From the NCBI RefSeq assembly GCF_016919245.1, contig NZ_JAFEJA010000001.1, positions 6,039,501 through 6,103,500 on the forward strand: 64,000 bases of DNA, in the 5' to 3' direction. The stretch comes from Streptomyces zhihengii (GTDB taxonomy: Bacteria; Actinomycetota; Actinomycetes; Streptomycetales; Streptomycetaceae). Positions 1 through 64,000 of the stretch are shown here, one piece after another; position 1 is the stretch's first letter, and each line of letters begins with the position of its first letter. The notes under the pieces are model-generated. The model searched no databases. It saw nothing but the letters and a program-made list of their open reading frames with translations, and had not been told where the DNA came from. Made by a program: the position numbers and the translations under genes.

Positions 1-39
1 CGGGACCTCGTACAGGGCCGGAAGGCTGAACTCGCGCAA
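1..39 (-). CDS. Long-chain acyl-CoA ligase, N-terminal fragment
   Basis: Only the first 13 codons lie in the window; the gene runs off its left edge. The start is a TTG at 37-39 preceded, 8 nt away, by a GAGGAG ribosome site (complement of 48-53). The peptide reads (M)REFSLPALYEVP, which matches my memory of the N-terminus of the Streptomyces AMP-dependent long-chain fatty-acid-CoA ligase found beside this metallophosphoesterase gene. The family activates fatty acids to acyl-CoA with ATP. The call rests on remembered N-terminal sequence and synteny, because no catalytic motif is inside the window. Confidence 0.6.
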   Translation of the reverse strand, partial: MREFSLPALYEVP

Positions 40-317
40 GACTGCTGCTCCTCATCGGGCTCCGGCGCCACGGCTCTGTGTGATGCACCGGCTGCGGTCC
101 ACGTCGGGCAGGTGCTCGGTGGGGATGAGCACGACTGGACTTCCCGGACGTTACCCATCAGTAGACGGTTCCCGGTAGGGGGTCCCGGCCAATGTTCCCT
201 GCGTCACACGGCTGCGGCTGGACGTCGGGGAAAGTATTCCATCCTCAGATGTCGGGCGAGTAACCGCAGGTAGAGCCCTCTGTCCAGGGCGTGTGGACGG
301 GTCGTAGGGTGCTCGCC
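40..317. other. Divergent intergenic region
   Basis: This stretch lies between the leftward ligase fragment and the rightward metallophosphoesterase and must carry both promoters. I see no convincing gene, hairpin or operator in it. Confidence 0.4.
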
Positions 318-1094
318 ATGGCAGGTATGCGAGTGAACGTGGTCAGCGATGTGCACGGCAATGCGAAGGATCTCGCCACCGCGGGCGACGGCGCGGACGC
401 CCTGATCTGCCTCGGCGACCTCGTGCTCTTCCTCGACTACGCCGACCACTCCCGCGGCATCTTCCCCGAGCTGTTCGGCACCGCCAACGCCGACCTGATC
501 GTGGAGCTGCGCACCGCCCGCCGCTTCGACGAGGCCCGCGAGCTGGCCCGCGGCCTGTGGGCCGGGCTCGGCATCGACCGGGAGACGGCCGTCGTCTCCG
601 CGGTACGGCGGCAGTACGCCGAGCTGTTCGCCGCCTTCCCCGCCCCGACGTACGCGACCTACGGCAATGTCGACATCCCGACCCTGTGGCCCGAGTTCGC
701 CCTGCCCGGCACCACCGTCCTCGACGGCGAACGGGTGGAGATCGGCGGCCGGGTCTTCGGATTCGTCGGCGGCGGCCTGCGCACCCCCATGCGCACCCCG
801 TACGAGATCTCCGACGAGGAGTACGCGGCCAAGGTCGAGGCGCTCGGCGAGGTCGACGTGCTCTGCTCGCACATCCCGCCGGAGGTGCCCGACCTCACCT
901 ACGACACGGTGGCCCGCCGCTTCGAGCGCGGCAGCCGCGCCCTGCTCGACGCGATCCGGCGGACCAGGCCCCGGTACGCCCTCTTCGGGCACGTCCACCA
1001 GCCCCTGGCGCGGCGCATGCGGATCGGCGCCACCGAGTGCGTCAACGTGGGGCACTTCGCCTCCACGGGGAAGCCGTGGACCCTGAGCTGGTGA
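318..1094 (+). CDS. Calcineurin-like metallophosphoesterase
   Basis: A 258-residue soluble protein of the calcineurin-like phosphoesterase superfamily, which hydrolyses phosphomono- or diesters with two metal ions. The metal-binding motifs appear in order: D-x-H (D11, H13) in SDVHGN, G-D (D34) in LGDLV, G-N (N117) in YGNVD, H185 in SHIPPE, and GHVH (H225, H227). The family's usual GNHD box is GNVD here, so the histidine of that box is missing. The start is the ATG at 318 with GTAGGG 8 nt before it; an in-frame GTG at 291 and an ATG at 327 are alternatives. The substrate cannot be told from sequence. Confidence 0.85.
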   Translation: MAGMRVNVVSDVHGNAKDLATAGDGADALICLGDLVLFLDYADHSRGIFPELFGTANADLIVELRTARRFDEARELARGLWAGLGIDRETAVVSAVRRQYAELFAAFPAPTYATYGNVDIPTLWPEFALPGTTVLDGERVEIGGRVFGFVGGGLRTPMRTPYEISDEEYAAKVEALGEVDVLCSHIPPEVPDLTYDTVARRFERGSRALLDAIRRTRPRYALFGHVHQPLARRMRIGATECVNVGHFASTGKPWTLSW

Positions 1095-1221
1095 CGGCAC
1101 GGCGGCGGCCGGGCGATCGGCGGGGTGGTGAGGGCACCGCGACAGCGGGTCACGAGGGCGCGGTAGCCTGCACACCACCACCCGACCCCGGACATCACCG
1201 CACTGTTGAGGAGCCGCAGCG

Positions 1222-1671
1222 ATGGCGGAACACACCAGCTCGAGCATCACCATCGATGCGGCGCCGGCCGACGTCATGGGCGTGATCTCCGACTTCGCGC
1301 GCTACCCCGAGTGGACCGGCGAGGTGAAGGAGGCCGAGGTGCTCGCCACCGACGCCCAGGGCCGCGCCGAGCAGGTCCGGCTCGTCCTCGACGCCGGAGC
1401 GATCAAGGACGACCACACCCTCGCCTACACCTGGCACGGCGACAACGAGGTGAGCTGGACGCTGGTGAAGTCCCAGATGCTCCGGGCCATCGACGGCTCC
1501 TACAGCCTCGCGCCCGTCGGCGGCGGCGACCGCACCGAGGTGACCTACCGGCTCACCGTCGACGTCAAGATCCCGATGCTCGGCATGATCAAGCGCAAGG
1601 CGGAGAAGGTCATCATCGACCGCGCCCTCGCCGGTCTGAAGAAGCGCGTCGAGAGCGGCGCAGCCGCCTGA
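1222..1671 (+). CDS. SRPBCC (START-like) lipid/ligand-binding protein
   Basis: A 149-residue protein with the helix-grip layout of the SRPBCC/polyketide cyclase superfamily: an N-terminal strand (SSITIDAAP), the helix 'V..VISDFARYPEWTGEV', and a long C-terminal helix after TVDVKIPMLGMI. Members bind hydrophobic ligands; in actinobacteria this small type is often annotated as a cyclase/dehydrase or coenzyme-Q-binding protein without biochemical proof. GAGGAG lies upstream of the ATG. The stop overlaps the next start by one base (TGATG), so it is probably translated together with the ArsA-like ATPase. Confidence 0.8.
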   Translation: MAEHTSSSITIDAAPADVMGVISDFARYPEWTGEVKEAEVLATDAQGRAEQVRLVLDAGAIKDDHTLAYTWHGDNEVSWTLVKSQMLRAIDGSYSLAPVGGGDRTEVTYRLTVDVKIPMLGMIKRKAEKVIIDRALAGLKKRVESGAAA

Positions 1672-2855
1672 TGTTCCGGGTCCTCGTCACCGGCCTCGGC
1701 GGCGCGGGCCGCACGACCGTCGCGGCGGCCACGGCGCTCGCCGCCGCCTCGTCGGGCCACCGCACCCTGCTGCTCTCCGCGGGGGCCGACGCCGTGCTCG
1801 GCGTCCCCGTCGGCGGGCCGCCCGAGCGGCCCGACCGGGTCGCGGACGGCCTGTGGGCGGCCCGCGTCGACGCCGCCGGCGACTTCCGCGCCGAGTTCCT
1901 CGACCTCCAGGACCGCGTCTCGGCCGCCCTGGACCTGCTCGGCGCCACCCCCTTCGAGGACGAGGAGCTGACCGAGCTGCCCGGCAGCGGCGAGTTCGCG
2001 CTGCTGCGCGCGCTGGCGACCGCCTCCCGGGGCGACTGGGACGTCGTCGTCGCCGACCTGCCCCCGCTCGACGAGGCCGTGGCCCTGCTCGCCCTGCCCG
2101 AGCGGCTCCGCCGCTATCTGCGCCGGCTGCTGCCGCCCGAGCGGCAGGCCGCCCGCGCGCTGCGGCCCGTGCTCGCCCAGCTCGCCGGCGTCCCCATGCC
2201 CGCGCAGTGGCTGTACGAGACGGCCGCACGCTGGGACAGCGCGCTCGCGGACGTCCAGGCCGCCGTCGAGGACCCGGGCACCCGGCTCACCGTCGTCGCC
2301 GAACCGGGCCCCGCCGCCGCGGAGCGGCTGCGCGCCGTGCGCCCGGGCCTCGGTCTCTTCGGCCACGCCGTGCACGCCGTGGTCGCCAACCGTCTGGTGC
2401 CCGGTGACTCCGCGGACCCCTGGGTGGCCTCCCTCGCCGCCCAGCAGGCCCAGTGCCTCAAGGAGTGGGACGGGCTCTGGCCCCCGGCGGCCGCCGTCGG
2501 CTCCCTGCCGCACCTGGGACGCGACCCGCGCGGCCTCGCCGACCTCGCCCGGCTGGCCGCCCTCCCCGTCCTCGCCCCGCCCACCGCCGCCGGTGCCCGC
2601 GAGGGCCTCCCCGAGCCGGTGCACGGCGACGGCGGCACCCTCGTCTGGCACCTGCCGCTGCCCGGCGCCGTCAAGGAGGAGCTGTCCCTGGTACGCCGTG
2701 GGGACGAACTCCTCGTCACCGCCGGTCCGTTCCGCAGGATCCTGCCGCTGCCGCCCGTGCTGCGCCGCTGCACGGTGGCCGGCGCGGGTCTCGCCGACGG
2801 GACGCTGGGCGTACGGTTCACGCCGGACCCCGGTCTCTGGCCGCGGACACGCTGA
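1671..2855 (+). CDS. ArsA/GET3-like ATPase with altered P-loop
   Basis: A 394-residue protein resembling the ArsA/GET3 branch of the SIMIBI P-loop ATPases. Near the N-terminus, V-T-G-L-G-G-A-G-R-T-T sits where the family has GKGGVGKTT: both family lysines are absent (the P-loop lysine is Arg, the signature lysine Leu). A switch-like D-L-P-P follows VVVAD, and the C-terminus has the beta-rich ArsA-type hydrophobic-core segment (LPLPGAVKEELSLVRRGDELLV). The start at 1671 overlaps the SRPBCC stop (TGATG), indicating a shared operon. ATP hydrolysis may be weak or lost. The cargo, if any, is unknown. Confidence 0.75.
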   Translation: MFRVLVTGLGGAGRTTVAAATALAAASSGHRTLLLSAGADAVLGVPVGGPPERPDRVADGLWAARVDAAGDFRAEFLDLQDRVSAALDLLGATPFEDEELTELPGSGEFALLRALATASRGDWDVVVADLPPLDEAVALLALPERLRRYLRRLLPPERQAARALRPVLAQLAGVPMPAQWLYETAARWDSALADVQAAVEDPGTRLTVVAEPGPAAAERLRAVRPGLGLFGHAVHAVVANRLVPGDSADPWVASLAAQQAQCLKEWDGLWPPAAAVGSLPHLGRDPRGLADLARLAALPVLAPPTAAGAREGLPEPVHGDGGTLVWHLPLPGAVKEELSLVRRGDELLVTAGPFRRILPLPPVLRRCTVAGAGLADGTLGVRFTPDPGLWPRTR

Positions 2856-2920
2856 GGACGGCGGGGCCGTTCGGGTACCGTCGAAGACAAGCAACCCTCA
2901 GCCTGCCGCAGGAGTACGCC

Positions 2921-3361
2921 ATGAGCGATGCCACCGAGCGTCCCGACGTCGACGACGACGCGTGGGCCACGGCGTGCGAGGAGGACTTCCGCGCCGAGCA
3001 GGCCCGCCGCAGGGCCGAGTCCGGGCAGTCGCCCGACTCCGCGGCCGAGGAACTCCGCAAGCTGCTGGGCGCCGTCGCCGACAAGGTGAGCGCCTTCCAG
3101 TCGTCGCTGCCGGGCAGGGCGGCGCAGAGCGCCGTGCACCAGTTCGTCAGCCAGGCCAAGGCCGCGGTCGAGCCCGTGATCGAGCGGAACCCGCAGGTCT
3201 TCGACCACCTCGCGGCGGCCGGCGGCGAGCTGCTGGCCGCCTACCGTTCCGCGGTGCAGTCGCAGGAGAGCCGCTGGACCAAGCAGAGCGGGCCCGCCGA
3301 GAAGCGCGACGACCCGCGCGACGAAGGGCCCGGCCCGAGCGAGCACATCGACCTCGACTGA
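2921..3361 (+). CDS. DUF5304-like small acidic protein
   Basis: A 146-residue, charged, mostly helical protein with no membrane segment. It looks like the short actinobacterial family placed just before glucokinase in Streptomyces (I recall it as DUF5304). The start is the ATG at 2921, behind GCAGGAG with a short spacer. The protein begins with an acidic patch (DVDDDAW) and has a central amphipathic helix (AAEELRKLLGAVADKVSAF). The C-terminus is highly charged. No catalytic motif is visible and the function is unknown. Confidence 0.6.
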   Translation: MSDATERPDVDDDAWATACEEDFRAEQARRRAESGQSPDSAAEELRKLLGAVADKVSAFQSSLPGRAAQSAVHQFVSQAKAAVEPVIERNPQVFDHLAAAGGELLAAYRSAVQSQESRWTKQSGPAEKRDDPRDEGPGPSEHIDLD

Positions 3362-3426
3362 CCTTCGGGGCCCCGCCCTCGGGTACCGTTGCCCCTAGCG
3401 GGGCTCGACCGAATACTGAGGGACAC

Positions 3427-4368
3427 ATGGGACTCACCATCGGCGTCGACATCGGCGGCACGAAGATCGCGGCGGGCGTGGTCGACGAAGAGGGCACCAT
3501 TCTCGAGACGCACACCGTGCCCACGCCGTCGACTCCCGAGGGCATCGTCGACGCGATCTGCTCGGCCGTCGCCGGTGCCGGCGGGGGGCACGAGATCGAG
3601 GCCGTCGGCATCGGCGCGGCCGGATACGTCGACGACAAGCGCGCCACCGTCCTGTTCGCGCCCAACATCGACTGGCGGCACGAGCCGCTCAAGGACAAGG
3701 TCGAGCAGCGCGTCGGCCTCCCCGTCGTGGTCGAGAACGACGCGAACGCGGCGGCCTGGGGCGAGTACCGGTTCGGTGCCGGGCAGGGACACGACGACGT
3801 CATCTGCATCACCATCGGCACCGGTCTCGGCGGCGGCATCATCATCGGCAACAAGCTGCGCCGCGGACGCTTCGGCGTGGCCGCCGAGTTCGGCCACATC
3901 CGGGTGGTGCCCGACGGCCTGCTGTGCGGCTGCGGCAGCCAGGGCTGCTGGGAGCAGTACGCCTCCGGCCGGGCCCTGGTCCGGTACGCCAAGCAGCGGG
4001 CCAACGCCACCCCGGAGAACGCCGCCGTACTGCTCGGGCTCGGCGACGGCACCGTCGACGGGATCCAGGGCAAGCACATCAGCGAGGCCGCCCGGCAGGG
4101 CTGCCCGGTGGCCGTCGACTCCTTCCGGGAGCTGGCCCGCTGGGCCGGCGCGGGGCTGGCCGACCTGGCGTCGCTGTTCGACCCGTCGGCGTTCATCGTC
4201 GGCGGCGGGGTCTCCGACGAGGGCGACCTCGTCCTCGACCCGATCCGCAAGTCCTTCCGCCGCTGGCTGATCGGCGGCCACTGGCGGCCCCACGCCCAGG
4301 TGCTCGCCGCCCAACTCGGCGGCAAGGCCGGTCTTGTGGGCGCCGCCGACCTGGCCCGCCAGGGCTGA
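3427..4368 (+). CDS. glkA: Glucokinase, ROK family
   Basis: A 313-residue ROK-family glucokinase that phosphorylates glucose to glucose-6-phosphate with ATP and, in Streptomyces, is required for glucose repression (established for S. coelicolor GlkA). Visible motifs: phosphate-binding DIGGTK near residue 7, catalytic D105 in VENDANAA, and the ROK zinc site formed by H157 with C167, C169 and C174 in CGCGSQGC. Length matches the S. coelicolor enzyme. The start is the ATG at 3427 after GAGGGACAC. It lies 65 nt after the DUF5304-like gene and is followed by a clear hairpin, so it probably ends the transcript. Confidence 0.95.
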   Translation: MGLTIGVDIGGTKIAAGVVDEEGTILETHTVPTPSTPEGIVDAICSAVAGAGGGHEIEAVGIGAAGYVDDKRATVLFAPNIDWRHEPLKDKVEQRVGLPVVVENDANAAAWGEYRFGAGQGHDDVICITIGTGLGGGIIIGNKLRRGRFGVAAEFGHIRVVPDGLLCGCGSQGCWEQYASGRALVRYAKQRANATPENAAVLLGLGDGTVDGIQGKHISEAARQGCPVAVDSFRELARWAGAGLADLASLFDPSAFIVGGGVSDEGDLVLDPIRKSFRRWLIGGHWRPHAQVLAAQLGGKAGLVGAADLARQG

Positions 4369-4381
4369 GTCCCACCGCCGT

Positions 4382-4417
4382 GTGCCCGCCGCGTCCTCAC
4401 CGGATCGCGGCGGGCAC
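4382..4417 (+). terminator. Hairpin terminator after glkA
   Basis: Perfect 12-bp arms (GTGCCCGCCGCG at 4382-4393 and its complement at 4406-4417) with a 12-nt loop, 13 nt after the glkA stop. There is no U-tract, as is common in Streptomyces. The -10 box of the next gene follows directly. Confidence 0.7.
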
Positions 4418-4422
4418 CGTCG

Positions 4423-4428
4423 TATCTT
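4423..4428 (+). promoter_or_regulatory. -10 box of a leaderless start
   Basis: TATCTT ends 7 nt before the ATG at 4436 and no Shine-Dalgarno sequence is present. The expected transcription start therefore coincides with the ATG. Confidence 0.5.
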
Positions 4429-4435
4429 GATCCGC

Positions 4436-5203
4436 ATGGCCATGAGCGTGAACGAGCTGCCCGCGCTGCCCAACTCCCGTACGGAGGAGGACGGTTCGGC
4501 CGTCATCCGGGTACTGGGCTACAACATCCGGTCGCTGCGCGACGACGAGGAGGCCCTCGTCCGGGTCATCCGCGCCTGCGCGCCCGACCTCGTCCTCGTG
4601 CAGGAGGCCCCGCGCTTCTTCCGCTGGCGCAAGCACGCCGCCCGCCTCGCCGCCGCCGCCGACCTGGTGATGCTCTCCGGCGGGGCGACCGCCGCGGGCC
4701 CGCTGCTGCTCTGCTCGCTGCGGGCGACGGTGGAGCACACCGAGGACATCCTGCTGCCGCTCACCCCGCGGCAGCACCGGCGGGGGCTCGCCACGGCGGT
4801 GGTCCGCTTCGGCGGGGCGCGGCTCGGCGTGGTGAGCTGCCATCTGAGCCTGACCTCCGCCGAGCGCTTCGACCAGGCGCGGATGCTGCTGGACCACCTC
4901 GCGGCCCTGGACGTGCCGCACGCGGTCGTCGCCGGGGACATCAACGAACGCCCCGACGGCCGCAGCTTCCGGATGCTCGCCGGGGAGCTCCAGGACTGCT
5001 GGACGGTGAACCCGTGGGGTGCGGAGCACACCTCCACGCCGGCCGACCCCCACCAGCGGATCGACGCCGTGTTCGCGACCGAGGGGGTGGAGGTCCTGGG
5101 CTGCGGCGTCCCCCGGGGCCTGCCGGGGGTCACCCCCGAGGACCTGCGCGCCGCCTCCGACCACCTGCCGGTCCTCGCGGCCCTGCGCGTCCCGGCCTCC
5201 TGA
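4436..5203 (+). CDS. Endonuclease/exonuclease/phosphatase family protein
   Basis: A 255-residue member of the EEP (DNase I-like) superfamily of Mg-dependent phosphodiesterases. Motifs in order: LGYNIRSL (Asn), VLVQEAP (metal-binding Glu), SCHLSL (His), AGDINERPDGRSF (Asp/Asn), RIDAVFA (Asp) and a C-terminal ASDHLPV (catalytic Asp-His). No signal peptide is evident, so it is probably cytoplasmic. The substrate could be DNA, RNA, phosphoinositide or sphingomyelin; the sequence does not decide. The first ATG (4436) fits a leaderless transcript; an ATG at 4442 is an alternative. It converges on the next gene through a strong hairpin. Confidence 0.85.
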   Translation: MAMSVNELPALPNSRTEEDGSAVIRVLGYNIRSLRDDEEALVRVIRACAPDLVLVQEAPRFFRWRKHAARLAAAADLVMLSGGATAAGPLLLCSLRATVEHTEDILLPLTPRQHRRGLATAVVRFGGARLGVVSCHLSLTSAERFDQARMLLDHLAALDVPHAVVAGDINERPDGRSFRMLAGELQDCWTVNPWGAEHTSTPADPHQRIDAVFATEGVEVLGCGVPRGLPGVTPEDLRAASDHLPVLAALRVPAS

Positions 5204-5229
5204 CACCCCGCGGCGGTGCCGGGGACACG

Positions 5230-5270
5230 CGAGGGGCGGGCCGGGGACCTCGTCCCCGGCCCGCCCCTCG
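5230..5270. terminator. Bidirectional terminator hairpin
   Basis: Perfect 19-bp arms (5230-5248 and 5252-5270) with a 3-nt CTC loop, centred between two convergent genes. Confidence 0.85.
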
Positions 5271-5285
5271 GAGGGCGGCGCCGCG

Positions 5286-5852
5286 CTACACGACCGCGCC
5301 GCGCCCCGGGTCGTCCATGTCCTCGTCGTCGTCGGGCGACATCCGGGCGACGAGGGTGGCGAAGCCGCCCAGGAAGCCGCCGACGCAGACCGTGGTCAGC
5401 CACCACGTCATGTCCCAGCGCAGCAGCACCGCCAGCAGCATCAGCACCGGGCCGCCGATCACCGCCAGCCAGGCGAACTTCGCCGTGACGTCGGCCTCCG
5501 GCAGGGGAGGCGGCTCGGGCGGCACGAAGTGGCCCTCGTCCGACTCGTCGAGGTCCTCCTCCCGGGCCTGGGCGACCTGGTAGTCGCGGGGGCCCGCGAC
5601 GCCCGGCGCGAAGGTGATCGAACTGCCCAGCGCGGGCTTCTCCTCCGGTTCCTTGTCCGCCGCCGTGTCCCGGGACGCGTCGGGCGCGTCGTTCGTCTCG
5701 GTCTCCAGCAGTGCGAGGTCCTCCACCGACTTGAACGGCTTCGCCCCCGGCGGGTCGGCCGGTTCCTCTCCGTATCCCGCGACGATGGCGGCCCAGGCGG
5801 CCTCCTCGTCGATCGGCTGCGGCTCTCGGTCCGCGTCGTGCTGTTCAGCCAC
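5286..5852 (-). CDS. Conserved membrane protein with acidic N-terminus
   Basis: A 188-residue protein. The first ~115 residues are acidic and Pro/Glu-rich with no domain that I recognise. Two adjacent hydrophobic segments follow (FAWLAVIGGPVLMLLAVLL and WWLTTVCVGGFLGGFATLVA), and it ends in an acidic tail (SPDDDEDMDD). The start is a GTG at 5850-5852 with an excellent GGGAGGGAG site 8 nt upstream; longer readings lack support. It overlaps the end of the upstream esterase gene by 8 nt, so the two are cotranslated. Function unknown. Confidence 0.7.
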   Translation of the reverse strand: MAEQHDADREPQPIDEEAAWAAIVAGYGEEPADPPGAKPFKSVEDLALLETETNDAPDASRDTAADKEPEEKPALGSSITFAPGVAGPRDYQVAQAREEDLDESDEGHFVPPEPPPLPEADVTAKFAWLAVIGGPVLMLLAVLLRWDMTWWLTTVCVGGFLGGFATLVARMSPDDDEDMDDPGRGAVV

Positions 5853-6651
5853 CGGTCGTACTCCCTCCCCGTGCCTCGGCTGCGCGGGACCCGGCGGTCC
5901 CGGCCTCCGGAGCGAGCCGGCCGATGAACGCGTAACTCTCCTCGAAGATCCGCTCCGCATCGTTGTCCAACGTCGCGACGTGGTAGCTGTGTTCCAGGAG
6001 GACCTCGGTGACATCCGTGGAGGACACCCGGCGCAGGATCCGCGCGGAGTCCGCGGGGGGCACCACATGGTCCTCGGGGCTGTGCAGCAGCAGCATCGGC
6101 TGGGTCACCTGGGGGAGCTCGCCGTCGACCAGCCGGAAGAACCGGCGCACCGAGTGGGCCGCGTGCAGCGGCACCCGGTCGTAGCCGACCTCCTCGACGC
6201 CCTGCCTGGCGATGTCGCTGGTCAGCCCCTTGGTGGAGGGCACGAGGTGGCGGACGGCCGGCAGCAGCGAGGCCATCGCGCCGTGCACCTTGTTCGCCGG
6301 GTTGACGACGACGACGCCGCGTACGGCGTCCCCGTGCCGCGCCGCCAGCCGCAGGGTCAGCGCGCCGCCCATGGAGAGGCCGAAGACGAAGACCACCCGG
6401 CAGCGCTCGCGCAGGGCGCCCAGCTCGCGGTCCACCTCCGCGTACCAGTCCTGCCAGCCGGTCACCTGCATGTCCTGCCAGCGGGTGCCGTGCCCCGGCA
6501 GCAGCGGCAGCGACACCGACAGGCCGCGCTCCGCCAGGTACTCGGCCCAGGGACGCAGCGACTGCGGTGAACCGGTGAATCCGTGACAGAGAAGGACGCC
6601 GACCTCGCCGCCGTCGTGGCGGTACGGCTCGGCTCCGGGAAGGACCGGCAC
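5845..6651 (-). CDS. Alpha/beta-hydrolase, carboxylesterase/lipase type
   Basis: A 268-residue serine hydrolase. The oxyanion loop is LLCHGFTGSP near residue 21, the nucleophile elbow is GLSMG, the acid is Asp in HSPEDHVV, and the histidine is in EHSYHVATLD. This arrangement resembles Bacillus carboxylesterase Est30 and monoacylglycerol lipases. A cap insertion (KVHGAMASLLPAV) follows the nucleophile. No signal peptide is seen. The gene is divergent from the PlsC acyltransferase, which together with its type suggests a role in acyl-lipid turnover (inference). Confidence 0.88.
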   Translation of the reverse strand: MPVLPGAEPYRHDGGEVGVLLCHGFTGSPQSLRPWAEYLAERGLSVSLPLLPGHGTRWQDMQVTGWQDWYAEVDRELGALRERCRVVFVFGLSMGGALTLRLAARHGDAVRGVVVVNPANKVHGAMASLLPAVRHLVPSTKGLTSDIARQGVEEVGYDRVPLHAAHSVRRFFRLVDGELPQVTQPMLLLHSPEDHVVPPADSARILRRVSSTDVTEVLLEHSYHVATLDNDAERIFEESYAFIGRLAPEAGTAGSRAAEARGGSTTGG

Positions 6652-6845
6652 CGGGGTCTCCTGTTCGTGAGGTGTGCGGAGCGTACGGGGGACGCGCTGG
6701 GCCGAAGGCCCGAAGGGTGTACTTCACGGTACGCGACCGGGCGGACACCGACCAGGGCCGTCACGGCCCGGGCCGTGACCGGAAAGGGGGATCGGCCGCC
6801 CGTACGGGATAAAGTCTGTTCGAGAACACACAGGAGGATTTCGAG
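6652..6845. promoter_or_regulatory. Divergent promoter region, esterase / PlsC
   Basis: Intergenic region between two divergent genes. TAAAGT at 6810-6815 is a candidate -10 for the rightward gene; no good -35 is visible. Confidence 0.4.
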
Positions 6846-7598
6846 TTGATCTACGGCGCCATGAAGTTCTCCATCGGGGGATCGCTGAAGCTCGCCTTCA
6901 GGCCCTGGGTGGAGGGCCTGGAGAACATTCCGGCCGAGGGCCCCGCGATCCTCGCGAGCAACCACCTGTCCTTCTCGGACTCCTTCTTCCTGCCCGCGGT
7001 GCTCGACCGCAAGGTCACCTTCATCGCCAAGGCCGAGTACTTCACCTCGCCCGGGGTCAAGGGCAGGCTGACCGCCGCCTTCTTCAAGGGCGTCGGGCAG
7101 CTCCCGGTCGACCGCTCGGGTGCCCGGGGCGCCGGCGAGGCGGCGATCAAGGCGGGCATCGAGGTCGTCGAGTCGGGCGGCCTCTTCGGCATCTACCCGG
7201 AGGGCACCCGCTCGCCCGACGGGCGGCTCTACCGCGGCAAGCCCGGCGGCCTCGCCCGGGTGGCGCTCGCCACCGGGGCGCCGGTCATCCCCGTCGCCAT
7301 GATCGACACGGAGAAGATCCAGCCGCCCGGCAAGGTCGTCCCCAAGCTGATGCGCCCGGGCATCCGGATCGGCGCGCCGCTCGACTTCAGCCGTTACCAC
7401 GGCATGGAGGGCGACCGCTTCATCCTGCGCTCGGTGACCGACGAGGTCATGTACGAGATCATGAAGCTCTCCGGCCAGGAGTACGTCGACATCTACGCCA
7501 CGGCCGCCAAGCGGGCCATCGCCGAGGCGGAGAAGGCGGAGAAGGCGGCCCGGGCCGAGGCCGAGAAGGCGCAGAAGTCGCAGCGGCCGGCCGCGTAG
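6846..7598 (+). CDS. 1-acyl-sn-glycerol-3-phosphate acyltransferase (PlsC family)
   Basis: A 250-residue acyltransferase that transfers an acyl group from acyl-CoA or acyl-ACP to lysophosphatidate or a similar acceptor at the membrane. The catalytic HX4D motif is NHLSFSD (near residue 39), and the acceptor-binding motif is YPEGTRSPDG. The C-terminal ~30 residues are a Lys/Glu/Ala helix. I chose the TTG at 6846 because AGGAGG sits 8 nt before it; the in-frame ATG at 6861 would be 23 nt from that site. Its true acceptor (phosphatidate or phosphoinositide mannoside precursor) is not certain. Confidence 0.88.
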   Translation: MIYGAMKFSIGGSLKLAFRPWVEGLENIPAEGPAILASNHLSFSDSFFLPAVLDRKVTFIAKAEYFTSPGVKGRLTAAFFKGVGQLPVDRSGARGAGEAAIKAGIEVVESGGLFGIYPEGTRSPDGRLYRGKPGGLARVALATGAPVIPVAMIDTEKIQPPGKVVPKLMRPGIRIGAPLDFSRYHGMEGDRFILRSVTDEVMYEIMKLSGQEYVDIYATAAKRAIAEAEKAEKAARAEAEKAQKSQRPAA

Positions 7599-7632
7599 CG
7601 GGACCCGTCGCGGGGACCTGGGGGTGGGGGAG

Positions 7633-8838
7633 ATGACCGGACGCGAACGCGTCGTGCGGATGTCGGTGGAGCTGCCGCTGTGGCGCGCGCTCGTCGGCTA
7701 CCGCCTGCTGACCATGGTGTACGCGGTGCTGCTCTTCGTCTTCTCCCGGGAGAAGTTCGAACGGCCCCAGGTCGCGGTCGGCTTCCTCGCCGTGATGGTC
7801 GTCTGGACCCTGGCCACGCTGCCCCGGGTGAAGAACGCGGCCCGCTGCACCCGCCCGTTCCTGATCGCCGACCTCACCGTGGCGCTCACCGGCATCCTGC
7901 TGACACCCCTCGCCGACGAACAGGCGCAGAGCGTGGACGGCCCCACCCTGCCGTCGATCTGGACGGCGGGCGCCGTGCTCGCCTTCGCGCTCAAGGGCGG
8001 CTGGCGGTGGGCCGGCATCGCCTCGTCGCTGGTCGCCGTCGCCAACATCGTCGAACGCGGCGAGCCGAGCCGGGACACCCTGCACAACGTGCTGCTCGTC
8101 TGGGTCGCCTCCATCGCCATCGGCTACGTCGTCGAGGTCGCCCGGGCGTCCGAGCGCACCCTCGCCCGGGCGCTGGAGATCGAGGCGGCGACCCGGGAGC
8201 GCGAGCGGCTCGCCCGGGACATCCACGACAGCGTCCTCCAGGTGCTGGCCATGGTGCAGCGGCGCGGCACGGCGCTCGGCGGCGAGGCCGCCGAGCTGGG
8301 CCGGATGGCGGGCGAGCAGGAGGTCGCGCTGCGCAGCCTGGTCGCCGGCGGGCTGGTGCCCCCGTCCCGGCTGAGCGACGACGAGTCGCTGGGGGCCGTC
8401 GTGCGCACCGTGGAGGTGCCGGACGACGACGATCCGGGCCCGGTCGACCTGCGCACCCTGCTGACGCCGCACGCCGGCGCCCGGGTGACCCTGTCCGAGC
8501 CGGGCGCCCCGGTGCTGCTGGAGCGCCCGGTCGCCCGGGAACTGGCGGCGGCGGCCGCGGCCGCGCTGGACAACGTGCGCCGGCACGCGGGACCGGACGC
8601 CCAGGCGTGGATCCTGGTCGAGGAGTGGCCGGGCGAGGTGATCGTCACCGTCCGCGACGACGGGCCGGGCATCGCGGCGGGCAGGCTCGCCCAGGCCGAG
8701 GGCGAGGGGCGGCTGGGGGTGGCCCAGTCCATCCGCGGCAGACTGCGTGACCTGGGCGGCACGGCCGAGCTGATCTCGGTACCCGGCCAGGGCACCGAGG
8801 TCGAGTTGAAGGTTCCACGGGGGAAGGCGGAGAGATGA
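7633..8838 (+). CDS. Sensor histidine kinase, MacS/NarX-like (HisKA_3)
   Basis: A ~401-residue membrane sensor kinase. The N-terminal half has about four to five hydrophobic segments (residues ~20-170) and almost no extracellular domain, so it may sense the membrane itself. The dimerisation/phosphoacceptor helix has ERLARDIHDSVLQVL (His is the phosphosite). The ATPase domain shows the N-box ALDNVRRHAG and the G1 box VRDDGPGI. Its stop overlaps the response-regulator start (ATGA), so the two form a standard pair. A GTG at 7624 is an equally possible start in the same frame. The signal is unknown. Confidence 0.9.
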   Translation: MTGRERVVRMSVELPLWRALVGYRLLTMVYAVLLFVFSREKFERPQVAVGFLAVMVVWTLATLPRVKNAARCTRPFLIADLTVALTGILLTPLADEQAQSVDGPTLPSIWTAGAVLAFALKGGWRWAGIASSLVAVANIVERGEPSRDTLHNVLLVWVASIAIGYVVEVARASERTLARALEIEAATRERERLARDIHDSVLQVLAMVQRRGTALGGEAAELGRMAGEQEVALRSLVAGGLVPPSRLSDDESLGAVVRTVEVPDDDDPGPVDLRTLLTPHAGARVTLSEPGAPVLLERPVARELAAAAAAALDNVRRHAGPDAQAWILVEEWPGEVIVTVRDDGPGIAAGRLAQAEGEGRLGVAQSIRGRLRDLGGTAELISVPGQGTEVELKVPRGKAER

Positions 8839-9509
8839 GCGAGACGCAGACGATCAAGGTGATGGTCGTCGACGACCACCCGATGTGGCGGGACGCGGTG
8901 GCCCGCGACCTGGCGGCGGCCGGCATGGAGGTGGTGGCCACGGCGGGCGACGGCGCCCAGGCGGTCCGCCGGGCCAAGGCGGTCGTCCCCGATGTGCTGG
9001 TCCTCGACCTCAACCTGCCCGAGCTGCCGGGCGTGCGGGTCTGCAAGGAGCTGGTCGCCGCGCTGCCGGGGCTGCGGGTCCTGGTGCTCTCGGCCAGCGG
9101 GGAGCACGCGGACGTGCTGGAGGCGGTGAAGTCGGGCGCGACCGGCTATCTGCTGAAGTCGGCCAGCACCGAGGAGCTGACGGACGCGGTCCGGCGCACC
9201 GCGGTCGGCGACGCGGTCTTCACCCCGGGGCTCGCCGGCCTCGTCCTCGGCGAGTACCGCCGGCTGGCCTCCGAGCCCGGCCCCGCCCCCGGGGCCGACC
9301 AGCCGAAGGCCCCGCAGCTCACCGACCGGGAGACCGAGGTGCTGCGCCTGGTCGCCAAGGGGCTGTCGTACAAGCAGATCGCCGAACGGCTGGTGATCTC
9401 GCACCGCACCGTGCAGAACCACGTGCAGAACACGCTCGGCAAGCTCCAGCTCCACAACCGCGTCGAGCTGGTGCGGTACGCCATCGAGGCCGGCCTGGAC
9501 GACGTCTGA
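8835..9509 (+). CDS. NarL/LuxR-family response regulator
   Basis: A 224-residue response regulator. Receiver domain: the acidic pair in VVDDHP, phosphoacceptor D58 (VLVLDLNLPE), Ser in LVLSASGE and Lys in YLLKSAS. After a linker rich in Pro/Ala, a LuxR-type helix-turn-helix runs from LTDRETEVLRLVAKG to NRVELVRYAI. Translation is coupled to the kinase by a 4-nt overlap. The target genes are not evident; the next gene, pfkA, is 142 nt away and could be one (speculative). Confidence 0.93.
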   Translation: MSETQTIKVMVVDDHPMWRDAVARDLAAAGMEVVATAGDGAQAVRRAKAVVPDVLVLDLNLPELPGVRVCKELVAALPGLRVLVLSASGEHADVLEAVKSGATGYLLKSASTEELTDAVRRTAVGDAVFTPGLAGLVLGEYRRLASEPGPAPGADQPKAPQLTDRETEVLRLVAKGLSYKQIAERLVISHRTVQNHVQNTLGKLQLHNRVELVRYAIEAGLDDV

Positions 9510-9651
9510 CGGGCACGGCCCGGGGCCGGACGGGGGCGCGGGCGCCCCGCCGGCCACGCGCCCGGGAATTCGCCATTCGCCGCATATCCGAGTGACCTGG
9601 CTCACCATGAGCGTGACGGTTATCGGGCTCACCCGGCGAAGGGAAGCTTCC

Positions 9652-10680
9652 ATGCGCGTCGGAGTACTGACCGGGGGCGGCGACTGCCCCGGTCTCAACG
9701 CTGTCATCCGCGGTCTCGTCCGCAAGGGCGTCCAGGAGTACGCGTACGAGTTCGTGGGCTACCGCGACGGCTGGCGCGGACCCCTCGAAGGCGATCTGAT
9801 CCCGCTCGACATCCCCGCCGTCCGGGGCATCCTGCCCCGCGGCGGCACGATCCTCGGCTCCTCGCGCACCAACCCCCTGGGGCAGCCCGACGGCATCCGC
9901 CGCATCAAGGACAACCTCGCCAAGGACGAGATCGACGCCCTGGTCACCATCGGCGGCGAGGACACCCTGGGCGTCGCGGCCAAGCTGTACGAGGAATACG
10001 GCATCAAGTGCGTCGGGGTGCCGAAGACCATCGACAACGACCTCTCCGCCACCGACTACACCTTCGGCTTCGACACCGCCGTCGGCATCGCCACCGAGGC
10101 GATCGACCGGCTCCACACCACCGCCGAGTCGCACATGCGCGTCCTGGTCGTCGAGGTGATGGGCCGTCACGCGGGCTGGATCGCCCTGCACTCCGGTCTC
10201 GCGGGCGGCGCCAACGTCATCCTGATCCCCGAACAGCGCTTCGACGTCGAGCAGGTGTGCGCCTGGGTGTCCTCCCGCTTCCGGGCGAGCTACGCGCCGA
10301 TCGTCGTGGTGGCCGAGGGCGCGATGCCGCAGGACGGCGACGCGGTCCTCAAGGACGGCTCGCTCGACTCCTTCGGCCATGTGCGGCTCTCCGGCGTCGG
10401 CGAGTGGCTCGCCAGGGAGATCGAGCGGCGGACCGGCAAGGAGGCCCGGACGACGGTTCTCGGCCATGTGCAGCGCGGCGGCACCCCGAGCGCCTTCGAC
10501 CGCTGGCTGGCCACCCGCTTCGGGCTGCACGCCGTCGACGCCGTGCGCGACGGCGACTTCGGCATGATGGTCGCGCTGCGCGGCACCGACATCGTCCGCG
10601 TCCCGATCGCCGAGGCCACCGCGCGGCTGAAGACCGTGGACCCCGCCCTGTACGAGGAGGCCGGCGTCTTCTTCGGCTGA
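9652..10680 (+). CDS. pfkA: 6-phosphofructokinase with PPi-type signature residues
   Basis: A 342-residue PfkA-family enzyme that phosphorylates fructose-6-phosphate to the 1,6-bisphosphate. The N-terminus starts MRVGVLTGGGDCPGLN, which fixes the ATG at 9652. The catalytic loop is PKTIDND and the fructose-6-phosphate site has EVMGRHAG. The donor-site motif is GGEDT: Asp104 (codon 9961-9963) where ATP-enzymes have Gly, and Lys125 (10024-10026), matching E. coli position 124, where E. coli has Gly. In this family, Asp plus Lys at these positions typify pyrophosphate-dependent enzymes, so the phosphoryl donor is uncertain. It follows a two-component pair. Confidence 0.93.
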   Translation: MRVGVLTGGGDCPGLNAVIRGLVRKGVQEYAYEFVGYRDGWRGPLEGDLIPLDIPAVRGILPRGGTILGSSRTNPLGQPDGIRRIKDNLAKDEIDALVTIGGEDTLGVAAKLYEEYGIKCVGVPKTIDNDLSATDYTFGFDTAVGIATEAIDRLHTTAESHMRVLVVEVMGRHAGWIALHSGLAGGANVILIPEQRFDVEQVCAWVSSRFRASYAPIVVVAEGAMPQDGDAVLKDGSLDSFGHVRLSGVGEWLAREIERRTGKEARTTVLGHVQRGGTPSAFDRWLATRFGLHAVDAVRDGDFGMMVALRGTDIVRVPIAEATARLKTVDPALYEEAGVFFG

Positions 10681-10804
10681 ACCGCGCCGGGCCGTGCGCC
10701 CTTCCCGCGCCGCGGGCCGTATATTCGCGATGTCCGGTCCGCCCGCATTCGCGCCGTACGGCTCGCGGTACGCGTCACCCGCAGTACGCACCAGGGGAGA
10801 AACC

Positions 10805-11815
10805 GTGGAAGTCCTTGCCTTCGGGGTCCAGGCCGACGAGAAGCCGCTGATCGAGGCGGCGTTCGACGGACACCACGAGGTGCGCTGCGTCGGTGTCTTC
10901 CTCGACGCGGACACCGCGGCCATGGCGGCGGGCTACGAGGCGATCTCCACCAGCGTGAACGCCCGCCTGGACGCCGGGGTCCTCCAGACCCTGGCCGTCG
11001 GCGGCACGGCGATGATCGCCCAGCGCTCCACCGGCTTCAACAACATCGACCTCGACGTCGCCGAACGCCTCGGACTGACCGTGGCCCGGGTGTCGTACTA
11101 CTCCCCGTACTCCGTGGCCGAGTTCGCCTGGACGCTGGCGATGGCGGTCAACCGGCGGATCGTCCGCGCGTCCAACCGGACCCGGGACTTCGACTTCCGC
11201 CTCGACGGGCTGATGGGACGCGACCTGCGCGGCCGCACCGTCGGCGTGGTCGGCACCGGCAAGATCGGCGAGGCGTTCGCCCGGATCGCCCACGGCTTCG
11301 GCATGCGCCTGCTGGGCTGGGACATCGCCCCCAACCCCGCCTGCGCCGAACTGGGCATGACCTATGTGCCCAAGGAGGACCTGTTCGCCGCCTCCGACGT
11401 GATCAGCCTCCATGTGCCGCTGCTGCCCGCCACCCAGCACCTGATCGGCGCCGACGCGCTCCGCCTGATGAAGGACGACGCCATCCTGGTGAACTCCAGC
11501 CGCGGCGGCCTGATCGACAGCGAGGCCCTCGTCACCGAGCTGCGCAAGGGCCGCTTCACCGGCGTCGGGCTCGACGTCTACGAGGCGGAGGCCGGGCTGT
11601 TCTTCCTCGACAAGTCGCTGGAGGCCGTCGACGACGACACCCTCGCCCGGCTGGTCACCTTCCCCAACGTGGTGGTCACCTCCCACCAGGCGTACTACAC
11701 GACGGACGCGGTCACCCAGATCGTGGACACCACCGTCGCCAACATCGACGACTGGGCGGCCGGCAGGCGCAGCGAGAACGTGCTGGTCCCCGCCGCGCCC
11801 GCGCCCCCGGCCTGA
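10805..11815 (+). CDS. D-2-hydroxyacid dehydrogenase, D-lactate dehydrogenase type
   Basis: A 336-residue NAD-dependent dehydrogenase of the D-LDH branch (about 330 residues, E. coli LdhA-like). The NAD-binding loop is VGTGKIG, the substrate Arg is in NSSRGGLID, the Glu in GLDVYEAEAGLFF and the catalytic His in TSHQAYYTTDA. It reduces pyruvate or a related 2-ketoacid to the D-hydroxyacid. The start is the GTG at 10805 with GGGGAG 5 nt upstream. It converges on the anthranilate-synthase-type gene across a 40-nt gap made of GGCCGG repeats, which may serve as a terminator. D-lactate is also a possible peptidoglycan precursor, but no van genes are here. Confidence 0.9.
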   Translation: MEVLAFGVQADEKPLIEAAFDGHHEVRCVGVFLDADTAAMAAGYEAISTSVNARLDAGVLQTLAVGGTAMIAQRSTGFNNIDLDVAERLGLTVARVSYYSPYSVAEFAWTLAMAVNRRIVRASNRTRDFDFRLDGLMGRDLRGRTVGVVGTGKIGEAFARIAHGFGMRLLGWDIAPNPACAELGMTYVPKEDLFAASDVISLHVPLLPATQHLIGADALRLMKDDAILVNSSRGGLIDSEALVTELRKGRFTGVGLDVYEAEAGLFFLDKSLEAVDDDTLARLVTFPNVVVTSHQAYYTTDAVTQIVDTTVANIDDWAAGRRSENVLVPAAPAPPA

Positions 11816-11855
11816 GCGGGGCACCGCGCCCGGCCGGGCCGGCCGGGCCGGCCGG

Positions 11856-13775
11856 TCAGCCCACCAGGACACCGGCCAGCAGCGTCGCCGTGAGCGCGGC
11901 GCCGTTCATCGTCAGCACCGACTCGGGGTGGAACTGCACCCCCGCGAAGCCCTCGCCGCGCAGCGCGTGCACATCGCCGCTCACCGGGTCGCGGCTCAGC
12001 TCGATCCGGTGCATCGCCAGCTCCGCCGCCGTCCGCTCGTCGCAGCGCGCGGTGAAGCTGTTGTAGAACCCGACCGTCTCGGGCCGCCCGAAGAAGTCGA
12101 TCCGCTCCTGCGCGCCCTGGTGGGGGGCGTCCTTGCGGATGATGTCCAGCCCCAGCTCCGCCGCCAGCAGCTCGTGCCCCAGGCAGACGCCGAGCAGGGA
12201 GGGGCGGGCCGCGGTGCCCGGGACGGGCGGCAGGGCCCCGGGCCGGTGGCCCGTCAGCAGATCGCGGGTGAGCCCCCGCAGGAACGCCATCCGGGGGTCG
12301 GTGACGTCCGACGGGTCGCCCGGACCGGGCCCCAGGACGACCGGTCCCCGGTGGGCGAGCGCCGCCTCCCGCAGTCCCGGCGCGTCGAAGCGCGCCACGG
12401 TCACCTCCAGCCCGGTCGAGCGCAGCAGATGCGCCAGCATCGCCGTGAAGGTGTCCTCGGCGTCCACCACCAGGCAGTGCCCTTCGAGATCGGCCGACCG
12501 CTGCTGCATCCGCAGCCAGAACGGCGCGAGCTGGGACCTGCGGGCGTCCAGCGCCGCGCGCACCCGCGGGTCGTCCGCCAGCCGGGGCGGCTCCCCGTCG
12601 CCCGCGGGCCGCCCCGGCCGCACGCCCAGCGCGGCGAGCACCGCCGCGGCCTTGGCGTGGGTCTCGGCCACCTCGCCCAGCGGATCGGAGTGCCGCACCA
12701 GGGTCGCGCCCACCGGCACCCGCAGCGCGCCGTCCGCGCCGATGTCGGCGGTCCGGATCAGGATGGGGGAGTCCAGCGTCTGCGCGCCCGTCGCGTCCCG
12801 CCCGATCAGGGCCAGCGCCCCCGCGTAGTAGCCGCGGGCCACCCCGTCCGGGCCGACCGGCTCGTGGCGTTCGATGACCCGGCAGGCGTTCTCCAGGGGA
12901 GAGCCGGTCACCGTGGCCGCGAACATCGTCTCCTTCAGCACCTCCCGCACGTCCAGCGAGGACCGGCCGCGCAACTCGTACTCGGTGTGCGCGAGATGGG
13001 CCATCTCCTTCAGCCGCGGCCCGACGACCACCCCGCCCATGTCGCCGACCGTGCACATCATCTTCAGCTCCTCGTCGACCACCATGGAGAGCTCCTCGCG
13101 CTCCTTGCGGTCGTCCAGGAAGGCCAGCAGCGACTCGGCGTCGGGGCCGCCTTCCGGGTAGCGGAAGGTGCCGCTGATCGGGTTCATCACGACCGTCCCG
13201 CCGGACATCCGCACATGGACCTCGGGGCTCGCCCCGACCAGCGTGCGCTCGCCGGTGTGCACCACGAACGTCCAGTACGCGCCCCGCTCGCCGGCCAGCA
13301 GCCGCCGGAACAGGGCCAGCGCGTCCGCCCGCCCGAAGCCGGGGATGCTCCCGGTGAAGGTCCGCCGGATGACGAAGTTGGCGCCCTCGCCCCGGCCGAT
13401 CTCCTCCTCGATCACCCGCCGCACGACACGGGCGTACTCCTCGTCGCCGGTGTCGAACGCGCCGCCCTCGACGCGCACCTCGTGGCGGGGGAGCGCCTCC
13501 AGCGCCTCGGCGAGGGGGAGTTCACGGGTCTCCTCGGCCACCAGCACGGCCAGCGGCGTGCCGTCGTCGGTCACCCGGAAGCCGCGCTCGGCGATCTGAC
13601 GGAACGGGACGAGCGCCAGCGCGGGTGTGTCGCCGACCGGGATGTCGGCCAGGCGGCCCACCTCGTGGACGGCGCCGATCAGCACCTCGACGGTGTCGTG
13701 GTCGCGCCCCGGCGTCCTGCGGTGCAGCAGGGCGAACGGGGGGCAGTCGTCGTCGAGCAGTCTGCCGATGGTCAT
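11856..13775 (-). CDS. trpE: Fused anthranilate synthase (TrpE-TrpG / PhzE type)
   Basis: A 639-residue two-domain enzyme. Residues ~1-420 form the chorismate-utilising domain (motifs MNPISGTFRYPEGG, EELSMVVDEELKMM, TVTGSPLENACRVIE). Residues ~428-639 form a class I glutamine amidotransferase with C531 in GVCLGHE and H616/E618 in FHPES. Such fusions make anthranilate or, in PhzE, 2-amino-2-deoxyisochorismate. The Trp-codon leader and hairpin upstream (13831-13935) argue that this copy serves tryptophan. The ATG at 13775 has GGAAGGA 8 nt before it. It is transcribed alone; no other trp gene is adjacent. Confidence 0.88.
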   Translation of the reverse strand: MTIGRLLDDDCPPFALLHRRTPGRDHDTVEVLIGAVHEVGRLADIPVGDTPALALVPFRQIAERGFRVTDDGTPLAVLVAEETRELPLAEALEALPRHEVRVEGGAFDTGDEEYARVVRRVIEEEIGRGEGANFVIRRTFTGSIPGFGRADALALFRRLLAGERGAYWTFVVHTGERTLVGASPEVHVRMSGGTVVMNPISGTFRYPEGGPDAESLLAFLDDRKEREELSMVVDEELKMMCTVGDMGGVVVGPRLKEMAHLAHTEYELRGRSSLDVREVLKETMFAATVTGSPLENACRVIERHEPVGPDGVARGYYAGALALIGRDATGAQTLDSPILIRTADIGADGALRVPVGATLVRHSDPLGEVAETHAKAAAVLAALGVRPGRPAGDGEPPRLADDPRVRAALDARRSQLAPFWLRMQQRSADLEGHCLVVDAEDTFTAMLAHLLRSTGLEVTVARFDAPGLREAALAHRGPVVLGPGPGDPSDVTDPRMAFLRGLTRDLLTGHRPGALPPVPGTAARPSLLGVCLGHELLAAELGLDIIRKDAPHQGAQERIDFFGRPETVGFYNSFTARCDERTAAELAMHRIELSRDPVSGDVHALRGEGFAGVQFHPESVLTMNGAALTATLLAGVLVG

Positions 13776-13830
13776 GCGGGGTGTTCCTTCCGGGTGGGAG
13801 GAACGGCCGCGGTCCCCGGAGAAAAGGGAG

Positions 13831-13853
13831 AAGGCCGCCCCTCGGGCGGCCTT
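13831..13853 (-). terminator. Attenuator hairpin before the anthranilate synthase gene
   Basis: Perfect 10-bp arms (AAGGCCGCCC and complement) with a 3-nt loop. On the leftward transcript it is followed by a pyrimidine-rich stretch containing TTTT. It sits between the Trp leader peptide stop and the gene start, as expected of a transcription attenuator. Confidence 0.8.
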
Positions 13854-13875
13854 CGTGATCCGGTGCTGCGCGCGA

Positions 13876-13935
13876 TCAGGAGGTGGGCCGCCGAAGAGCG
13901 GGCCACCACCAGTTCTGGATCTGCTGCGCGAACAT
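13876..13935 (-). CDS. trpL: Tryptophan leader peptide (19 aa, Trp-Trp-Trp)
   Basis: A 19-codon open frame, MFAQQIQNWWWPALRRPTS, with three consecutive Trp codons at 13903-13911 and a TGA at 13876-13878. It lies 100 nt before the fused anthranilate synthase and directly before a terminator hairpin, the classic layout of attenuation: ribosome stalling at Trp codons when charged tRNA-Trp is low would prevent terminator formation. TAGGGT (complement of 13943-13948) ends 7 nt before the ATG, so the leader is probably translated from a leaderless transcript. Trp attenuation before an anthranilate synthase gene has been described in Streptomyces venezuelae (from memory). Confidence 0.88.
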   Translation of the reverse strand: MFAQQIQNWWWPALRRPTS

Positions 13936-14044
13936 GACGCCGACCCTAACGCATCCGCCCGCGTCCGCGGGGCGCATCCCGTGGGAGGGACGGCCCCGCA
14001 GGCGCGGGCGGAGTGCTGCGGGCGGGCGGCGGGGCCGCCTCCGG

Positions 14045-16834
14045 TCAGATCAGGTTGTTGTAGATCTGCCAGCCGCCGCCGACCGAGGACCGGGCGGCGA
14101 AGGGGGCGGCCGGGTTGCCGGTGCCCTTGTAGAACCAGAGCGCCCCGGACGGCTCACGGCCGATCATGTCGGGGAAGCCGTCCTTGTTCAGGTCGCCGGT
14201 GGCCACCAGCGCGTTGAACATGTTCCAGCCGCCGCCGACCCGGACGCGCTTGGCGTACGGCGCGGTCGCGTTGCCGGTGCCCTTGTAGAACCACAGGTAG
14301 CCGGCGGTGTCGCGGCCGACGGCGTCGGTCTTGCCGTCCTTGTCGAGGTCGCCGAGGGCGAGGAGCATGTTGTAGGTCTGCCAGCCGTCGCCGATCTTCA
14401 CCCGGCGGGCGAAGGGGGCGGCCGGGTTGCCGGTGCCCTTGTAGTACCAGAGCGCCCCGGACGGCTCACGGCCGAGCATGTCGGCGAGAGAGTCGCCGTC
14501 GAGGTCCTGCGACCCGACGATCATGTTGAACATGTTCCAGCCGGGACCGACCGCGACCCGCGCCTTGAACGGCTGGTTCCTGTTGCCGCTGCCCTGGTAG
14601 TACCAGAGGTTGCCCGAGGCGTCCCGCGCCACCAGGTCGCCGGTGCCGTCGGCGCGCAGCGGACCGAAGTCGGTGATCGCGGTGAAGCCCTGCCAGCCGC
14701 CGCCGATCCGGTAGCGGGAGTAGAACGGCGTCGTCGCGCTGCCGGTGCCCTGGTACTGGTACAGCGAACCGGAGGCGTCGCGGGCGAGCGCGTTGAAGCG
14801 GGTGGTGCCGTTGTCCGGGGCTGCGGGCGCGGCCTCGGTCAGGTCGGTGGACTTCACCCAGGCGAGCCGGTGGTTGTAGCGGATCGGGACGTAGGTGTCC
14901 GTCTTGCCGACCACCCGCACCTGCGCGGAGCCGAAGAAGTCGTCGCCCACGACCGCGTCGCCGGCCTTGGCGTACGCCTGGCCGCTCGCGACCGTGTACT
15001 TGGACAGGTGCGCCGGGTTGTCCGTCGGCGCGGACTGGCCGGTGCCGGTGTAGGCCGACGCCTCCGGGAAGGTGCGGCCGTAGATCTTCGCCCCGGCCAC
15101 GGGCTTGACCAGGGTCCCTCCGGTGACCGGAGCGGTGTACTGGCCGCCCGGGTTGCGGAACCACGCCTTCTTCCCGCCGTACCAGATCGCCGTCCAGTCG
15201 TTCTTGGCCTCGGCGACGACGTAGGTGCCGCCCGCGACGACCTTGTTGCCCCAGTTCGGTCCCTCGGACCAGAGGTAGGACGGGAAGTACGGGTCGGTGA
15301 TCGTCGCCGACGAGGTGGACGCCGAGGAGTAGAGGTACAGGAAGTTCGACGGGCGCGCGGCGACCGGCTTGGACGCGCCGCCGTAGGTCAGCGTGGGCTG
15401 GTTCGCCGTGGTGAACGGCGGCACCACGCGGACGAGCTGGCCCGCCTTGAGCGGACCGCCCGCGCCGCCGGCGCCGGTGGGCGCGCCGAGCAGCGACATG
15501 TAGTGGTTCCAGTCCCAGTAGGGGCCGGCGTCCCAGTGCATCCCGGCGACCTTGTCGTCGAGCTGCCCGGGGACCTCGTCGTGGCCGACGATGTGCTCGC
15601 GGTCCAGCGGCACCCCGTACTTGGCCGCCAGGAACTTCACCAGCGCGGCCGAGGACTCGTACTGCGGCTCGGTGTACCAGCTGCCCGCCTTGATGGCGTA
15701 GCCCTCGTGCTCGATGCCGATGTCGTGCATGTTCGCGGTCCAGTTGCCCGCGTGCCAGGCGATGTTCTTGTTCTCGACCATCTGCGTGACCAGGCCGTCG
15801 GAGGCGCGGATCAGGTAGTGCGCGCTGCCCCGGGCCGTGGCGCTCTGGAAGGCGCTGATGGTGCCCGCGTAGCTGCCCTCGGTGTCGTGCACCACGATCC
15901 GGCGGACGTCGAAGCCGCCGGCCGCGGCGGAACGGTTCGCCAGGGTGTAGTTGCGCTGCCCGGTGCTCGGGACCTCGGCGGGGACGTAGTTGCAGTTCAG
16001 TCCGGCCGGGCACTCGGGCGTCGGCACGGCCGTGGTGCTCGCGGTCGTCGCCAGCGGCACCTTCGACGGCTTGACCGGGTTCACCGAGGGGTCGGCGGGC
16101 AGGGTGAGCTGCTCGCCGTCGGCGGTGAGCCGCTTCTCGCCGGTGCGGATCGAGTCGAAGACGCGCTTCGCGAAGAGGTCGGCGCCCTTCTTGTCGGGCG
16201 ACTGGCTGTACCGGGCCACGGCCGCGTACCACTGGTCCGCGTCGTCGGGCAGATCGCCGGTGGCCTGCTTCTGGTACTCCGCGAGCAGGGCGGCGCCGGC
16301 GCGGATGCTCTCCCCGGCGTCCGTCTTCACGGACTCCTCGGAGCCGTCGATCAGCTTCGCGGCCTCGTCCAGGGTGTGCAGCCGGGGGTCGTCGGTGTCG
16401 ACCGTCTCGTCGGGCAGCGCCTTCAGGGCCGCCTCGCGGTCGAAGGTCTTCTCGATCTCGGGGTTGCCGCTCGCGTTCAGGTGCGCCAGGCGCTCCTTGG
16501 CGTCGTGCTGCTCGACGTCCCCGGGCTCGACGTTGGTGAGCCCCATGACGTTGTACGCGCCCGTGACGCTGGGCTCGCCGTCGTGCGACTCCCAGCGGGT
16601 CTGCCGGTAGGAGACCGCCATCAGCACGCTCTGGGGCACGCCGAACTCGCGGGCCGCGTCGGCGAACTGCGACTGGAGCGTCTCGGCGCGGGCCGGTCCC
16701 TTGTCGTCGCCGATCCCGACGAGGCCGGGCGAGGCCACCGCGACGGTGCCGATGGTCGCGGTGGCGACGACAGCGGCCGCCGCACCGTAAAAGAGTCGTT
16801 TCTTCTTGCGATCTCTGCGGTGACCCTGACTCAC
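14045..16834 (-). CDS. Secreted N-acetylmuramoyl-L-alanine amidase with VCBS/FG-GAP repeats
   Basis: A 929-residue exported cell-wall hydrolase. A basic N-terminus (RRDRKKKR) followed by a hydrophobic segment forms a signal peptide or anchor (~residues 8-33). Residues ~50-230 have a helical region with 'FGVPQSVLMAVSYRQTRWE', reminiscent of lysozyme-like folds. Residues ~305-445 are an Amidase_2/PGRP domain with zinc-site candidates in VVHDTEG and MHWDAGPYWDW. The C-terminal ~250 residues hold five ~52-residue FG-GAP/VCBS-type repeats (FNAL-ARDASG-LWYYQGTG). The GTG at 16834 is preferred because it has AGGGG 5 nt upstream and puts the signal peptide at the N-terminus. Divergent from aroH. Confidence 0.85.
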   Translation of the reverse strand: MSQGHRRDRKKKRLFYGAAAAVVATATIGTVAVASPGLVGIGDDKGPARAETLQSQFADAAREFGVPQSVLMAVSYRQTRWESHDGEPSVTGAYNVMGLTNVEPGDVEQHDAKERLAHLNASGNPEIEKTFDREAALKALPDETVDTDDPRLHTLDEAAKLIDGSEESVKTDAGESIRAGAALLAEYQKQATGDLPDDADQWYAAVARYSQSPDKKGADLFAKRVFDSIRTGEKRLTADGEQLTLPADPSVNPVKPSKVPLATTASTTAVPTPECPAGLNCNYVPAEVPSTGQRNYTLANRSAAAGGFDVRRIVVHDTEGSYAGTISAFQSATARGSAHYLIRASDGLVTQMVENKNIAWHAGNWTANMHDIGIEHEGYAIKAGSWYTEPQYESSAALVKFLAAKYGVPLDREHIVGHDEVPGQLDDKVAGMHWDAGPYWDWNHYMSLLGAPTGAGGAGGPLKAGQLVRVVPPFTTANQPTLTYGGASKPVAARPSNFLYLYSSASTSSATITDPYFPSYLWSEGPNWGNKVVAGGTYVVAEAKNDWTAIWYGGKKAWFRNPGGQYTAPVTGGTLVKPVAGAKIYGRTFPEASAYTGTGQSAPTDNPAHLSKYTVASGQAYAKAGDAVVGDDFFGSAQVRVVGKTDTYVPIRYNHRLAWVKSTDLTEAAPAAPDNGTTRFNALARDASGSLYQYQGTGSATTPFYSRYRIGGGWQGFTAITDFGPLRADGTGDLVARDASGNLWYYQGSGNRNQPFKARVAVGPGWNMFNMIVGSQDLDGDSLADMLGREPSGALWYYKGTGNPAAPFARRVKIGDGWQTYNMLLALGDLDKDGKTDAVGRDTAGYLWFYKGTGNATAPYAKRVRVGGGWNMFNALVATGDLNKDGFPDMIGREPSGALWFYKGTGNPAAPFAARSSVGGGWQIYNNLI

Positions 16835-16981
16835 GCCCACCCCTGGTCTGTGTTGTGTTGTGTTCGGTTTCGACAGCGCGCCGCAGGGTAACACCACTCG
16901 TTCGAGCGAATGACCTCGGGGGACATTCCGGACGGCCGTCTCAGTGACTGGTCAGTGGGCCGGACACTTCCCGCGACCCCG

Positions 16982-16987
16982 TAATGT
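16982..16987 (+). promoter_or_regulatory. -10 box of leaderless aroH
   Basis: TAATGT ends 7 nt before the GTG start at 16995. No ribosome binding site is present between them. Confidence 0.5.
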
Positions 16988-16994
16988 TGACAGC

Positions 16995-18347
16995 GTGACC
17001 GTGAACGCTAAGACCACCGCTACCGGTGGCAACACCTGGCGACACCTGCCCGCGGCGCAGCAGCCCGAGTACCCCGATGCCGAGGCTCTGCGCGATGTGA
17101 TCGCGGACCTCGAGTCGTATCCGCCGCTCGTCTTCGCGGGCGAGTGCGACCAGCTGCGCGCCCGGATGGGAGCCGTCGCCAAGGGCGAGGCGTTCCTTCT
17201 CCAGGGCGGCGACTGCGCCGAGGCCTTCGATGCGGTGTCCGCCGACCACATCCGCAACAAGCTGAAGACCCTGCTCCAGATGGGTGCCGTGCTCACGTAC
17301 GCCGCCTCGGTGCCGGTGGTCAAGGTCGGCCGGATCGCCGGTCAGTACTCCAAGCCCCGCTCCAAGCCGACCGAGACCCGCGACGGCGTCACGCTGCCGA
17401 CCTACCGCGGCGACTCCGTCAACGGCTTCGACTTCACCGAGGCCGCGCGCATCCCGGACCCGGAGCGCCTGAAGCGGATGTACAACGCCTCCGCCTCGAC
17501 GCTCAACCTGGTGCGCGCCTTCACCACCGGCGGTTACGCCGACCTGCGCCAGGTGCACGCCTGGAACCAGGACTTCGTGAAGTCGTCCCCCTCGGGCCAG
17601 CGCTACGAGCAGCTCGCCCGCGAGATCGACAACGCGCTGAACTTCATGAAGGCGTGCGGCACCGACCCGGCGGAGTTCCGCACGGTCGAGTTCTTCGCCT
17701 CCCACGAGGCGCTGCTGCTGGACTACGAGTCGGCCCTCACCCGGGTCGACTCCCGCACGGGCCACCTGTACGACGTCTCGGGCCACATGGTCTGGATCGG
17801 CGAGCGCACCCGCCAGATGGACGGGGCGCACATCGAGTTCGCCTCCCGGATCCGCAACCCGATCGGCATCAAGCTCGGCCCGACGACGACGGTCGACGAG
17901 GCCCTGGGCTACGTCGACAAGCTGGACCCGGAGCGCGAGCCCGGCCGGCTGACGTTCATCGTGCGGATGGGCGCCGACAAGGTCCGCGACAAGCTCCCCG
18001 AGCTGGTGGAGAAGGTCACCGCCTCCGGTGCGACCGTGGCCTGGGTGACCGACCCGATGCACGGCAACACCTTCGAGGCGGCCTCCGGGCACAAGACCCG
18101 CCGCTTCGACGACGTGCTCGACGAGGTCAAGGGCTTCTTCGAGGTCCACAAGGGCCTCGGCACCCACCCGGGCGGCATCCACGTCGAGCTGACCGGTGAC
18201 GACGTCACCGAGTGCGTGGGCGGCGGCGACGAGATCTTCGTCGACGATCTGCACCAGCGCTACGAGACGGCCTGCGACCCCCGGCTCAACCGGAGCCAGT
18301 CGCTGGACCTCGCCTTCCTGGTCGCCGAGATGTACCGCGACCAGTAA
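16995..18347 (+). CDS. aroH: DAHP synthase, class II
   Basis: A 450-residue class II (plant-type) 3-deoxy-D-arabino-heptulosonate-7-phosphate synthase, which condenses phosphoenolpyruvate with erythrose-4-phosphate as the first step of the shikimate pathway. Features: LLQGGDCAEAF, KPRSKPTE, and the HIEFASRIRNPIGIKLGP active-site segment. The length equals the Streptomyces enzyme. The GTG at 16995 gives MTVNAKT, the N-terminus I remember for the family. A frame reading from 16944 would lack support. It is close to, but divergent in promoter from, the anthranilate-synthase gene, so aromatic genes cluster loosely here. Confidence 0.95.
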   Translation: MTVNAKTTATGGNTWRHLPAAQQPEYPDAEALRDVIADLESYPPLVFAGECDQLRARMGAVAKGEAFLLQGGDCAEAFDAVSADHIRNKLKTLLQMGAVLTYAASVPVVKVGRIAGQYSKPRSKPTETRDGVTLPTYRGDSVNGFDFTEAARIPDPERLKRMYNASASTLNLVRAFTTGGYADLRQVHAWNQDFVKSSPSGQRYEQLAREIDNALNFMKACGTDPAEFRTVEFFASHEALLLDYESALTRVDSRTGHLYDVSGHMVWIGERTRQMDGAHIEFASRIRNPIGIKLGPTTTVDEALGYVDKLDPEREPGRLTFIVRMGADKVRDKLPELVEKVTASGATVAWVTDPMHGNTFEAASGHKTRRFDDVLDEVKGFFEVHKGLGTHPGGIHVELTGDDVTECVGGGDEIFVDDLHQRYETACDPRLNRSQSLDLAFLVAEMYRDQ

Positions 18348-18359
18348 CGACGACACCAC

Positions 18360-18400
18360 GACGACGGGGCGCGGATCGCTGTGATCCGCGCCCCATCGTC
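18360..18400 (+). terminator. Terminator after aroH
   Basis: GGGGCGCGGATC (18366-18377) pairs perfectly with 18383-18394 around a 5-nt loop, and the stem continues outward past a single mismatch. Confidence 0.8.
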
Positions 18401-18439
18401 GTACTCCGGGCTTTTGCGCGCTCGGCGCGGCGGGTAAGG

Positions 18440-18458
18440 TTAGGTTAGCCTCACCGAA
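18440..18458 (+). promoter_or_regulatory. Iron box (DmdR/IdeR-type operator)
   Basis: TTAGGTTAGCCTCACCGAA matches 17 of 19 bases of the IdeR/DmdR consensus TTAGGTTAGSCTAACCTAA. It lies 52 nt before the bfd start, so bfd should be repressed by the iron-loaded regulator and switched on by iron limitation. Confidence 0.85.
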
Positions 18459-18509
18459 ACAGGGAGGGGCTGACCCTTCGATCCGGCGCCGCCCCGGGAG
18501 GTGAACCGC

Positions 18510-18776
18510 GTGTACGTCTGCTCGTGCTTCGGCATCACGGAGAAGCAGGTCAAGGAACACGCGGCGGCCGGGGCCTGCACGCCCCGCCAGATCGCGTCGG
18601 TCTCCAAGGCGGGCACCGACTGCGGATCGTGCGTACGCCGCATCCAGGGCCTGCTCGGCCGGGGCGCCTGCCCCCGCCGTGAGCTGCTGGACCAGGGCGA
18701 GGCCGCCGGCGTACTGGCCGCCGATCCCCTGGCGCCCCCGCTGCCGGCCGCCGCCGCACTCGACGAAGCGGCCTGA
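18510..18776 (+). CDS. bfd: Bacterioferritin-associated ferredoxin
   Basis: An 88-residue [2Fe-2S] protein. Four cysteines lie in the Bfd arrangement: C-x-C in YVCSCFGITE and C-x2-C in DCGSCVRRIQ. In other bacteria, Bfd passes electrons to bacterioferritin to release stored iron. The last ~35 residues are an Ala/Pro-rich extension. The GTG at 18510 is preferred because the ribosome site GGGAGGTGA (18496-18504) would overlap a start at 18501. It faces bfr tail to tail with a 97-nt gap, and carries an iron box upstream, which fits a role under iron starvation. Confidence 0.92.
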   Translation: MYVCSCFGITEKQVKEHAAAGACTPRQIASVSKAGTDCGSCVRRIQGLLGRGACPRRELLDQGEAAGVLAADPLAPPLPAAAALDEAA

Positions 18777-18873
18777 GACCGCTCCGTGCGCCGAGGCGCG
18801 CCGGGCCGGTGCCGTGCGGGTGCCGCCGCCCCGAAGGACGTCACGGCAAACGCCGCCGCCGGGAAGACCGCCG

Positions 18874-19353
18874 TCAGCTCTCCGGCTGCTCGATGAGCTG
18901 GGCGATGTAGAGCGGTTCCCCGAGCTTCTCGACGAGTTCGAGCTGGGTGTCGAGGTAGTCGATGTGGTGCTCCTCGTCCTCCAGGATCGACTCGAAGATG
19001 TTGGCCGAGGTGATGTCCCCCTTGGCCCGCATGACCTCGATGCCCCGCTTGAGGCGGTCGATCGCCTCGACCTCCACCTGCCGGTCGGCCTGGAACATCT
19101 CCGTGACGGTCTGGCCGACGCGGACGTGGAACAGGCGCTGGTAGTTGGGCAGGCCGTCGAGGAAGAGGATCCGGTCGGTGAGGACCTCGGCGTGCTTCAT
19201 CTCGTCGAAGGACTCGGCCCGGGTGTACTTGGCGAGCTTGGTCCAGCCGAAGTTCTCCTGCATCTTCGCGTGCAGGAAGTACTGGTTGATCGCGGTCAAT
19301 TCGGCGGTCAGCTGCTCGTTGAGGAACTCGATGACCTCGGGGTCGCCCTGCAT
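18874..19353 (-). CDS. bfr: Bacterioferritin
   Basis: A 159-residue 24-mer iron-storage ferritin, cytoplasmic. Ferroxidase ligands are visible: Glu in NEQLTAELTAINQYF, E-x2-H in DEMKHAE, Glu in RQVEVEAIDRL and the final E-x2-H in EDEEHHIDYLD. The Met in DEMKHAE corresponds to the haem-binding Met52 of E. coli Bfr. Length is standard. The ATG at 19353 gives MQGDPEVIEFLNEQL; GGAGCC lies upstream. Convergent with its partner gene bfd. No iron box was found before bfr, so the two genes are likely controlled in opposite ways. Confidence 0.95.
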   Translation of the reverse strand: MQGDPEVIEFLNEQLTAELTAINQYFLHAKMQENFGWTKLAKYTRAESFDEMKHAEVLTDRILFLDGLPNYQRLFHVRVGQTVTEMFQADRQVEVEAIDRLKRGIEVMRAKGDITSANIFESILEDEEHHIDYLDTQLELVEKLGEPLYIAQLIEQPES

Positions 19354-19431
19354 CGCAGAGGCTCCTTCCGCACGTATGACTGGGCAGGTCCCGCATCCTT
19401 GCATCGCGGCCGGTGACCGTCCAGTAAGTGC

Positions 19432-19445
19432 CTCCTTAGTAGGAG
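19432..19445. repeat. Small palindrome in the bfr / oxidoreductase promoter region
   Basis: CTCCT-TAGT-AGGAG, a perfect 5-bp inverted repeat about 80 nt upstream of bfr and 50 nt upstream of the next gene. It could be an operator or chance. Confidence 0.3.
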
Positions 19446-19497
19446 TTGCCCGAATGGGTCCGAACCTGGTCATGACCACCCCTCGCGGTCTGTCACC

Positions 19498-20139
19498 ATG
19501 GATGACATGGGTCAGCCGGAGAGCCGGGAATACCGAGCACCACAGGGGTCCGAGCTTCCGCCGGGGCAGCGGCTGCAGCGCGGCTGGCCGGTCACCCACT
19601 ACGGCCCCGTACCCAAGTTCAAGCCGGACCGCTGGGAGTTCAGGGTCTTCGGGGCCACCGCCGACGGCGACAAGCACTGCTGGAACCACGAGGAGTTCTC
19701 CGCCCTCCCGTTCGCCACCGTCGTCGCCGATCTGCACTGCGTCACGAAGTTCAGCATGCTGGGGGCCGAATGGGGCGGTGTGGCCGCCCGGACGGTGGTC
19801 GCCCTCGCCCCGCCGGCGCCGGCCGTCTCGCACGTCATGGTGTGGGCCGAGTACGGCTTCAGCGCGAACCTGCGGCTGGACGACTTCGTCTCCGAGCGCA
19901 CCATCTTCGCCACCCACAAGGACGGTGAACTGCTCACCGCCGAGCACGGGTTCCCGCTGCGGCTCGTGGTCCCGCAGCTCTACGCGTGGAAGGGCCCCAA
20001 GTGGGTCCGCGGCATCGAGTACATGACCGCCGACCGGCGCGGATTCTGGGAGGAGCGCGGCTACCACAACGTCGGCGACCCCTGGAAGGAGCAGCGCTAC
20101 TCCTACCAGGAGGAACCGGGGGACGGCCCGGAGCTCTGA
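19498..20139 (+). CDS. Molybdopterin-dependent oxidoreductase (sulfite oxidase/MsrP-like)
   Basis: A 213-residue protein consisting of one sulfite-oxidase-type Mo-cofactor domain. The Mo-ligand Cys is in VVADLHCVTKFS, preceded by GW-VTHYGPVPKFKPDRWEFRVFG. The C-terminus has PQLYAWKGPKWVRGIEYM, typical of the YedY/MsrP branch. No Tat signal is present (no twin Arg), so unlike E. coli MsrP it should be cytoplasmic. The start is the ATG at 19498; an ATG at 19507 is possible. It converges on the DUF4396 gene with a 13-nt gap. Substrate unknown. Confidence 0.85.
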   Translation: MDDMGQPESREYRAPQGSELPPGQRLQRGWPVTHYGPVPKFKPDRWEFRVFGATADGDKHCWNHEEFSALPFATVVADLHCVTKFSMLGAEWGGVAARTVVALAPPAPAVSHVMVWAEYGFSANLRLDDFVSERTIFATHKDGELLTAEHGFPLRLVVPQLYAWKGPKWVRGIEYMTADRRGFWEERGYHNVGDPWKEQRYSYQEEPGDGPEL

Positions 20140-20152
20140 GGCCCCGGGCGGC

Positions 20153-20758
20153 TCAGTGGTACCGGTGGACCACCGCGTGCCCCTTGCCGCGGCCGATCAG
20201 CCACTTGTTCACCGGGGTGGTGATCAGGAAGGCGACGAAGAAGGCGAAGGCCAGCGCGCCCCAGAACAGCGCGTCGGACAGATGGGCGTCCATGGCGCCG
20301 GGGACCAGCAGCAGGACACCGTTGTCGACGATCTCCATCACGGTGATCGAGAGGGTGTCGGCGGCCAGCGCGACGCCGACGGCGGCCCTGAGGCCCAGCC
20401 CGGCGCGGGTGACCGCCCACAGGGTGAGCGAGTAGCCGAAGAAGAAGGCCAGCACGATCGCGAGGACCATCGTGGGGGCGTTGCCCCAGCCCAGCGCCGT
20501 GCCGATGATCATGCCGAGCACCTCGCCGATGGCGCAGCCGGTGAGGCAGTGCAGGGTGGCCCGGACCGCGGTGCCCCAGCCGGTGGTGGCGTGAGCGGTG
20601 TGGTGGCCGTGGTCTCCGTGGCCGGTGTGGTCCCCGTGGGCTCCGTGCCCCTCGTGCCGGGCCCGGCCGCCGGTCTCGTCGTGACCGGTGCCGTGGCCGG
20701 TGCGGTGGCCGGTGTGGTGGTGCGACCGGTCCGGTTCGTGCTCTCCGTGCTGCTGCAT
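20153..20758 (-). CDS. DUF4396 membrane protein with His-rich N-terminus
   Basis: A 201-residue inner-membrane protein. The first ~60 residues contain about 20 His in Gly/His/Thr repeats (GHGTGHDETGG, HGDHTGHGDHGHH), a likely metal-binding tail. Four hydrophobic segments follow (LTGCAIGEVLGMIIGTALGW through FFVAFLITTPV), matching what I recall as DUF4396. The ATG at 20758 lies just downstream of a CsoR-like operator (20808-20824), which points to copper. Inference: a copper-inducible membrane protein that binds or moves copper. The family itself has no assigned function that I know. Confidence 0.8.
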   Translation of the reverse strand: MQQHGEHEPDRSHHHTGHRTGHGTGHDETGGRARHEGHGAHGDHTGHGDHGHHTAHATTGWGTAVRATLHCLTGCAIGEVLGMIIGTALGWGNAPTMVLAIVLAFFFGYSLTLWAVTRAGLGLRAAVGVALAADTLSITVMEIVDNGVLLLVPGAMDAHLSDALFWGALAFAFFVAFLITTPVNKWLIGRGKGHAVVHRYH

Positions 20759-20780
20759 GGCTCTGCCCCCACGTCGGATG

Positions 20781-20807
20781 ACGGTTCCTGTCGAACACAG
20801 GAACCGT
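20781..20807. repeat. 11-bp inverted repeat in the DUF4396 leader
   Basis: ACGGTTCCTGT and its exact complement are separated by 5 nt. It lies between the CsoR-like operator and the DUF4396 start, so it would form a hairpin in the 5' untranslated RNA or serve as a second operator. Confidence 0.6.
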
Positions 20808-20824
20808 ATACCCCCCTGGGGTAT
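20808..20824 (-). promoter_or_regulatory. CsoR-type copper operator
   Basis: ATACCCCCCTGGGGTAT: perfect 7-bp arms (ATACCCC/GGGGTAT) around a 3-nt centre. This G-tract palindrome is the form recognised by CsoR copper-sensing repressors. It overlaps the likely -10 (GTATAC) of the leftward DUF4396 gene. The identity of the regulator is inferred from motif alone. Confidence 0.7.
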
Positions 20825-20847
20825 TCCCTCAAGCGGGGACACGCGGG

Positions 20848-21696
20848 TCAGCGCAGCGCCTTCAGCCGCGCCACGTCCGCGGCGTGCCCCTCCTTCCCGC
20901 CGGGCGTCTCGATGATCAGCGGCACCCCCGCCGTCGCCGGATGGGCCAGCAGCGCGGCGAACGGCCGCTCGCCGATCGTCCCCGCCCCCACGTTCGCGTG
21001 ACGGTCCTTGTGCGCACCCGCCACGTCCTTGGAGTCGTTGGCGTGGATCAGCTTCAGCCGTCCCTCCCCGACCGTGGCCACCAGCTCGTCCAGGGTGCGC
21101 GCCACCCCGTCCGGCGCCGCGAGGTCGTGGCCCGCCGCGTGGATGTGACAGGTGTCCAGGCAGACGCCGAGCTTCGGGTGGGAGTCCAGCGCCGCGAAGT
21201 ACGGGCCGAAGTCCTCGGCCAGCGCGCAGAGCGACGACCCCTGGCCGGCCGTGGACTCCAGCAGCAGGAAGGGGTCGTCGTCGTGGGTCAGCTCGTCCAG
21301 CAGCGGCAGCATCCGCTCCCGCACCTGCGCGAGCGCCACCTCCCGGGTGCGGCCCCCGGTCGCCGAGCCGGTGTGCACCACCACGCCGAGGGCGCCTATC
21401 CGCCGGGCCCGGCGCAGCGAGTGCCGCAGCGACAGCACCGACTGCTCCACCGTGGCCTCGGTGTGCGAGCCGAAGTTGATCAGGTACGGCGCGTGCACCC
21501 AGGCGGACAGCCCCTCCTCGGCGCACCCGGCCAGGAACTTCTCGTCCTCGGCGGGACGCCCCGCGGGCAGCGCCCACCCCCGGGGATTGGCGACGAACAC
21601 CTGGACCGCCTCGGCCGCCAGCTCCCGCGCGTAGGCGAGACCGGTCGTGGCGAGGCCGCCGGCCACGGGGACGTGGCCGCCGACGGGGTTGCGCAT
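20848..21696 (-). CDS. nfo: Deoxyribonuclease IV (endonuclease IV)
   Basis: A 282-residue AP endonuclease of the Nfo family (TIM barrel with three zinc ions), which cuts 5' of abasic sites in base-excision repair. Metal-binding motifs: WVHAPYLINFGS, VVVHTGSA, LLLESTAGQGSS, CLDTCHIHAAGHDL, IHANDSKD and the final PLIIETPG. Length is usual for the family. The start is the ATG at 21696; the ribosome site is weak (GAGAGG). The reading frame extends further upstream through repeat DNA without a plausible start. Confidence 0.92.
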   Translation of the reverse strand: MRNPVGGHVPVAGGLATTGLAYARELAAEAVQVFVANPRGWALPAGRPAEDEKFLAGCAEEGLSAWVHAPYLINFGSHTEATVEQSVLSLRHSLRRARRIGALGVVVHTGSATGGRTREVALAQVRERMLPLLDELTHDDDPFLLLESTAGQGSSLCALAEDFGPYFAALDSHPKLGVCLDTCHIHAAGHDLAAPDGVARTLDELVATVGEGRLKLIHANDSKDVAGAHKDRHANVGAGTIGERPFAALLAHPATAGVPLIIETPGGKEGHAADVARLKALR

Positions 21697-21753
21697 GAGT
21701 GACCAGGGCCTCTCGTTCGGATCTTGGCGGGCTCGCGTGCCCTGGAACGTACT

Positions 21754-21845
21754 CTCCCAGCTACCGCTGGGAGGGGCCCCCATGCCGCGTTGTCGTCGGT
21801 CGCCGACGCTCCGCGTGGACTCTCCCCCTGGCCTTCGGCCGGGAG
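21754..21845. repeat. Pair of REP-like palindromic elements
   Basis: Element 1 is CTCCCAGC-TACC-GCTGGGAG (21754-21773), a perfect 8-bp hairpin followed by GGGCCCCCAT. Element 2 (21822-21845) is CTCCC...GGCC-TTC-GGCC-GGGAG followed by GTGCCCCCAT. The shared outline CTCCC-stem-GGGAGGxGCCCCCAT resembles palindromic repeats scattered in Streptomyces intergenic regions. They lie between nfo and the kinase gene. Confidence 0.6.
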
Positions 21846-21921
21846 GTGCCCCCATCCTCCGCCTTGCGATCGCACGCACCAGAACTCGCTCCCTGATCCG
21901 CCCTGATCCAAACGAAAGACC

Positions 21922-23877
21922 CTAGAGTCCCTTGATCTTGATGACGATCTCACTGCCCTCGGGGGCCCGGCCGCCGCCCGCGACGGACTGGCTCTCCACC
22001 GTGTCGCCGAGGAACGGGAACTTCTTCTCGGCCTTCACCGTGAACCCGGCCGCCTCCAGCGCGGCGGTGGCGTCGTCCACGCCGTCGCCCACCACGTCGG
22101 GGACGGCGACCAGCCGCGGGCCCTTGGAGAGCGTCAGCGTGATCGTGTCGCCGCCCGCGAGCCGGGTGCCCTCGGCCGCCGACTGCCGGGCGACCGTACC
22201 GGCCTCGCCCGGGGAGTGGACGCGCTCGTCGGCGATCACCACCTTCAGGCCGGCCCCCTCCAGCTCCTCGGTGGCGGCCTCGGCGCTGTCACCCGTCACA
22301 TCGGGGACGTCGACCGGGGCGCCGCGGCTGACCACCAGGGCGACCGCGGTGTCCGGGCCGCGGCTGCTGCCCGCCTCCGGGTCCGTGCGGATCACCGACC
22401 CCTGCTGCACGGTCTCGTCGAACTCCCGGGACACCGCGCCCGGCGCGAGACCCGCCTTGCGCAGTTCGCGCCGGGCGTCGTCGAGCGGGCGGCCGGCCAC
22501 GTCGGGGACCTCCACGATCCGGGGGCCGCGGGAGACGATCAGCGTCACCGAGCCGTTGCCGCGGATGCGCGCGTTGGTGCCCGGGTCGCTGTTGATCACC
22601 GATCCGCGCGGCACCGTCTCGCTGAAGTCGTGCCGGACCGAGCGCACGTCCAGCCCGGCGGCGTCCAGCCGGCCGCGGGCGTCGCTCTCGGTCTTGCCGA
22701 TCAGCGCCGGCACCCGGGTGAACTGCCCGGAGTTGATGTACCAGACGCCCGTGCCGATCCCGAGCACGGCGACGACGGCGATCACCAGCGCCAGCGTCCC
22801 GCGCCGCTGCCCCAGCGCGCCGAGCCCGGGCAGGGTCCGGCGCGGCGGACGCGACGGCGGAGCGGCCGGCGGCGGGACGGTGAGCCGGGCGGTGTGCCGG
22901 ACACCCGGCTCCTCCCGGGGCACGGCGCGCGGCAGCACGTCCGTCCGCTCGTCCTCGGGCCCGGCGGCCGGCCGGGCCTCCCCGGGGCCGTCCGCGGCGA
23001 GCGTGTGCGGCGGCGCCGCGTCGAGCTGCGCGTCGTCCATGGCCGCCCGCGCCTCGCGGGCCTGCGCCAGCAGCGCGACCGCGTCGTGCGGGCGGACCTC
23101 CGGATTGCGGGCGGTCGCGCTCGCCACCAGCTCGTCGAGCTCGACGGCCAGCCCGGGGAAGGCTGCGGAAGGGGCGGGGACGTCCTCGTTGAGATGCAGA
23201 TAGAGCACCTGGGCCGGCGTGTCGCCGCCGTGCGGCTTGCCGCCGGTCAGCATCTCGTACAGCACCACGCCGCAGGCGTAGACGTCGGCGCGGGTGTCGG
23301 CCGTGCCGTACTCGATCTGCTCCGGGGCGAGGTAGGAGACCGTGCCGAGGACCGTGCCCGAGGTGTTCGTCACCGAGTCCACCGCGCGGACGAGGCCGAA
23401 GTCGGCGACCTTCACCCGGCCGTCGTCCCCGATCAGCACGTTCTCCGGCTTCATGTCCCGGTGCACGAACCCGGCCCGGTGGGCCGCGCCCAGCGCGGCG
23501 AGCACCGGCTCCAGGATGTCCAGCGCCGCCCGGGGCGGCAGCGCGCCGCGCTCGCGCAGGACGTCCCGCAGGGTGCAGCCCTCGACGTACTCCATGGCGA
23601 GGTAGACGTACGCGCCCTCGGCGCCCTGGTCGAAGACGCCCACCACATTGGGGTGCGCCAGCCGGGCGACGGACTTGGCCTCGCGGATGAAGCGCTCGAC
23701 GAAGGTCGCGTCCGCGGCCAGCGCCGGGTGCATCACCTTCAGCGCGAGCACGCGGTCGAGGCGGGTGTCGACGGCCCGGTAGACCGTGGCCATCCCGCCG
23801 ACGGCGATGCGCCCCTCGACGCGGTAGCGGCCGTCGAGCAGCATCCCGACGAGGGGGTCCTTGAGGGTCGTGTCCAC
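21922..23877 (-). CDS. Ser/Thr protein kinase with PASTA repeats (PknB type)
   Basis: A 651-residue membrane kinase. Residues ~17-280 are a Hanks-type kinase: glycine loop IAVGGMATVYRA, catalytic VHRDMKPENV, DFG in VADFGLVRA, and YLAPEQIEY. A proline-rich linker follows, then one membrane helix at ~360-380 (ALVIAVVAVLGIGTGVWYI) and four PASTA domains to the C-terminus outside the cell. PASTA domains bind muropeptides or beta-lactams and link wall status to growth. I recall an equivalent in S. coelicolor (PkaF). The GTG at 23877 has no strong ribosome site. A target candidate is the Rv2175c-like protein at 28233. Confidence 0.93.
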   Translation of the reverse strand: MDTTLKDPLVGMLLDGRYRVEGRIAVGGMATVYRAVDTRLDRVLALKVMHPALAADATFVERFIREAKSVARLAHPNVVGVFDQGAEGAYVYLAMEYVEGCTLRDVLRERGALPPRAALDILEPVLAALGAAHRAGFVHRDMKPENVLIGDDGRVKVADFGLVRAVDSVTNTSGTVLGTVSYLAPEQIEYGTADTRADVYACGVVLYEMLTGGKPHGGDTPAQVLYLHLNEDVPAPSAAFPGLAVELDELVASATARNPEVRPHDAVALLAQAREARAAMDDAQLDAAPPHTLAADGPGEARPAAGPEDERTDVLPRAVPREEPGVRHTARLTVPPPAAPPSRPPRRTLPGLGALGQRRGTLALVIAVVAVLGIGTGVWYINSGQFTRVPALIGKTESDARGRLDAAGLDVRSVRHDFSETVPRGSVINSDPGTNARIRGNGSVTLIVSRGPRIVEVPDVAGRPLDDARRELRKAGLAPGAVSREFDETVQQGSVIRTDPEAGSSRGPDTAVALVVSRGAPVDVPDVTGDSAEAATEELEGAGLKVVIADERVHSPGEAGTVARQSAAEGTRLAGGDTITLTLSKGPRLVAVPDVVGDGVDDATAALEAAGFTVKAEKKFPFLGDTVESQSVAGGGRAPEGSEIVIKIKGL

Positions 23878-23966
23878 GGGGAGAGTCTACGAGCCGGTAC
23901 GGGAGCGGTGGACGGGCCGGTGAGGGCTGCGACGGAGCTGTGACAGGGGACTCTCCGCCCCGTGAC

Positions 23967-24008
23967 CCCGTGACCCCGTGCCCCCGCGCCCCCGGGCGGG
24001 GTCACGGG
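23967..24008 (-). terminator. Terminator after thiG
   Basis: CCCGTGACCCCG (23967-23978) pairs perfectly with 23997-24008. The left arm is also part of a short tandem repeat of CGTGACCC (23960-23978). It begins immediately after the thiG stop. Confidence 0.65.
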
Positions 24009-24009
24009 C

Positions 24010-24807
<798 letters not shown>

Positions 24808-25008
24808 TCAGCCCCCCTGCACCGCGGTCAGGACCTCGACCCGGTCGCCCTCGCCGAGCCGGGTCGCGGCCCACTCGCCGCGGGGCACCACGCTCTCGTT
24901 GACGGCCGCCGCCACCCCGGAGGGCGCGGCGCTCAGCGCGGCCACGACCGCGTCCAGGGTGGTGCCGGCGGCGAGCTCCCGGGCTTCGCCGTTGACGGAG
25001 ATGTTCAT
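24808..25008 (-). CDS. thiS: Sulfur carrier protein ThiS
   Basis: A 66-residue ubiquitin-like protein that ends in the required Gly-Gly (TAVQGG), the site of adenylation and thiocarboxylate formation. The N-terminus MNISVNGEAREL and the GDRVEVLTAVQGG end are typical. It overlaps thiO by 4 nt and is followed closely by thiG. Confidence 0.95.
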   Translation of the reverse strand: MNISVNGEARELAAGTTLDAVVAALSAAPSGVAAAVNESVVPRGEWAATRLGEGDRVEVLTAVQGG

Positions 25009-26192
25009 ACGGGCTGTTCCTGTCGTACGGAGGGGATGCGCGGGGGGCCGCCGGCGAAGCGGCCCGGGCGGAACGGGCGTGCCTCGTCGGGCACCTCACC
25101 GTCGGCGAGCGCGGTGGCCATCACATCGCCCGTCACCGGGGTGAGCAGCACGCCGTTGCGGTAGTGGCCGGTCGCCAGCAGCAGGCCGGGCAGCGCGGTG
25201 AAGCCCAGCAGCGGCGCGTTGTCGGGGGACGCGGGCCGCAGGCCGGCGCGGGTCTCGGTGAGCGGCAGCTCGGTGATGCCGGGCACCAGTTCATGGGCGT
25301 CGCGCAGGAGTTCGTACACCCCGCCGGCGGTGACCGAGGTGTCCCAGCCGAGCTCCTCGCTGGTCGCGCCGATCACCAGCTCGCCCGACTCCCGGGGCAC
25401 CAGGTACACCTGGCTGCCGCGCACCACGGCGCGGACGGTGCGCGAGAGGAACGGCGCGAAGGCGGGCGGCACGGTCAGCCGCAGCACCTGGCCCTTGACG
25501 GGGCGCACCGGCGGCAGCACCTCGTCGGGCACCCCGTCGAGCCGGCCGCTCATGCTGCCGCCCGCCAGGACCACCTGCTCCGCCGCCAGGCGGGTGCCGT
25601 CCGCCAGCACCGCGCCGGTGGCCCGGTCGTGCTCCACGGTGAGCCGCCGCGCCCAGTGGCGCCTCAGCACGACGCCCGCCCGCTCGCAGGCCGTGACCAG
25701 CGCCGCGGCGAGCAGCCGCGGGTCCACCTGGTGGTCCCCGTCGACCCGCAGCCCGCCGCGCACACCCGGCGCGAGCATCGGTTCGAGCCGGCGGCACTCA
25801 CGGCCGCTGAGCCAGGTGGACTCCAGCCCCGACCGGGTCTGCAGCGCGTGCAGTTCGCGCAGATGCGCCCGGTCGTCCGCGTCGAGGGCCACCGCGAGCG
25901 TGCCGCACGCCCGGTAGCCGACGCCCCGGCCGCTCGCCTCCTCCAGCTCCGCGGCGAAGTCCGGGTAGCGGCGCGCCGATTCGAGGTTGAGCGCGAGCAG
26001 CGTCTGCTCGCCGTAGTGGAGTTCGGTGACGGCGGCCAGCATGCCGGCGGCGACCCGCGCGGCCCCGCCGCCCGGACCCGGGTCGGCCACATGGACCGTG
26101 AGCCCCCGCCGCGCCGCGCGCCAGGCCGTCACGAGGCCGATGATGCCGCCCCCCACGACCAGGACGTCCGGCTGGTTCGCTGTACGGGACAT
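25005..26192 (-). CDS. thiO: Glycine oxidase ThiO
   Basis: A 395-residue FAD enzyme of the DAO family that oxidises glycine to the imine needed for thiazole formation. The dinucleotide loop VLVVGGGIIGLVTAW is near residue 10, and the C-terminal signature includes TRAGLRPASPDNAPLLG and LLATGHYRNGVLLTPVTG. First gene of thiO-thiS-thiG. A TPP riboswitch directly precedes the ATG at 26192. Use of ThiO rather than ThiH means oxygen is required. Confidence 0.95.
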   Translation of the reverse strand: MSRTANQPDVLVVGGGIIGLVTAWRAARRGLTVHVADPGPGGGAARVAAGMLAAVTELHYGEQTLLALNLESARRYPDFAAELEEASGRGVGYRACGTLAVALDADDRAHLRELHALQTRSGLESTWLSGRECRRLEPMLAPGVRGGLRVDGDHQVDPRLLAAALVTACERAGVVLRRHWARRLTVEHDRATGAVLADGTRLAAEQVVLAGGSMSGRLDGVPDEVLPPVRPVKGQVLRLTVPPAFAPFLSRTVRAVVRGSQVYLVPRESGELVIGATSEELGWDTSVTAGGVYELLRDAHELVPGITELPLTETRAGLRPASPDNAPLLGFTALPGLLLATGHYRNGVLLTPVTGDVMATALADGEVPDEARPFRPGRFAGGPPRIPSVRQEQPV

Positions 26193-26199
26193 GGGCGTC

Positions 26200-26300
26200 C
26201 AACCCCTCCCTTCGCCGGCATGACCCGGATCAGGTTCGTACGGTCGGAGGCCGCCCCAGCCTCCCTCTCAGCCCGGTGCGTCCGGGCTCCCGCGAGTGTC
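26200..26300 (-). ncRNA. TPP riboswitch (THI element)
   Basis: On the leftward strand the conserved THI boxes appear in order: GGGCTGAGAGG (complement of about 26265-26275), then GAACCTGATCCGGGTCATGCCGGCG (26213-26237) followed by AAGGGAGGGG. The last part doubles as the ribosome site of thiO, so thiamine pyrophosphate binding probably blocks translation. Outer edges are approximate. Confidence 0.92.
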
Positions 26301-26388
26301 TTACGGTGGCCACCCTAAACCCCCGGCACACGGCTCGGTAAGGGAGCCGCCCGCTGCCGCGGGGCACGTACGGCACAGGAGGCCCCCC

Positions 26389-26730
26389 GTGGTGAGATCG
26401 CTCGACGGCCTGGTGATGGCACCGGTCGAGGACCAGTCGCCGGGCCAGGTCGGCACCCGCACCCGCTTCACGTACCACGAGCGGGACGGCCGGATCTGGG
26501 CCGGGTACGCGGGCGGCGACATCGTCCACGGGCATCTCGTCGGCACCCGCGAGGGCGACCGTCTCGACTTCCGCTACGTGCAGTTGAAGACCGACGGCAC
26601 CACCTCCGGCGGGCACTGCGTCTCCGCCGTCGTGGCGCTGCCCGACGGCCGTGTGCGGCTGGAGGAGACCTGGGAGTGGGAGTCGCAGCCGGGCAGCGGC
26701 ACCAGCGTCGTCGAGCAGACGGCCTCCTGA
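26389..26730 (+). CDS. Conserved hypothetical protein (beta-rich, 113 aa)
   Basis: A 113-residue protein with alternating short strands (TRFTYHERDGRIWAGYAGG, DIVHGHLVGTREGDRLDFRYVQL, RVRLEETWEWES), suggesting a small beta-barrel. I do not recognise a characterised family; similar proteins are sometimes labelled 'N-acetylglutamate synthase' without reason. The GTG at 26389 has AGGAGG 6 nt upstream; a second GTG at 26392 is equally in frame. It is divergent from the thi operon. Confidence 0.65.
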   Translation: MVRSLDGLVMAPVEDQSPGQVGTRTRFTYHERDGRIWAGYAGGDIVHGHLVGTREGDRLDFRYVQLKTDGTTSGGHCVSAVVALPDGRVRLEETWEWESQPGSGTSVVEQTAS

Positions 26731-26834
26731 CGTTCCGCCGGCCGTAGCCGGTCGCCCTCCCGTCCCGTCGCCCTCCCGTCCGGTCGTCCCGTCGGTCCGC
26801 CCACGGCGCCCGCCGGAGATTGCGGGACAGCCCT

Positions 26835-26840
26835 TAGGGT
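26835..26840 (+). promoter_or_regulatory. -10 box of a leaderless start
   Basis: TAGGGT ends 6 nt before the GTG at 26847. Confidence 0.5.
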
Positions 26841-26846
26841 GGCCCG

Positions 26847-28085
26847 GTGGACGAGCGAATCGGCGGGACCTCGGAACGCGACGGCCGGACGGTGGTCGTG
26901 GTCGGCGCCGGCATGGCCGGGGTGCAGACGGCGGTCGCCCTGCGGGAGGCGGGCTTCACCGGACAGGTCACCCTGATCGGCGCCGAGCCGCACCAGCCGT
27001 ACGACCGGCCGCCCCTCTCCAAGGCCGTCCTGCTCGGCACCGCGGAGGGCTCCGCCTTCGACATCGACTTCGACGACCTCGGCGTCGGCCTGCGCCTCGG
27101 CTGCGAGGTCACCGGTGTCCGCCCGGCCGACCACGAGGTGGACACCGAGGCCGGCCCCGTCCCGTACGACGTGCTGGTCCTCGCCACCGGCGCGGAGCCC
27201 GTCGACCTGCCCGGCGCCGAGGGGGTGCCCGGGGTGCACCTGCTGCGCACCCTCGACGACGCCGCCCGGCTGCGGCCCGTGCTGGAGAGGCGGCACGACA
27301 TCGTGGTGGTCGGCGCCGGCTGGATCGGCGCCGAGTTCGCGACCGCCGCCCGGGAGGCCGGCTGCGCGGTCACCGTCGTCGAGGCCGCCGGACGGCCGCT
27401 GGCCGGCGCGCTGCCCGCCGAGGTCGTCGCGCCGATGACCCGCTGGTACGCCGAGGCCGGGGTGACCCTGCTCACCGGCGAGCGGGTGGCCGCGGTGACC
27501 GGGGAATCGGTCGTGCTGGCATCCGGGCGCACCCTCGCGGCCGACGCCGTCGTCGTCGGCATCGGAGCCCGTCCGGCGACCTCGGCGCTGGCGGGCAGCG
27601 GCATCGAGGTGGGGCCGGACGGCGCGGTCGTCGCCGACGACCGGCTGCGGACCTCCGCCCCCGGCGTCTACGCGGTGGGCGACTGCGCCTCCTACCCGTC
27701 CGCCCGCTACGGCCGGCGGCTGCTGGTGCACCACTGGGACAACGCCCTCCAGGGGCCCCGGACGGTCGCGGCGGACATCACCGGCGGCCCGGAGGGGGCC
27801 GCGGCGTACGACCCGGTGCCCTACTTCTGGTCCGAGCAGTTCGGCCGGTTCGTGCAGTACGCGGGCCACCACCAGGCCGCCGGGACCCCGCTGTGGCGAG
27901 GCGACCCCGACGCGGACGACGGCTGGTCGGTCCTGTGGCTGCGCGACGGCGCCCTGGCCGCCCTGCTCACCGTCGACCGGCCGCGGGACCTGGCCCAGGG
28001 CCGCAGGCTCCTCGCCTCGGGCGTCCGGCTGGACCCGGACCGCGCGGCCGACCCCTCGGTGCCGCTCAAGGCCGCCGCGCTCTGA
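26847..28085 (+). CDS. FAD-dependent ferredoxin reductase-like oxidoreductase
   Basis: A 412-residue flavoprotein of the rubredoxin/ferredoxin reductase type. The FAD loop is VVVVGAGMAGVQTA (residue ~16); PYDRPPLSK follows; the NAD(P)H loop is VVVGAGWIGAEFA (residue ~150); the second FAD motif is PGVYAVGDCA; and the C-terminal reductase domain begins near VPYFWSEQFG. Such enzymes pass electrons from NAD(P)H to a ferredoxin or rubredoxin, often for a P450. No ferredoxin gene is adjacent. Probably leaderless from the GTG at 26847. Confidence 0.9.
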   Translation: MDERIGGTSERDGRTVVVVGAGMAGVQTAVALREAGFTGQVTLIGAEPHQPYDRPPLSKAVLLGTAEGSAFDIDFDDLGVGLRLGCEVTGVRPADHEVDTEAGPVPYDVLVLATGAEPVDLPGAEGVPGVHLLRTLDDAARLRPVLERRHDIVVVGAGWIGAEFATAAREAGCAVTVVEAAGRPLAGALPAEVVAPMTRWYAEAGVTLLTGERVAAVTGESVVLASGRTLAADAVVVGIGARPATSALAGSGIEVGPDGAVVADDRLRTSAPGVYAVGDCASYPSARYGRRLLVHHWDNALQGPRTVAADITGGPEGAAAYDPVPYFWSEQFGRFVQYAGHHQAAGTPLWRGDPDADDGWSVLWLRDGALAALLTVDRPRDLAQGRRLLASGVRLDPDRAADPSVPLKAAAL

Positions 28086-28232
28086 GGCCGCTCACGGCCG
28101 CCGTTGCCCGGGGGCGGCCCGGCGGCGTGCGGGGAGGCGGGCGCGGGCCGGGCGACCGGGACCGGCGGATCAAGAGCCCGCTCGGAGGACGTCGGGTACC
28201 GACTGTCCGTCCAGGATGGCAGGCTTGTTCCC

Positions 28233-28598
28233 GTGACCGAGATTGACGCAAAAACCGATGCTCTCGTCCCCGCCTGGCTCCACCTGCCGGACATCGCGGA
28301 CATGCTCGATGTCGAGGTGACGCGCGTGCGGCAGCTCGTCAAGGAGGGCCAGCTCATCGCCGTCCGCCGCGGTGAGAACCGGACCCTCCAGGTGCCCGCC
28401 GCCTTCATCGACGGCAACAAGGTGGTCAAGGGCCTCGCCGGCACCCTGACCCTGCTGCGGGACGACGGCTTCTCCGACGAAGAGATGCTGGAGTGGCTGT
28501 TCACCCCCGACCCGAGCCTGCCGGGCACCCCCGCGCAGGCCCTCGGGGAGAATCGCGGCACGGAGGTGAAGCGGCGGGCGCAGGCGCTCGCCGTCTGA
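28233..28598 (+). CDS. Rv2175c-like DNA-binding protein
   Basis: A 121-residue protein with an N-terminal helix-turn-helix ([19 protein letters not shown], then [13 protein letters not shown]) and a C-terminal helical domain ([21 protein letters not shown]). It matches the mycobacterial Rv2175c family, a DNA-binding protein that is a substrate of the Ser/Thr kinase PknL. The start is the GTG at 28233. A PASTA kinase gene lies 4.4 kb away and may act on it (inference). Target DNA is unknown. Confidence 0.82.
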
Positions 28599-28637
28599 CA
28601 CCTGCCGCAGCCCAGTTCGTCCAGCACCACCGGCACG

Positions 28638-28673
28638 CGGGTGCGGACCGGCCTCCCGGCCCGTCCGCACCCG
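28638..28673 (+). terminator. Hairpin after the Rv2175c-like gene
   Basis: CGGGTGCGGAC (28638-28648) pairs perfectly with 28663-28673 around a 14-nt loop, with additional outer pairing past a 2-nt bulge. Confidence 0.65.
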
Positions 28674-28710
28674 TGCGCCGTCCGCCGCACCACTTCGGGG
28701 GGAAGCACCC

Positions 28711-29355
28711 ATGTCCGTGTCCCAGCAGCTCGCCGACGCCCGGCTCTACCTGTGCACCGACGCCCGCAGGCGCCAGGGCGACCTGCCGGAGTTCCTCGAC
28801 GCCGTGCTGGCCGGCGGGGTCGACGTCGTCCAGCTCCGCGACAAGGGCATGGAGGCGGGGGAGGAGCTGGAGCACCTCCGGGTCCTCGCCGACGCCTGCC
28901 GCCGCCACGGCCGCCTCCTCGCGGTGAACGACCGGGCCGACGTGGCCCACGCGATCGGCTCCGACGTCCTCCATCTGGGCCAGGGCGACCTCCCCGTGCC
29001 CGCCGCCCGCGCCATCCTCGGCGACGGTGTGCTGATCGGCCGCTCCACCCACGCCGAGGCCGAGGTGGACCGGGCCGCCGCCGAGCCCGGCGTCGACTAC
29101 TTCTGCACCGGCCCCTGCTGGCCCACCCCCACCAAGCCCGGCCGCCACGCCCCGGGCCTCGGCCTGGTCCGGTACGCGGCCTCGCTCGGCACCGCCCGGC
29201 CCTGGTTCGCGATCGGCGGGATCGACGCGGGCAACCTCGACGAGGTGCTCGACGCGGGGGCCCGCCGGGTCGTCGTCGTGCGGGCGATCACCGAGGCGGA
29301 CGACCCGGGGGCGGCGAGCGCGGAGCTGGCGAAGCGGATCCGGGCCCGGCTCTGA
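28711..29355 (+). CDS. thiE: Thiamine-phosphate synthase
   Basis: A 214-residue TIM-barrel enzyme that joins hydroxymethylpyrimidine diphosphate with thiazole phosphate. Motifs: [59 protein letters not shown] and [14 protein letters not shown]. It lies 2.5 kb from the thiOSG operon in the opposite direction. I see no TPP riboswitch before it, so unlike thiOSG it appears not to be controlled that way. A terminator follows. Confidence 0.94.
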
Positions 29356-29360
29356 CGACA

Positions 29361-29391
29361 GGGCCCGCCGCTGCCCGAGGACGGCGGGCCC
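29361..29391 (+). terminator. Terminator after thiE
   Basis: GGGCCCGCCG (29361-29370) pairs perfectly with 29382-29391 around an 11-nt loop, 5 nt after the thiE stop. Confidence 0.75.
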
Positions 29392-29489
29392 GCTTCCGGA
29401 AAGCGCTCCCGGCGCCCCGGCGGGTGTCTCACGAGTGTCCAAGGGGTGGACGGGAGACCGGCAAACAGTGACAAAAAACCCCGATCCGG

Positions 29490-29518
29490 TTGGGTGACCC
29501 GCGCGGGGTGGCTAACCT
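29490..29518 (+). promoter_or_regulatory. metF promoter (leaderless)
   Basis: TTGGGT (29490-29495), a 17-bp spacer, and TAACCT (29513-29518), 6 nt before the ATG at 29525. No ribosome binding site intervenes. Confidence 0.6.
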
Positions 29519-29524
29519 GCCGTT

Positions 29525-30442
29525 ATGGCCCTCGGCACTGCTTCCACCAGGACGGATCGCGCGCGCACCGTGCGCGACATGCTCGCCACCGGCGAGACCA
29601 CGTATTCCTTCGAGTTCTACTCGCCCAAGAGCGACAAGGGCGAGCGGAACCTGTGGAACGCGCTGCGCAGGGTCGAGGCGGTCGGTCCCGACTTCGTCTC
29701 CGTGACCTACGGGGCCGGCGGCTCCACCCGCGCCGGCACGGTGAAGGCCACCCAGAAGATCGCCTCGGACTCCACCCTCACCCCGGTCGCCCACCTCACC
29801 GCCGTCGGCCACTCGGTGGCCGAACTGCGGAACATGATCGGCCAGTATGCGGACGCCGGCATCAGGAACATCCTCGCCGTGCGCGGAGACCCGCCGGGCG
29901 ACCCGATGGCCGACTGGGTGAAGCACCCCGAGGGCGTCACCTACGCCGCCGAACTGGTCGAACTCATCAAGGACGCGGGCGACTTCTGCGTCGGGGTGGC
30001 CGCGTTCCCCGAGATGCACCCGCGGTCGGAGGACTGGGACACGGACATCCGGCACTTCGTGGACAAGTGCCGCGCGGGCGCGGACTACGCGATCACGCAG
30101 ATGTTCTTCAGCCCGGACAACTATCTGCGGCTGCGTGACCGAGTCGTCGCCGCGGGCTGCGAGACGCCGATCCTCCCCGAGATCATGCCCCTGACCAGCG
30201 TCCGGCAGCTCGAACGCTTCCCCCAGCTCAGCAACGCGCAGATCCCCGGCGACCTGAAAGACAGGATCCTCGCGGTCAAGGACGACGCGGCCGCTGTACG
30301 CTCCATTGGCATCGAGTTCGCGACGGAGTTCTGCGCGAGGCTGCTTGCCGAGGGTGTCCCGGGGCTGCACTTCATCACGCTCAACAACTCCACCGCGACG
30401 CTCGAGATCTACGAGAATCTCGGACTGCACGAGCAGTTGTGA
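29525..30442 (+). CDS. metF: Methylenetetrahydrofolate reductase
   Basis: A 305-residue flavoenzyme that reduces 5,10-methylene- to 5-methyl-tetrahydrofolate for methionine synthesis. Motifs: [17 protein letters not shown] (catalytic Glu), [32 protein letters not shown] and [15 protein letters not shown]. Length is typical of bacterial MetF. The upstream hexamers suggest a leaderless mRNA. The next gene begins 51 nt downstream and may be cotranscribed. Confidence 0.96.
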
Positions 30443-30493
30443 CCGGCCGACTCCGCCCCGACCCGGGGCGGCGGCCGCTGGAGAGGGGCGGAC

Positions 30494-31390
30494 ATGGGCT
30501 GGACGGTCCTCTACATCGCGTTCGGCATCGTCGCGCTGTGGCTGCTGGGTGAGGTGCTCCTGCAGTACAAGGCGCGGCTGCGCTGGCGATTGCTCGCCTT
30601 CGGCGGCTTCCTCTGCGTCGTCATAGGCGTGCTGCTGCCGTCGGTGCTCGTGATCGCGCTCGGCGCCGCCGCCTTCGCGGTCGGGCAGACGTACGTGACG
30701 CTGTCCTTCCGCCGCGGCTTCTCCACGGGCTGGGCGATCGGCGGCAAGCCCGGCGCGAGCAGGCGCCGCAGGTCCGGCGGCGGACCGCAGGCCGAGCGCG
30801 AACCGACGCTGGAGGTCTCCGACCTCTCCTACGAGCAGGGCCCCGACGAGGGCCGCCCCGCCGCCGGCGCCCCCGAGGCCCCCGAGGTCTACGAGCCGGA
30901 GCCGATGCCCGACGACACGGGCCAGTACGGCGTCTACTCGCCCCAGGCGTACGGCCAGGACGGCGGCCACCGGCAGGGCGACCCCGGCCAGGACGCCGGC
31001 CACGGGCAGGACGGCGGCCACGCCTACGCGGCGGGGGCCGCGGGATACGGCGCGTACGACGCCTACGGCGACTACGGGCAGCAGCAGGAGGGCTATCCGT
31101 CCGCCCCGGCGGCCTCCTACGACTACGGCACCGGGCAGCAGCAGTACCCGGCCTACGACGACCCCTACGCGCAGGGCGGTCAGCAGCAGTACGCGGCCCA
31201 GGCCGGCTACTACGACGCCGGGTCCTACGCGGACCCGTACGCGCAGCACCCCACCGACACCCCGCCCGGCGGCGTGTGGGTGCCGCAGCAGCGCGACAAC
31301 GGCCAGGGCGTCCCGCCGATGCCGCAGGGGCAGCCGTCCCCGTACGGCTACGACAACGGCTACGACGAGCAGCAGCAGTACCGCTACTGA
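30494..31390 (+). CDS. Membrane protein with Tyr/Gln/Gly-rich low-complexity tail
   Basis: A 298-residue protein. Two hydrophobic segments lie in the first ~75 residues (VLYIAFGIVALWLLGEVLL and LLAFGGFLCVVIGVLLPSV, then LVIALGAAAFAVGQTYV). Next comes a basic linker (RRRRSGGG) and then ~200 residues dominated by Tyr, Gln, Gly, Ala and Asp with recurring GQ/YGQ/QQQY/DPYAQ units. The ATG at 30494 has GAGAGGGGCGG upstream. I do not recognise a functional family. The tail looks intrinsically disordered and prion-like in composition, on the cytoplasmic or outer face depending on topology. Confidence 0.75.
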   Translation: MGWTVLYIAFGIVALWLLGEVLLQYKARLRWRLLAFGGFLCVVIGVLLPSVLVIALGAAAFAVGQTYVTLSFRRGFSTGWAIGGKPGASRRRRSGGGPQAEREPTLEVSDLSYEQGPDEGRPAAGAPEAPEVYEPEPMPDDTGQYGVYSPQAYGQDGGHRQGDPGQDAGHGQDGGHAYAAGAAGYGAYDAYGDYGQQQEGYPSAPAASYDYGTGQQQYPAYDDPYAQGGQQQYAAQAGYYDAGSYADPYAQHPTDTPPGGVWVPQQRDNGQGVPPMPQGQPSPYGYDNGYDEQQQYRY

Positions 31391-31439
31391 CCGGCCGCCG
31401 GCAAAACGCACCGGGCGCGCCGCCCGTGGCGGCGGCCGC

Positions 31440-32933
31440 TCACTGCGAGCCGCGGAAGCCGGACCCCTCGACGATCAGACCGGACACCAGCGCGCCGGAC
31501 ATGCCCGCGTGCGCCAGCCCGCCGCCCGGGTGGGCCCAGCCGCCGGCGAAGTACAGCCCGGGCAGCGGCGAGGTGTTGGCGGCCGGCAGCAGCGCGCCCG
31601 CGGCGCCGGCCAGGGCGGGCGGCGGCACCGCCGGCGACCCGGTCGCGGCGGCGACGTCGTCCGGGGTGCGCACCTCGCGCCACAGGATCCTGCCCCGCAG
31701 CCCCGGGACGGCCCGCTCCGCGGCCGCCACCATCAGATCCGCCACCCCGTCGCCGGCCTCGGCCCAGGACGTCCCCGCGGCGGGCACGGCGGGCACCGTC
31801 GCCGTCAGGGTGACGGCCTCATGGGCGTCGTCCGGGCGCAGCAGCGGATCGTCGGGGCGCAGCACCGTCACGGTGGGCCGCCGCGCGACCCGCCCGGCCG
31901 TCACGGCGTCCCACTCCCCGGCGGTGCCGTCGGCGTGCACCACCGTCCGGTGCGCGGTGTCCCCGGGGCGCGGGCCGCGCAGCGCGAGCAGCACCGTCAC
32001 CCGGCCCGTCCGCACCCGCGACTGCCAGTGCGGCCACTCGTCCTGCCGCTCCCATCCGACGATCTGCTCCTCGTACAGCGAGGGGACGGGGGCGCCGGAG
32101 ACCACCGCGTCCGCCTCCACGGCGCCCCCGGCGGTCGTGAGGCCGACCGCACGGCCGTCGCGCGTCTCGACGCCGGTCACCGCGCAGTCGAAGACGAAGC
32201 GCACCCCGCGCGCCAGGCACCGCGCGTGCACCGCGTCGGCGAGCGCCCGGATGCCGCCGGCCACGTACCAGGAGCCGAACGTCTGCTCCATGTAGGGCAG
32301 GACGGCGGCCGACGCGGGCGCGGTGCGCGGATCGAGTCCGTACACCGTGGCGTACGAGGCGAGCAGCGCGGCCAGGCGCGGATCGCCCAGCTCGCGCTCG
32401 CCGGCCTCGCCGAGCGTGCGCGCGCCGCGCCGCAACAGGCCCCGGCGCAGGGCCGGATAGGGGTCCTCGTGGGACGGGGAGCCGGTGGCGGGCTGCGGTT
32501 CCTCCAGCAGCGGCCGCCGCGAGCGCTCCCACGCCACACGCGCCCGGCCGAGGAACTCGCCCCAGCGCTCGCCCGATCCGGCGCCCAGGGCGGCGTCCAG
32601 GGCCGAGACGACCCCGCCGCGGGAGGCGTTGGGCAGGCTCACGGCGGTGCCGTCGGCGAAGACGTGCCGGCTCGACGGGTCCACCTGGGTCAGGGTGACG
32701 CTGCGCTCCAGCGGCTCCTTGCCCGTCTTGACGAAGAAGTCGCGCCAGACGGCCGGGAGATGGAGCAGCCCGGGGCCGGTGTCGAAGCCGAAGCCCTCGC
32801 GGGAGAATCCGCCCACCGAGCCGCCGTGGGACGCCGTGCGCTCGTACACCGTCACCCGGTGGCCCGCGGTGGCCAGCCGGGCGGCCGTCGCCATCGCGCC
32901 CATTCCCGCGCCGATCACCGCAATCCGTGCCAT
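31440..32933 (-). CDS. Phytoene-desaturase-like FAD oxidoreductase
   Basis: A 497-residue flavoprotein of the CrtI/carotenoid oxidoreductase type. The FAD loop is IAVIGAGMGAMATAARLA at the N-terminus, followed by VYERTASHGGSVGGFSREGFGFDTGP (the DTGP box). The C-terminal motif is PGLYFAGGWAHPGGGLAHAGMSG. No other carotenoid gene is nearby, so the substrate may be a different isoprenoid. It converges on the Tyr/Gln-rich membrane protein gene with a 49-nt gap and is followed upstream by the DUF4126 gene in the other direction of reading (same strand). Confidence 0.88.
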   Translation of the reverse strand: MARIAVIGAGMGAMATAARLATAGHRVTVYERTASHGGSVGGFSREGFGFDTGPGLLHLPAVWRDFFVKTGKEPLERSVTLTQVDPSSRHVFADGTAVSLPNASRGGVVSALDAALGAGSGERWGEFLGRARVAWERSRRPLLEEPQPATGSPSHEDPYPALRRGLLRRGARTLGEAGERELGDPRLAALLASYATVYGLDPRTAPASAAVLPYMEQTFGSWYVAGGIRALADAVHARCLARGVRFVFDCAVTGVETRDGRAVGLTTAGGAVEADAVVSGAPVPSLYEEQIVGWERQDEWPHWQSRVRTGRVTVLLALRGPRPGDTAHRTVVHADGTAGEWDAVTAGRVARRPTVTVLRPDDPLLRPDDAHEAVTLTATVPAVPAAGTSWAEAGDGVADLMVAAAERAVPGLRGRILWREVRTPDDVAAATGSPAVPPPALAGAAGALLPAANTSPLPGLYFAGGWAHPGGGLAHAGMSGALVSGLIVEGSGFRGSQ

Positions 32934-32962
32934 GCCCCGACCCTATCGACCGGGCCCCGCGC

Positions 32963-33583
32963 TCAGAGCCCCGGCCCGTGCCGGGCGCCCTCGCCGGCCA
33001 GGCGCCGCTCCTCCCGGCGCTGCGCCCGCCGCCGCAGGAAGCGCCGGATCCTGGACGCCAGGAAGACCACGGTCACGATGCCGGCCAGCAGCAGGCAGGC
33101 GGCGACCACCGCCGCGGCCACGGGATGGAATATCGCGAAGGTGACGATCCCCGCGACGCCCAGGTCCTCGGCGAGGCTCACGCCGATGTTGCTGAACGGC
33201 TCGGGGGAGGTGTTGACCGCCATCCTGGTGCCGGCCTTCACCAGATGGCTCATCAGCGCGGTGGAACCGCCCAGCACCCCGGCGGCGACCTCGGGCAGCG
33301 AGCCGCTCTCCCCGGCGATCAGGGCGGCCACGACGGCGCCGGCGAGCGGGCGGACGACCGTGTGGACGGAGTCCCACAGCGAGTCGACGTAGGGGATCTT
33401 GTCCGCCACCGCCTCGCAGAGGAACAGCACACCGGCGGCGATCAGCACGTCGGTGCGCTGGAGCGCGGCGGGCACCTCGTCGCTGACGCCGGTCACGCCG
33501 AAGAGGCCGAGGAGCAGGACCACCGCGTAGGCGTTGATCCCGCTGGCCCAGGCACTGGTGAAGGCGAGGGGGAGTACGGACAC
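32963..33583 (-). CDS. DUF4126 membrane protein
   Basis: A 206-residue integral membrane protein with four or five hydrophobic segments (SVLPLAFTSAWASGINAY, AVVLLLGLFGV, VRPLAGAVVAALIAG, VAAAVVAACLLLAGIVTVV) and a basic C-terminal tail. The run WASGINAYAVVLLLGL and the SLPEVAAGVLGGSTAL segment fit what I recall as DUF4126, a family of unknown function. The GTG at 33583 is chosen because TACGAT (complement of 33591-33596) ends 7 nt upstream, which fits a leaderless mRNA. 29 nt precede the CrtI-like start, so the pair is probably cotranscribed. Confidence 0.75.
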   Translation of the reverse strand: MSVLPLAFTSAWASGINAYAVVLLLGLFGVTGVSDEVPAALQRTDVLIAAGVLFLCEAVADKIPYVDSLWDSVHTVVRPLAGAVVAALIAGESGSLPEVAAGVLGGSTALMSHLVKAGTRMAVNTSPEPFSNIGVSLAEDLGVAGIVTFAIFHPVAAAVVAACLLLAGIVTVVFLASRIRRFLRRRAQRREERRLAGEGARHGPGL

Positions 33584-33946
33584 GGACGCGATCGTAACCA
33601 GTGCGGCCGCGCCGCGGGTGAGGACCGGGACAGCCGCCTGAGTATCCGTACCCAGCCCCCGGATGAGTAGGGGTGCGGATGGGCCACGACCTGCGGGGAC
33701 GGAAGAGTAGGGGGCACGGCAGGGGCGCGGCTCCGCACCGGCGGCACGGGGCGCCGGAGCGAGGCGCACCCCGGCCGTGACGGGGAGAACGGCCGGAGAG
33801 CCCGCGACCACGGGGGAACGACGGGGGAACCGGGCTCTTCGGACCAGGGGGACAACGGGGGACAACGGGGTGCGCGCAGGGGCCCGGACCGGTCGGTGAC
33901 CGGTCCGGGCCCCTGCGTCGTCCCGGCCCCGCGCCCGGGGGCGGCG
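33584..33946. other. Intergenic region with G-rich repeats and a long hairpin
   Basis: The 363 nt between DUF4126 and the TetR gene hold the DUF4126 promoter (TACGAT at 33591-33596), a tandem GGGGGACAAC repeat (~33857-33870) and the long hairpin listed separately. No convincing gene is present. Confidence 0.6.
33875..33917 (-). terminator. 20-bp perfect hairpin after the TetR gene
   Basis: Twenty perfectly paired bases (33875-33894 with 33898-33917) around a 3-nt GGT loop. It lies 30 nt past the stop of the TetR gene and should end the ATPase-YhgE-TetR transcript. Confidence 0.85.
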
Positions 33947-34561
33947 TCAGTCGCGGCGGCCGCTCACCCGGCCGTGCAGCAGCAGCGAGAGCGCCCCGTG
34001 CACATCGTCCAGCGACCGTTCCCGCTGGAACGCCTGCCAGTCCAGGGCGGCCACCAGCACCATGCCGACCAGCGCGGCGGCGGTGAGCGGGATGTCGATC
34101 TCCTCGCTCAGCTCGCCCGACTCCACGCCCTCGCGCAGCACCGCCTCCACGACGGCGACGGCCTCCTGCCGGACCACCAGCAGCGTCGACTGCCAGGCCC
34201 GGTTGGTGCGCCACAGCTCCGCGACGTAGAGCTGGGTGAACGCCGGATAGCGGTCGATGAACACCAGGCCCGCGCGGATCATCCCGTCCAGCGCCTCGAC
34301 CGTGGTGCCGCCGCGCTCCGACGCCTCGTCCGCGGCCTGCCGCAGGGACGCCGTCAGCAGGCCGACGCCGTGGCGGAGCAACTCCTCGAACAGCTCGGTC
34401 TTGCTCTTGAAGTTGTAGTAGACCGTGCCCTTGGCGACCCCGGCCCGCTCGGCGATCTCGTCCACCGTGGTGGCGGAGAACCCCTGCTCGGCGATGAGGG
34501 TCACCGCGGCCTCGTAGAGCTTGGCGCGGGTCGCCCGGCGTCTGGTGCTGCTGCTGTCCAT
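33947..34561 (-). CDS. TetR-family regulator
   Basis: A 204-residue TetR regulator. The N-terminal helix-turn-helix runs from RATRAKLYEAAVTLIAEQGF through TTVDEIAERAGVAKGTVYYNFKSKTELFEELL. The C-terminal half is the helical ligand and dimer domain. It is the last gene of the operon that starts at 37675, so it is probably an autoregulator acting at the palindrome 37695-37722. The ATG at 34561 is used; a GTG at 34576 in the same frame is possible. The inducer is unknown. Confidence 0.9.
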   Translation of the reverse strand: MDSSSTRRRATRAKLYEAAVTLIAEQGFSATTVDEIAERAGVAKGTVYYNFKSKTELFEELLRHGVGLLTASLRQAADEASERGGTTVEALDGMIRAGLVFIDRYPAFTQLYVAELWRTNRAWQSTLLVVRQEAVAVVEAVLREGVESGELSEEIDIPLTAAALVGMVLVAALDWQAFQRERSLDDVHGALSLLLHGRVSGRRD

Positions 34562-34590
34562 GAGGTCGATTCTCACAGGTCGCAGCGCGC

Positions 34591-36678
34591 TCACAGGCTC
34601 AGCTCCGGGTGGAGCCGGTCCAGTGTCCACACCTGCCGGCGGCGGGCCGACAGGGCCGTCAGCGCGAGGGCCGCCGCGGTGAAGGCGGCCAGCACCGCCA
34701 CCGCCTGCCAGACCGGGCCGAGCCCGCCGCCCGTGATCAGCCTGCGCAGCGCCTCCACCACGTAGCTCATCGGCAGGAACGGGTGGATCGCCTGGAAGAA
34801 CGCGGGGCTCGTCTGCACGGGGTAGGTGCCGCCCGCGGAGGTGAGCTGGAGCATCAGCACGGCGAGCACCAGGATCCGCCCGGCCGCGCCGAAGCGGGCG
34901 TTGAGCCACTGCACGATCGCGGTGAAGCAGCAGGTGACCAGTGCCAGGAAGGCGACGGTGCCGGCCGCCCGCGCGGCCCGCAGGCCCAGCCCCCAGTGGA
35001 GCACCGCCATCAGCGCGGCGACCTGGAGCACGCCGACCGCCGCCACCGGCAGCCAGCCGGCCAGCGCGATCCGCCAGGCCGAGGCGCCCGCCGCGAGGGC
35101 CCGCCGGTTGAGCGGCGCGATGATCATGTAGGCGACCATCGCGCCCACCCACAGGGAGAGCGGGATGAAGTACGGGGCGAAGCCGGTGCCGTAGTTGGGG
35201 GCCTCGTGCAGGGAATCGGCCGCGAGCCGGACCGGATCGGCCATCACCTCGGTGCGGCGGTCGCGGTCGTCCTCGTCGTAGTCGGGGATCTTCCCGACGC
35301 CCGCGTTGAGGCCGCCGGCCAGCTCCTCGGAGCCGCCGGACAGCCGGAAGAGGCCGCCGTTCAGATCGCCCGCGCCCTTCTTCAGCCGGCCCACCCCGCC
35401 GTCCAGGTCCGCGGAGCCGGTGCGCGCGGTGGTGAGTCCGGTGTGCAGGGTGTCGGCGCCGCCGGCCACCTTGAGGGCACCCGCGTTGAGTTCGTTGATC
35501 TTCCCGACCGCGTACTCCAGGTCCTCGTCCAGCCGGGGCGCCCGCTCGGCGAGCAGACCGGCCTGCTTCTCCAGCGTCCGCAGGTGGCCGTCGAGAGTCT
35601 TCAGATCGCCCTTGCTCGTGGACACGAGGGCGTTGACGTCGTCGGCGACGGCCGCGACATCGGCCGCCGTGACCTCGGCGCGCTCCAGCGCGGGGCAGAA
35701 CGACGGGTCCGGCAGCACGTTCTCCTCGCACCTGGTCCGGTACATCGCGCTCAGCTCGTCCGCCGACTTGTGGGCGAGCGCCGCGCTGCCCGGGGCGGTC
35801 TTCACCAGGATGCCGAGGTTGTGGCGCACGGCCCGCGAGGAGTCGGCCACCAGCCGCGCGGTGTCGCCGATCCTCTTCCCGTTGTCCTCGAGATACGGGC
35901 GGACGTCCTCGGCGACGCCGTTGACCCTGTCCGCGAGCTGCTGGGTGCCGGCCGCGACCTGCCGGGAGCCGGTCTCCAGCTCGGCGGCGCCCTTGTCGAG
36001 GCGCTTGAGGCCGCCGGCCAGCTTCCCGCTGCCGGCCTTGGCGTCCTTCAGCCCGTCCGCGAGGTCCTGCGAGCCCTTCTTCGCCCTGCCGACGCCGTCC
36101 TTCAGCTCGTCGGCGCCCTTCGCGGCCTCGGCGGTGGCGTCGTGGATGTCGGAGAACGAGATGAAGATGCGGTCCAGGAATCCGCGCGAGGCGTTCGTGG
36201 ACGCCGCCGTGCGCACCTCGGAGAACACCGTCCGCGATATCTGGCCGACGATGTAGTTGTTCGCGTCGTTCGTCCGCACCCGGAGCGCGCCCGTCTCCGG
36301 GCTGTCGCCCGAACTGGAGGCGATACGGCGGCTGAAGTCCTCCGGCATGGTCAGCGAGAGGTAGTACGTGCCGTCCTCCACGCCCCTTTGCGCCTCTGCG
36401 GCGCCGACCTCGTGCCACTCGAAGACCTCGCTGTCGCGCAGGCCCTCGGTGATCTCGTCGCCCGCGTGGACCGTGCGGCCCGCGGCACTCGCCCCGCGGT
36501 CGTCGTTGACGAGGGCGACGGGGATCCGGTCGAGCCTGCCGTACGGGTCCCAGAACGACCACAGGTACAGCGCTCCGTAGAGCAGCGGCAGCAGCAGCAC
36601 CGCCACCAGCGCCGCGCGCGGCAGCTTCCCCCTGCCGAACCGCTTCAGCTCAAGCGCGGCCAGTTTCGGCGAGCGCAT
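34591..36678 (-). CDS. YhgE/Pip-type ABC-2 membrane export protein
   Basis: A 695-residue membrane protein. One N-terminal helix (LVAVLLLPLLYGALYLWSF) is followed by a ~480-residue extracytoplasmic region rich in heptad-like helices (ADELKDGVGRAKKGSQDLADGL; repeated GSADLDGGVGRLKKGAGDLNGG) and then about five C-terminal helices. This is the layout of the YhgE/Pip family (phage-infection protein, EsaA-like), linked to secretion or drug export. The ATG at 36678 has GAGGAGG upstream and overlaps the ATPase gene by 29 nt. Its ATPase and TetR neighbours suggest an inducible exporter. Confidence 0.88.
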   Translation of the reverse strand: MRSPKLAALELKRFGRGKLPRAALVAVLLLPLLYGALYLWSFWDPYGRLDRIPVALVNDDRGASAAGRTVHAGDEITEGLRDSEVFEWHEVGAAEAQRGVEDGTYYLSLTMPEDFSRRIASSSGDSPETGALRVRTNDANNYIVGQISRTVFSEVRTAASTNASRGFLDRIFISFSDIHDATAEAAKGADELKDGVGRAKKGSQDLADGLKDAKAGSGKLAGGLKRLDKGAAELETGSRQVAAGTQQLADRVNGVAEDVRPYLEDNGKRIGDTARLVADSSRAVRHNLGILVKTAPGSAALAHKSADELSAMYRTRCEENVLPDPSFCPALERAEVTAADVAAVADDVNALVSTSKGDLKTLDGHLRTLEKQAGLLAERAPRLDEDLEYAVGKINELNAGALKVAGGADTLHTGLTTARTGSADLDGGVGRLKKGAGDLNGGLFRLSGGSEELAGGLNAGVGKIPDYDEDDRDRRTEVMADPVRLAADSLHEAPNYGTGFAPYFIPLSLWVGAMVAYMIIAPLNRRALAAGASAWRIALAGWLPVAAVGVLQVAALMAVLHWGLGLRAARAAGTVAFLALVTCCFTAIVQWLNARFGAAGRILVLAVLMLQLTSAGGTYPVQTSPAFFQAIHPFLPMSYVVEALRRLITGGGLGPVWQAVAVLAAFTAAALALTALSARRRQVWTLDRLHPELSL

Positions 36679-37675
36679 CGGCCGCCCCCTCCTCGGTCGT
36701 GTCCTGCTCGGTGGTGGCGGTGGCGGGAGCCGCGTCGGTGCCGGGGGCGTCGCCGGTGGTGGCGGGGGTCGCCTCGGGGCCGCGGGCGGCCGCGGAGGCG
36801 GTGTCGTCGCCGGGGCCTGTTCCGGTGTCCGGTGCGGTCTCCGGTCCGGTGTCCGCTCCGGTGTCCGTTCCGGGGCCGTCGGCGGCCGGGGCCGCCGTCC
36901 CGGTGCCGGCGGGCCCCCCGTCCCCGCCGGCACCGGGGGTCTTCGCCGCGGGCGTGCCGGTGGTGCGGACCACCGTCGCGACGCCCTCGGGAGCCTGGCT
37001 GCACACGGCCAGCACCGTGGTCCCGGAGGCGGCGAGGCCGCTCAGCAGCTCCCACGCCTCGGCGCGCTCCGCGTCGGAGAGCTTGAGGTCCGTGTCGTCG
37101 ACCGCCAGCAGCCGCGGCCGGCCGACGAGGGCCAGGGCGACGGAGAGCCGGAGCGCCTCCAGGCGCTCCAGGTCGCGCACCGCCGTGCGGCCCTGCTTCG
37201 GGAGGGTCTCCAGGTCGAGGCCGGCCGCCGCCAGCGCCTCGTCGAGCCGCGCCCGGGCCTCGGCCCGGGTCGCCCGCGGATGGAGCAGCGCGCGGAACGG
37301 ACCGCCGAAGCGCCGCTGGAGCAGGGCGCGTTCCCGCAGGTGCTCGGCGACGGTCAGCGCCGGGTCGAGGTCGCTGACGCCCGGCACGGGACCGAGCGCG
37401 CTGATCCGCCGGACCGCCGCCATCCTGCGCGGCAGCGCCAGGCCGGCCACCTCGGCGCGGCCCTCGGACGGCCGCATCCGGCCGGTGAGGGCCAGCAGCA
37501 GACAGGTGCGCCCGGAGCCCGACGGGCCCTCGACCGCCACCAGCGTGCCCGCCGGGACGTCGAGGTCCACCGAGCGGAACGCCCATCCCCGGGGCCCCTT
37601 GAGGCCCAGCCCCTCGGCCGTGACGGCCGCTCCACGGGCGTTCTCCACGGCGCCCACCCCCTGTTTCCCCACCAC
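36650..37675 (-). CDS. ABC-type ATPase subunit with degenerate motifs
   Basis: A 341-residue protein. Residues ~20-235 align with an ABC ATPase core: Walker A is GPSGSGRT, with Arg for the usual Lys. Walker B is LLAVDDTD. The LSGGQ signature is not recognisable (RDLERLEALRLSVALALV) and the usual H-loop His is absent. The last ~100 residues are a Thr/Ala/Pro/Gly-rich tail. Several in-frame GTG codons occur at the start. Probable partner of the YhgE/Pip protein. Its ability to hydrolyse ATP is doubtful. Confidence 0.8.
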   Translation of the reverse strand: MVGKQGVGAVENARGAAVTAEGLGLKGPRGWAFRSVDLDVPAGTLVAVEGPSGSGRTCLLLALTGRMRPSEGRAEVAGLALPRRMAAVRRISALGPVPGVSDLDPALTVAEHLRERALLQRRFGGPFRALLHPRATRAEARARLDEALAAAGLDLETLPKQGRTAVRDLERLEALRLSVALALVGRPRLLAVDDTDLKLSDAERAEAWELLSGLAASGTTVLAVCSQAPEGVATVVRTTGTPAAKTPGAGGDGGPAGTGTAAPAADGPGTDTGADTGPETAPDTGTGPGDDTASAAARGPEATPATTGDAPGTDAAPATATTEQDTTEEGAADALAETGRA

Positions 37676-37694
37676 TGCTTCCCCGCGGCACTCG

Positions 37695-37722
37695 TTTCTG
37701 CACTGACTGGTCAGTACAGAAA
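37695..37722. promoter_or_regulatory. TetR-type operator palindrome
   Basis: A 28-bp palindrome with 13-bp arms and one mismatch: TTTCTGCACTGAC at 37695-37707, TG, GTCAGTACAGAAA at 37710-37722. It lies 20 nt before the ATPase gene, the first gene of the operon that ends in a tetR gene. Confidence 0.8.
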
Positions 37723-37820
37723 CTACCCCTGAGTAGCCTCCGGGGGCAAAGCGGGGTCCGGCCGCACGGCGGAAACGCGCCGTGCGGCCGGACGGGACCG
37801 CTCAGCCGCCCCGCTGCCGC

Positions 37821-37920
37821 CTCTCGTCGTCGCGCCGGGCCTCAGCTCTCGTCGTCGCGCCGGGCCTCAGCTCTCGTCGTCGCGCCGGGCCTCAGCTCTC
37901 GTCGTCCCGCCGGGCCTCGG
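37821..37920. repeat. Four tandem 25-bp repeats at the end of the MASE1 gene
   Basis: Units at 37821-37845, 37846-37870, 37871-37895 (identical) and 37896-37920 (two changes). The unit is CTCTCGTCGTCGCGCCGGGC plus CTCAG. Each copy carries, on the minus strand, codons for ARRDDES and then TGA. Because 25 is not divisible by 3, successive copies put that ending in all three frames. Confidence 0.95.
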
Positions 37921-39274
37921 TTCCGCTGACGTCGGTCCTGCTCACGTCGGTGCCGCGGGCTTCGGTGCTGCGCACCTCCGCGCCCCGCACCTCCGCGCCC
38001 CGCACCTCCGCGCCCGCCGCGTCGGCGTCCCGCAGGTCCGCGTCCCGCAGGCCGGCCTCCCGGAATCCGGCGCCCTCCGCGTCGGCCGCCCGCCCGTAGG
38101 ACGCGCGCCGCTCGTGCCGGTCCGGTCCCCCCGGGGACCGGACCGCCCCGGCCCCGGACTCGCCTTCCGCCCCGGCGGGGGGCTCCGCGCCGGAACCGTC
38201 CGCGACGGAGTCGCCGGCCTCGTACCCCGGCTCGTACCCGGTCCGGCCGTACGCCTCCGGGCGGGGCTCGATCTGGGCGACCACCTCGGCCAGCCGGGAG
38301 CACAGCCGCTTGATCTCCTGATGCGTCTCGTCGCGTTCGGTGACCACGGCCGCGAGCAGCAGGGCCGTGAGCGCGGCGGTCCCGTTGAACGCCTGGAGCG
38401 TCACCATGTTCGAGAACAGGTCGTGGCCGGCGAACGGCCCGCTCCCGCCCGCGGCGGCCAGGATGGCCAGCGTCGAGACCGCCAGCGTGCAGGTCGCGGC
38501 GCCGGGCTGCCGGAAGCGGTATGCCGCCCAGATCAGGAACGGGAAGACCAGGAACAGCAGCGAGGCGTTCGAGGTGCGGGTCGCCAGATGGGTCACGAGG
38601 ACCGTGCCCGCCGCCAGGGCGGCCGCCTCCGCCCAGCGCGGCCACCCCGCCCCGACGGGCCGCCGCACCCTGCGCAGCATCAGCAGGAACGGGGTCACCA
38701 CCAGCACGCCCATCGCGTCGCCGGTCCACCACACGGACCAGGTGGGCCAGAAGTCGCTGCCGTCGATCGCCCCCGAGACCAGCAGCACCGCCGAGCCGAC
38801 CGTCGCGCTGACCAGCATCCCACCGAGGGCGCCGAGGAAGACCAGGGCGGGCACGTCCCGCAGCCGGTCCAGCTCCGTCCGGAACCCGGCCCGCCGCAGC
38901 AGCAGGTACGCGCAGACCGGGGCGAGCGTGTTGCCCGCGACGATCAGCAGCACCGCGGGTATCGAGGGGCCGAGCGACACGTTGGCGAGGAACGCGCCCA
39001 GGGCGATCCCGGGCCACACCCGCGGGCCCACCGCGAGCAGTCCGGCCACGGCCACCCCGGTGGGCGGCCACAGCGGGGTGACCTGGCCGCGCACGAGCTG
39101 CTGCTGGAGGCCCAGTTCGGCCGCCCCGTAGTAGAGCGCCGCCATCGCCGCGATCCGCAGCAGCACGAGTCCGGCCTCGCGGGACGTCAGGGCGCGCACG
39201 GCACCGGAGGCCGCACGGCGCCGGACCGCCGCGGGCCGCCGACGGGGGAGCTCAGGGCGCGGAGGCATCGGCAT
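37892..39274 (-). CDS. MASE1-domain membrane protein with repetitive tail
   Basis: A 460-residue protein. Residues ~30-310 contain eight or more hydrophobic segments of the MASE1 sensor type (ALYYGAAELGLQQQLVRGQVTPLWPPTGVAVAG is diagnostic). MASE1 is normally fused to a GGDEF or kinase domain; none is present here. The last ~140 residues are low-complexity, ending in ~10 five-residue units of the form RGAEV/RDADL encoded by a 15-bp repeat (~37923-38065), then the tandem 25-bp repeats. The ATG at 39274 overlaps the upstream phosphatase gene by 23 nt, so it is probably coupled to it and may supply its membrane sensor. Confidence 0.78.
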   Translation of the reverse strand: MPMPPRPELPRRRPAAVRRRAASGAVRALTSREAGLVLLRIAAMAALYYGAAELGLQQQLVRGQVTPLWPPTGVAVAGLLAVGPRVWPGIALGAFLANVSLGPSIPAVLLIVAGNTLAPVCAYLLLRRAGFRTELDRLRDVPALVFLGALGGMLVSATVGSAVLLVSGAIDGSDFWPTWSVWWTGDAMGVLVVTPFLLMLRRVRRPVGAGWPRWAEAAALAAGTVLVTHLATRTSNASLLFLVFPFLIWAAYRFRQPGAATCTLAVSTLAILAAAGGSGPFAGHDLFSNMVTLQAFNGTAALTALLLAAVVTERDETHQEIKRLCSRLAEVVAQIEPRPEAYGRTGYEPGYEAGDSVADGSGAEPPAGAEGESGAGAVRSPGGPDRHERRASYGRAADAEGAGFREAGLRDADLRDADAAGAEVRGAEVRGAEVRSTEARGTDVSRTDVSGTEARRDDES

Positions 39275-40091
39275 CCGGCCCGTCGTAGCGCACCACCAGC
39301 ACGGCCGCGTCGTCACGGTGCCCCGTCAGGTCGGCCACCCGCACCACGGCCGACGCCAGCACACCGGGGTCGGCCTGCCGCCCCGCCTCCACCAGCCGCA
39401 CCACCTCCGCGAGCCCGGCCTCGATCGGGTACCGGGGGCCCTCCACCACCCCGTCCGTGAGCAGGACCAGGACCCCGCCCTCGTTCAGCCGCCTGCGGGT
39501 CACCGGATAGGTCTCGCCCGGCATGATCCCGAGCGGCGCGCCCCCGAGATCGAGCGCCACCCCCGTACGGCCGCTCGCCGTCGCCCACACCATCGGCACG
39601 TGTCCGGCGCGCGACACCGTCAGATCCCGGCTGACCGGGTCGAACCGCAGGAAGCAGCAGGTTGCGAAGAGGCCGCAGCCCATCGAGATCAGCAGGTCGT
39701 TGGCGCGGGCCAGCACCTCCCGGGTGTCGGCCGTCGTCCCGGCGACCGCCCGGAGACTGGTGCGGACCTGGCCCATGAACGCGATCGCCTCGACGTCGTG
39801 GCCCTGGACGTCCCCGATCGCGAGCGCCAGCGACCCGTCCGCCATCACGAAGGCGTCGTACCAGTCCCCGCCCACGTCCAGCCCGTCCCGCGCCGGGGTG
39901 TAGCGGGCGGCGATGCGCAGTCCCGGCAGCTCCGGCAGCCCGGGCGGCAGCATGTGCCGCTGGAGGGCCATCGCGAGCTCGACCCGGGCGCGCTGGTACT
40001 TGATCCGCTCCAAGGCCTGATCGACGAGCTGCCCGAGGGTGACGAGGAGTTGCTGCGCACTGCCGGGCGGGTCGGGGTGTTCTCCACGCAT
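39252..40091 (-). CDS. SpoIIE/PP2C-type protein phosphatase
   Basis: A 279-residue PPM-family phosphatase like SpoIIE/RsbU. Metal-site motifs: DVGGDWYDAF, AIGDVQGHDVEAIAFMGQVR, LVLLTDGVVE and HRDDAAVLVVRYD. The short N-terminal helix (LLVTLGQLVDQALERIKYQRARVELAMALQRHMLPP) is the usual linker after a GAF or PAS sensor, but no such domain is present. Such enzymes usually dephosphorylate anti-sigma-factor antagonists. Overlap with the MASE1 gene suggests that the membrane sensor is provided by a separate chain. Confidence 0.88.
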   Translation of the reverse strand: MRGEHPDPPGSAQQLLVTLGQLVDQALERIKYQRARVELAMALQRHMLPPGLPELPGLRIAARYTPARDGLDVGGDWYDAFVMADGSLALAIGDVQGHDVEAIAFMGQVRTSLRAVAGTTADTREVLARANDLLISMGCGLFATCCFLRFDPVSRDLTVSRAGHVPMVWATASGRTGVALDLGGAPLGIMPGETYPVTRRRLNEGGVLVLLTDGVVEGPRYPIEAGLAEVVRLVEAGRQADPGVLASAVVRVADLTGHRDDAAVLVVRYDGPDADASAP

Positions 40092-40255
40092 GTCGGCTCC
40101 GGGGGTTTTTCACCCTCCTTCACCCTAGCCGCGACCCGTGTCCCCCTCCACAGGGAGAAGGACGGAAAAGTGCAGGTCAGGGCGATTGTCAGTGGTGGGC
40201 CTCACGATGGACACACACGGCCACAGCGCCGTCACACGACGACAGGAGGCTCGTC

Positions 40256-40801
40256 ATGGCCAGCCACTCCGCAGCCGCCGCCGCGCGGCGCCGCGCCACC
40301 GGCCCTGCCCCCTCATCGACCGGACCGGCGCGTGACGTCCACCCGGTCCTGCGCCGGGAGTCCGCCCCGCCCGCCGCTCTCGACCTGCTCGCCCAGGCCC
40401 GTGCCGGCCTGGACGAGGCCGCGTCCCTCCCCGTCCCCAACGAGCGGTACGCCACGGCCCACCTCGCCGCCCTGCGCACGGCGGCGGCCGTGCTGGCGGC
40501 GCGCGGCCGGCCCGAGGCCAACTCCCGGCAGCGCCGGCGCATACGCAGCGTCTGGGAGGTCCTGCCGGAGACGGCGCCCGAACTGGACGAGTGGAGCCTG
40601 CTCTTCGCCGCCGGGGCCGAGCGGCGGGCGAGGGCCGAGGCCGGCATCCGGGGCGCCGCGAGCACCCGGGACGCCGACGACCTGCTGCGCGACGCGGGAA
40701 TGTTCCTGCGCATCGTCGAGCGGCTGCTCGTGCTCCAGCCCGCACTGCCCCGCCCCCGGCACGACCTGCCCGATCCGGGAGGTGACGGCCCCGTGGGCTG
40801 A
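40256..40801 (+). CDS. SAV_6107-family HEPN protein
   Basis: A 181-residue helical protein. The N-terminal ~45 residues are Ala/Pro-rich. The core (PAALDLLAQARAGLDEAASLPVPNERYATAHLAALRTAAAVLA) has the look of a HEPN domain, in the family I recall as SAV_6107, common to Streptomyces. HEPN domains often bind or cut RNA through an R-x4-6-H motif; I do not see a clear R-x4-H here. No nucleotidyltransferase partner is adjacent, so a toxin role is not supported. It begins a rightward run toward the methyltransferase. Confidence 0.75.
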   Translation: MASHSAAAAARRRATGPAPSSTGPARDVHPVLRRESAPPAALDLLAQARAGLDEAASLPVPNERYATAHLAALRTAAAVLAARGRPEANSRQRRRIRSVWEVLPETAPELDEWSLLFAAGAERRARAEAGIRGAASTRDADDLLRDAGMFLRIVERLLVLQPALPRPRHDLPDPGGDGPVG

Positions 40802-40975
40802 CCGGGCGCCCGGGGCCTGCCCGGGGCCGCGCCCGGCGGGTGCCGCCGGACGGGGGCCGGGGGAGCGCGGGGGAGGAGCACGGGCCGGGTGCACTCGGGC
40901 ACGGTCCGCGAAGGCAATAGGGTGGACGGCAGATCGCCAGCACAACGCCGCACACCGCCCGAGGAGCCAACTGCC

Positions 40976-41764
40976 GTGCCGGACCCATCTCCTGCCTCCG
41001 GTGGGGAGACCCCACCGCGACCCTCCCGCGCGTCCCTCCGCACCGCCGTGGTCTGGGAGGTCCTCCAGGAAGCCCTCGACCGCCGGGTCAAGGCCGCCGG
41101 GACGGACGGTCTGGACGTGCTCGACACCGGCGGCGGCACGGGCAACTTCGCGGTGCCCGTCGCCCGGCTCGGCCACCGGGTCACCGTCGTCGACCCCAGC
41201 CCCAACGCCCTGTTCGCGCTGGAGCGCCGCGCCGCCGAGGCCGGCGTCGCCGACCGGGTCCGCGGGGTGCAGGGCGACATCCACGGCCTGTTCGACGTGG
41301 TCGACCGCGGCGGGTACGACGCGGTCCTGTGCCACGGCGTCCTGGAGTACGTCGACGACCCGGCCGGCGATCTGCGCCACGCGGTCGAGGCGCTGCGCCC
41401 CGGCGGCGCCCTCAGCCTGCTCGCCGCCGGGCTCGGCGGCGCGGTGATCGCCCGCGCCCTGGCCGGCCACTTCGGCGAGGCCCGTCAGGCCCTGGACGAC
41501 CCGGACGGACGCTGGGGCTCCGGCGACCCCGTGCCACGGCGCTTCACCGCCGACCAGCTCACCGGTCTGGTCGCCGGAGCGGGCGCCGAGGTCTCGGCCG
41601 TGCACGGCGTACGGGTCTTCGCGGACCTCGTCCCGGGCGTCCTCGTGGACACCGAGCCGGGCGCGCTGGACGCGCTGCTGAAGCTGGAGGCCGCCGCCGC
41701 GGAACTCGCGGCCTTCCACTCCGTCGCGACCCAACTGCACGTCCTGGGCGAGAAGCGCGCCTGA
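40976..41764 (+). CDS. SAM-dependent class I methyltransferase
   Basis: A 262-residue methyltransferase. The SAM-binding motif I is VLDTGGGTGNFAVPVA; motif II includes VTVVDPSPNALFALERR; a third is GGYDAVLCHGVLEYVDDP; and LRPGGALSLLAAG follows. The pattern resembles CmoA/UbiE-like enzymes. The GTG at 40976 has GAGGAG 9 nt upstream. The methyl acceptor is not evident from sequence or neighbours. A strong hairpin follows. Confidence 0.87.
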   Translation: MPDPSPASGGETPPRPSRASLRTAVVWEVLQEALDRRVKAAGTDGLDVLDTGGGTGNFAVPVARLGHRVTVVDPSPNALFALERRAAEAGVADRVRGVQGDIHGLFDVVDRGGYDAVLCHGVLEYVDDPAGDLRHAVEALRPGGALSLLAAGLGGAVIARALAGHFGEARQALDDPDGRWGSGDPVPRRFTADQLTGLVAGAGAEVSAVHGVRVFADLVPGVLVDTEPGALDALLKLEAAAAELAAFHSVATQLHVLGEKRA

Positions 41765-41800
41765 TCAGCGGCGCAGCCGCAGATGGAGTACGCCACAGAC

Positions 41801-41836
41801 CCCCCGATCGTGGACTTCGCCACGTATGATCGGGGG
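41801..41836 (+). terminator. Terminator after the methyltransferase gene
   Basis: CCCCCGATC (41801-41809) pairs with 41828-41836, and inside it GTGG (41810-41813) pairs with CCAC (41820-41823). Confidence 0.75.
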
Positions 41837-42010
41837 ACACCGTCCGGCATGACGGATCGGAGGTTGGGGAATCAACGCCTCAGGACTTCGATCGGCATGG
41901 CGGCCCGGACTGGCGTTGGGCGAGAGGCGGGTTTCACGGGGGCGAATCCCTGCCTATCCTGAAAGGGCCGCATACCGGTCGCCCCCGCGACCGACGACGA
42001 GGAGGACTCC

Positions 42011-42406
42011 GTGCCGCTCTCGGAGCACGAGCAGCGCATGCTCGAGCAGATGGAGCGAGCGCTGTACGCCGAAGATCCCAAGTTCGCTACAGCGCTCGAG
42101 GGAAGCGGGCTGCGTACGTACACCCGGCGACGGGTCTACCAGGCAGTCGCAGGCTTCCTGGTGGGTATCGCGCTCCTCATGGCCGGAATGGTCGCGCAGC
42201 AGATCTGGATCAGCGTGGTGGGCTTCCTCGTGATGCTCGGCTGCGCGGTGCTGGCGGTCACCGGCTGGCGCAAGGCTCCCAAACCGGGTGAGCAGCAGAC
42301 CCCGGGTGCCCCGGCCGCACGCCGGCAGCACCATCAGCGCAGGTCCATGATGAACAGGATCGAGCAGCGGTGGCAGCGCCGCCGCGACGAGCAGCAGGGC
42401 CAGTGA
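42011..42406 (+). CDS. DUF3040 membrane protein
   Basis: A 131-residue protein of the DUF3040 family, common in actinobacteria near the dcw region. It starts with the family signature MPLSEHEQRMLEQMERALYAEDPKF, has two central membrane helices (VAGFLVGIALLMAGMVAQQI and VVGFLVMLGCAVLAVTGW) and a basic, Gln/Arg-rich C-terminus. The GTG at 42011 lies 5 nt after GAGGAGGA. TATCCT at 41955-41960 is a likely -10. No function is established. Confidence 0.88.
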   Translation: MPLSEHEQRMLEQMERALYAEDPKFATALEGSGLRTYTRRRVYQAVAGFLVGIALLMAGMVAQQIWISVVGFLVMLGCAVLAVTGWRKAPKPGEQQTPGAPAARRQHHQRRSMMNRIEQRWQRRRDEQQGQ

Positions 42407-42464
42407 CCCGCGTCCGCCGCCGTGTGCGGCGGACCGGCCAACGCGTCGGTTGACGCTTGCACTT

Positions 42465-42504
42465 ATGGCTGAGGGGCGACGTGTACGCGTCGCCCCTCAG
42501 CCAT
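42465..42504 (+). terminator. Terminator after the DUF3040 gene
   Basis: Perfect 16-bp arms (42465-42480 with 42489-42504) around an 8-nt loop. Confidence 0.88.
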
Positions 42505-42631
42505 GCCCGCGTTCCGCGGCCGGGGGCCGCGCGGGGACCGGGAGCCTCTGTCCGGGGGCCGGGCCCGCGTCCGGGGCCGCCCCCGTCCGGGCCCCCCGCG
42601 GGGGCCGCGCCCGAGGACCGGGCCTGCGTTT

Positions 42632-42943
42632 GGGGCCGGCTCGGATGCGGGCGCGGTCGCCCCGGCGCTGACTCCCCCGGGCAGGCCCCAGCCCCGAGCC
42701 GGGCCCCCGCGTCCGGGGCCGGTGCGCGCCCTGGCCCGCAGGGCCCGCGGAGCCCGTCCCGGGCCCGGTGCCGGTGCTCCACGGGCTGCGGTGCGTCGGG
42801 GCCGCCCCCGCCCGGGCTCCTGACCGTTGGTGCGGCGGCCTCCGCCCCGGGCCGACCTGCCTCCGGGACCGGATACGAGCCAGGGGGCCGGCTCGGATGC
42901 GGGCGCGGTCGTCCCGGCGCTGACGTCCCCGGGCAGGCCCCAG
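42632..42943. repeat. 60-bp direct repeat, two copies 252 bp apart
   Basis: Copies at 42632-42691 and 42884-42943 differ at only 3 of 60 positions. An 18-nt third fragment (CCCGGCGCTGACGTCCCC) follows at 42945-42962. There are no flanking genes of mobile elements. Confidence 0.9.
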
Positions 42944-42984
42944 ACCCGGCGCTGACGTCCCCGCCCGGGTCCGGCCCAGGACGC

Positions 42985-43024
42985 ACGACGGCCCCGCCCC
43001 CACCAGGGGAGCGGGGCCCGTCGT
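42985..43024 (-). terminator. Terminator after the transglutaminase gene
   Basis: ACGACGG(G)CCCCGC arms with a single-base bulge and an inner CCCC-ACCA-GGGG stem, directly after the stop codon on the leftward strand. Confidence 0.75.
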
Positions 43025-43032
43025 CGCGCCGG

Positions 43033-45537
43033 CTAGCCGCGCTGTCTCGTCGGGCGGCGGAGCAGGGAGGTGAGCCGGTCGAGGGGGAGGCGGCGGGGCG
43101 ACCAGCGGTCCGTGAGGTCCGACCAGCGCTCCGAGAGAGCCCACATCACCCGAACGGACGAACGAGGCAGCAGCAGAGCGCGCAGGCGGACCCAGGTGCT
43201 CACCTGCTCCCGCAGCCCCGACCGGATCAGCCGTGCGTCCTCGGCCAGGCCCGTGACGGGCCGGGGGTCGGGGGCGTACAGCACCTCCTCCACCGCACGG
43301 GCGGTGCGGTGCACCGCCGCCGCGGGCTCGTCCGTCAGCCCGCCCTCCGTGACCAGCCGCGCCGCCGCCCGGCGCGGGGTCAGCGACTCGTCGGGAACGA
43401 TGCCCAGGTCCCAGGCGGTGTCGGTGATCTCCTGCCAGACGGCCAGGGTGCCCGCCGGGTCCTGGGGCACCGTCACCGTGCCGGTGACCTGCTTCCCGTC
43501 GGGCGTCCCGGCCGGCGGCGCCGCGCCCGGGGAACCGGGGGGCGGCGGTGCCGGCGCGCGCAGCGCGTTCAGCCGCCGGGTGCGGGCCATGATCCGCAGC
43601 AGCAGCGGCAGCAGGAGCAGCAGCACGACGGCCAGCACGCCGAGCCCGGTGAAGAGCACCGTGGTCCAGGGGAAGCCCTGGCCCTCCTGCTCCTCCACAT
43701 CGCCCGGCGTCGCCGCCCCGCACTCGCCCAGACGCCGCTCGGGCTCGGGGCAGGCGTCGGGCGAGGCCGGCGCCTGGGACGGCTGGGCGCCGGTGTCCGT
43801 CTCCGGCTGCGCCGGGTCGGCCGTGTCGCCCGCCGGGGTCTCCTCCTGGGCGTACTCCGGTGTGGTGCCGCGGCTCGGGGTCGGCTCGAAGCGCGTCCAG
43901 CCGATGCCGTCGAAGTAGAGCTCCGGCCAGGCGTGGGCGTCGCGCAGGCCGACGGACATGGTGCCGTCGGACTGCGGGGTGCCCGGGGTGAAGCCCACCG
44001 CGACGCGCGCCGGGATGCCGAGCGTGCGGGCCATCGCCGCCATGGAGAAGGAGAAGTGGACGCAGAAGCCCTCCTTCTGCTCCAGGAAGCGGGTGATCGC
44101 CGCCGCGCCCGTGCCCGAACGGACCTGGGTGTTGTAGGTGAAACCGCCGTCCTCGGCGAACCACTTCTGGAGCTTGGTGGCCCGTTCGAAGTCGTTCGCC
44201 GAGCCCTCGGTGATCCGGCGGGCCGTCGCGGCGACGGAGTCCGGCAGGGAGTCCGGCACCTGGGTGTACTCGCGCTTCAGCTCCGACGGCGGGGCCAGGG
44301 CCTGGGCGAGCTGCTCCTTGGTCGGGCGGACCACCAGACTGCTCACCGAGTACTGGACGCCGCCCGTGGTCTGCCCGCGGTCGCCCACGAGCGTCCGGCC
44401 CGTGGGCTCGTAGCGCCAGCGGCCGTCGATGGTCACCTTCGTCGCCGGGTAGGGCATCGGCAGCCAGCTCTGCTTGTACGAGCCGGCCGCGGAGAGGTTC
44501 GTCCGGACCTCGGTGACGGCCACCGCGGGGCTGAGCCCGGACGGCTCGGGGAGCCGGTCCGGCACGTTCTCGACCTTGCGCTCCGAGGAGCGCCATGAGG
44601 TGCCGTCGAAGCGGTCCAGGGCGACGATCCGCAGGTACATGCCCTTGGTGTCGGGCGCGTTGGTGCGGTAGCGGAGCACCTCGCGGTTGGTCGGCTGGTT
44701 GAGGCTGTCCTGGAGCGAGACGAGGGGGTTGACGGCCGAGATCGTGCCGCCGCCGCCCGAGCCGCGGCCCGGGCCGCTGCCCGTGCCGTCGAACAGCCCG
44801 CCGTCCAGGGCGGGGAGCACGGCCGGCACCACCAGGGACACGCCGAGCGCGACCACGCCGATGCGGCGGCCCGTGCGGACCGGCGCGTGCGCGGGAGCGC
44901 TCGCGTCCAGAGCGGAACTCTGCCGGCCGCGGCCGCGCGGCGCGCCGCCGAAGACCCGGCCCCACTGGGAGAGCCGGTCGCGCCCCTCGGCGAGCAGCAG
45001 GAGCAGATAGCCCACGGCGGCCAGCACGAACCAGAGCCAGTTCGCACCGCCGTCGGACAGGCCGGCGGCGACCGTGTAGAGCGCGAGCAGCGGCAGCCCC
45101 GCGGGGGCGGCGCTGCGGTAGGTGACGGCGAGGGCGTCGACGACGAGGCCGACCACCAGCACACCGCCGATGATCATCAGCCGGATGCCGTCCGTCGCCG
45201 GGGCGGGGATGGCGTAGCGGCTGACGTCGTCGTAGCCGGCGGTGAAGAGATCGCCGAAGCGCGCGAACGCCTCCGGGCCCGGCAGCAGCCAGACCACGGC
45301 GAAGTCCCGGACGAACAGCACCGTCAGGGCGAGCAGCGTGACCAGCGCCTGGAGGGCGATCGTCAGCGGCCTGGCCAGCGGCACCCGCCGGGCCAGCGCG
45401 CCCGCCCCGCTCTGGAGCGCCAGCAGCACGGTCGCCTGGATCATCCAGCCGGACTCGTCGACCAGGGGCAGCAGGGCGCCCGCCGCCAGCAGTGTCGCCG
45501 CGTAGGCGCACAGGGCCAGCCTCACGCGACCGCTCAT
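43033..45537 (-). CDS. TgpA-type membrane transglutaminase-like protein
   Basis: An 834-residue membrane protein. The N-terminal ~240 residues have seven or so helices (TgpA/DUF3488 region). An extracytoplasmic transglutaminase core follows, with C492 (KEGFCVHFS), H535 (DAHAWPEL) and an acidic residue in RFEPTPS. A Pro/Thr-rich linker, one more membrane helix and a ~160-residue cytoplasmic domain (DUF4129-like) complete it. Its ATG overlaps the DUF58 gene stop by 4 nt. With MoxR and DUF58 it forms a widespread three-gene module of unknown substrate, often linked to envelope assembly. Confidence 0.9.
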   Translation of the reverse strand: MSGRVRLALCAYAATLLAAGALLPLVDESGWMIQATVLLALQSGAGALARRVPLARPLTIALQALVTLLALTVLFVRDFAVVWLLPGPEAFARFGDLFTAGYDDVSRYAIPAPATDGIRLMIIGGVLVVGLVVDALAVTYRSAAPAGLPLLALYTVAAGLSDGGANWLWFVLAAVGYLLLLLAEGRDRLSQWGRVFGGAPRGRGRQSSALDASAPAHAPVRTGRRIGVVALGVSLVVPAVLPALDGGLFDGTGSGPGRGSGGGGTISAVNPLVSLQDSLNQPTNREVLRYRTNAPDTKGMYLRIVALDRFDGTSWRSSERKVENVPDRLPEPSGLSPAVAVTEVRTNLSAAGSYKQSWLPMPYPATKVTIDGRWRYEPTGRTLVGDRGQTTGGVQYSVSSLVVRPTKEQLAQALAPPSELKREYTQVPDSLPDSVAATARRITEGSANDFERATKLQKWFAEDGGFTYNTQVRSGTGAAAITRFLEQKEGFCVHFSFSMAAMARTLGIPARVAVGFTPGTPQSDGTMSVGLRDAHAWPELYFDGIGWTRFEPTPSRGTTPEYAQEETPAGDTADPAQPETDTGAQPSQAPASPDACPEPERRLGECGAATPGDVEEQEGQGFPWTTVLFTGLGVLAVVLLLLLPLLLRIMARTRRLNALRAPAPPPPGSPGAAPPAGTPDGKQVTGTVTVPQDPAGTLAVWQEITDTAWDLGIVPDESLTPRRAAARLVTEGGLTDEPAAAVHRTARAVEEVLYAPDPRPVTGLAEDARLIRSGLREQVSTWVRLRALLLPRSSVRVMWALSERWSDLTDRWSPRRLPLDRLTSLLRRPTRQRG

Positions 45538-46913
45538 GACCAACCCCCTGTGTACCCGCCGGATCCGTCGGACATCCGGCTGCGTTCCTGGCCCGCCTGC
45601 TGCCACAGGTCACCGAGCGCCGCGCCGGGCCGCACGGGCAGGGCCGTCCAGCCGGCCTCGCGCAGTTGCCGCAGCCGCTTCTCGACCCCCGCGGACACCG
45701 CCCCGGTGCCCGCTCCGGAATCCGTGCGCGGAGCGTCCCAGTCCATCAGGAAGGCGACCGCGGCCCCGGTGCGCTGCCGCATCCGGGCCGCCAGTGCCGC
45801 CTGGCTCTCGTCCAGGTCGCCGAGGAAGGCGACCAGCAGTCCCTCGCCGCCGCCGCGCAGCGCGTCGTGGGCCCTGGACAGGCCCGCGCCGTCGGAGTGT
45901 TCGACGACCGCCAGGGTGTCGAGCATCAGGCCCGCGGAGTCGGCGGAGTCCTGGGGGGAGCCGGTGAATCCGTCGGCCCCCTCGCCGGGCACGGACGTCC
46001 CGGTGTCGGTCAGCAGCCGCACCGAGAAACCGCGCTCCAGCAGGTGCACCAGCGCGGACGCCGCGCCGGACACCGCCCACTCGAACGCGGAGTCGGGGCC
46101 GCCGCCCTCGTAGCCCGCCCGCCGGGTGTCCAGCAGGACCGTGCAGCCGGCCCGCTGCGGCTGCTCCTCCCGGCGGACCATGAGCTCGCCGTGGCGGGCG
46201 GTCGAGCGCCAGTGCACCCGGCGCAGGTCGTCGCCGTACCGGTAGGCGCGCGGAATGATGTCGTCGTCCCCGGCGAGCGCCAGGGAGCGCCGCAGGCCGT
46301 CGCCGTAGCCCGAGGCCTCGCCCGCCAGCCGCACGGGCGGCAGCGGCTCCGTCCGAGGGATGACGGTGAGCAGGTCGAAGGCGCTGAAGGAGCGGGTCAG
46401 TTCGCACATGCCGAAGGGGTCGCTCAGCCGGAGCTGGAGCGGGCCCAGCGGGTAGCGCCCGCGCAGGTCCGAGCGGACCCGGTAGGAGACCTCGCGCCGG
46501 CCGCCCGCCTCGACCCGGTCCAGCACGAACCGGGGCCGCGGGCCCAGCACGTAGGGCACGTGGTCCTGGAGCATCAGCAGGCCGGTGGGCATCCGCGAGA
46601 TGTTGTCCATCCGCAGATGGACCCGCGCCTCGGCGCCCGCGGGCACCCGCCCCGGGGACAGCCGCCGGCTGGCGGCGACCCGGTAGCGGGTGCGGTAGAG
46701 CACCGTGACGCAGATCAGCGGGAGTACCGCCAGCAGCAGCCCGACCCGCAGCAGATCGCTCTGCCCGAGGGCGTAGGCGCAGGCCGCGGCGGCCACCCCG
46801 GCGGCGAGGAAGGAGCGTCCGCGGGTGGTGAGCCCGGACAGCGCCGCCCGCACCCCGCCCTTGTCGTCGCCCTCCGGACCGGCGGGTGCGCTGGGCCGTC
46901 CGGCGGACATCAC
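45534..46913 (-). CDS. DUF58 protein (vWA-like)
   Basis: A 459-residue protein with two N-terminal hydrophobic segments (SFLAAGVAAAACAYALGQ and VGLLLAVLPLICVTVLY), a beta-rich middle part and the DUF58 hallmark RAYRYGDDLRRVHWRSTARHGELMVRREE. A vWA-like fold follows (CTVLLDTRRAGYEG). DUF58 proteins occur with MoxR ATPases, which are thought to act on them as chaperones. It overlaps both neighbours by 4 nt, so all three genes are translationally coupled. An ATG at 46910 is an alternative start. Confidence 0.9.
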   Translation of the reverse strand: MMSAGRPSAPAGPEGDDKGGVRAALSGLTTRGRSFLAAGVAAAACAYALGQSDLLRVGLLLAVLPLICVTVLYRTRYRVAASRRLSPGRVPAGAEARVHLRMDNISRMPTGLLMLQDHVPYVLGPRPRFVLDRVEAGGRREVSYRVRSDLRGRYPLGPLQLRLSDPFGMCELTRSFSAFDLLTVIPRTEPLPPVRLAGEASGYGDGLRRSLALAGDDDIIPRAYRYGDDLRRVHWRSTARHGELMVRREEQPQRAGCTVLLDTRRAGYEGGGPDSAFEWAVSGAASALVHLLERGFSVRLLTDTGTSVPGEGADGFTGSPQDSADSAGLMLDTLAVVEHSDGAGLSRAHDALRGGGEGLLVAFLGDLDESQAALAARMRQRTGAAVAFLMDWDAPRTDSGAGTGAVSAGVEKRLRQLREAGWTALPVRPGAALGDLWQQAGQERSRMSDGSGGYTGGWS

Positions 46914-47956
46914 AGCCGCCGGGCGCCGGGCTGCTGGCCGTAGAGCGGCTGCTGTCCCGGACGGCCCGGGACGTACGCGCCGTCGGCGCTGCCGGTCGTG
47001 GGCACCGGGGTGCGCTGCACGATGTCCTGCACGACCTGCTCGGCGGTGAGCCGGTTGAGCTGGGCCTGGGCGGTGGGGAGCAGCCGGTGGGCCAGCACCT
47101 GCGCGGCGAGCGCCTGGACGTCGTCGGGCAGGGCGTACTCGCGGCCGCTGAGGGCCGCGGACGCCTTGGCGGCGCGCAGCAGGTGCAGGGTGGCCCGCGG
47201 GGAGGCGCCCAGTCTGAGGTCCGGGTGGGTACGGGTGGCGGAGACCAGGTCCACCGCGTACTTCCGTACGGACTCGGCGACATGCACGCCGCGCACCGTC
47301 TCGATCAGCTTGACGATGTCGTGCGCGTGGGCGACGGGCTGGAGGTCGTCGAGCGGGTTGACCGCGCCGTGCACGTCGAGCATCTGGAGCTCGGCGCTCG
47401 CGCTCGGGTACCCGATCGACACCCGGGCCATGAATCGGTCGCGCTGGGCCTCGGGCAGCGGGTACGTGCCCTCCATCTCGACCGGGTTCTGGGTGGCCAC
47501 GACCATGAACGGGTCGGGCAGCTCGTAGCTGTGGCCGTCGATGGTGACCTGGCGCTCCTCCATCGACTCCAGCAGCGCGGACTGGGTCTTCGGCGAGGCG
47601 CGGTTGATCTCGTCGCCGATCACGATCTGCGCGAAGACGGCACCGGGCTTGAACTCGAACTCCCGCCGCTGCTGGTCGAAGATCGACACACCGGTGATGT
47701 CGGACGGCAGCAGGTCGGGCGTGAACTGGATACGCCGCACCGAGCAGTCGATGGAACGGGCCAGCGCCTTGGCCAGCATGGTCTTGCCGACGCCGGGGAC
47801 ATCCTCGATCAGAAGATGTCCCTCGGCGAGCAGCACGGTCAGAGAAAGCCGTACGACCTCAGGCTTGCCCTCGATCACACTCTCCACCGACCGGCGCACC
47901 CGCTCCGCCGTCGATGTCAGATCAGTGAGGCTCGCTCGATCGTCATAGGTCGTCAC
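46910..47956 (-). CDS. MoxR-family AAA+ ATPase
   Basis: A 348-residue AAA+ ATPase. Walker A is EDVPGVGKTML, Walker B is VIGDEINRASPK, and sensor-type residues follow in VATQNPVEMEGTYPLPEAQRDRF. The C-terminal helical lid is present. MoxR proteins are chaperone-like ATPases that act on vWA or DUF58 partners. The GTG at 47956 is chosen because GAGGAGG lies 5-6 nt upstream; it gives MTTYDDRASL. The ~30 C-terminal residues are Gly/Gln/Pro-rich. First gene of the three-gene operon. Confidence 0.93.
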   Translation of the reverse strand: MTTYDDRASLTDLTSTAERVRRSVESVIEGKPEVVRLSLTVLLAEGHLLIEDVPGVGKTMLAKALARSIDCSVRRIQFTPDLLPSDITGVSIFDQQRREFEFKPGAVFAQIVIGDEINRASPKTQSALLESMEERQVTIDGHSYELPDPFMVVATQNPVEMEGTYPLPEAQRDRFMARVSIGYPSASAELQMLDVHGAVNPLDDLQPVAHAHDIVKLIETVRGVHVAESVRKYAVDLVSATRTHPDLRLGASPRATLHLLRAAKASAALSGREYALPDDVQALAAQVLAHRLLPTAQAQLNRLTAEQVVQDIVQRTPVPTTGSADGAYVPGRPGQQPLYGQQPGARRL

Positions 47957-48156
47957 CCGGCCCTCCTCGGCCACTTTCCTGGGCCTGCGCACCACGGACG
48001 GCGCGGCCCACCAAGAAATACGGACGCCGCCACCGGAACGTTCCGGACCGGCGTCACTTCCGCATTCTTGTTGGCCTCACCGTGTCGTGTCACTCGGCTG
48101 TGGACAACTGAGGGTGAAATGACGACTTTGATCTGATTTATCGCGTGCTCAGGTGC

Positions 48157-48702
48157 TCACGCAGCGGGGTCGACCTCGCGCAGCGCGCCGCTCTTCACGT
48201 CGAAGACGAAGCCGCGGATGTCGTCGGTGTGCAGCAGGAACGGCGAGGTCCGCACCCGCTGCATCGACTGCCGGACGTCCTGGTCGACGTCGCGGAACGC
48301 CTCGACGGCCCACGACGGACGCTGGCCGACCTCCTCCTCCAGCTCGTTGCGGAAGTCCTCGGTGATCGACTCCAGGCCGCAGCCCGTGTGGTGCACCAGG
48401 ATCACGCTGCGGGTTCCGAGCGCCCGCTGGCTGATGGTGAGCGAGCGGATCACGTCCTCGGTGACGACACCGCCGGCGTTGCGGATGGTGTGGCAGTCGC
48501 CCAGCTCCAGGCCGAGGGCCGCGTGCAGGTCGAGCCGGGCGTCCATGCAGGCCACCACGGCCACCTGGAGGACCGGCCGGGCGTCCATGCCCGGGTCGGT
48601 GAAGGCGGCGGCGTAGCGTCCGTTGGCCTCGACGAGGCGGTCGGTCACGGTCGCGGCCCCGGGGGCGGGGGCGGCGGCGGGGGCGTTCGCAGAAGTCGAC
48701 AT
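48157..48702 (-). CDS. Beta-class carbonic anhydrase
   Basis: A 181-residue zinc enzyme that interconverts CO2 and bicarbonate. Zinc ligands are C52 and D54 (VACMDARLD), H105 and C108 (HHTGC), and the conserved IRNAGGVVTEDVIRSL segment is present. Short family members of this size are usual in actinobacteria. TACCTT (complement of 48709-48714) ends 6 nt before the ATG at 48702, so it appears leaderless. The N-terminal Ala/Pro stretch lies before the conserved fold. Confidence 0.93.
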   Translation of the reverse strand: MSTSANAPAAAPAPGAATVTDRLVEANGRYAAAFTDPGMDARPVLQVAVVACMDARLDLHAALGLELGDCHTIRNAGGVVTEDVIRSLTISQRALGTRSVILVHHTGCGLESITEDFRNELEEEVGQRPSWAVEAFRDVDQDVRQSMQRVRTSPFLLHTDDIRGFVFDVKSGALREVDPAA

Positions 48703-49048
48703 GGCACGAAGGTAACCGTCACAAGGCGGTCGAGCTTGTAGTGAGAGCGGACAAAGAACATCAACGCGATGTGTTTGTGAGGTAACCCACAGGCCCCGCG
48801 GCGGACCCCACGACGCGCTGCCCGGTTGATTGACCGGCCGCACCTGTGGACTAAAGTGACGCGGAGTTCCGGGACGTCATCAGTGCATTCGCCGGCATCC
48901 CCGGTGAATCCCGGCATCCCGCAATCCGGATTCCGCTCCACCCCGGCAGTTTCCGCGGTTTCCGTTTCCACCGCATTCCCCGCATACCCGCGTGCGCGGC
49001 GTGACGCACGGCCCGGCCCTGCTTCACCCGCCGGACCTGAGAGGGCGC
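48703..49048. promoter_or_regulatory. Divergent promoter region before the dcw cluster
   Basis: A 346-nt region. For the rightward dcw genes: TTGACC (48830-48835), a 16-bp spacer, and TAAAGT (48852-48857), giving a leader of about 185 nt. For the leftward carbonic anhydrase: -10 at 48709-48714. I found no mraZ gene and no clear run of MraZ TGGGN boxes. Confidence 0.65.
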
Positions 49049-50023
49049 ATGAGCCAGACCCGACACGTCCCGGTGATGCTCCAGCGGTGCCTGGACCTGT
49101 TGGCCCCCGCCCTCCAGCGGCCCGGCCAATCCGCCGGGACGGGCCCGGTCGTCGTGGACTGCACCCTCGGGCTCGGCGGACACAGCGAGGCCCTGCTGAC
49201 CCGCTTCCCCGAGGCCCGGCTCATCGCCCTGGACCGCGACACGGAGGCCCTGCGGCTGTCCGCCGAGCGCCTGGCCCCCTTCGGCGACCGCGCCACCCTC
49301 GTGCACGCCGTCTACGACGAACTCCCCGACGTGCTCGACCGCCTCGGCGTGCCCCGGGTCGACGGTGTCCTCTTCGACCTCGGCGTCTCCTCCATGCAAC
49401 TGGACGAGGCGGACCGGGGGTTCGCCTACGCCCAGGACGCCCCGCTGGACATGCGCATGGACCAGACGACGGGCGTCAGCGCGGCCGAGGTGCTCAACAC
49501 CTACGCGCCCGGTGAACTGGTGCGCATCCTGCGGGCCTACGGCGAGGAGAAGCAGGCCAAGCGGATCGTCTCCGCCATCGTGCGCGAGCGCGACAGGGAG
49601 CCGTTCGCCAACAGCGCCCGGCTCGTCGAGCTGATCCGCGACGCGCTGCCCCAGGCCGCCAAGCGGACCGGCGGCAATCCGGCCAAGCGCACCTTCCAGG
49701 CGCTGCGGATCGAGGTCAACGGCGAGCTCACCGTCCTGGAGCGCGCCGTCCCCGCCGCGGTGGCCGCCCTCGGGGTCGGCGGGCGCATCGCCGTCCTGTC
49801 GTACCACTCGCTGGAGGACCGGCTGGTCAAGCAGGTGTTCGCGGCGGGCGCCGCGAACACCGCGCCGCCCGGGCTGCCGGTGGTCCCGGAGGAGTACCAG
49901 CCGCGGCTGAAGCTGCTCACCCGCGGCGCCGAACTCCCCACCGAGGAAGAGGTGGCCGAGAACCGCCGTGCCGCCCCCGCGCGTCTGAGGGCAGCGGAAC
50001 GCATCCGCGAGGACGTGGCCTAG
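49049..50023 (+). CDS. rsmH: 16S rRNA (cytosine-1402-N4)-methyltransferase
   Basis: A 324-residue methyltransferase (formerly MraW) that modifies C1402 of 16S rRNA. Motifs: [26 protein letters not shown] (SAM site), [43 protein letters not shown] and [12 protein letters not shown]. The ATG at 49049 follows GAGAGGG; an in-frame GTG at 48992 would add 19 residues not seen in the family. It is the first gene of the dcw cluster here, because mraZ is missing. Confidence 0.95.
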
Positions 50024-50078
50024 GAGCACAGAGGGCGGACGGGCGGCGCGGGCGGCACGGAGCGATGCGGAGGACACG

Positions 50079-50591
50079 GTGAGCACAGCGGCCAGGGAGC
50101 TGAGAGGGCGGGCCGCGCGACTGGCCCGGCTGATGCCGTCCGGGCCCAGCAGCGCCGCCCGGACCCCGTTCGTCCTGCTGGTCGTGCTGCTGCTGTCGGG
50201 CGGCCTGATCACCCTGCTGCTGCTCAACTCCTCGCTCAGCCAGGGCTCCTTCCGGCTCAGCGAGCTCAAGAAGCGGACCACCGAGCTGACCGACCAGGAA
50301 CAGGCACTCCAGCGCGACGTCGACGGCCGCTCGGCCCCCGACGCGCTGGAGCGCCGGGCCAGGGAACTCGGCATGGTCCCCGGCGGCAGCCCCGCGTTCC
50401 TCGGCCCCGACGGCGCGGTCCGCGGCGTCCCCGGCCGGGTCACCGCCCAGCCGGATCCCACACCGCAGGCTGGCCCCTCGCCCACCGCGGGGCCCACCGC
50501 CACGCCCGGCACCGCGGCCACGCCCTCCGCGACCGCGCCGGGCGCCACGCCCTCCGGGCCGTCCCCGACGCCCACGACCACCGGCAGGTGA
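50079..50591 (+). CDS. ftsL: Cell division protein FtsL (septum formation initiator)
   Basis: A 170-residue bitopic division protein. A basic cytoplasmic N-terminus is followed by one membrane helix (~residues 30-50, FVLLVVLLLSGGLITLLLLN), a coiled-coil with Leu heptads (FRLSELKKRTTELTDQEQAL) and a ~55-residue Pro/Thr/Ala tail outside the cell. Assignment comes from structure and position between rsmH and ftsI; FtsL sequences are poorly conserved. GTG start at 50079. In other bacteria FtsL, with FtsB and FtsQ, activates FtsWI. Confidence 0.88.
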   Translation: MSTAARELRGRAARLARLMPSGPSSAARTPFVLLVVLLLSGGLITLLLLNSSLSQGSFRLSELKKRTTELTDQEQALQRDVDGRSAPDALERRARELGMVPGGSPAFLGPDGAVRGVPGRVTAQPDPTPQAGPSPTAGPTATPGTAATPSATAPGATPSGPSPTPTTTGR

Positions 50592-50595
50592 CGCA

Positions 50596-52551
50596 GTGCC
50601 CCCCAAGGAACCTCCGCGGCGCCGCGTGCCGGGTCCCGCCCGGCGGCCCGCGCCCCCCTCGGGACGTCCGTACCGGCGCCCGCCCTCCCGCCCGGCCTCC
50701 CGGCCCGCGCCGCGCGTGATCCGGCTCGGCAGTCCGCGCCCGCGGCTGCGCCTGGTGAGCCTCGGGCTCACCCTCGTGATGATCGCGTTCGTGGTGCGGC
50801 TGCTCCAGGTGCAGGCCGTCGACGCCGAGGCGCTGGCCGCCAAGGCGGACAAGAACCGCTACGACAGCGTGACCCTCGCCGCCGAACGCGGCGGGATCAC
50901 CGACCGGTCCGGCGTCGCCCTCGCCATCTCCGTCGACGCCCACGACATCACCGCCGACCCGAAGATGTTCACGCCCGAGGAGAGCAAGGCCCCCGACGCG
51001 CCGGAGCAGGCCGCCGCCCTGCTGGCGCCGATCCTCGGCACCGACGCCGCCGGCATCACCGCCAAGCTGAAGAAGCCCGGCTCCCGGTACGCCGTCCTCG
51101 CCCGGCGCCAGACGCCCCAGGTGTGGAAGCAGATCAAGGACCTCAAGAGCGTGTACGCCGAGAAGGCGGCGGCCGACCGGCGCGCGGGCGGCACGGGCGC
51201 CAACGTGCTGGCCGGCGTCTTCCAGGAGCCCAGCAGCAAGCGGGTCTACCCCAACGGCACGCTGGCCGCCGGGATACTGGGCTACGTCAACGCCGAGGGC
51301 CGGGGCGGCGGCGGCATCGAGTCGCTGCTCGACACGACGCTGGCCGGTCAGGACGGCACCGTCACCTACGTCCAGTCCGGCGGCCGGCGCATCCCGACCG
51401 CCGGGTCCAAGGAGACGCCCGCCGTCCCCGGGTCGGACGTCGAACTGACCATCGACCGGGACATCCAGTGGGCCGCCCAGAAGGCCATCGAGGACCAGGT
51501 GGCCACGTCCCGGGCCGACCGCGGCTACGTGATCGTGCAGAACACCCGCACCGGCGAGGTCCTCGCCATGGCCAACTCGCCCGGCTTCGACCCCAACGAC
51601 CTCGGCCAGGCCGACGCCACCGCCATGGGCAACGCGGCGCTCCAGGACGCCTACGAGCCCGGCTCCACCGCCAAGGTCATGTCGATGGCCGCGGTGCTGG
51701 AGGAGAAGAAGGCCACCCCCGGCACCCATGTCGTCGTCCCCAACCGGCTGCACCGCGGCGACCGGCTCTTCAAGGACGACATCGACCACCCCACCTGGTA
51801 CCTCACGCTCAACGGCGTCCTCGCCAAGTCCAGCAACATCGGCACCATCCTCGCCACCGGGCAGCTCGGGAAGACCCAGCAGGAGGCCAACCGGGTACTC
51901 CACTCCTACCTGCGCAAGTTCGGACTGGGCAGCACCAGCGGGCTCGGCTACCCCGGCGAGACCGCCGGCATCCTGGCCCCGCCGGCGGACTGGTCGACCT
52001 CGCAGCAGTACACGATCCCCTTCGGCCAGGGCCTGTCCATCAACGCCATGCAGGCCGCCTCCGTCTACTCCACCATCGCCAACGGCGGCGTCCGCGTCGA
52101 GCCCACCCTGGTGCGCGGCACCAAGGGCCCCGACGGCCGTTTCACCGCCGCGCCCGCGCCCGAGAAGACCCGGGTGGTCAGCGAGAAGACCGCCGACACG
52201 CTGGCGACCATGCTCGAATCCGTCGTCGACGACCGGGAGGGCACCGGCACCAAGGCGCGCATCCCCGGCTACCGCGTCGCCGGCAAGACCGGCACGGCCA
52301 ACCGGGTGGACCCCGAACTCGGCCGCTACAAGGGCTACACGGCGTCGTTCGCCGGGTTCGCCCCCGCCGACGACCCGGAGATCACCGTCTACTGCGCCAT
52401 CCAGAACCCCACCAAGGGCAGCTACTTCGGCGGCCAGATCTGCGGACCCGTGTACCAGAAGGTCATGGAGTTCGCGCTGAAGACCCTGCAGATCGCGCCG
52501 ACCGGCAAGGCACCCGCCCGGCTGCCCGTGACCTTCGACCCCGGCGAGTGA
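50596..52551 (+). CDS. ftsI: Division transpeptidase FtsI (PBP3)
   Basis: A 651-residue class B penicillin-binding protein that cross-links septal peptidoglycan. One N-terminal membrane helix (~residues 50-72, after a Pro/Arg-rich tail) is followed by the dimerisation domain. The transpeptidase motifs are S357-x-x-K360 (GSTAK), S412-S413-N414 (KSSN) and K564-T-G (GKTGTAN). GTG start at 50596, 4 nt after the ftsL stop. In Streptomyces ftsI is needed for sporulation septation but not for growth. Confidence 0.96.
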   Translation: MPPKEPPRRRVPGPARRPAPPSGRPYRRPPSRPASRPAPRVIRLGSPRPRLRLVSLGLTLVMIAFVVRLLQVQAVDAEALAAKADKNRYDSVTLAAERGGITDRSGVALAISVDAHDITADPKMFTPEESKAPDAPEQAAALLAPILGTDAAGITAKLKKPGSRYAVLARRQTPQVWKQIKDLKSVYAEKAAADRRAGGTGANVLAGVFQEPSSKRVYPNGTLAAGILGYVNAEGRGGGGIESLLDTTLAGQDGTVTYVQSGGRRIPTAGSKETPAVPGSDVELTIDRDIQWAAQKAIEDQVATSRADRGYVIVQNTRTGEVLAMANSPGFDPNDLGQADATAMGNAALQDAYEPGSTAKVMSMAAVLEEKKATPGTHVVVPNRLHRGDRLFKDDIDHPTWYLTLNGVLAKSSNIGTILATGQLGKTQQEANRVLHSYLRKFGLGSTSGLGYPGETAGILAPPADWSTSQQYTIPFGQGLSINAMQAASVYSTIANGGVRVEPTLVRGTKGPDGRFTAAPAPEKTRVVSEKTADTLATMLESVVDDREGTGTKARIPGYRVAGKTGTANRVDPELGRYKGYTASFAGFAPADDPEITVYCAIQNPTKGSYFGGQICGPVYQKVMEFALKTLQIAPTGKAPARLPVTFDPGE

Positions 52552-52566
52552 CCGGAGGAACCACCA

Positions 52567-54267
52567 GTGACAACGATCACCCCTGATCCCGGGAACCGCC
52601 CCGGGCCCCGCACCTCCTTTTCCCCCGGGCCGCCCGCGCCCGGTACGCTCACCGCCGTGCCACACGCTGATCAGCCCTCACCGCCCCAGCCCGCAGCCGA
52701 CCGCCCGGGAGCACCCCGCCCGGACCGGCCCCGCCCCACGGACCTCGGGGAGCTGGCGGCCCGGCTGGACGTGCCGGCCCCGGCCGGGGCCCCCGTCACG
52801 GGCATCACCCACGACTCCCGGGCGGTACGGCCCGGCGACGTGTACGCGGCCCTGCCCGGCGCCCGCTTCCACGGCGCCGACTTCGCGGCCCAGGCCGCCG
52901 ACCTCGGCGCCGCCGCGATCCTCACCGACCCGTCCGGCTCCGAACGCGCCGCCGCCACGGGCCTGCCCGTGCTCGTCGTCGACGACCCGCGCGGCCGGAT
53001 GGGCGAACTCGCCGCCGAGATCTACGGCCGGCCGGGCGCCGATCTGCTCCAGATCGGCATCACCGGCACCTCGGGCAAGACCACCACGGCCTATCTGGTC
53101 GAGGGCGGTCTGCGCGCCGCGGGCCGGGCCACCGGTCTGATCGGCACCGTCGAGATGCGGGTCGGCGACGACCGGATCAAGTCGGAGCGCACCACGCCCG
53201 AGGCCACCGACCTCCAGGCGCTGTTCGCCGTGATGCGCGAGCGGGGCGTCGACTCCGTCGCGATGGAGGTCTCCAGCCACGCACTGGTGCTCGGCCGGGT
53301 CGACGGCTGCGTCTTCGACGTCGCCGTCTTCAACAACCTCAGCCCGGAGCACATGGAGTTCCACTCCGGCATGGAGGACTACTTCCAGGCCAAGGCGCAG
53401 CTCTTCACCCCGCAGCGCAGCCGCGAGGGCGTCGTCAACCTCGACGACGAGTACGGCCGCCGGCTGGTCGGGGAGGCGACCGTACCGGTCACCACCTTCT
53501 CCGCCGAGGGCCACCCGGACGCCGACTGGCGTGCCGAGGGGGTCGAAGTCACCGCCATCGGCTCGACGTTCACCGTCGTCGGCCCCAAGGGCGAGCGGCT
53601 GCGCGCCGCGGCGCCCCTGCCCGGCCCGTTCAACGTCGCCAACACCCTCGCCGCGATCGCCACCCTCGCCGTGGCCGGGATCGACCCGCAGACCGCCGCC
53701 GACGGCGTCGCCGCCGTCCCCGGCGTACCGGGCCGCCTGGAGCGGGTGGACGCCGGACAGCCCTATCTGGCCGTCGTCGACTACGCGCACAAGACGGACG
53801 CCGTCGAATCGGTCCTGCGCTCCCTGCGCAAGGTGACCGAGGGCAGGCTGCACATCGTCCTCGGCTGCGGCGGGGACCGGGACGTCACCAAACGCCGGCC
53901 GATGGGCGCCGCCGCCGCGCGCCTGGCCGACACCGCCGTCCTGACCTCCGACAACCCCCGCTCCGAGGACCCGCTCGCGATCCTCGCCACCATGCTCGCG
54001 GGCGCCGCCGAGGTGCCCGCGTACGAGCGCGGCGACGTCCTGGTCTTCGAGGAGCGCGCCGCCGCCATCGCCGCGGCCGTCGCCCGCGCCGGGGCCGGGG
54101 ACACCGTCCTCGTCGCCGGCAAGGGCCACGAGCAGGGACAGGACATCGCCGGAGTGGTCCGCCCGTTCGACGACCGCCAGGTGCTGCGCGCGGCGATCGA
54201 GGACTCCGCCGCGCACCGGGACGCGTCGCCGGACCGCCCCGCCGGAAACGAGAACAGTCAGGGATGA
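52567..54267 (+). CDS. murE: UDP-MurNAc-tripeptide synthetase MurE
   Basis: A 566-residue ligase that adds diaminopimelate to UDP-MurNAc-L-Ala-D-Glu. The P-loop is GITGTSGKTTTAYL, the carbamylated Lys region follows in ESVLRSLRKV, and the DAP-selecting motif is SDNPRSEDP. The GTG at 52567 has an excellent AGGAGGA site 6 nt upstream. It gives a ~60-residue Pro/Arg-rich N-terminal extension. A second GTG at 52657 has TACGCT (52644-52649) 7 nt before it and could be a separate, leaderless, shorter product (536 residues). Confidence 0.94.
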   Translation: MTTITPDPGNRPGPRTSFSPGPPAPGTLTAVPHADQPSPPQPAADRPGAPRPDRPRPTDLGELAARLDVPAPAGAPVTGITHDSRAVRPGDVYAALPGARFHGADFAAQAADLGAAAILTDPSGSERAAATGLPVLVVDDPRGRMGELAAEIYGRPGADLLQIGITGTSGKTTTAYLVEGGLRAAGRATGLIGTVEMRVGDDRIKSERTTPEATDLQALFAVMRERGVDSVAMEVSSHALVLGRVDGCVFDVAVFNNLSPEHMEFHSGMEDYFQAKAQLFTPQRSREGVVNLDDEYGRRLVGEATVPVTTFSAEGHPDADWRAEGVEVTAIGSTFTVVGPKGERLRAAAPLPGPFNVANTLAAIATLAVAGIDPQTAADGVAAVPGVPGRLERVDAGQPYLAVVDYAHKTDAVESVLRSLRKVTEGRLHIVLGCGGDRDVTKRRPMGAAAARLADTAVLTSDNPRSEDPLAILATMLAGAAEVPAYERGDVLVFEERAAAIAAAVARAGAGDTVLVAGKGHEQGQDIAGVVRPFDDRQVLRAAIEDSAAHRDASPDRPAGNENSQG

Positions 54268-54271
54268 CCCA

Positions 54272-55690
54272 GTGATCGCCCTCTCACTCGCCGAGATCGC
54301 CGAAATCGTCGGCGGGAAGACGCACGACATACCGGATCCGGCCATTCTCGTCACCGGTTCCGTCGTCATCGACTCCCGTGCCGTCGAGCCCGGAAGCCTC
54401 TTCGCCGCCTTCAGCGGCGAGAAGGCGGACGGCCACGACTTCGCCGAACGCGCCGTCGCACAGGGCGCGGTCGCCGTGCTGGCCGCCCGCCCCGTCCCCG
54501 CGCCCGCGATCGTCGTCGACGACGTCCAGGCCGCGCTCGGCCGCCTCGCGCGGGCCGTGGTGGAGCGCCTGGGCACCCAGGTCGTCGCGCTGACCGGCTC
54601 GGCGGGCAAGACCAGCACCAAGGACCTCGTGGCCCAGGTGCTGCGGCGCAAGGCGCCGACCGTCTTCACCCCGGGCTCGCTCAACAACGAGATCGGGCTG
54701 CCGCTCACCGCCCTCACCGCCACGGCCGAGACCGAGCATCTCGTGCTGGAGATGGGGGCGCGCGGAATCGGCCACATCCGGTACCTCACCGGACTGACCC
54801 CGCCGCGGATCGGCCTGGTCCTCAACGTGGGCACCGCGCACATCGGCGAGTTCGGCGGACGCGAGCAGATCGCCGTCGCCAAGGGCGAACTGGTCGAGTC
54901 CCTGCCCCCGGCCGAGGAGGGCGGCATCGCCGTGCTCAACGCCGACGATCCGCTCGTGCGCGCCATGTCCACCCGTACCCGGGCCCGGGTCGTCCTCTTC
55001 GGAGAGGCCGCCGACGCCGCCGTACGTGCCGAGAATGTCCGGCTCACGGAGCACGGACAGCCCTCCTTCACGCTCCACACACCCACCGGGTGCAGTGACG
55101 TGACCATGCGGCTGTACGGTGAGCACCACGTGTCGAACGCGCTCGCCGCGGCCGCCGTCGCCCATGAGCTGGGCATGCCCGTGGACGAGATCGCCAGCGC
55201 GCTCTCGGAGGCGGGCTCCCTCTCCCGCTGGCGTATGGAGGTCACCGAGCGTCCGGACGGCGTGACGATCGTCAACGACGCCTACAACGCGAACCCCGAG
55301 TCCATGCGCGCCGCGCTGCGTGCGCTGGCCGCCATGGGCGAGGCAGCACGGGCCAAGGGGGGCCGTACGTGGGCGGTGCTCGGCATGATGGCCGAGCTCG
55401 GGGACGAGGCGCTCGCCGAGCACGACGCGGTCGGACGGCTCGCCGTCCGGCTCAATGTCGGCAAGCTCGTCGCGGTCGGGGGCAGGGAAGCGTCCTGGTT
55501 GCAACTGGGCGCATACAACGAGGGTTCGTGGGGTGAGGAGTCGGTGCACGTGTCCGACGCGCAGGCGGCGGTCGACCTGTTGCGCAGTGAGCTGCGCCCG
55601 GGTGACGTCGTGCTGGTGAAGGCGTCCAGGTCGGTGGGCCTGGAGAAGGTCGCCGAGGCGCTGCTCGAGGGTGAGGGTGCCGTCCGATGA
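54272..55690 (+). CDS. murF: UDP-MurNAc-pentapeptide synthetase MurF
   Basis: A 472-residue ligase that attaches D-Ala-D-Ala to UDP-MurNAc-tripeptide. P-loop [15 protein letters not shown], the [11 protein letters not shown] segment, [13 protein letters not shown], and [18 protein letters not shown] are typical of MurF. GTG start at 54272, 4 nt after the murE stop; its stop overlaps the mraY start by 4 nt. The last step of cytoplasmic UDP-MurNAc-pentapeptide synthesis. Confidence 0.95.
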
Positions 55691-56757
55691 GGCAGATCCT
55701 GTTCGCGGGAGCCATCGGTCTGTTCCTGACCCTGATCGGGACCCCGCTGCTGATCAAGCTGCTGGCCCGCAAGGGATACGGCCAGTTCATCCGCGACGAC
55801 GGCCCGCGTACGCACGGCAGCAAGAAGGGGACGCCCACCATGGGCGGCATCTCCTTCATCCTCGCCACGCTCATCGCGTACGCCCTCGCCAAGGTGATCA
55901 CGGGTGAGGACCCGACGTTCTCGGGCGTCCTGGTCCTCTTCCTGATGGCCGGCATGGGCCTCGTCGGCTTCCTCGACGACTACATCAAGATCGTCAAGCA
56001 GCGGTCGCTCGGCCTGCGGGCCAAGGCGAAGATGGCGGGACAGCTCATCGTCGGCATCGCCTTCGCGGTGCTGTCCCTCCAGTTCGCCGACAAGCGCGGC
56101 AACACCCCGGCCTCCACCAAGCTGTCGTTCATCACGGACTTCGGCTGGTCCATCGGCCCGGTGCTGTTCGTCATCTGGGCGCTGTTCATGATTCTCGCCA
56201 TGTCCAACGGCGTGAACCTGACGGACGGCCTCGACGGTCTCGCCACCGGCGCCTCGGTGATGGTCTTCGGCGCCTACACCTTCATCGGGCTGTGGCAGTT
56301 CCAGGAGTCCTGCGCCAACGCGATGACCCTGACCAATCCCAACGCCTGTTTCGAGGTGAGGGATCCACTCGACCTCGCGGTCGTCGCCTCCGCCCTGATG
56401 GGCGCCTGCTTCGGCTTCCTGTGGTGGAACACCTCGCCCGCCAAGATCTTCATGGGCGACACCGGTTCGCTGGCGCTCGGCGGCGCGCTCGCGGGTCTCG
56501 CGATCTGCTCGCGCACCGAGTTCCTGCTCGCGCTGCTCGGCGGACTGTTCGTCCTCATCACCATGTCCGTGGTGATCCAGGTCGGTTCCTTCCGGATGAC
56601 CGGCAAGCGTGTCTTCAGGATGGCGCCGCTCCAGCACCACTTCGAACTCAAGGGGTGGTCCGAAGTCCTTGTGGTGGTCCGCTTCTGGATCATCCAGGGC
56701 ATGTGCGTCATCGTGGGTCTGGGCCTCTTCTACGCGGGATGGGCAGCCGACAAGTGA
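55687..56757 (+). CDS. mraY: Phospho-MurNAc-pentapeptide translocase MraY
   Basis: A 356-residue membrane enzyme with ten helices that makes lipid I from UDP-MurNAc-pentapeptide and undecaprenyl phosphate. Motifs: [12 protein letters not shown] (site for substrate), FLDDYIK (Asp pair), [10 protein letters not shown] and [14 protein letters not shown], then [14 protein letters not shown]. Start overlaps murF (ATGA); stop overlaps the murD GTG (GTGA). Confidence 0.97.
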
Positions 56758-58166
56758 GCGACTGGCAGGGCAGGAAGATCACCGTCGCCGGCCTCGGCGT
56801 GAGCGGCGTCAGCGCCGCGCGCGCCCTGGCCGGGCTCGGCGCGCGGGTGACCGTCGTCGACGGCGGCGACGGGGACGCGCACCGGGCCCGTGCGGCCGAA
56901 CTGGCCCCTCTGGGCATCGCGGTGCGCCTCGGCGACGCCGAGACGCTGCCCGAGGGCACGGACCTGGTGGTCACCTCGCCCGGCTGGAAACCCTCCAGCC
57001 CGCTGTTCGCCGCCGCCGCGGCCGCCGGTGTGGACGTCGTCGGCGATGTCGAGATCGCCTGGCGGCTGCGCGGCCCGGACGCGCCGCCCTGGCTCGCGGT
57101 CACCGGCACCAACGGCAAGACCACCACGACCCGGATGCTCGCCTCGATCCTGACGGCGGCGGGCCTGCGGACGGCGGCCATCGGCAACATCGGCACGCCG
57201 ATCGTCGACGTCGTCACCGGGGACGAGCCGTACGACGTCCTCGCGGTCGAACTCTCCAGCTACCAGCTCCACTGGGCACCGTCCCTGCGGGCCCACTCCG
57301 CGGCCGTGCTCAACCTCGCCCCGGACCACCTCGACTGGCACGGCTCCATGGAGGCGTACGCCGCCGACAAGGGCCGCGTCTACGAGGGCAACACCGTCGC
57401 CTGCGTCTACAACGCGGCCGACAAGGCCACCGAGGACCTGGTGCGCGAGGCGGACGTGGAGGAGGGCTGCCGGGCGATCGGCTTCACCCTCGGCACGCCC
57501 GGCCCCTCCCAACTCGGCGTCGTCGACGGGATCCTGGTCGACCGCGCCTTCACGCCCGACCGGCACAAGCAGGCGCAGGAGCTCGCCGAGGTCGGCGACG
57601 TCGACCCGCCGGCGCCGCACAACATCGCCAACGCCCTGGCGGCCGCCGCGCTGGCCCGCGCCTTCGGCGTCCCGCCCGCCGCGGTCCGCGACGGGCTGCG
57701 CGCCTTCCGGCCCGACGCCCACCGGATCGAACACGTCGCGGACGTCGCCGGGGTGGCGTGGATCGACGACTCCAAGGCCACCAACACCCACGCCGCGCAG
57801 GCGTCGCTGGCCGCCTACGACCCGATCGTCTGGATCGCGGGCGGACTCGCCAAGGGGGCCGCGTTCGACGAGCTCGTCGCGGCGTCCGCGGGGCGGCTGC
57901 GGGGCGCGGTGCTCATCGGCGCGGACCGCGAGCTGATCCGCGAGGCCCTCGCGCGACACGCCCCCGAGGTCCCGGTGGTCGACCTCGACCGGACCGACAC
58001 TGGGGCGATGTCCGCGGCGGTCGCCGAGGCGGCGGCCCTCGCCCGGCCGGGCGACACGGTCCTGCTGGCCCCGGCCTGCGCCTCGATGGACATGTTCACC
58101 GACTACAACAAGCGGGGCGAGGCGTTCGCGGAAGCGGTCCGCGCACTCGCCGCCGAGCGCGGCTGA
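56754..58166 (+). CDS. murD: UDP-MurNAc-L-Ala:D-Glu ligase MurD
   Basis: A 470-residue ligase that adds D-glutamate. The N-terminal Rossmann loop is [17 protein letters not shown], the P-loop is [13 protein letters not shown], and the C-terminus has [12 protein letters not shown] and [13 protein letters not shown] start at 56754 overlaps the mraY stop (GTGA). The intergenic gap to ftsW is 50 nt if the ATG at 58217 is used, 168 nt if the TTG at 58335 is used. Confidence 0.96.
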
Positions 58167-58216
58167 CAGCCACCGGGTCCGGCTGGCGCCGGGCACGACT
58201 GGAGGGGACAGCACCG

Positions 58217-58286
58217 ATGCCGCCCACCCCCCCCCCCCCCACCCCCCCCCCCCCCCCCCCCCCCGCGCGCCCCCCCCCCCCCCCCC
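58217..58286 (+). repeat. Poly-C tract across the expected ftsW start
   Basis: After ATG (58217-58219) and CCGCCCA come C14 (58227-58240), A, C23 (58242-58264), GCGCG, and C17 (58270-58286). The ATG has a perfect ribosome site (GGAGGGGA, 8 nt away) but is one base out of frame with the ftsW reading frame downstream, which stays open from 58167. Confidence 0.95.
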
Positions 58287-59723
58287 GCGGCCGCGGCGCG
58301 CCTCGCGGGGGCCGCACGGCGCCCCGGCGGGGTCTTGACGGGCCTGCGCGCCCCCGTAGCGGCGGGCGCACCCGCGTACGCCGGTGCGGGCCTGGCGCTG
58401 CGCAGCGGCGCCGGAGCGCGGGACGTCGCGCGTCCCAGCGCGCCGCGGGGCGGCGCGGGGGCGTCACCGGGCGGCGGGCCGGGCGGCCCCGGAGGCCCGC
58501 GGCGGCTGTTCGAGCAGGCGCGGCGCGCCTGGGACCGGCCGCTGACCGCGTACTACCTCATCCTCGGCAGCAGCCTGCTGATCACCGTGCTGGGCCTCGT
58601 CATGGTCTACTCCGCGTCGATGATCCAGGCGCTGGAGTACTCGCTGCCCGCCGCCTACTTCTTCCGCAAGCAGTTCCTCGCCGCCGCGATCGGCGCCGTG
58701 CTGCTCCTCCTGGCCTCCCGGATGCCCGTGCGGCTGCACCGCGCCCTGTCGTACCCGCTGCTCATGGGCGCGGTGTTCCTGATGGCGCTCGTGCAGGTGC
58801 CCGGGATAGGGCACGCGGTGAACGGCAACCAGAACTGGCTCTACCTCGGCGGCCCGTTCCAGCTCCAGCCCAGTGAGTTCGGCAAGCTCGCGCTGATCCT
58901 CTGGGGCGCCGACCTGCTCGCCCGCAAGCAGGACAGGCGGCTGCTGACGCAGTGGAAGCACCTGCTGGTGCCGCTGGTCCCGGTGGCCTTCCTGCTCCTC
59001 GGCCTGATCATGCTCGGCGGGGACATGGGCACGGCGATCATCCTCACCGCGATCCTCTTCGGCCTGCTGTGGCTGGCCGGCGCGCCCACCCGGCTGTTCG
59101 CCGGGGTGCTGGGCATCGCCGTCGCGGTCGGTCTGCTGCTGATCAGGACCAGCGAGAACCGGATGTCCCGGCTGGAGTGCATCGGCGCGACCGACCTCGG
59201 ACCCCAGGGCGAGTGCTGGCAGGCCGTGCACGGCATCTATGCTCTGGCCTCTGGCGGATGGTTCGGTTCCGGTCTCGGTGCGAGTGTGGAAAAATGGGGC
59301 CAACTGCCCGAACCGCACACCGATTTCATCTTCGCCGTCACCGGTGAGGAACTGGGCCTGGCGGGCACACTGTCGGTGCTCGCCCTGTTCGCGGCTCTAG
59401 GCTATGCGGGTATCCGCGTTGCCGGACGCACGGAGGACCCCTTCGTGAGGTACGCAGCCGGAGGCGTGACCACCTGGATCACGGCGCAGGCCGTGGTCAA
59501 CATCGGTGCGGTGCTAGGCCTGCTGCCGATCGCCGGAGTCCCGCTTCCGCTGTTCTCCTACGGCGGGTCGGCCCTGCTGCCGACGATGTTCGCCGTGGGG
59601 CTGCTGATCGCGTTCGCGCGGCAGGACCCCGCCGCGAAGGCGGCCCTGGCCGCGCGGAGGCCCGGGGTGAGATGGAAGTCGATGAGACGGCGCGTGAAGA
59701 AGCGTCCGTCCGGAGAGCGGTGA
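58217..59723 (+). CDS. ftsW: Division peptidoglycan glycosyltransferase FtsW (start region frameshifted)
   Basis: A SEDS-family membrane glycosyltransferase, partner of FtsI. The conserved part runs from PLTAYYLILGSSLLITVLGL with about ten helices. Key motifs: GNQNWLYLGG-FQLQPSEFGKLAL, catalytic Asp in LIMLGGDMGTAII, and PLPLFSYGGSALL. The apparent start is the ATG at 58217 (good ribosome site), but the poly-C tract leaves it one base out of frame. Within the open frame the first usable start is a TTG at 58335, with no ribosome site, giving 462 residues. The N-terminal ~55 residues in either case are Gly/Ala/Pro/Arg-rich. Coordinates assume a corrected frame. Confidence 0.85.
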
Positions 59724-59729
59724 ATTTCG

Positions 59730-60824
59730 GTGCATGTCGTACTCGCCGGTGGGGGGACCGCCGGCCACATCGAGCCCGCGCTCGCCCTCGCGGACGCCCT
59801 GCGCAGGCAGGACCCGACCGTGGGCATCACGGCCCTGGGCACGGAGCGCGGACTGGAGACCAGGCTCGTACCCGAGCGCGGTTACGAGCTGGCGCTCATC
59901 CCCGCGGTCCCGCTGCCCCGCAAGCCCACCCCCGAGCTGATCACCGTCCCGGGGCGGCTGCGCGGCACCATCAAGGCGGCCGAGCAGATCCTGGAGCGCA
60001 CCAAGGCGGACTGCGTCGTCGGCTTCGGCGGCTACGTCGCCCTGCCGGGCTACCTGGCGGCCAAGCGCCTCGGCGTGCCGATCGTCGTCCACGAGGCCAA
60101 CGCCCGCCCCGGCCTCGCCAACAAGATCGGCTCCCGCTACGCGGCCGGCGTGGCCGTCGCCACGCCCGACAGCAAGCTGCGCAACTCCCGCTACATCGGC
60201 ATCCCGTTGCGCCACTCGATCGCGACCCTCGACCGCGCCCGGATGCGCCCCGAGGCCCGTGCGGCGTTCGGCCTGGACCCCAACCTGCCGACCCTGCTGG
60301 TGTCCGGCGGCTCGCAGGGCGCCCGCCGGCTCAACGAGGTCGTCCAGCAGATCGCGCCGGTCCTCCAGCGCTCCGGCATCCAGATCCTCCACGCGGTCGG
60401 CCCGAAGAACGAGGTGCCGCGCGTGGACAACATGCCCGGGATGCCGCCCTATGTGCCGGTACCGTACGTGGACCGGATGGACCTCGCGTACGCCGCGGCC
60501 GACATGATGCTCTGCCGCGCGGGCGCGATGACCGTCGCCGAACTCTCCGCCGTCGGACTGCCCGCCGCCTACGTCCCGCTGCCGATCGGCAACGGCGAAC
60601 AGCGGCTCAACGCCCAGCCGGTGGTCAAGGCGGGCGGCGGCCTGCTGGTGGACGACGCCGAGCTGACCCCCGAGTGGGTCCACGGCAACGTCCTTCCCGT
60701 GCTGGCCGATCCGCACCGGTTGTACGAGATGTCGCGCGCGGCCGCGGAGTTCGGCCGCCGGGACGCCGACGACCTCCTCGTCGGCATGGTGTACGAGGCG
60801 ATTGCGGCACGCCGCCAGGCGTGA
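59730..60824 (+). CDS. murG: UDP-GlcNAc transferase MurG
   Basis: A 364-residue peripheral glycosyltransferase that converts lipid I to lipid II. The N-terminal glycine loop is VLAGGGTAGHIEPAL, followed by VGFGGYVALPG and HEANARPGLANKI; the C-terminal domain has LVSGGSQGARRLNE and CRAGAMTVAELSAVGLPA. GTG start at 59730, 6 nt after the ftsW stop. MurC, which follows murG in many actinobacteria, is absent. Confidence 0.97.
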   Translation: MHVVLAGGGTAGHIEPALALADALRRQDPTVGITALGTERGLETRLVPERGYELALIPAVPLPRKPTPELITVPGRLRGTIKAAEQILERTKADCVVGFGGYVALPGYLAAKRLGVPIVVHEANARPGLANKIGSRYAAGVAVATPDSKLRNSRYIGIPLRHSIATLDRARMRPEARAAFGLDPNLPTLLVSGGSQGARRLNEVVQQIAPVLQRSGIQILHAVGPKNEVPRVDNMPGMPPYVPVPYVDRMDLAYAAADMMLCRAGAMTVAELSAVGLPAAYVPLPIGNGEQRLNAQPVVKAGGGLLVDDAELTPEWVHGNVLPVLADPHRLYEMSRAAAEFGRRDADDLLVGMVYEAIAARRQA

Positions 60825-60837
60825 GAAGGCAGGGAGC

Positions 60838-61650
60838 GTGGCCGGACCGACCACCGCCGAGCGCGGTGCTGACACCCCTCCCGACGGGTCGACCGGACCC
60901 GCCGGGCCGTCCGGCCCGTCCGGCCAGGACCCCGCCGTCCGGCGGCGGCTGCTCGTCCGGCGCGCGCTGATCGGGCTCGCCGCCGCCGCGCTCCTCGCCG
61001 CCGGCCTCCTGTGGGTCCTCTACGGCTCCTCGTGGCTGCGCACCGAGGAGGTGCGGGCGACGGGCACCGGGGTGCTCACCGCCCGCCAGGTCGAGGAGGT
61101 GGCGGCGGTCCCGGTCGGCGAGCCGATGGTCTCCGTCGACACCGACGCCGTCGAGGCACGGCTGCTCGCCGGGCTGCCGCGCATCGCCTCCGTCGAGGCC
61201 GTCCGGTCCTGGCCGGGCACCATCGAGCTGAAGGTCACCGAGCGCGTCCCGGTCCTGCTGCTGGAGAAGGGCGCCCGGTTCGCCGAAGTCGACGCGGAGG
61301 GTGTGCAGTTCGCCACGGTGGACAAGGCGCCCCGGGGCGTCCCCCTGGTGCGCCTCGACCTCGCCGGATCGCCCGGCGCCGCACGGTTCACGGCCGGCCG
61401 GCTGCTCGCCGAGGCGGTGACCGTGCGGGGCGATCTGCCCGCCCGGGTCGTCCGCGAGACGACCGCGCTGGAAGTGCGGTCCTACGACGACATCTCGCTG
61501 CGGCTGACGGGGGACCGGCGGGTGCTGTGGGGGAGTTCCGAGCACGGCGCGGCGAAGGCTCGCACACTCGGAGCGCTGATGAAAGCGTCTCCCGGTGCGC
61601 GTCAGTTCGATGTGAGCGCCCCCACCGCCCCTGCCGTGGCGGGGAGTTGA
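60838..61650 (+). CDS. ftsQ: Cell division protein FtsQ (DivIB)
   Basis: A 270-residue bitopic division protein. A ~35-residue cytoplasmic tail and one membrane helix (~residues 43-63, ALIGLAAAALLAAGLLWVLY) are followed by a POTRA domain (LRTEEVRATGTGVLTARQVEEV to VTERVPVLL) and a beta domain. The GTG at 60838 gives MAGPTTAERG, the N-terminus I recall for S. coelicolor FtsQ. A TTG at 60802 is less likely. 13 nt separate it from murG. ftsZ follows after 285 nt. Confidence 0.94.
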   Translation: MAGPTTAERGADTPPDGSTGPAGPSGPSGQDPAVRRRLLVRRALIGLAAAALLAAGLLWVLYGSSWLRTEEVRATGTGVLTARQVEEVAAVPVGEPMVSVDTDAVEARLLAGLPRIASVEAVRSWPGTIELKVTERVPVLLLEKGARFAEVDAEGVQFATVDKAPRGVPLVRLDLAGSPGAARFTAGRLLAEAVTVRGDLPARVVRETTALEVRSYDDISLRLTGDRRVLWGSSEHGAAKARTLGALMKASPGARQFDVSAPTAPAVAGS

Positions 61651-61935
61651 CGCGCATCTGCCCAGGCCAGCACCCTGGTTGGGCATCGCGAGGCGTGATC
61701 ACATAGGGTGAAAAGAAAAACGGGAGGTTCGGCGTGTTCGTTGAACGGGCGCCTCGTGTCGACTTAGTGTCCTGTTCGGAAGAGTCCAGGGAACAGACAC
61801 ACTGATAACCCTAAACTTCACCGTTAGGGTTCGGGTCGGCAGCCGGGCTGGTCGGGCCGTCCCCATTCGACATCAGTCGTCGCACCGCGGTCCCGCGAGG
61901 CGTCGACACGTAACTCGAGGCGAGAGGCCTTCGAC
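61651..61935 (+). promoter_or_regulatory. ftsZ promoter region
   Basis: Best promoter: TTGAAC (61741-61746), an 18-bp spacer, TAGTGT (61765-61770). A second -10-like TAGGGT is at 61704-61709, and TAAACT is at 61812-61817. WhiA-type GACAC motifs occur at 61756-61760 and 61767-61771 (both as GTGTC) and at 61796-61800. An 8-bp inverted repeat AACCCTAA/TTAGGGTT lies at 61807-61831. Several developmentally regulated ftsZ promoters are known in S. coelicolor. Confidence 0.7.
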
Positions 61936-63135
61936 GTGGCAGCACCGCAGAACTACCTCGCAGTCATCAAGGTCATCGGTGTCGGCGGCGGTGGTGTCAA
62001 TGCCATCAACCGAATGATCGAGGTCGGTCTCAAAGGCGTCGAGTTCATCGCGATCAACACGGACGCGCAAGCGCTGTTGATGAGCGACGCCGACGTCAAG
62101 CTCGACGTCGGCCGCGAACTCACCCGGGGCCTCGGCGCCGGCGCCAACCCGGCCGTCGGCCGCAAGGCGGCAGAGGACCACCGCGAGGAGATCGAGGAGG
62201 TCCTCAAGGGGGCCGACATGGTCTTCGTCACCGCGGGCGAAGGCGGCGGCACCGGTACCGGCGGCGCCCCCGTGGTCGCCAACATCGCCCGGTCGCTCGG
62301 CGCACTGACCATCGGCGTCGTCACCCGCCCCTTCACCTTCGAGGGCCGCCGGCGCGCCAACCAGGCGGAGGACGGCATCGCCGAGCTCCGCGAAGAGGTC
62401 GACACCCTCATCGTGATCCCCAACGACCGCCTGCTGTCCATCTCGGACCGCCAGGTGAGCGTCCTGGACGCGTTCAAGTCCGCGGACCAGGTGCTGCTGT
62501 CGGGTGTCCAGGGCATCACCGACCTCATCACCACCCCCGGCCTGATCAACCTCGACTTCGCCGACGTCAAGTCCGTGATGTCCGAGGCCGGGTCGGCCCT
62601 GATGGGCATCGGCTCCGCCCGCGGCGACGACCGCGCGGTGGCCGCGGCGGAGATGGCCATCTCCTCCCCGCTGCTGGAGGCGTCCATCGACGGCGCCCGC
62701 GGCGTGCTGCTCTCCATCTCCGGCGGAAGCGACCTCGGTCTCTTCGAGATCAACGAGGCCGCCCAGCTCGTCAGCGAGGCCGCCCACCCCGAGGCCAACA
62801 TCATCTTCGGCGCCGTCATCGACGACGCGCTCGGCGACGAGGTCCGGGTCACCGTCATCGCGGCCGGCTTCGACGGCGGCCAGCCGCCGACCCGCCGGGA
62901 GAACGTCATCGGCTCGGCCTCGGCCAAGCGCGAGGAGCAGGCCCCGCCGCAGCGCCCCGAGCCGGTGCGCCCGGCGAGCGGTCTGGGCACCGTGCCGGTG
63001 CGCGAGGAGCCCCCGGCGCCCGAGCCCGCCCCCGTCGCAGGCGACGCGGTCTCCTCGGCCCCGCCCCAGGTCCCCTCGGCCCGCCCGTACGACACCCAGG
63101 CCGAAGAGCTGGATGTCCCCGACTTCCTGAAGTGA
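61936..63135 (+). CDS. ftsZ: Cell division GTPase FtsZ
   Basis: A 399-residue tubulin homologue that forms the Z-ring and, in Streptomyces aerial hyphae, ladders of rings. Motifs: [15 protein letters not shown], the tubulin signature [12 protein letters not shown], the T7 loop [12 protein letters not shown] and the C-terminal binding peptide ELDVPDFLK. The region before the tail is Pro/Glu/Ala-rich. The GTG at 61936 has GGCGAGAGG upstream. The stop overlaps the pgeF start (GTGA). Confidence 0.98.
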
Positions 63136-63881
63136 CCGTGGAGCACGACGCGATACACGCGAGCGGCGCCCACTTCGCCTTCACCGACAGGTGGGGCGGG
63201 GTGAGCGCCGTTCCGTACGAGGAGCTCAACCTCGGCGGCGCGGTCGGCGACGACCCGGACGCCGTGCGGACCAACCGTGCCGTCGCGGCACGGGCCCTGG
63301 GCCTCGACCCGGAGCTGGTCGTCTGGATGAACCAGGTGCACGGCAGGGACGTCGCCGTGGTCGACGGCCCGTGGGGGGACGCGCCCGTCCCCTCCGTCGA
63401 CGGTGTCGTCACCGCCCGGCGGGGACTGGCGCTCGCGGTGCTGACCGCGGACTGCGCCCCCGTCCTGCTGGCCGACCCGGTGGCGGGCGTCGCCGCCGCG
63501 GCCCACGCGGGACGGCCCGGCACCGTCGCCGGCATCGTGCCGGCCACGGTCCGGGCGATGACCGGTCTCGGTGCCGAACCGGAACGCATCATCGCCCGCA
63601 CCGGCCCGGCCGTTTGCGGTCGCTGCTACGAAGTTCCCGAGCAGATGCGGGCGGATGTCGCCGAAGCGGAACCGGCCGCATGGTCCGAGACGAGCTGGGG
63701 CACCCCGGCCGTCGACGTGACCGCGGCGGTGCACGCCCAGCTCGCCGCGCTCGGCGTCACCGACCGCCGCGCGTCCGGGATCTGCACCCTGGAATCGCGC
63801 GACCACTACTCGTACCGCCGTGACCGGACCACCGGGCGGCTCGCCGGATACGTCTGGCTCGAAGGCCGGGAAGAGTCATGA
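63132..63881 (+). CDS. pgeF: Multicopper-oxidase-fold purine nucleoside phosphorylase (YlmD/PgeF)
   Basis: A 249-residue member of the DUF152/YlmD family (laccase domain). Zinc-binding His and Cys occur in [22 protein letters not shown] and AAAHAGRPG. Homologues act as purine nucleoside phosphorylases or remove faulty peptidoglycan precursors (PgeF/YfiH). GTG start at 63132 overlaps ftsZ; its stop overlaps the ylmE start (ATGA). In S. coelicolor ylmD follows ftsZ in the same order. Confidence 0.94.
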
Positions 63882-64000
63882 CGGACCGCAGCACCGAACT
63901 CGCCGCCAACCTGGCCCGGGTGGAGGAGCGGATCGCCGCCGCCTGCGCCGCCGCAGGCCGCGACCGCGGCGAGGTGACCCTGATCGTGGTCACCAAGACC
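63878..64000 (+). CDS. ylmE: YggS/YlmE-like PLP-binding protein, N-terminal part
   Basis: The first 41 codons lie in the window; the gene runs off the right edge. It reads [20 protein letters not shown], then an Ala-rich helix, then VTLIVVTKT, the start of the family's PLP-binding strand (Lys of VTKT is the PLP Lys). These proteins help keep PLP and amino-acid balance. The ATG at 63878 overlaps pgeF. Confidence 0.9.
   Translation, partial: MTDRSTELAANLARVEERIAAACAAAGRDRGEVTLIVVTKT

Follow-up and report, generated by a model that had tools for sequence, protein, structure and literature searches.

The window, the whole stretch of 64,000 nucleotides analysed here, comes from Streptomyces zhihengii and carries ftsW, which is flanked by murD and murG and lies close to mraY and ftsZ. 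The ftsW product was identified with NCBIfam model TIGR02614 (380.3 bits, cut-off 337.5), and mraY, murD, murG and ftsZ all pass curated cut-offs. On the forward strand, murD lies in a mechanically called open reading frame at 56292..58166 (TIGR01087, 396.7 bits, cut-off 211.95); the model match starts at residue 162 of this frame, and the stop codon (58164-58166) is in the same frame as ftsW. The FtsW frame is open from 58167, immediately past the murD stop, and at 58338..59723 (forward strand) it encodes the remaining N-terminal extension followed by the SEDS core, which begins at 58533 and was assigned with TIGR02614 and by comparison with the core of Streptomyces sp. t39.

The ftsW start region as recorded

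A strong Shine-Dalgarno sequence, GGAGGGGACAGCACCG, stands directly before an ATG at 58217-58219. Together (58201..58219, forward strand) they are likely to represent the genuine ftsW start, both being identical in t39, where the ATG is in frame. In the window the ATG falls at 2 mod 3 and FtsW at 0 mod 3, which places the start one base off. Downstream of the ATG lies a tract at 58227..58286 (forward strand), made up of C14 (58227-58240), A (58241), C23 (58242-58264), GCGCG (58265-58269) and C17 (58270-58286). The initial annotation had described an ATG with a strong ribosome site one base out of the ftsW frame, the tract C14-A-C23-GCGCG-C17, and an ftsW frame open from 58167 with its first start at a TTG at 58335; we confirmed these from the frame positions, base by base and from the open reading frames, respectively. 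The three C-runs of the tract are the sole homopolymers of at least 8 of any base in the window. Under a first-order Markov model, about 7 C-runs of at least 8 are expected per window, 0.01 of at least 14 and 5e-7 of at least 23. At the right edge of the tract (58287..58346, forward strand), comparison with t39 shows that homology to the FtsW N-terminus resumes (AGAARR), adjoining a strong hairpin in t39.

No ATG or GTG was found in the FtsW frame between the murD stop and the FtsW core. The earliest listed in-frame start as recorded is the TTG at 58335..58337 (forward strand), which is preceded by a G-rich stretch; this codon is not conserved in t39 and is unlikely to be the real FtsW start. 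The initial annotation had further argued from the role of ftsW as a septation gene in a tight cluster. The identity of FtsW and its neighbours bears out the description, but the need for ftsW to work is not proof of error by itself: although the gene is important for sporulation septation, null mutants of ftsW in S. coelicolor are viable (excerpts of PMC3781837).

The murD-ftsW junction in t39 and other relatives

The closest relative found was Streptomyces sp. t39 (locus L098, NZ_RDBP01000037.1), whose FtsW core is 98.0% identical to that of the window over 396 residues. At the DNA level, identity is 95.0% across murD (56800-58166), 80.2% at 58291-58500 and 97.1% at 58501-59723. Immediately before the tract the two sequences agree at 60/60 nucleotides (50/50 at 58167-58216 and 10/10 at 58217-58226). 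In the tract region itself (58227-58290), 50 of 96 alignment columns are identical and 32 are gaps. The t39 ATG opens in frame into a 510-residue FtsW that scores above the FtsW cut-off and has a 114-residue N-terminal extension. Between this ATG and the point where homology resumes, t39 has ordinary Pro/Ala-rich coding DNA, beginning MPPTTPGPTPAPSEPSGRTSGDAG, and the t39 ftsW locus contains no C or G run of at least 7. From the murD stop to the FtsW core, t39 measures 392 nt vs 366 nt in the window, being 26 nt longer and of other composition. Since the window 3' of the tract still reads like t39 (AGAARR, PAYAGAG, ARDVARPSAPRGG), the frame appears to be lost in or beside the tract. The comparison with FtsW N-termini of relatives that the initial annotation had proposed thus supports a sequence error, t39 having its ATG in frame and no tract. 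Aligned in register, 12 of 13 non-C bases of t39 are read as C in the window and one A is kept; identity between tract and t39 is 26/38 at the true register, against 22-25/38 at the other twelve offsets tried. This one kept A weakly suggests that C took the place of the t39 bases in register.

To extend the comparison, we collected FtsW loci from 61 genomes (30 loci kept), from 295 genomes of the genus (30 kept) and from named genomes (best 80 kept). A total of 138 loci were examined, including the window, and the murD end as well as the FtsW core could be placed in 123 of them with hand-written anchors (a core motif and a murD end motif) based on the window sequence. Thirteen loci were set aside for having no murD end upstream; each of these starts at a contig end, and the set contains four records twice (L012/L106, L046/L103, L059/L113, L070/L116). 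L051 and L110 were dropped when the FtsW core was not recognised. After removal of the window and duplicates the distinct loci number 115, and 114 without L029, which the script had misplaced.

An in-frame start after a ribosome-site-like sequence was present in 113/123 placeable loci. The ten loci without one include the window, four loci with an in-frame ATG and no strict ribosome site (L036, L168, L173 and L175), and L038, which has an in-frame GTG, likewise without a strict ribosome site. In three more (L123, L137 and L171) no clear upstream start is in frame with FtsW, though they carry no poly-C tract, and the misplaced L029 completes the ten. By the strict criterion of an in-frame ATG after GGAGG, 95/115 distinct loci were positive, and in these 95 the N-terminal extension varies from 40 to 387 residues, a hypervariable segment before a highly conserved core. 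The longest C or G run between the murD stop and the FtsW core is 4-7 in the 114 other distinct loci and 23 in the window; a run longer than 7 occurs at this junction in 0/114. Among 120 listed FtsW homologues, of 1415 found, Pro runs reach a maximum of 4 within the first 200 residues. A long extension rich in Ala, Gly, Arg and Pro is therefore common and the tract is not. Of the two features that the initial annotation had called unusual, the tract keeps this standing, while the Ala/Gly/Arg-rich N-terminus loses it, in-frame extensions of this kind being widespread among relatives.

Long C and G runs in the assembly and the genus

The assembly of the source strain consists of 7 contigs. On either strand it has 27 runs of at least 9 C, against 4 in t39, and 11 runs of at least 13 C at seven sites including ftsW. 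The six further sites with C or G runs of at least 13 are C1:2177874-2177907, 3228421-3228471, 3356491-3356503, 3554335-3554375, 4610524-4610536 and 6584177-6584211 (loci L039-L044). Their patterns include G21C13 (L039), G11-C-G21-C9-G9, G24-CCG-C14 and G11-CCGGGCG-C17; one site is G13 alone and one is C13 alone. A G-run lies to the left of a C-run within 7 nt at 4/6 of these sites. The ftsW site has C-runs only, with no G-then-C pair, and L040 also contains a C9-G9 step, which is the wrong order.

At L040 and L042, both flanks align to t39 as a single stretch in which t39 has no C or G run of at least 7, and the DNA between the aligned flanks differs in length (213 nt in t39 vs 115 nt at L040, and 196 vs 67 nt at L042). 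Judged by these alignments, at least L040 and L042 are likely to be assembly errors of the same kind as the ftsW tract. The flanks of L044 (tract at 1978-2012 of the locus) match two t39 contigs, far from their ends, and the break falls at the G11...C17 tract. This join may be false, because the piece to the right of the tract lies just 5.7 kb from the end of contig C1; otherwise it would represent a rearrangement. L039 gave short, weak matches only, in t39 and four other relatives. L043 has a good t39 match for its left flank only (query 1-482), and its right side matches many dispersed places. To the right of the L043 tract (query bases ~690-1080) lie dispersed repeats: of the 64 matches in the t39 genome, nearly all are on this side.

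Where lost signal is called as G, a gap is expected to take the form left-GGGG...CCCC-right, and the reversed pattern serves as a control. The pattern G10-N(0-25)-C10 was present in 44/295 genomes of the genus, our own included. In the 47 genomes with either the pattern or its reversal, forward matches outnumbered reversed ones in 42 (hand count; sign test, p = 2.5e-8), the test using direction per genome only because matches overlap. Reversed matches were more numerous in the other five (G002, G085, G151, G235 and G295). Our own genome had 29 forward and 0 reversed matches. In G236 and G159, Ns stand between the G-run and the C-run, presumably marking scaffold gaps. Of the 24 loci kept from the searches for this pattern and for runs of at least 13 C, 5 (L076, L085, L087, L096 and L097) are no more than 35 nt away from a contig end. 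The G-then-C pattern is also found in two single-contig genomes, G082 and G270, and natural hairpins may give the same order. In G212, poly-G stands near contig starts, against the simplest direction rule.

Runs of at least 13 C are widespread: 182/295 genomes carry at least one, with none in the related G153, G198, G242 and G181, 2 in G030 and 849 in G202. The highest number in a single-contig genome is 9 (G012; n = 63, hand count), compared with 11 in our own genome. Some long runs may thus be real, since single-contig genomes are among those that carry them.

Sequencing difficulty and the origin of the tract

The DNA that t39 has at this place is of a kind that resists sequencing. The first 342 nt of t39 ftsW are 85% GC. 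Between +60 and +320, four 80-nt windows of 85-91% GC fold at -30 to -38 kcal/mol whichever strand is taken, and these four show the strongest folding among the 32 sampled. Against a background of 1293 60-mers from seven t39 loci, with the tested places included, the nine windows sampled between +75 and +195 of ftsW all fall in the lowest 0.2-3.2% of energies, and the window at +60 at 13%. The tract edges at L042 and L044 coincide with hairpins of 15-20 pairs in the lowest 0-1.1% of background energies, in windows picked after viewing the alignments. At L044, our own sequence becomes G or C runs at the points where the two t39 flanks run into hairpins of 15-18 pairs; at L040 there is a strong t39 hairpin, not at the tract edge. 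In the best 80 named loci, a contig end lies at most 220 nt upstream of the FtsW match in eight, from eight differently named strains (L101, L103, L106, L113, L116, L142, L144 and L149). The full 2000 nt upstream are missing in 9 of these 80, and the 2000 nt downstream are complete in 80/80. Where contigs break at ftsW, their ends show no initial C-run.

We consider it very probable that the ftsW C-tract is a sequencing and assembly artefact with no counterpart in the genome. Close relatives lack the run at the corresponding place, other runs of the assembly have G on the left and C on the right (4/6 sites; 29 vs 0 matches), and contig ends, folding and GC content all point to DNA that is hard to sequence. 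On this comparative evidence, the true ftsW most likely starts at the ATG at 58217 and continues in frame through a Pro/Ala/Gly/Arg-rich extension of some 100 or more residues into the core.

The initial annotation had preferred an error in the assembly or consensus, and this preference holds; its more specific idea of a one-base homopolymer miscount does not, the whole tract standing in place of t39 coding DNA. Homopolymer length errors are common, and a small change in length would restore the frame, but a genomic C-tract off by one or two bases is very unlikely here: there is no tract to miscount in t39 or in the other comparable loci, and the t39 segment exceeds that of the window by 26 nt and differs in composition. 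It is most improbable that the tract is real and inert, with FtsW translation beginning at the TTG at 58335 or at some other codon downstream. The open FtsW frame and the G-rich stretch before the TTG would suit such a start, as would the three other loci that likewise have no clear in-frame upstream start. Against it, the TTG is not shared by t39, the Shine-Dalgarno sequence and ATG are, in frame, and the majority of distinct loci (95/115) have an in-frame ATG.

The initial annotation had also raised the possibility of a real tract that renders ftsW phase-variable through slippage. On this reading, slippage on the C-runs would move the ATG in and out of frame and so switch sporulation septation on and off. 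Such a switch is possible in principle. In S. coelicolor, as few as 8 consecutive G suffice to switch pglX at 1e-2 to 1e-4 (excerpts of PMC4365076), and the loss of ftsW is tolerated (excerpts of PMC3781837); the one-base frame offset here, and runs of a length at which slippage can occur, would suit this reading. We nevertheless reject slippage, giving it hardly any credence. The tract occurs in no other comparable locus, even one 97% identical downstream, and long runs recur at six other sites of the same assembly. No tract of varying length is conserved at this junction in the 114 distinct relatives, where C or G runs stay within 4-7. Moreover, slippage alters length and does not swap unrelated coding letters, and three neighbouring runs of 14-23 ought to be highly unstable. 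The literature searched yielded no report of a phase-variable Streptomyces ftsW, and the match that was retrieved concerned Neisseria. Equally improbable, in our judgement, is a genuine tract that arose recently in this strain, replaced part of the hypervariable FtsW extension and acts as a hypermutable septation switch.

Given a false tract, loss of signal within reads is its probable origin. Short reads on the minus strand, entering from the right, would lose signal in the very GC-rich, hairpin-rich DNA of the N-terminal region. The lost signal would be called as G on the minus strand, and consensus building, polishing or gap closing would then write C on the plus strand, leaving a sequence of the wrong length and hence in the wrong frame. 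In two-colour chemistry, loss of signal is read as poly-G (excerpts of PMC13218037), and we infer that two-colour Illumina chemistry was used and that the Cs were placed by polishing or gap closing. No pertinent report of poly-G errors in Streptomyces assemblies was found in the literature searched.

In our judgement the ftsW tract is not a real biological feature, and as biology the locus is ordinary. Its importance is as a case of data quality, in which a spurious tract in a Streptomyces assembly obscures where a core division gene starts. A G-run followed by a C-run provides a simple flag for sites to be checked before a frameshift, a pseudogene or a phase-variable gene is called.

Compared with known systems, the gene corresponds to the FtsW (SEDS) of the Streptomyces mur/fts cluster in its core, its neighbours and its start region, and once the tract is counted as an error no difference is left. 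With the pglX G-tract of S. coelicolor it shares a G/C homopolymer in a Streptomyces coding frame, but excerpts of PMC4365076 describe 8 G, observed switching and length variants in sequenced strains, whereas the relatives of the ftsW locus are without a tract. The tract may also be likened to the poly-G read ends of two-colour sequencing (excerpts of PMC13218037): in both cases long G/C runs without a genomic counterpart stand beside DNA that is hard to sequence. Such poly-G is normally confined to reads and trimmed, whereas here it has apparently entered the deposited consensus and broken a gene.
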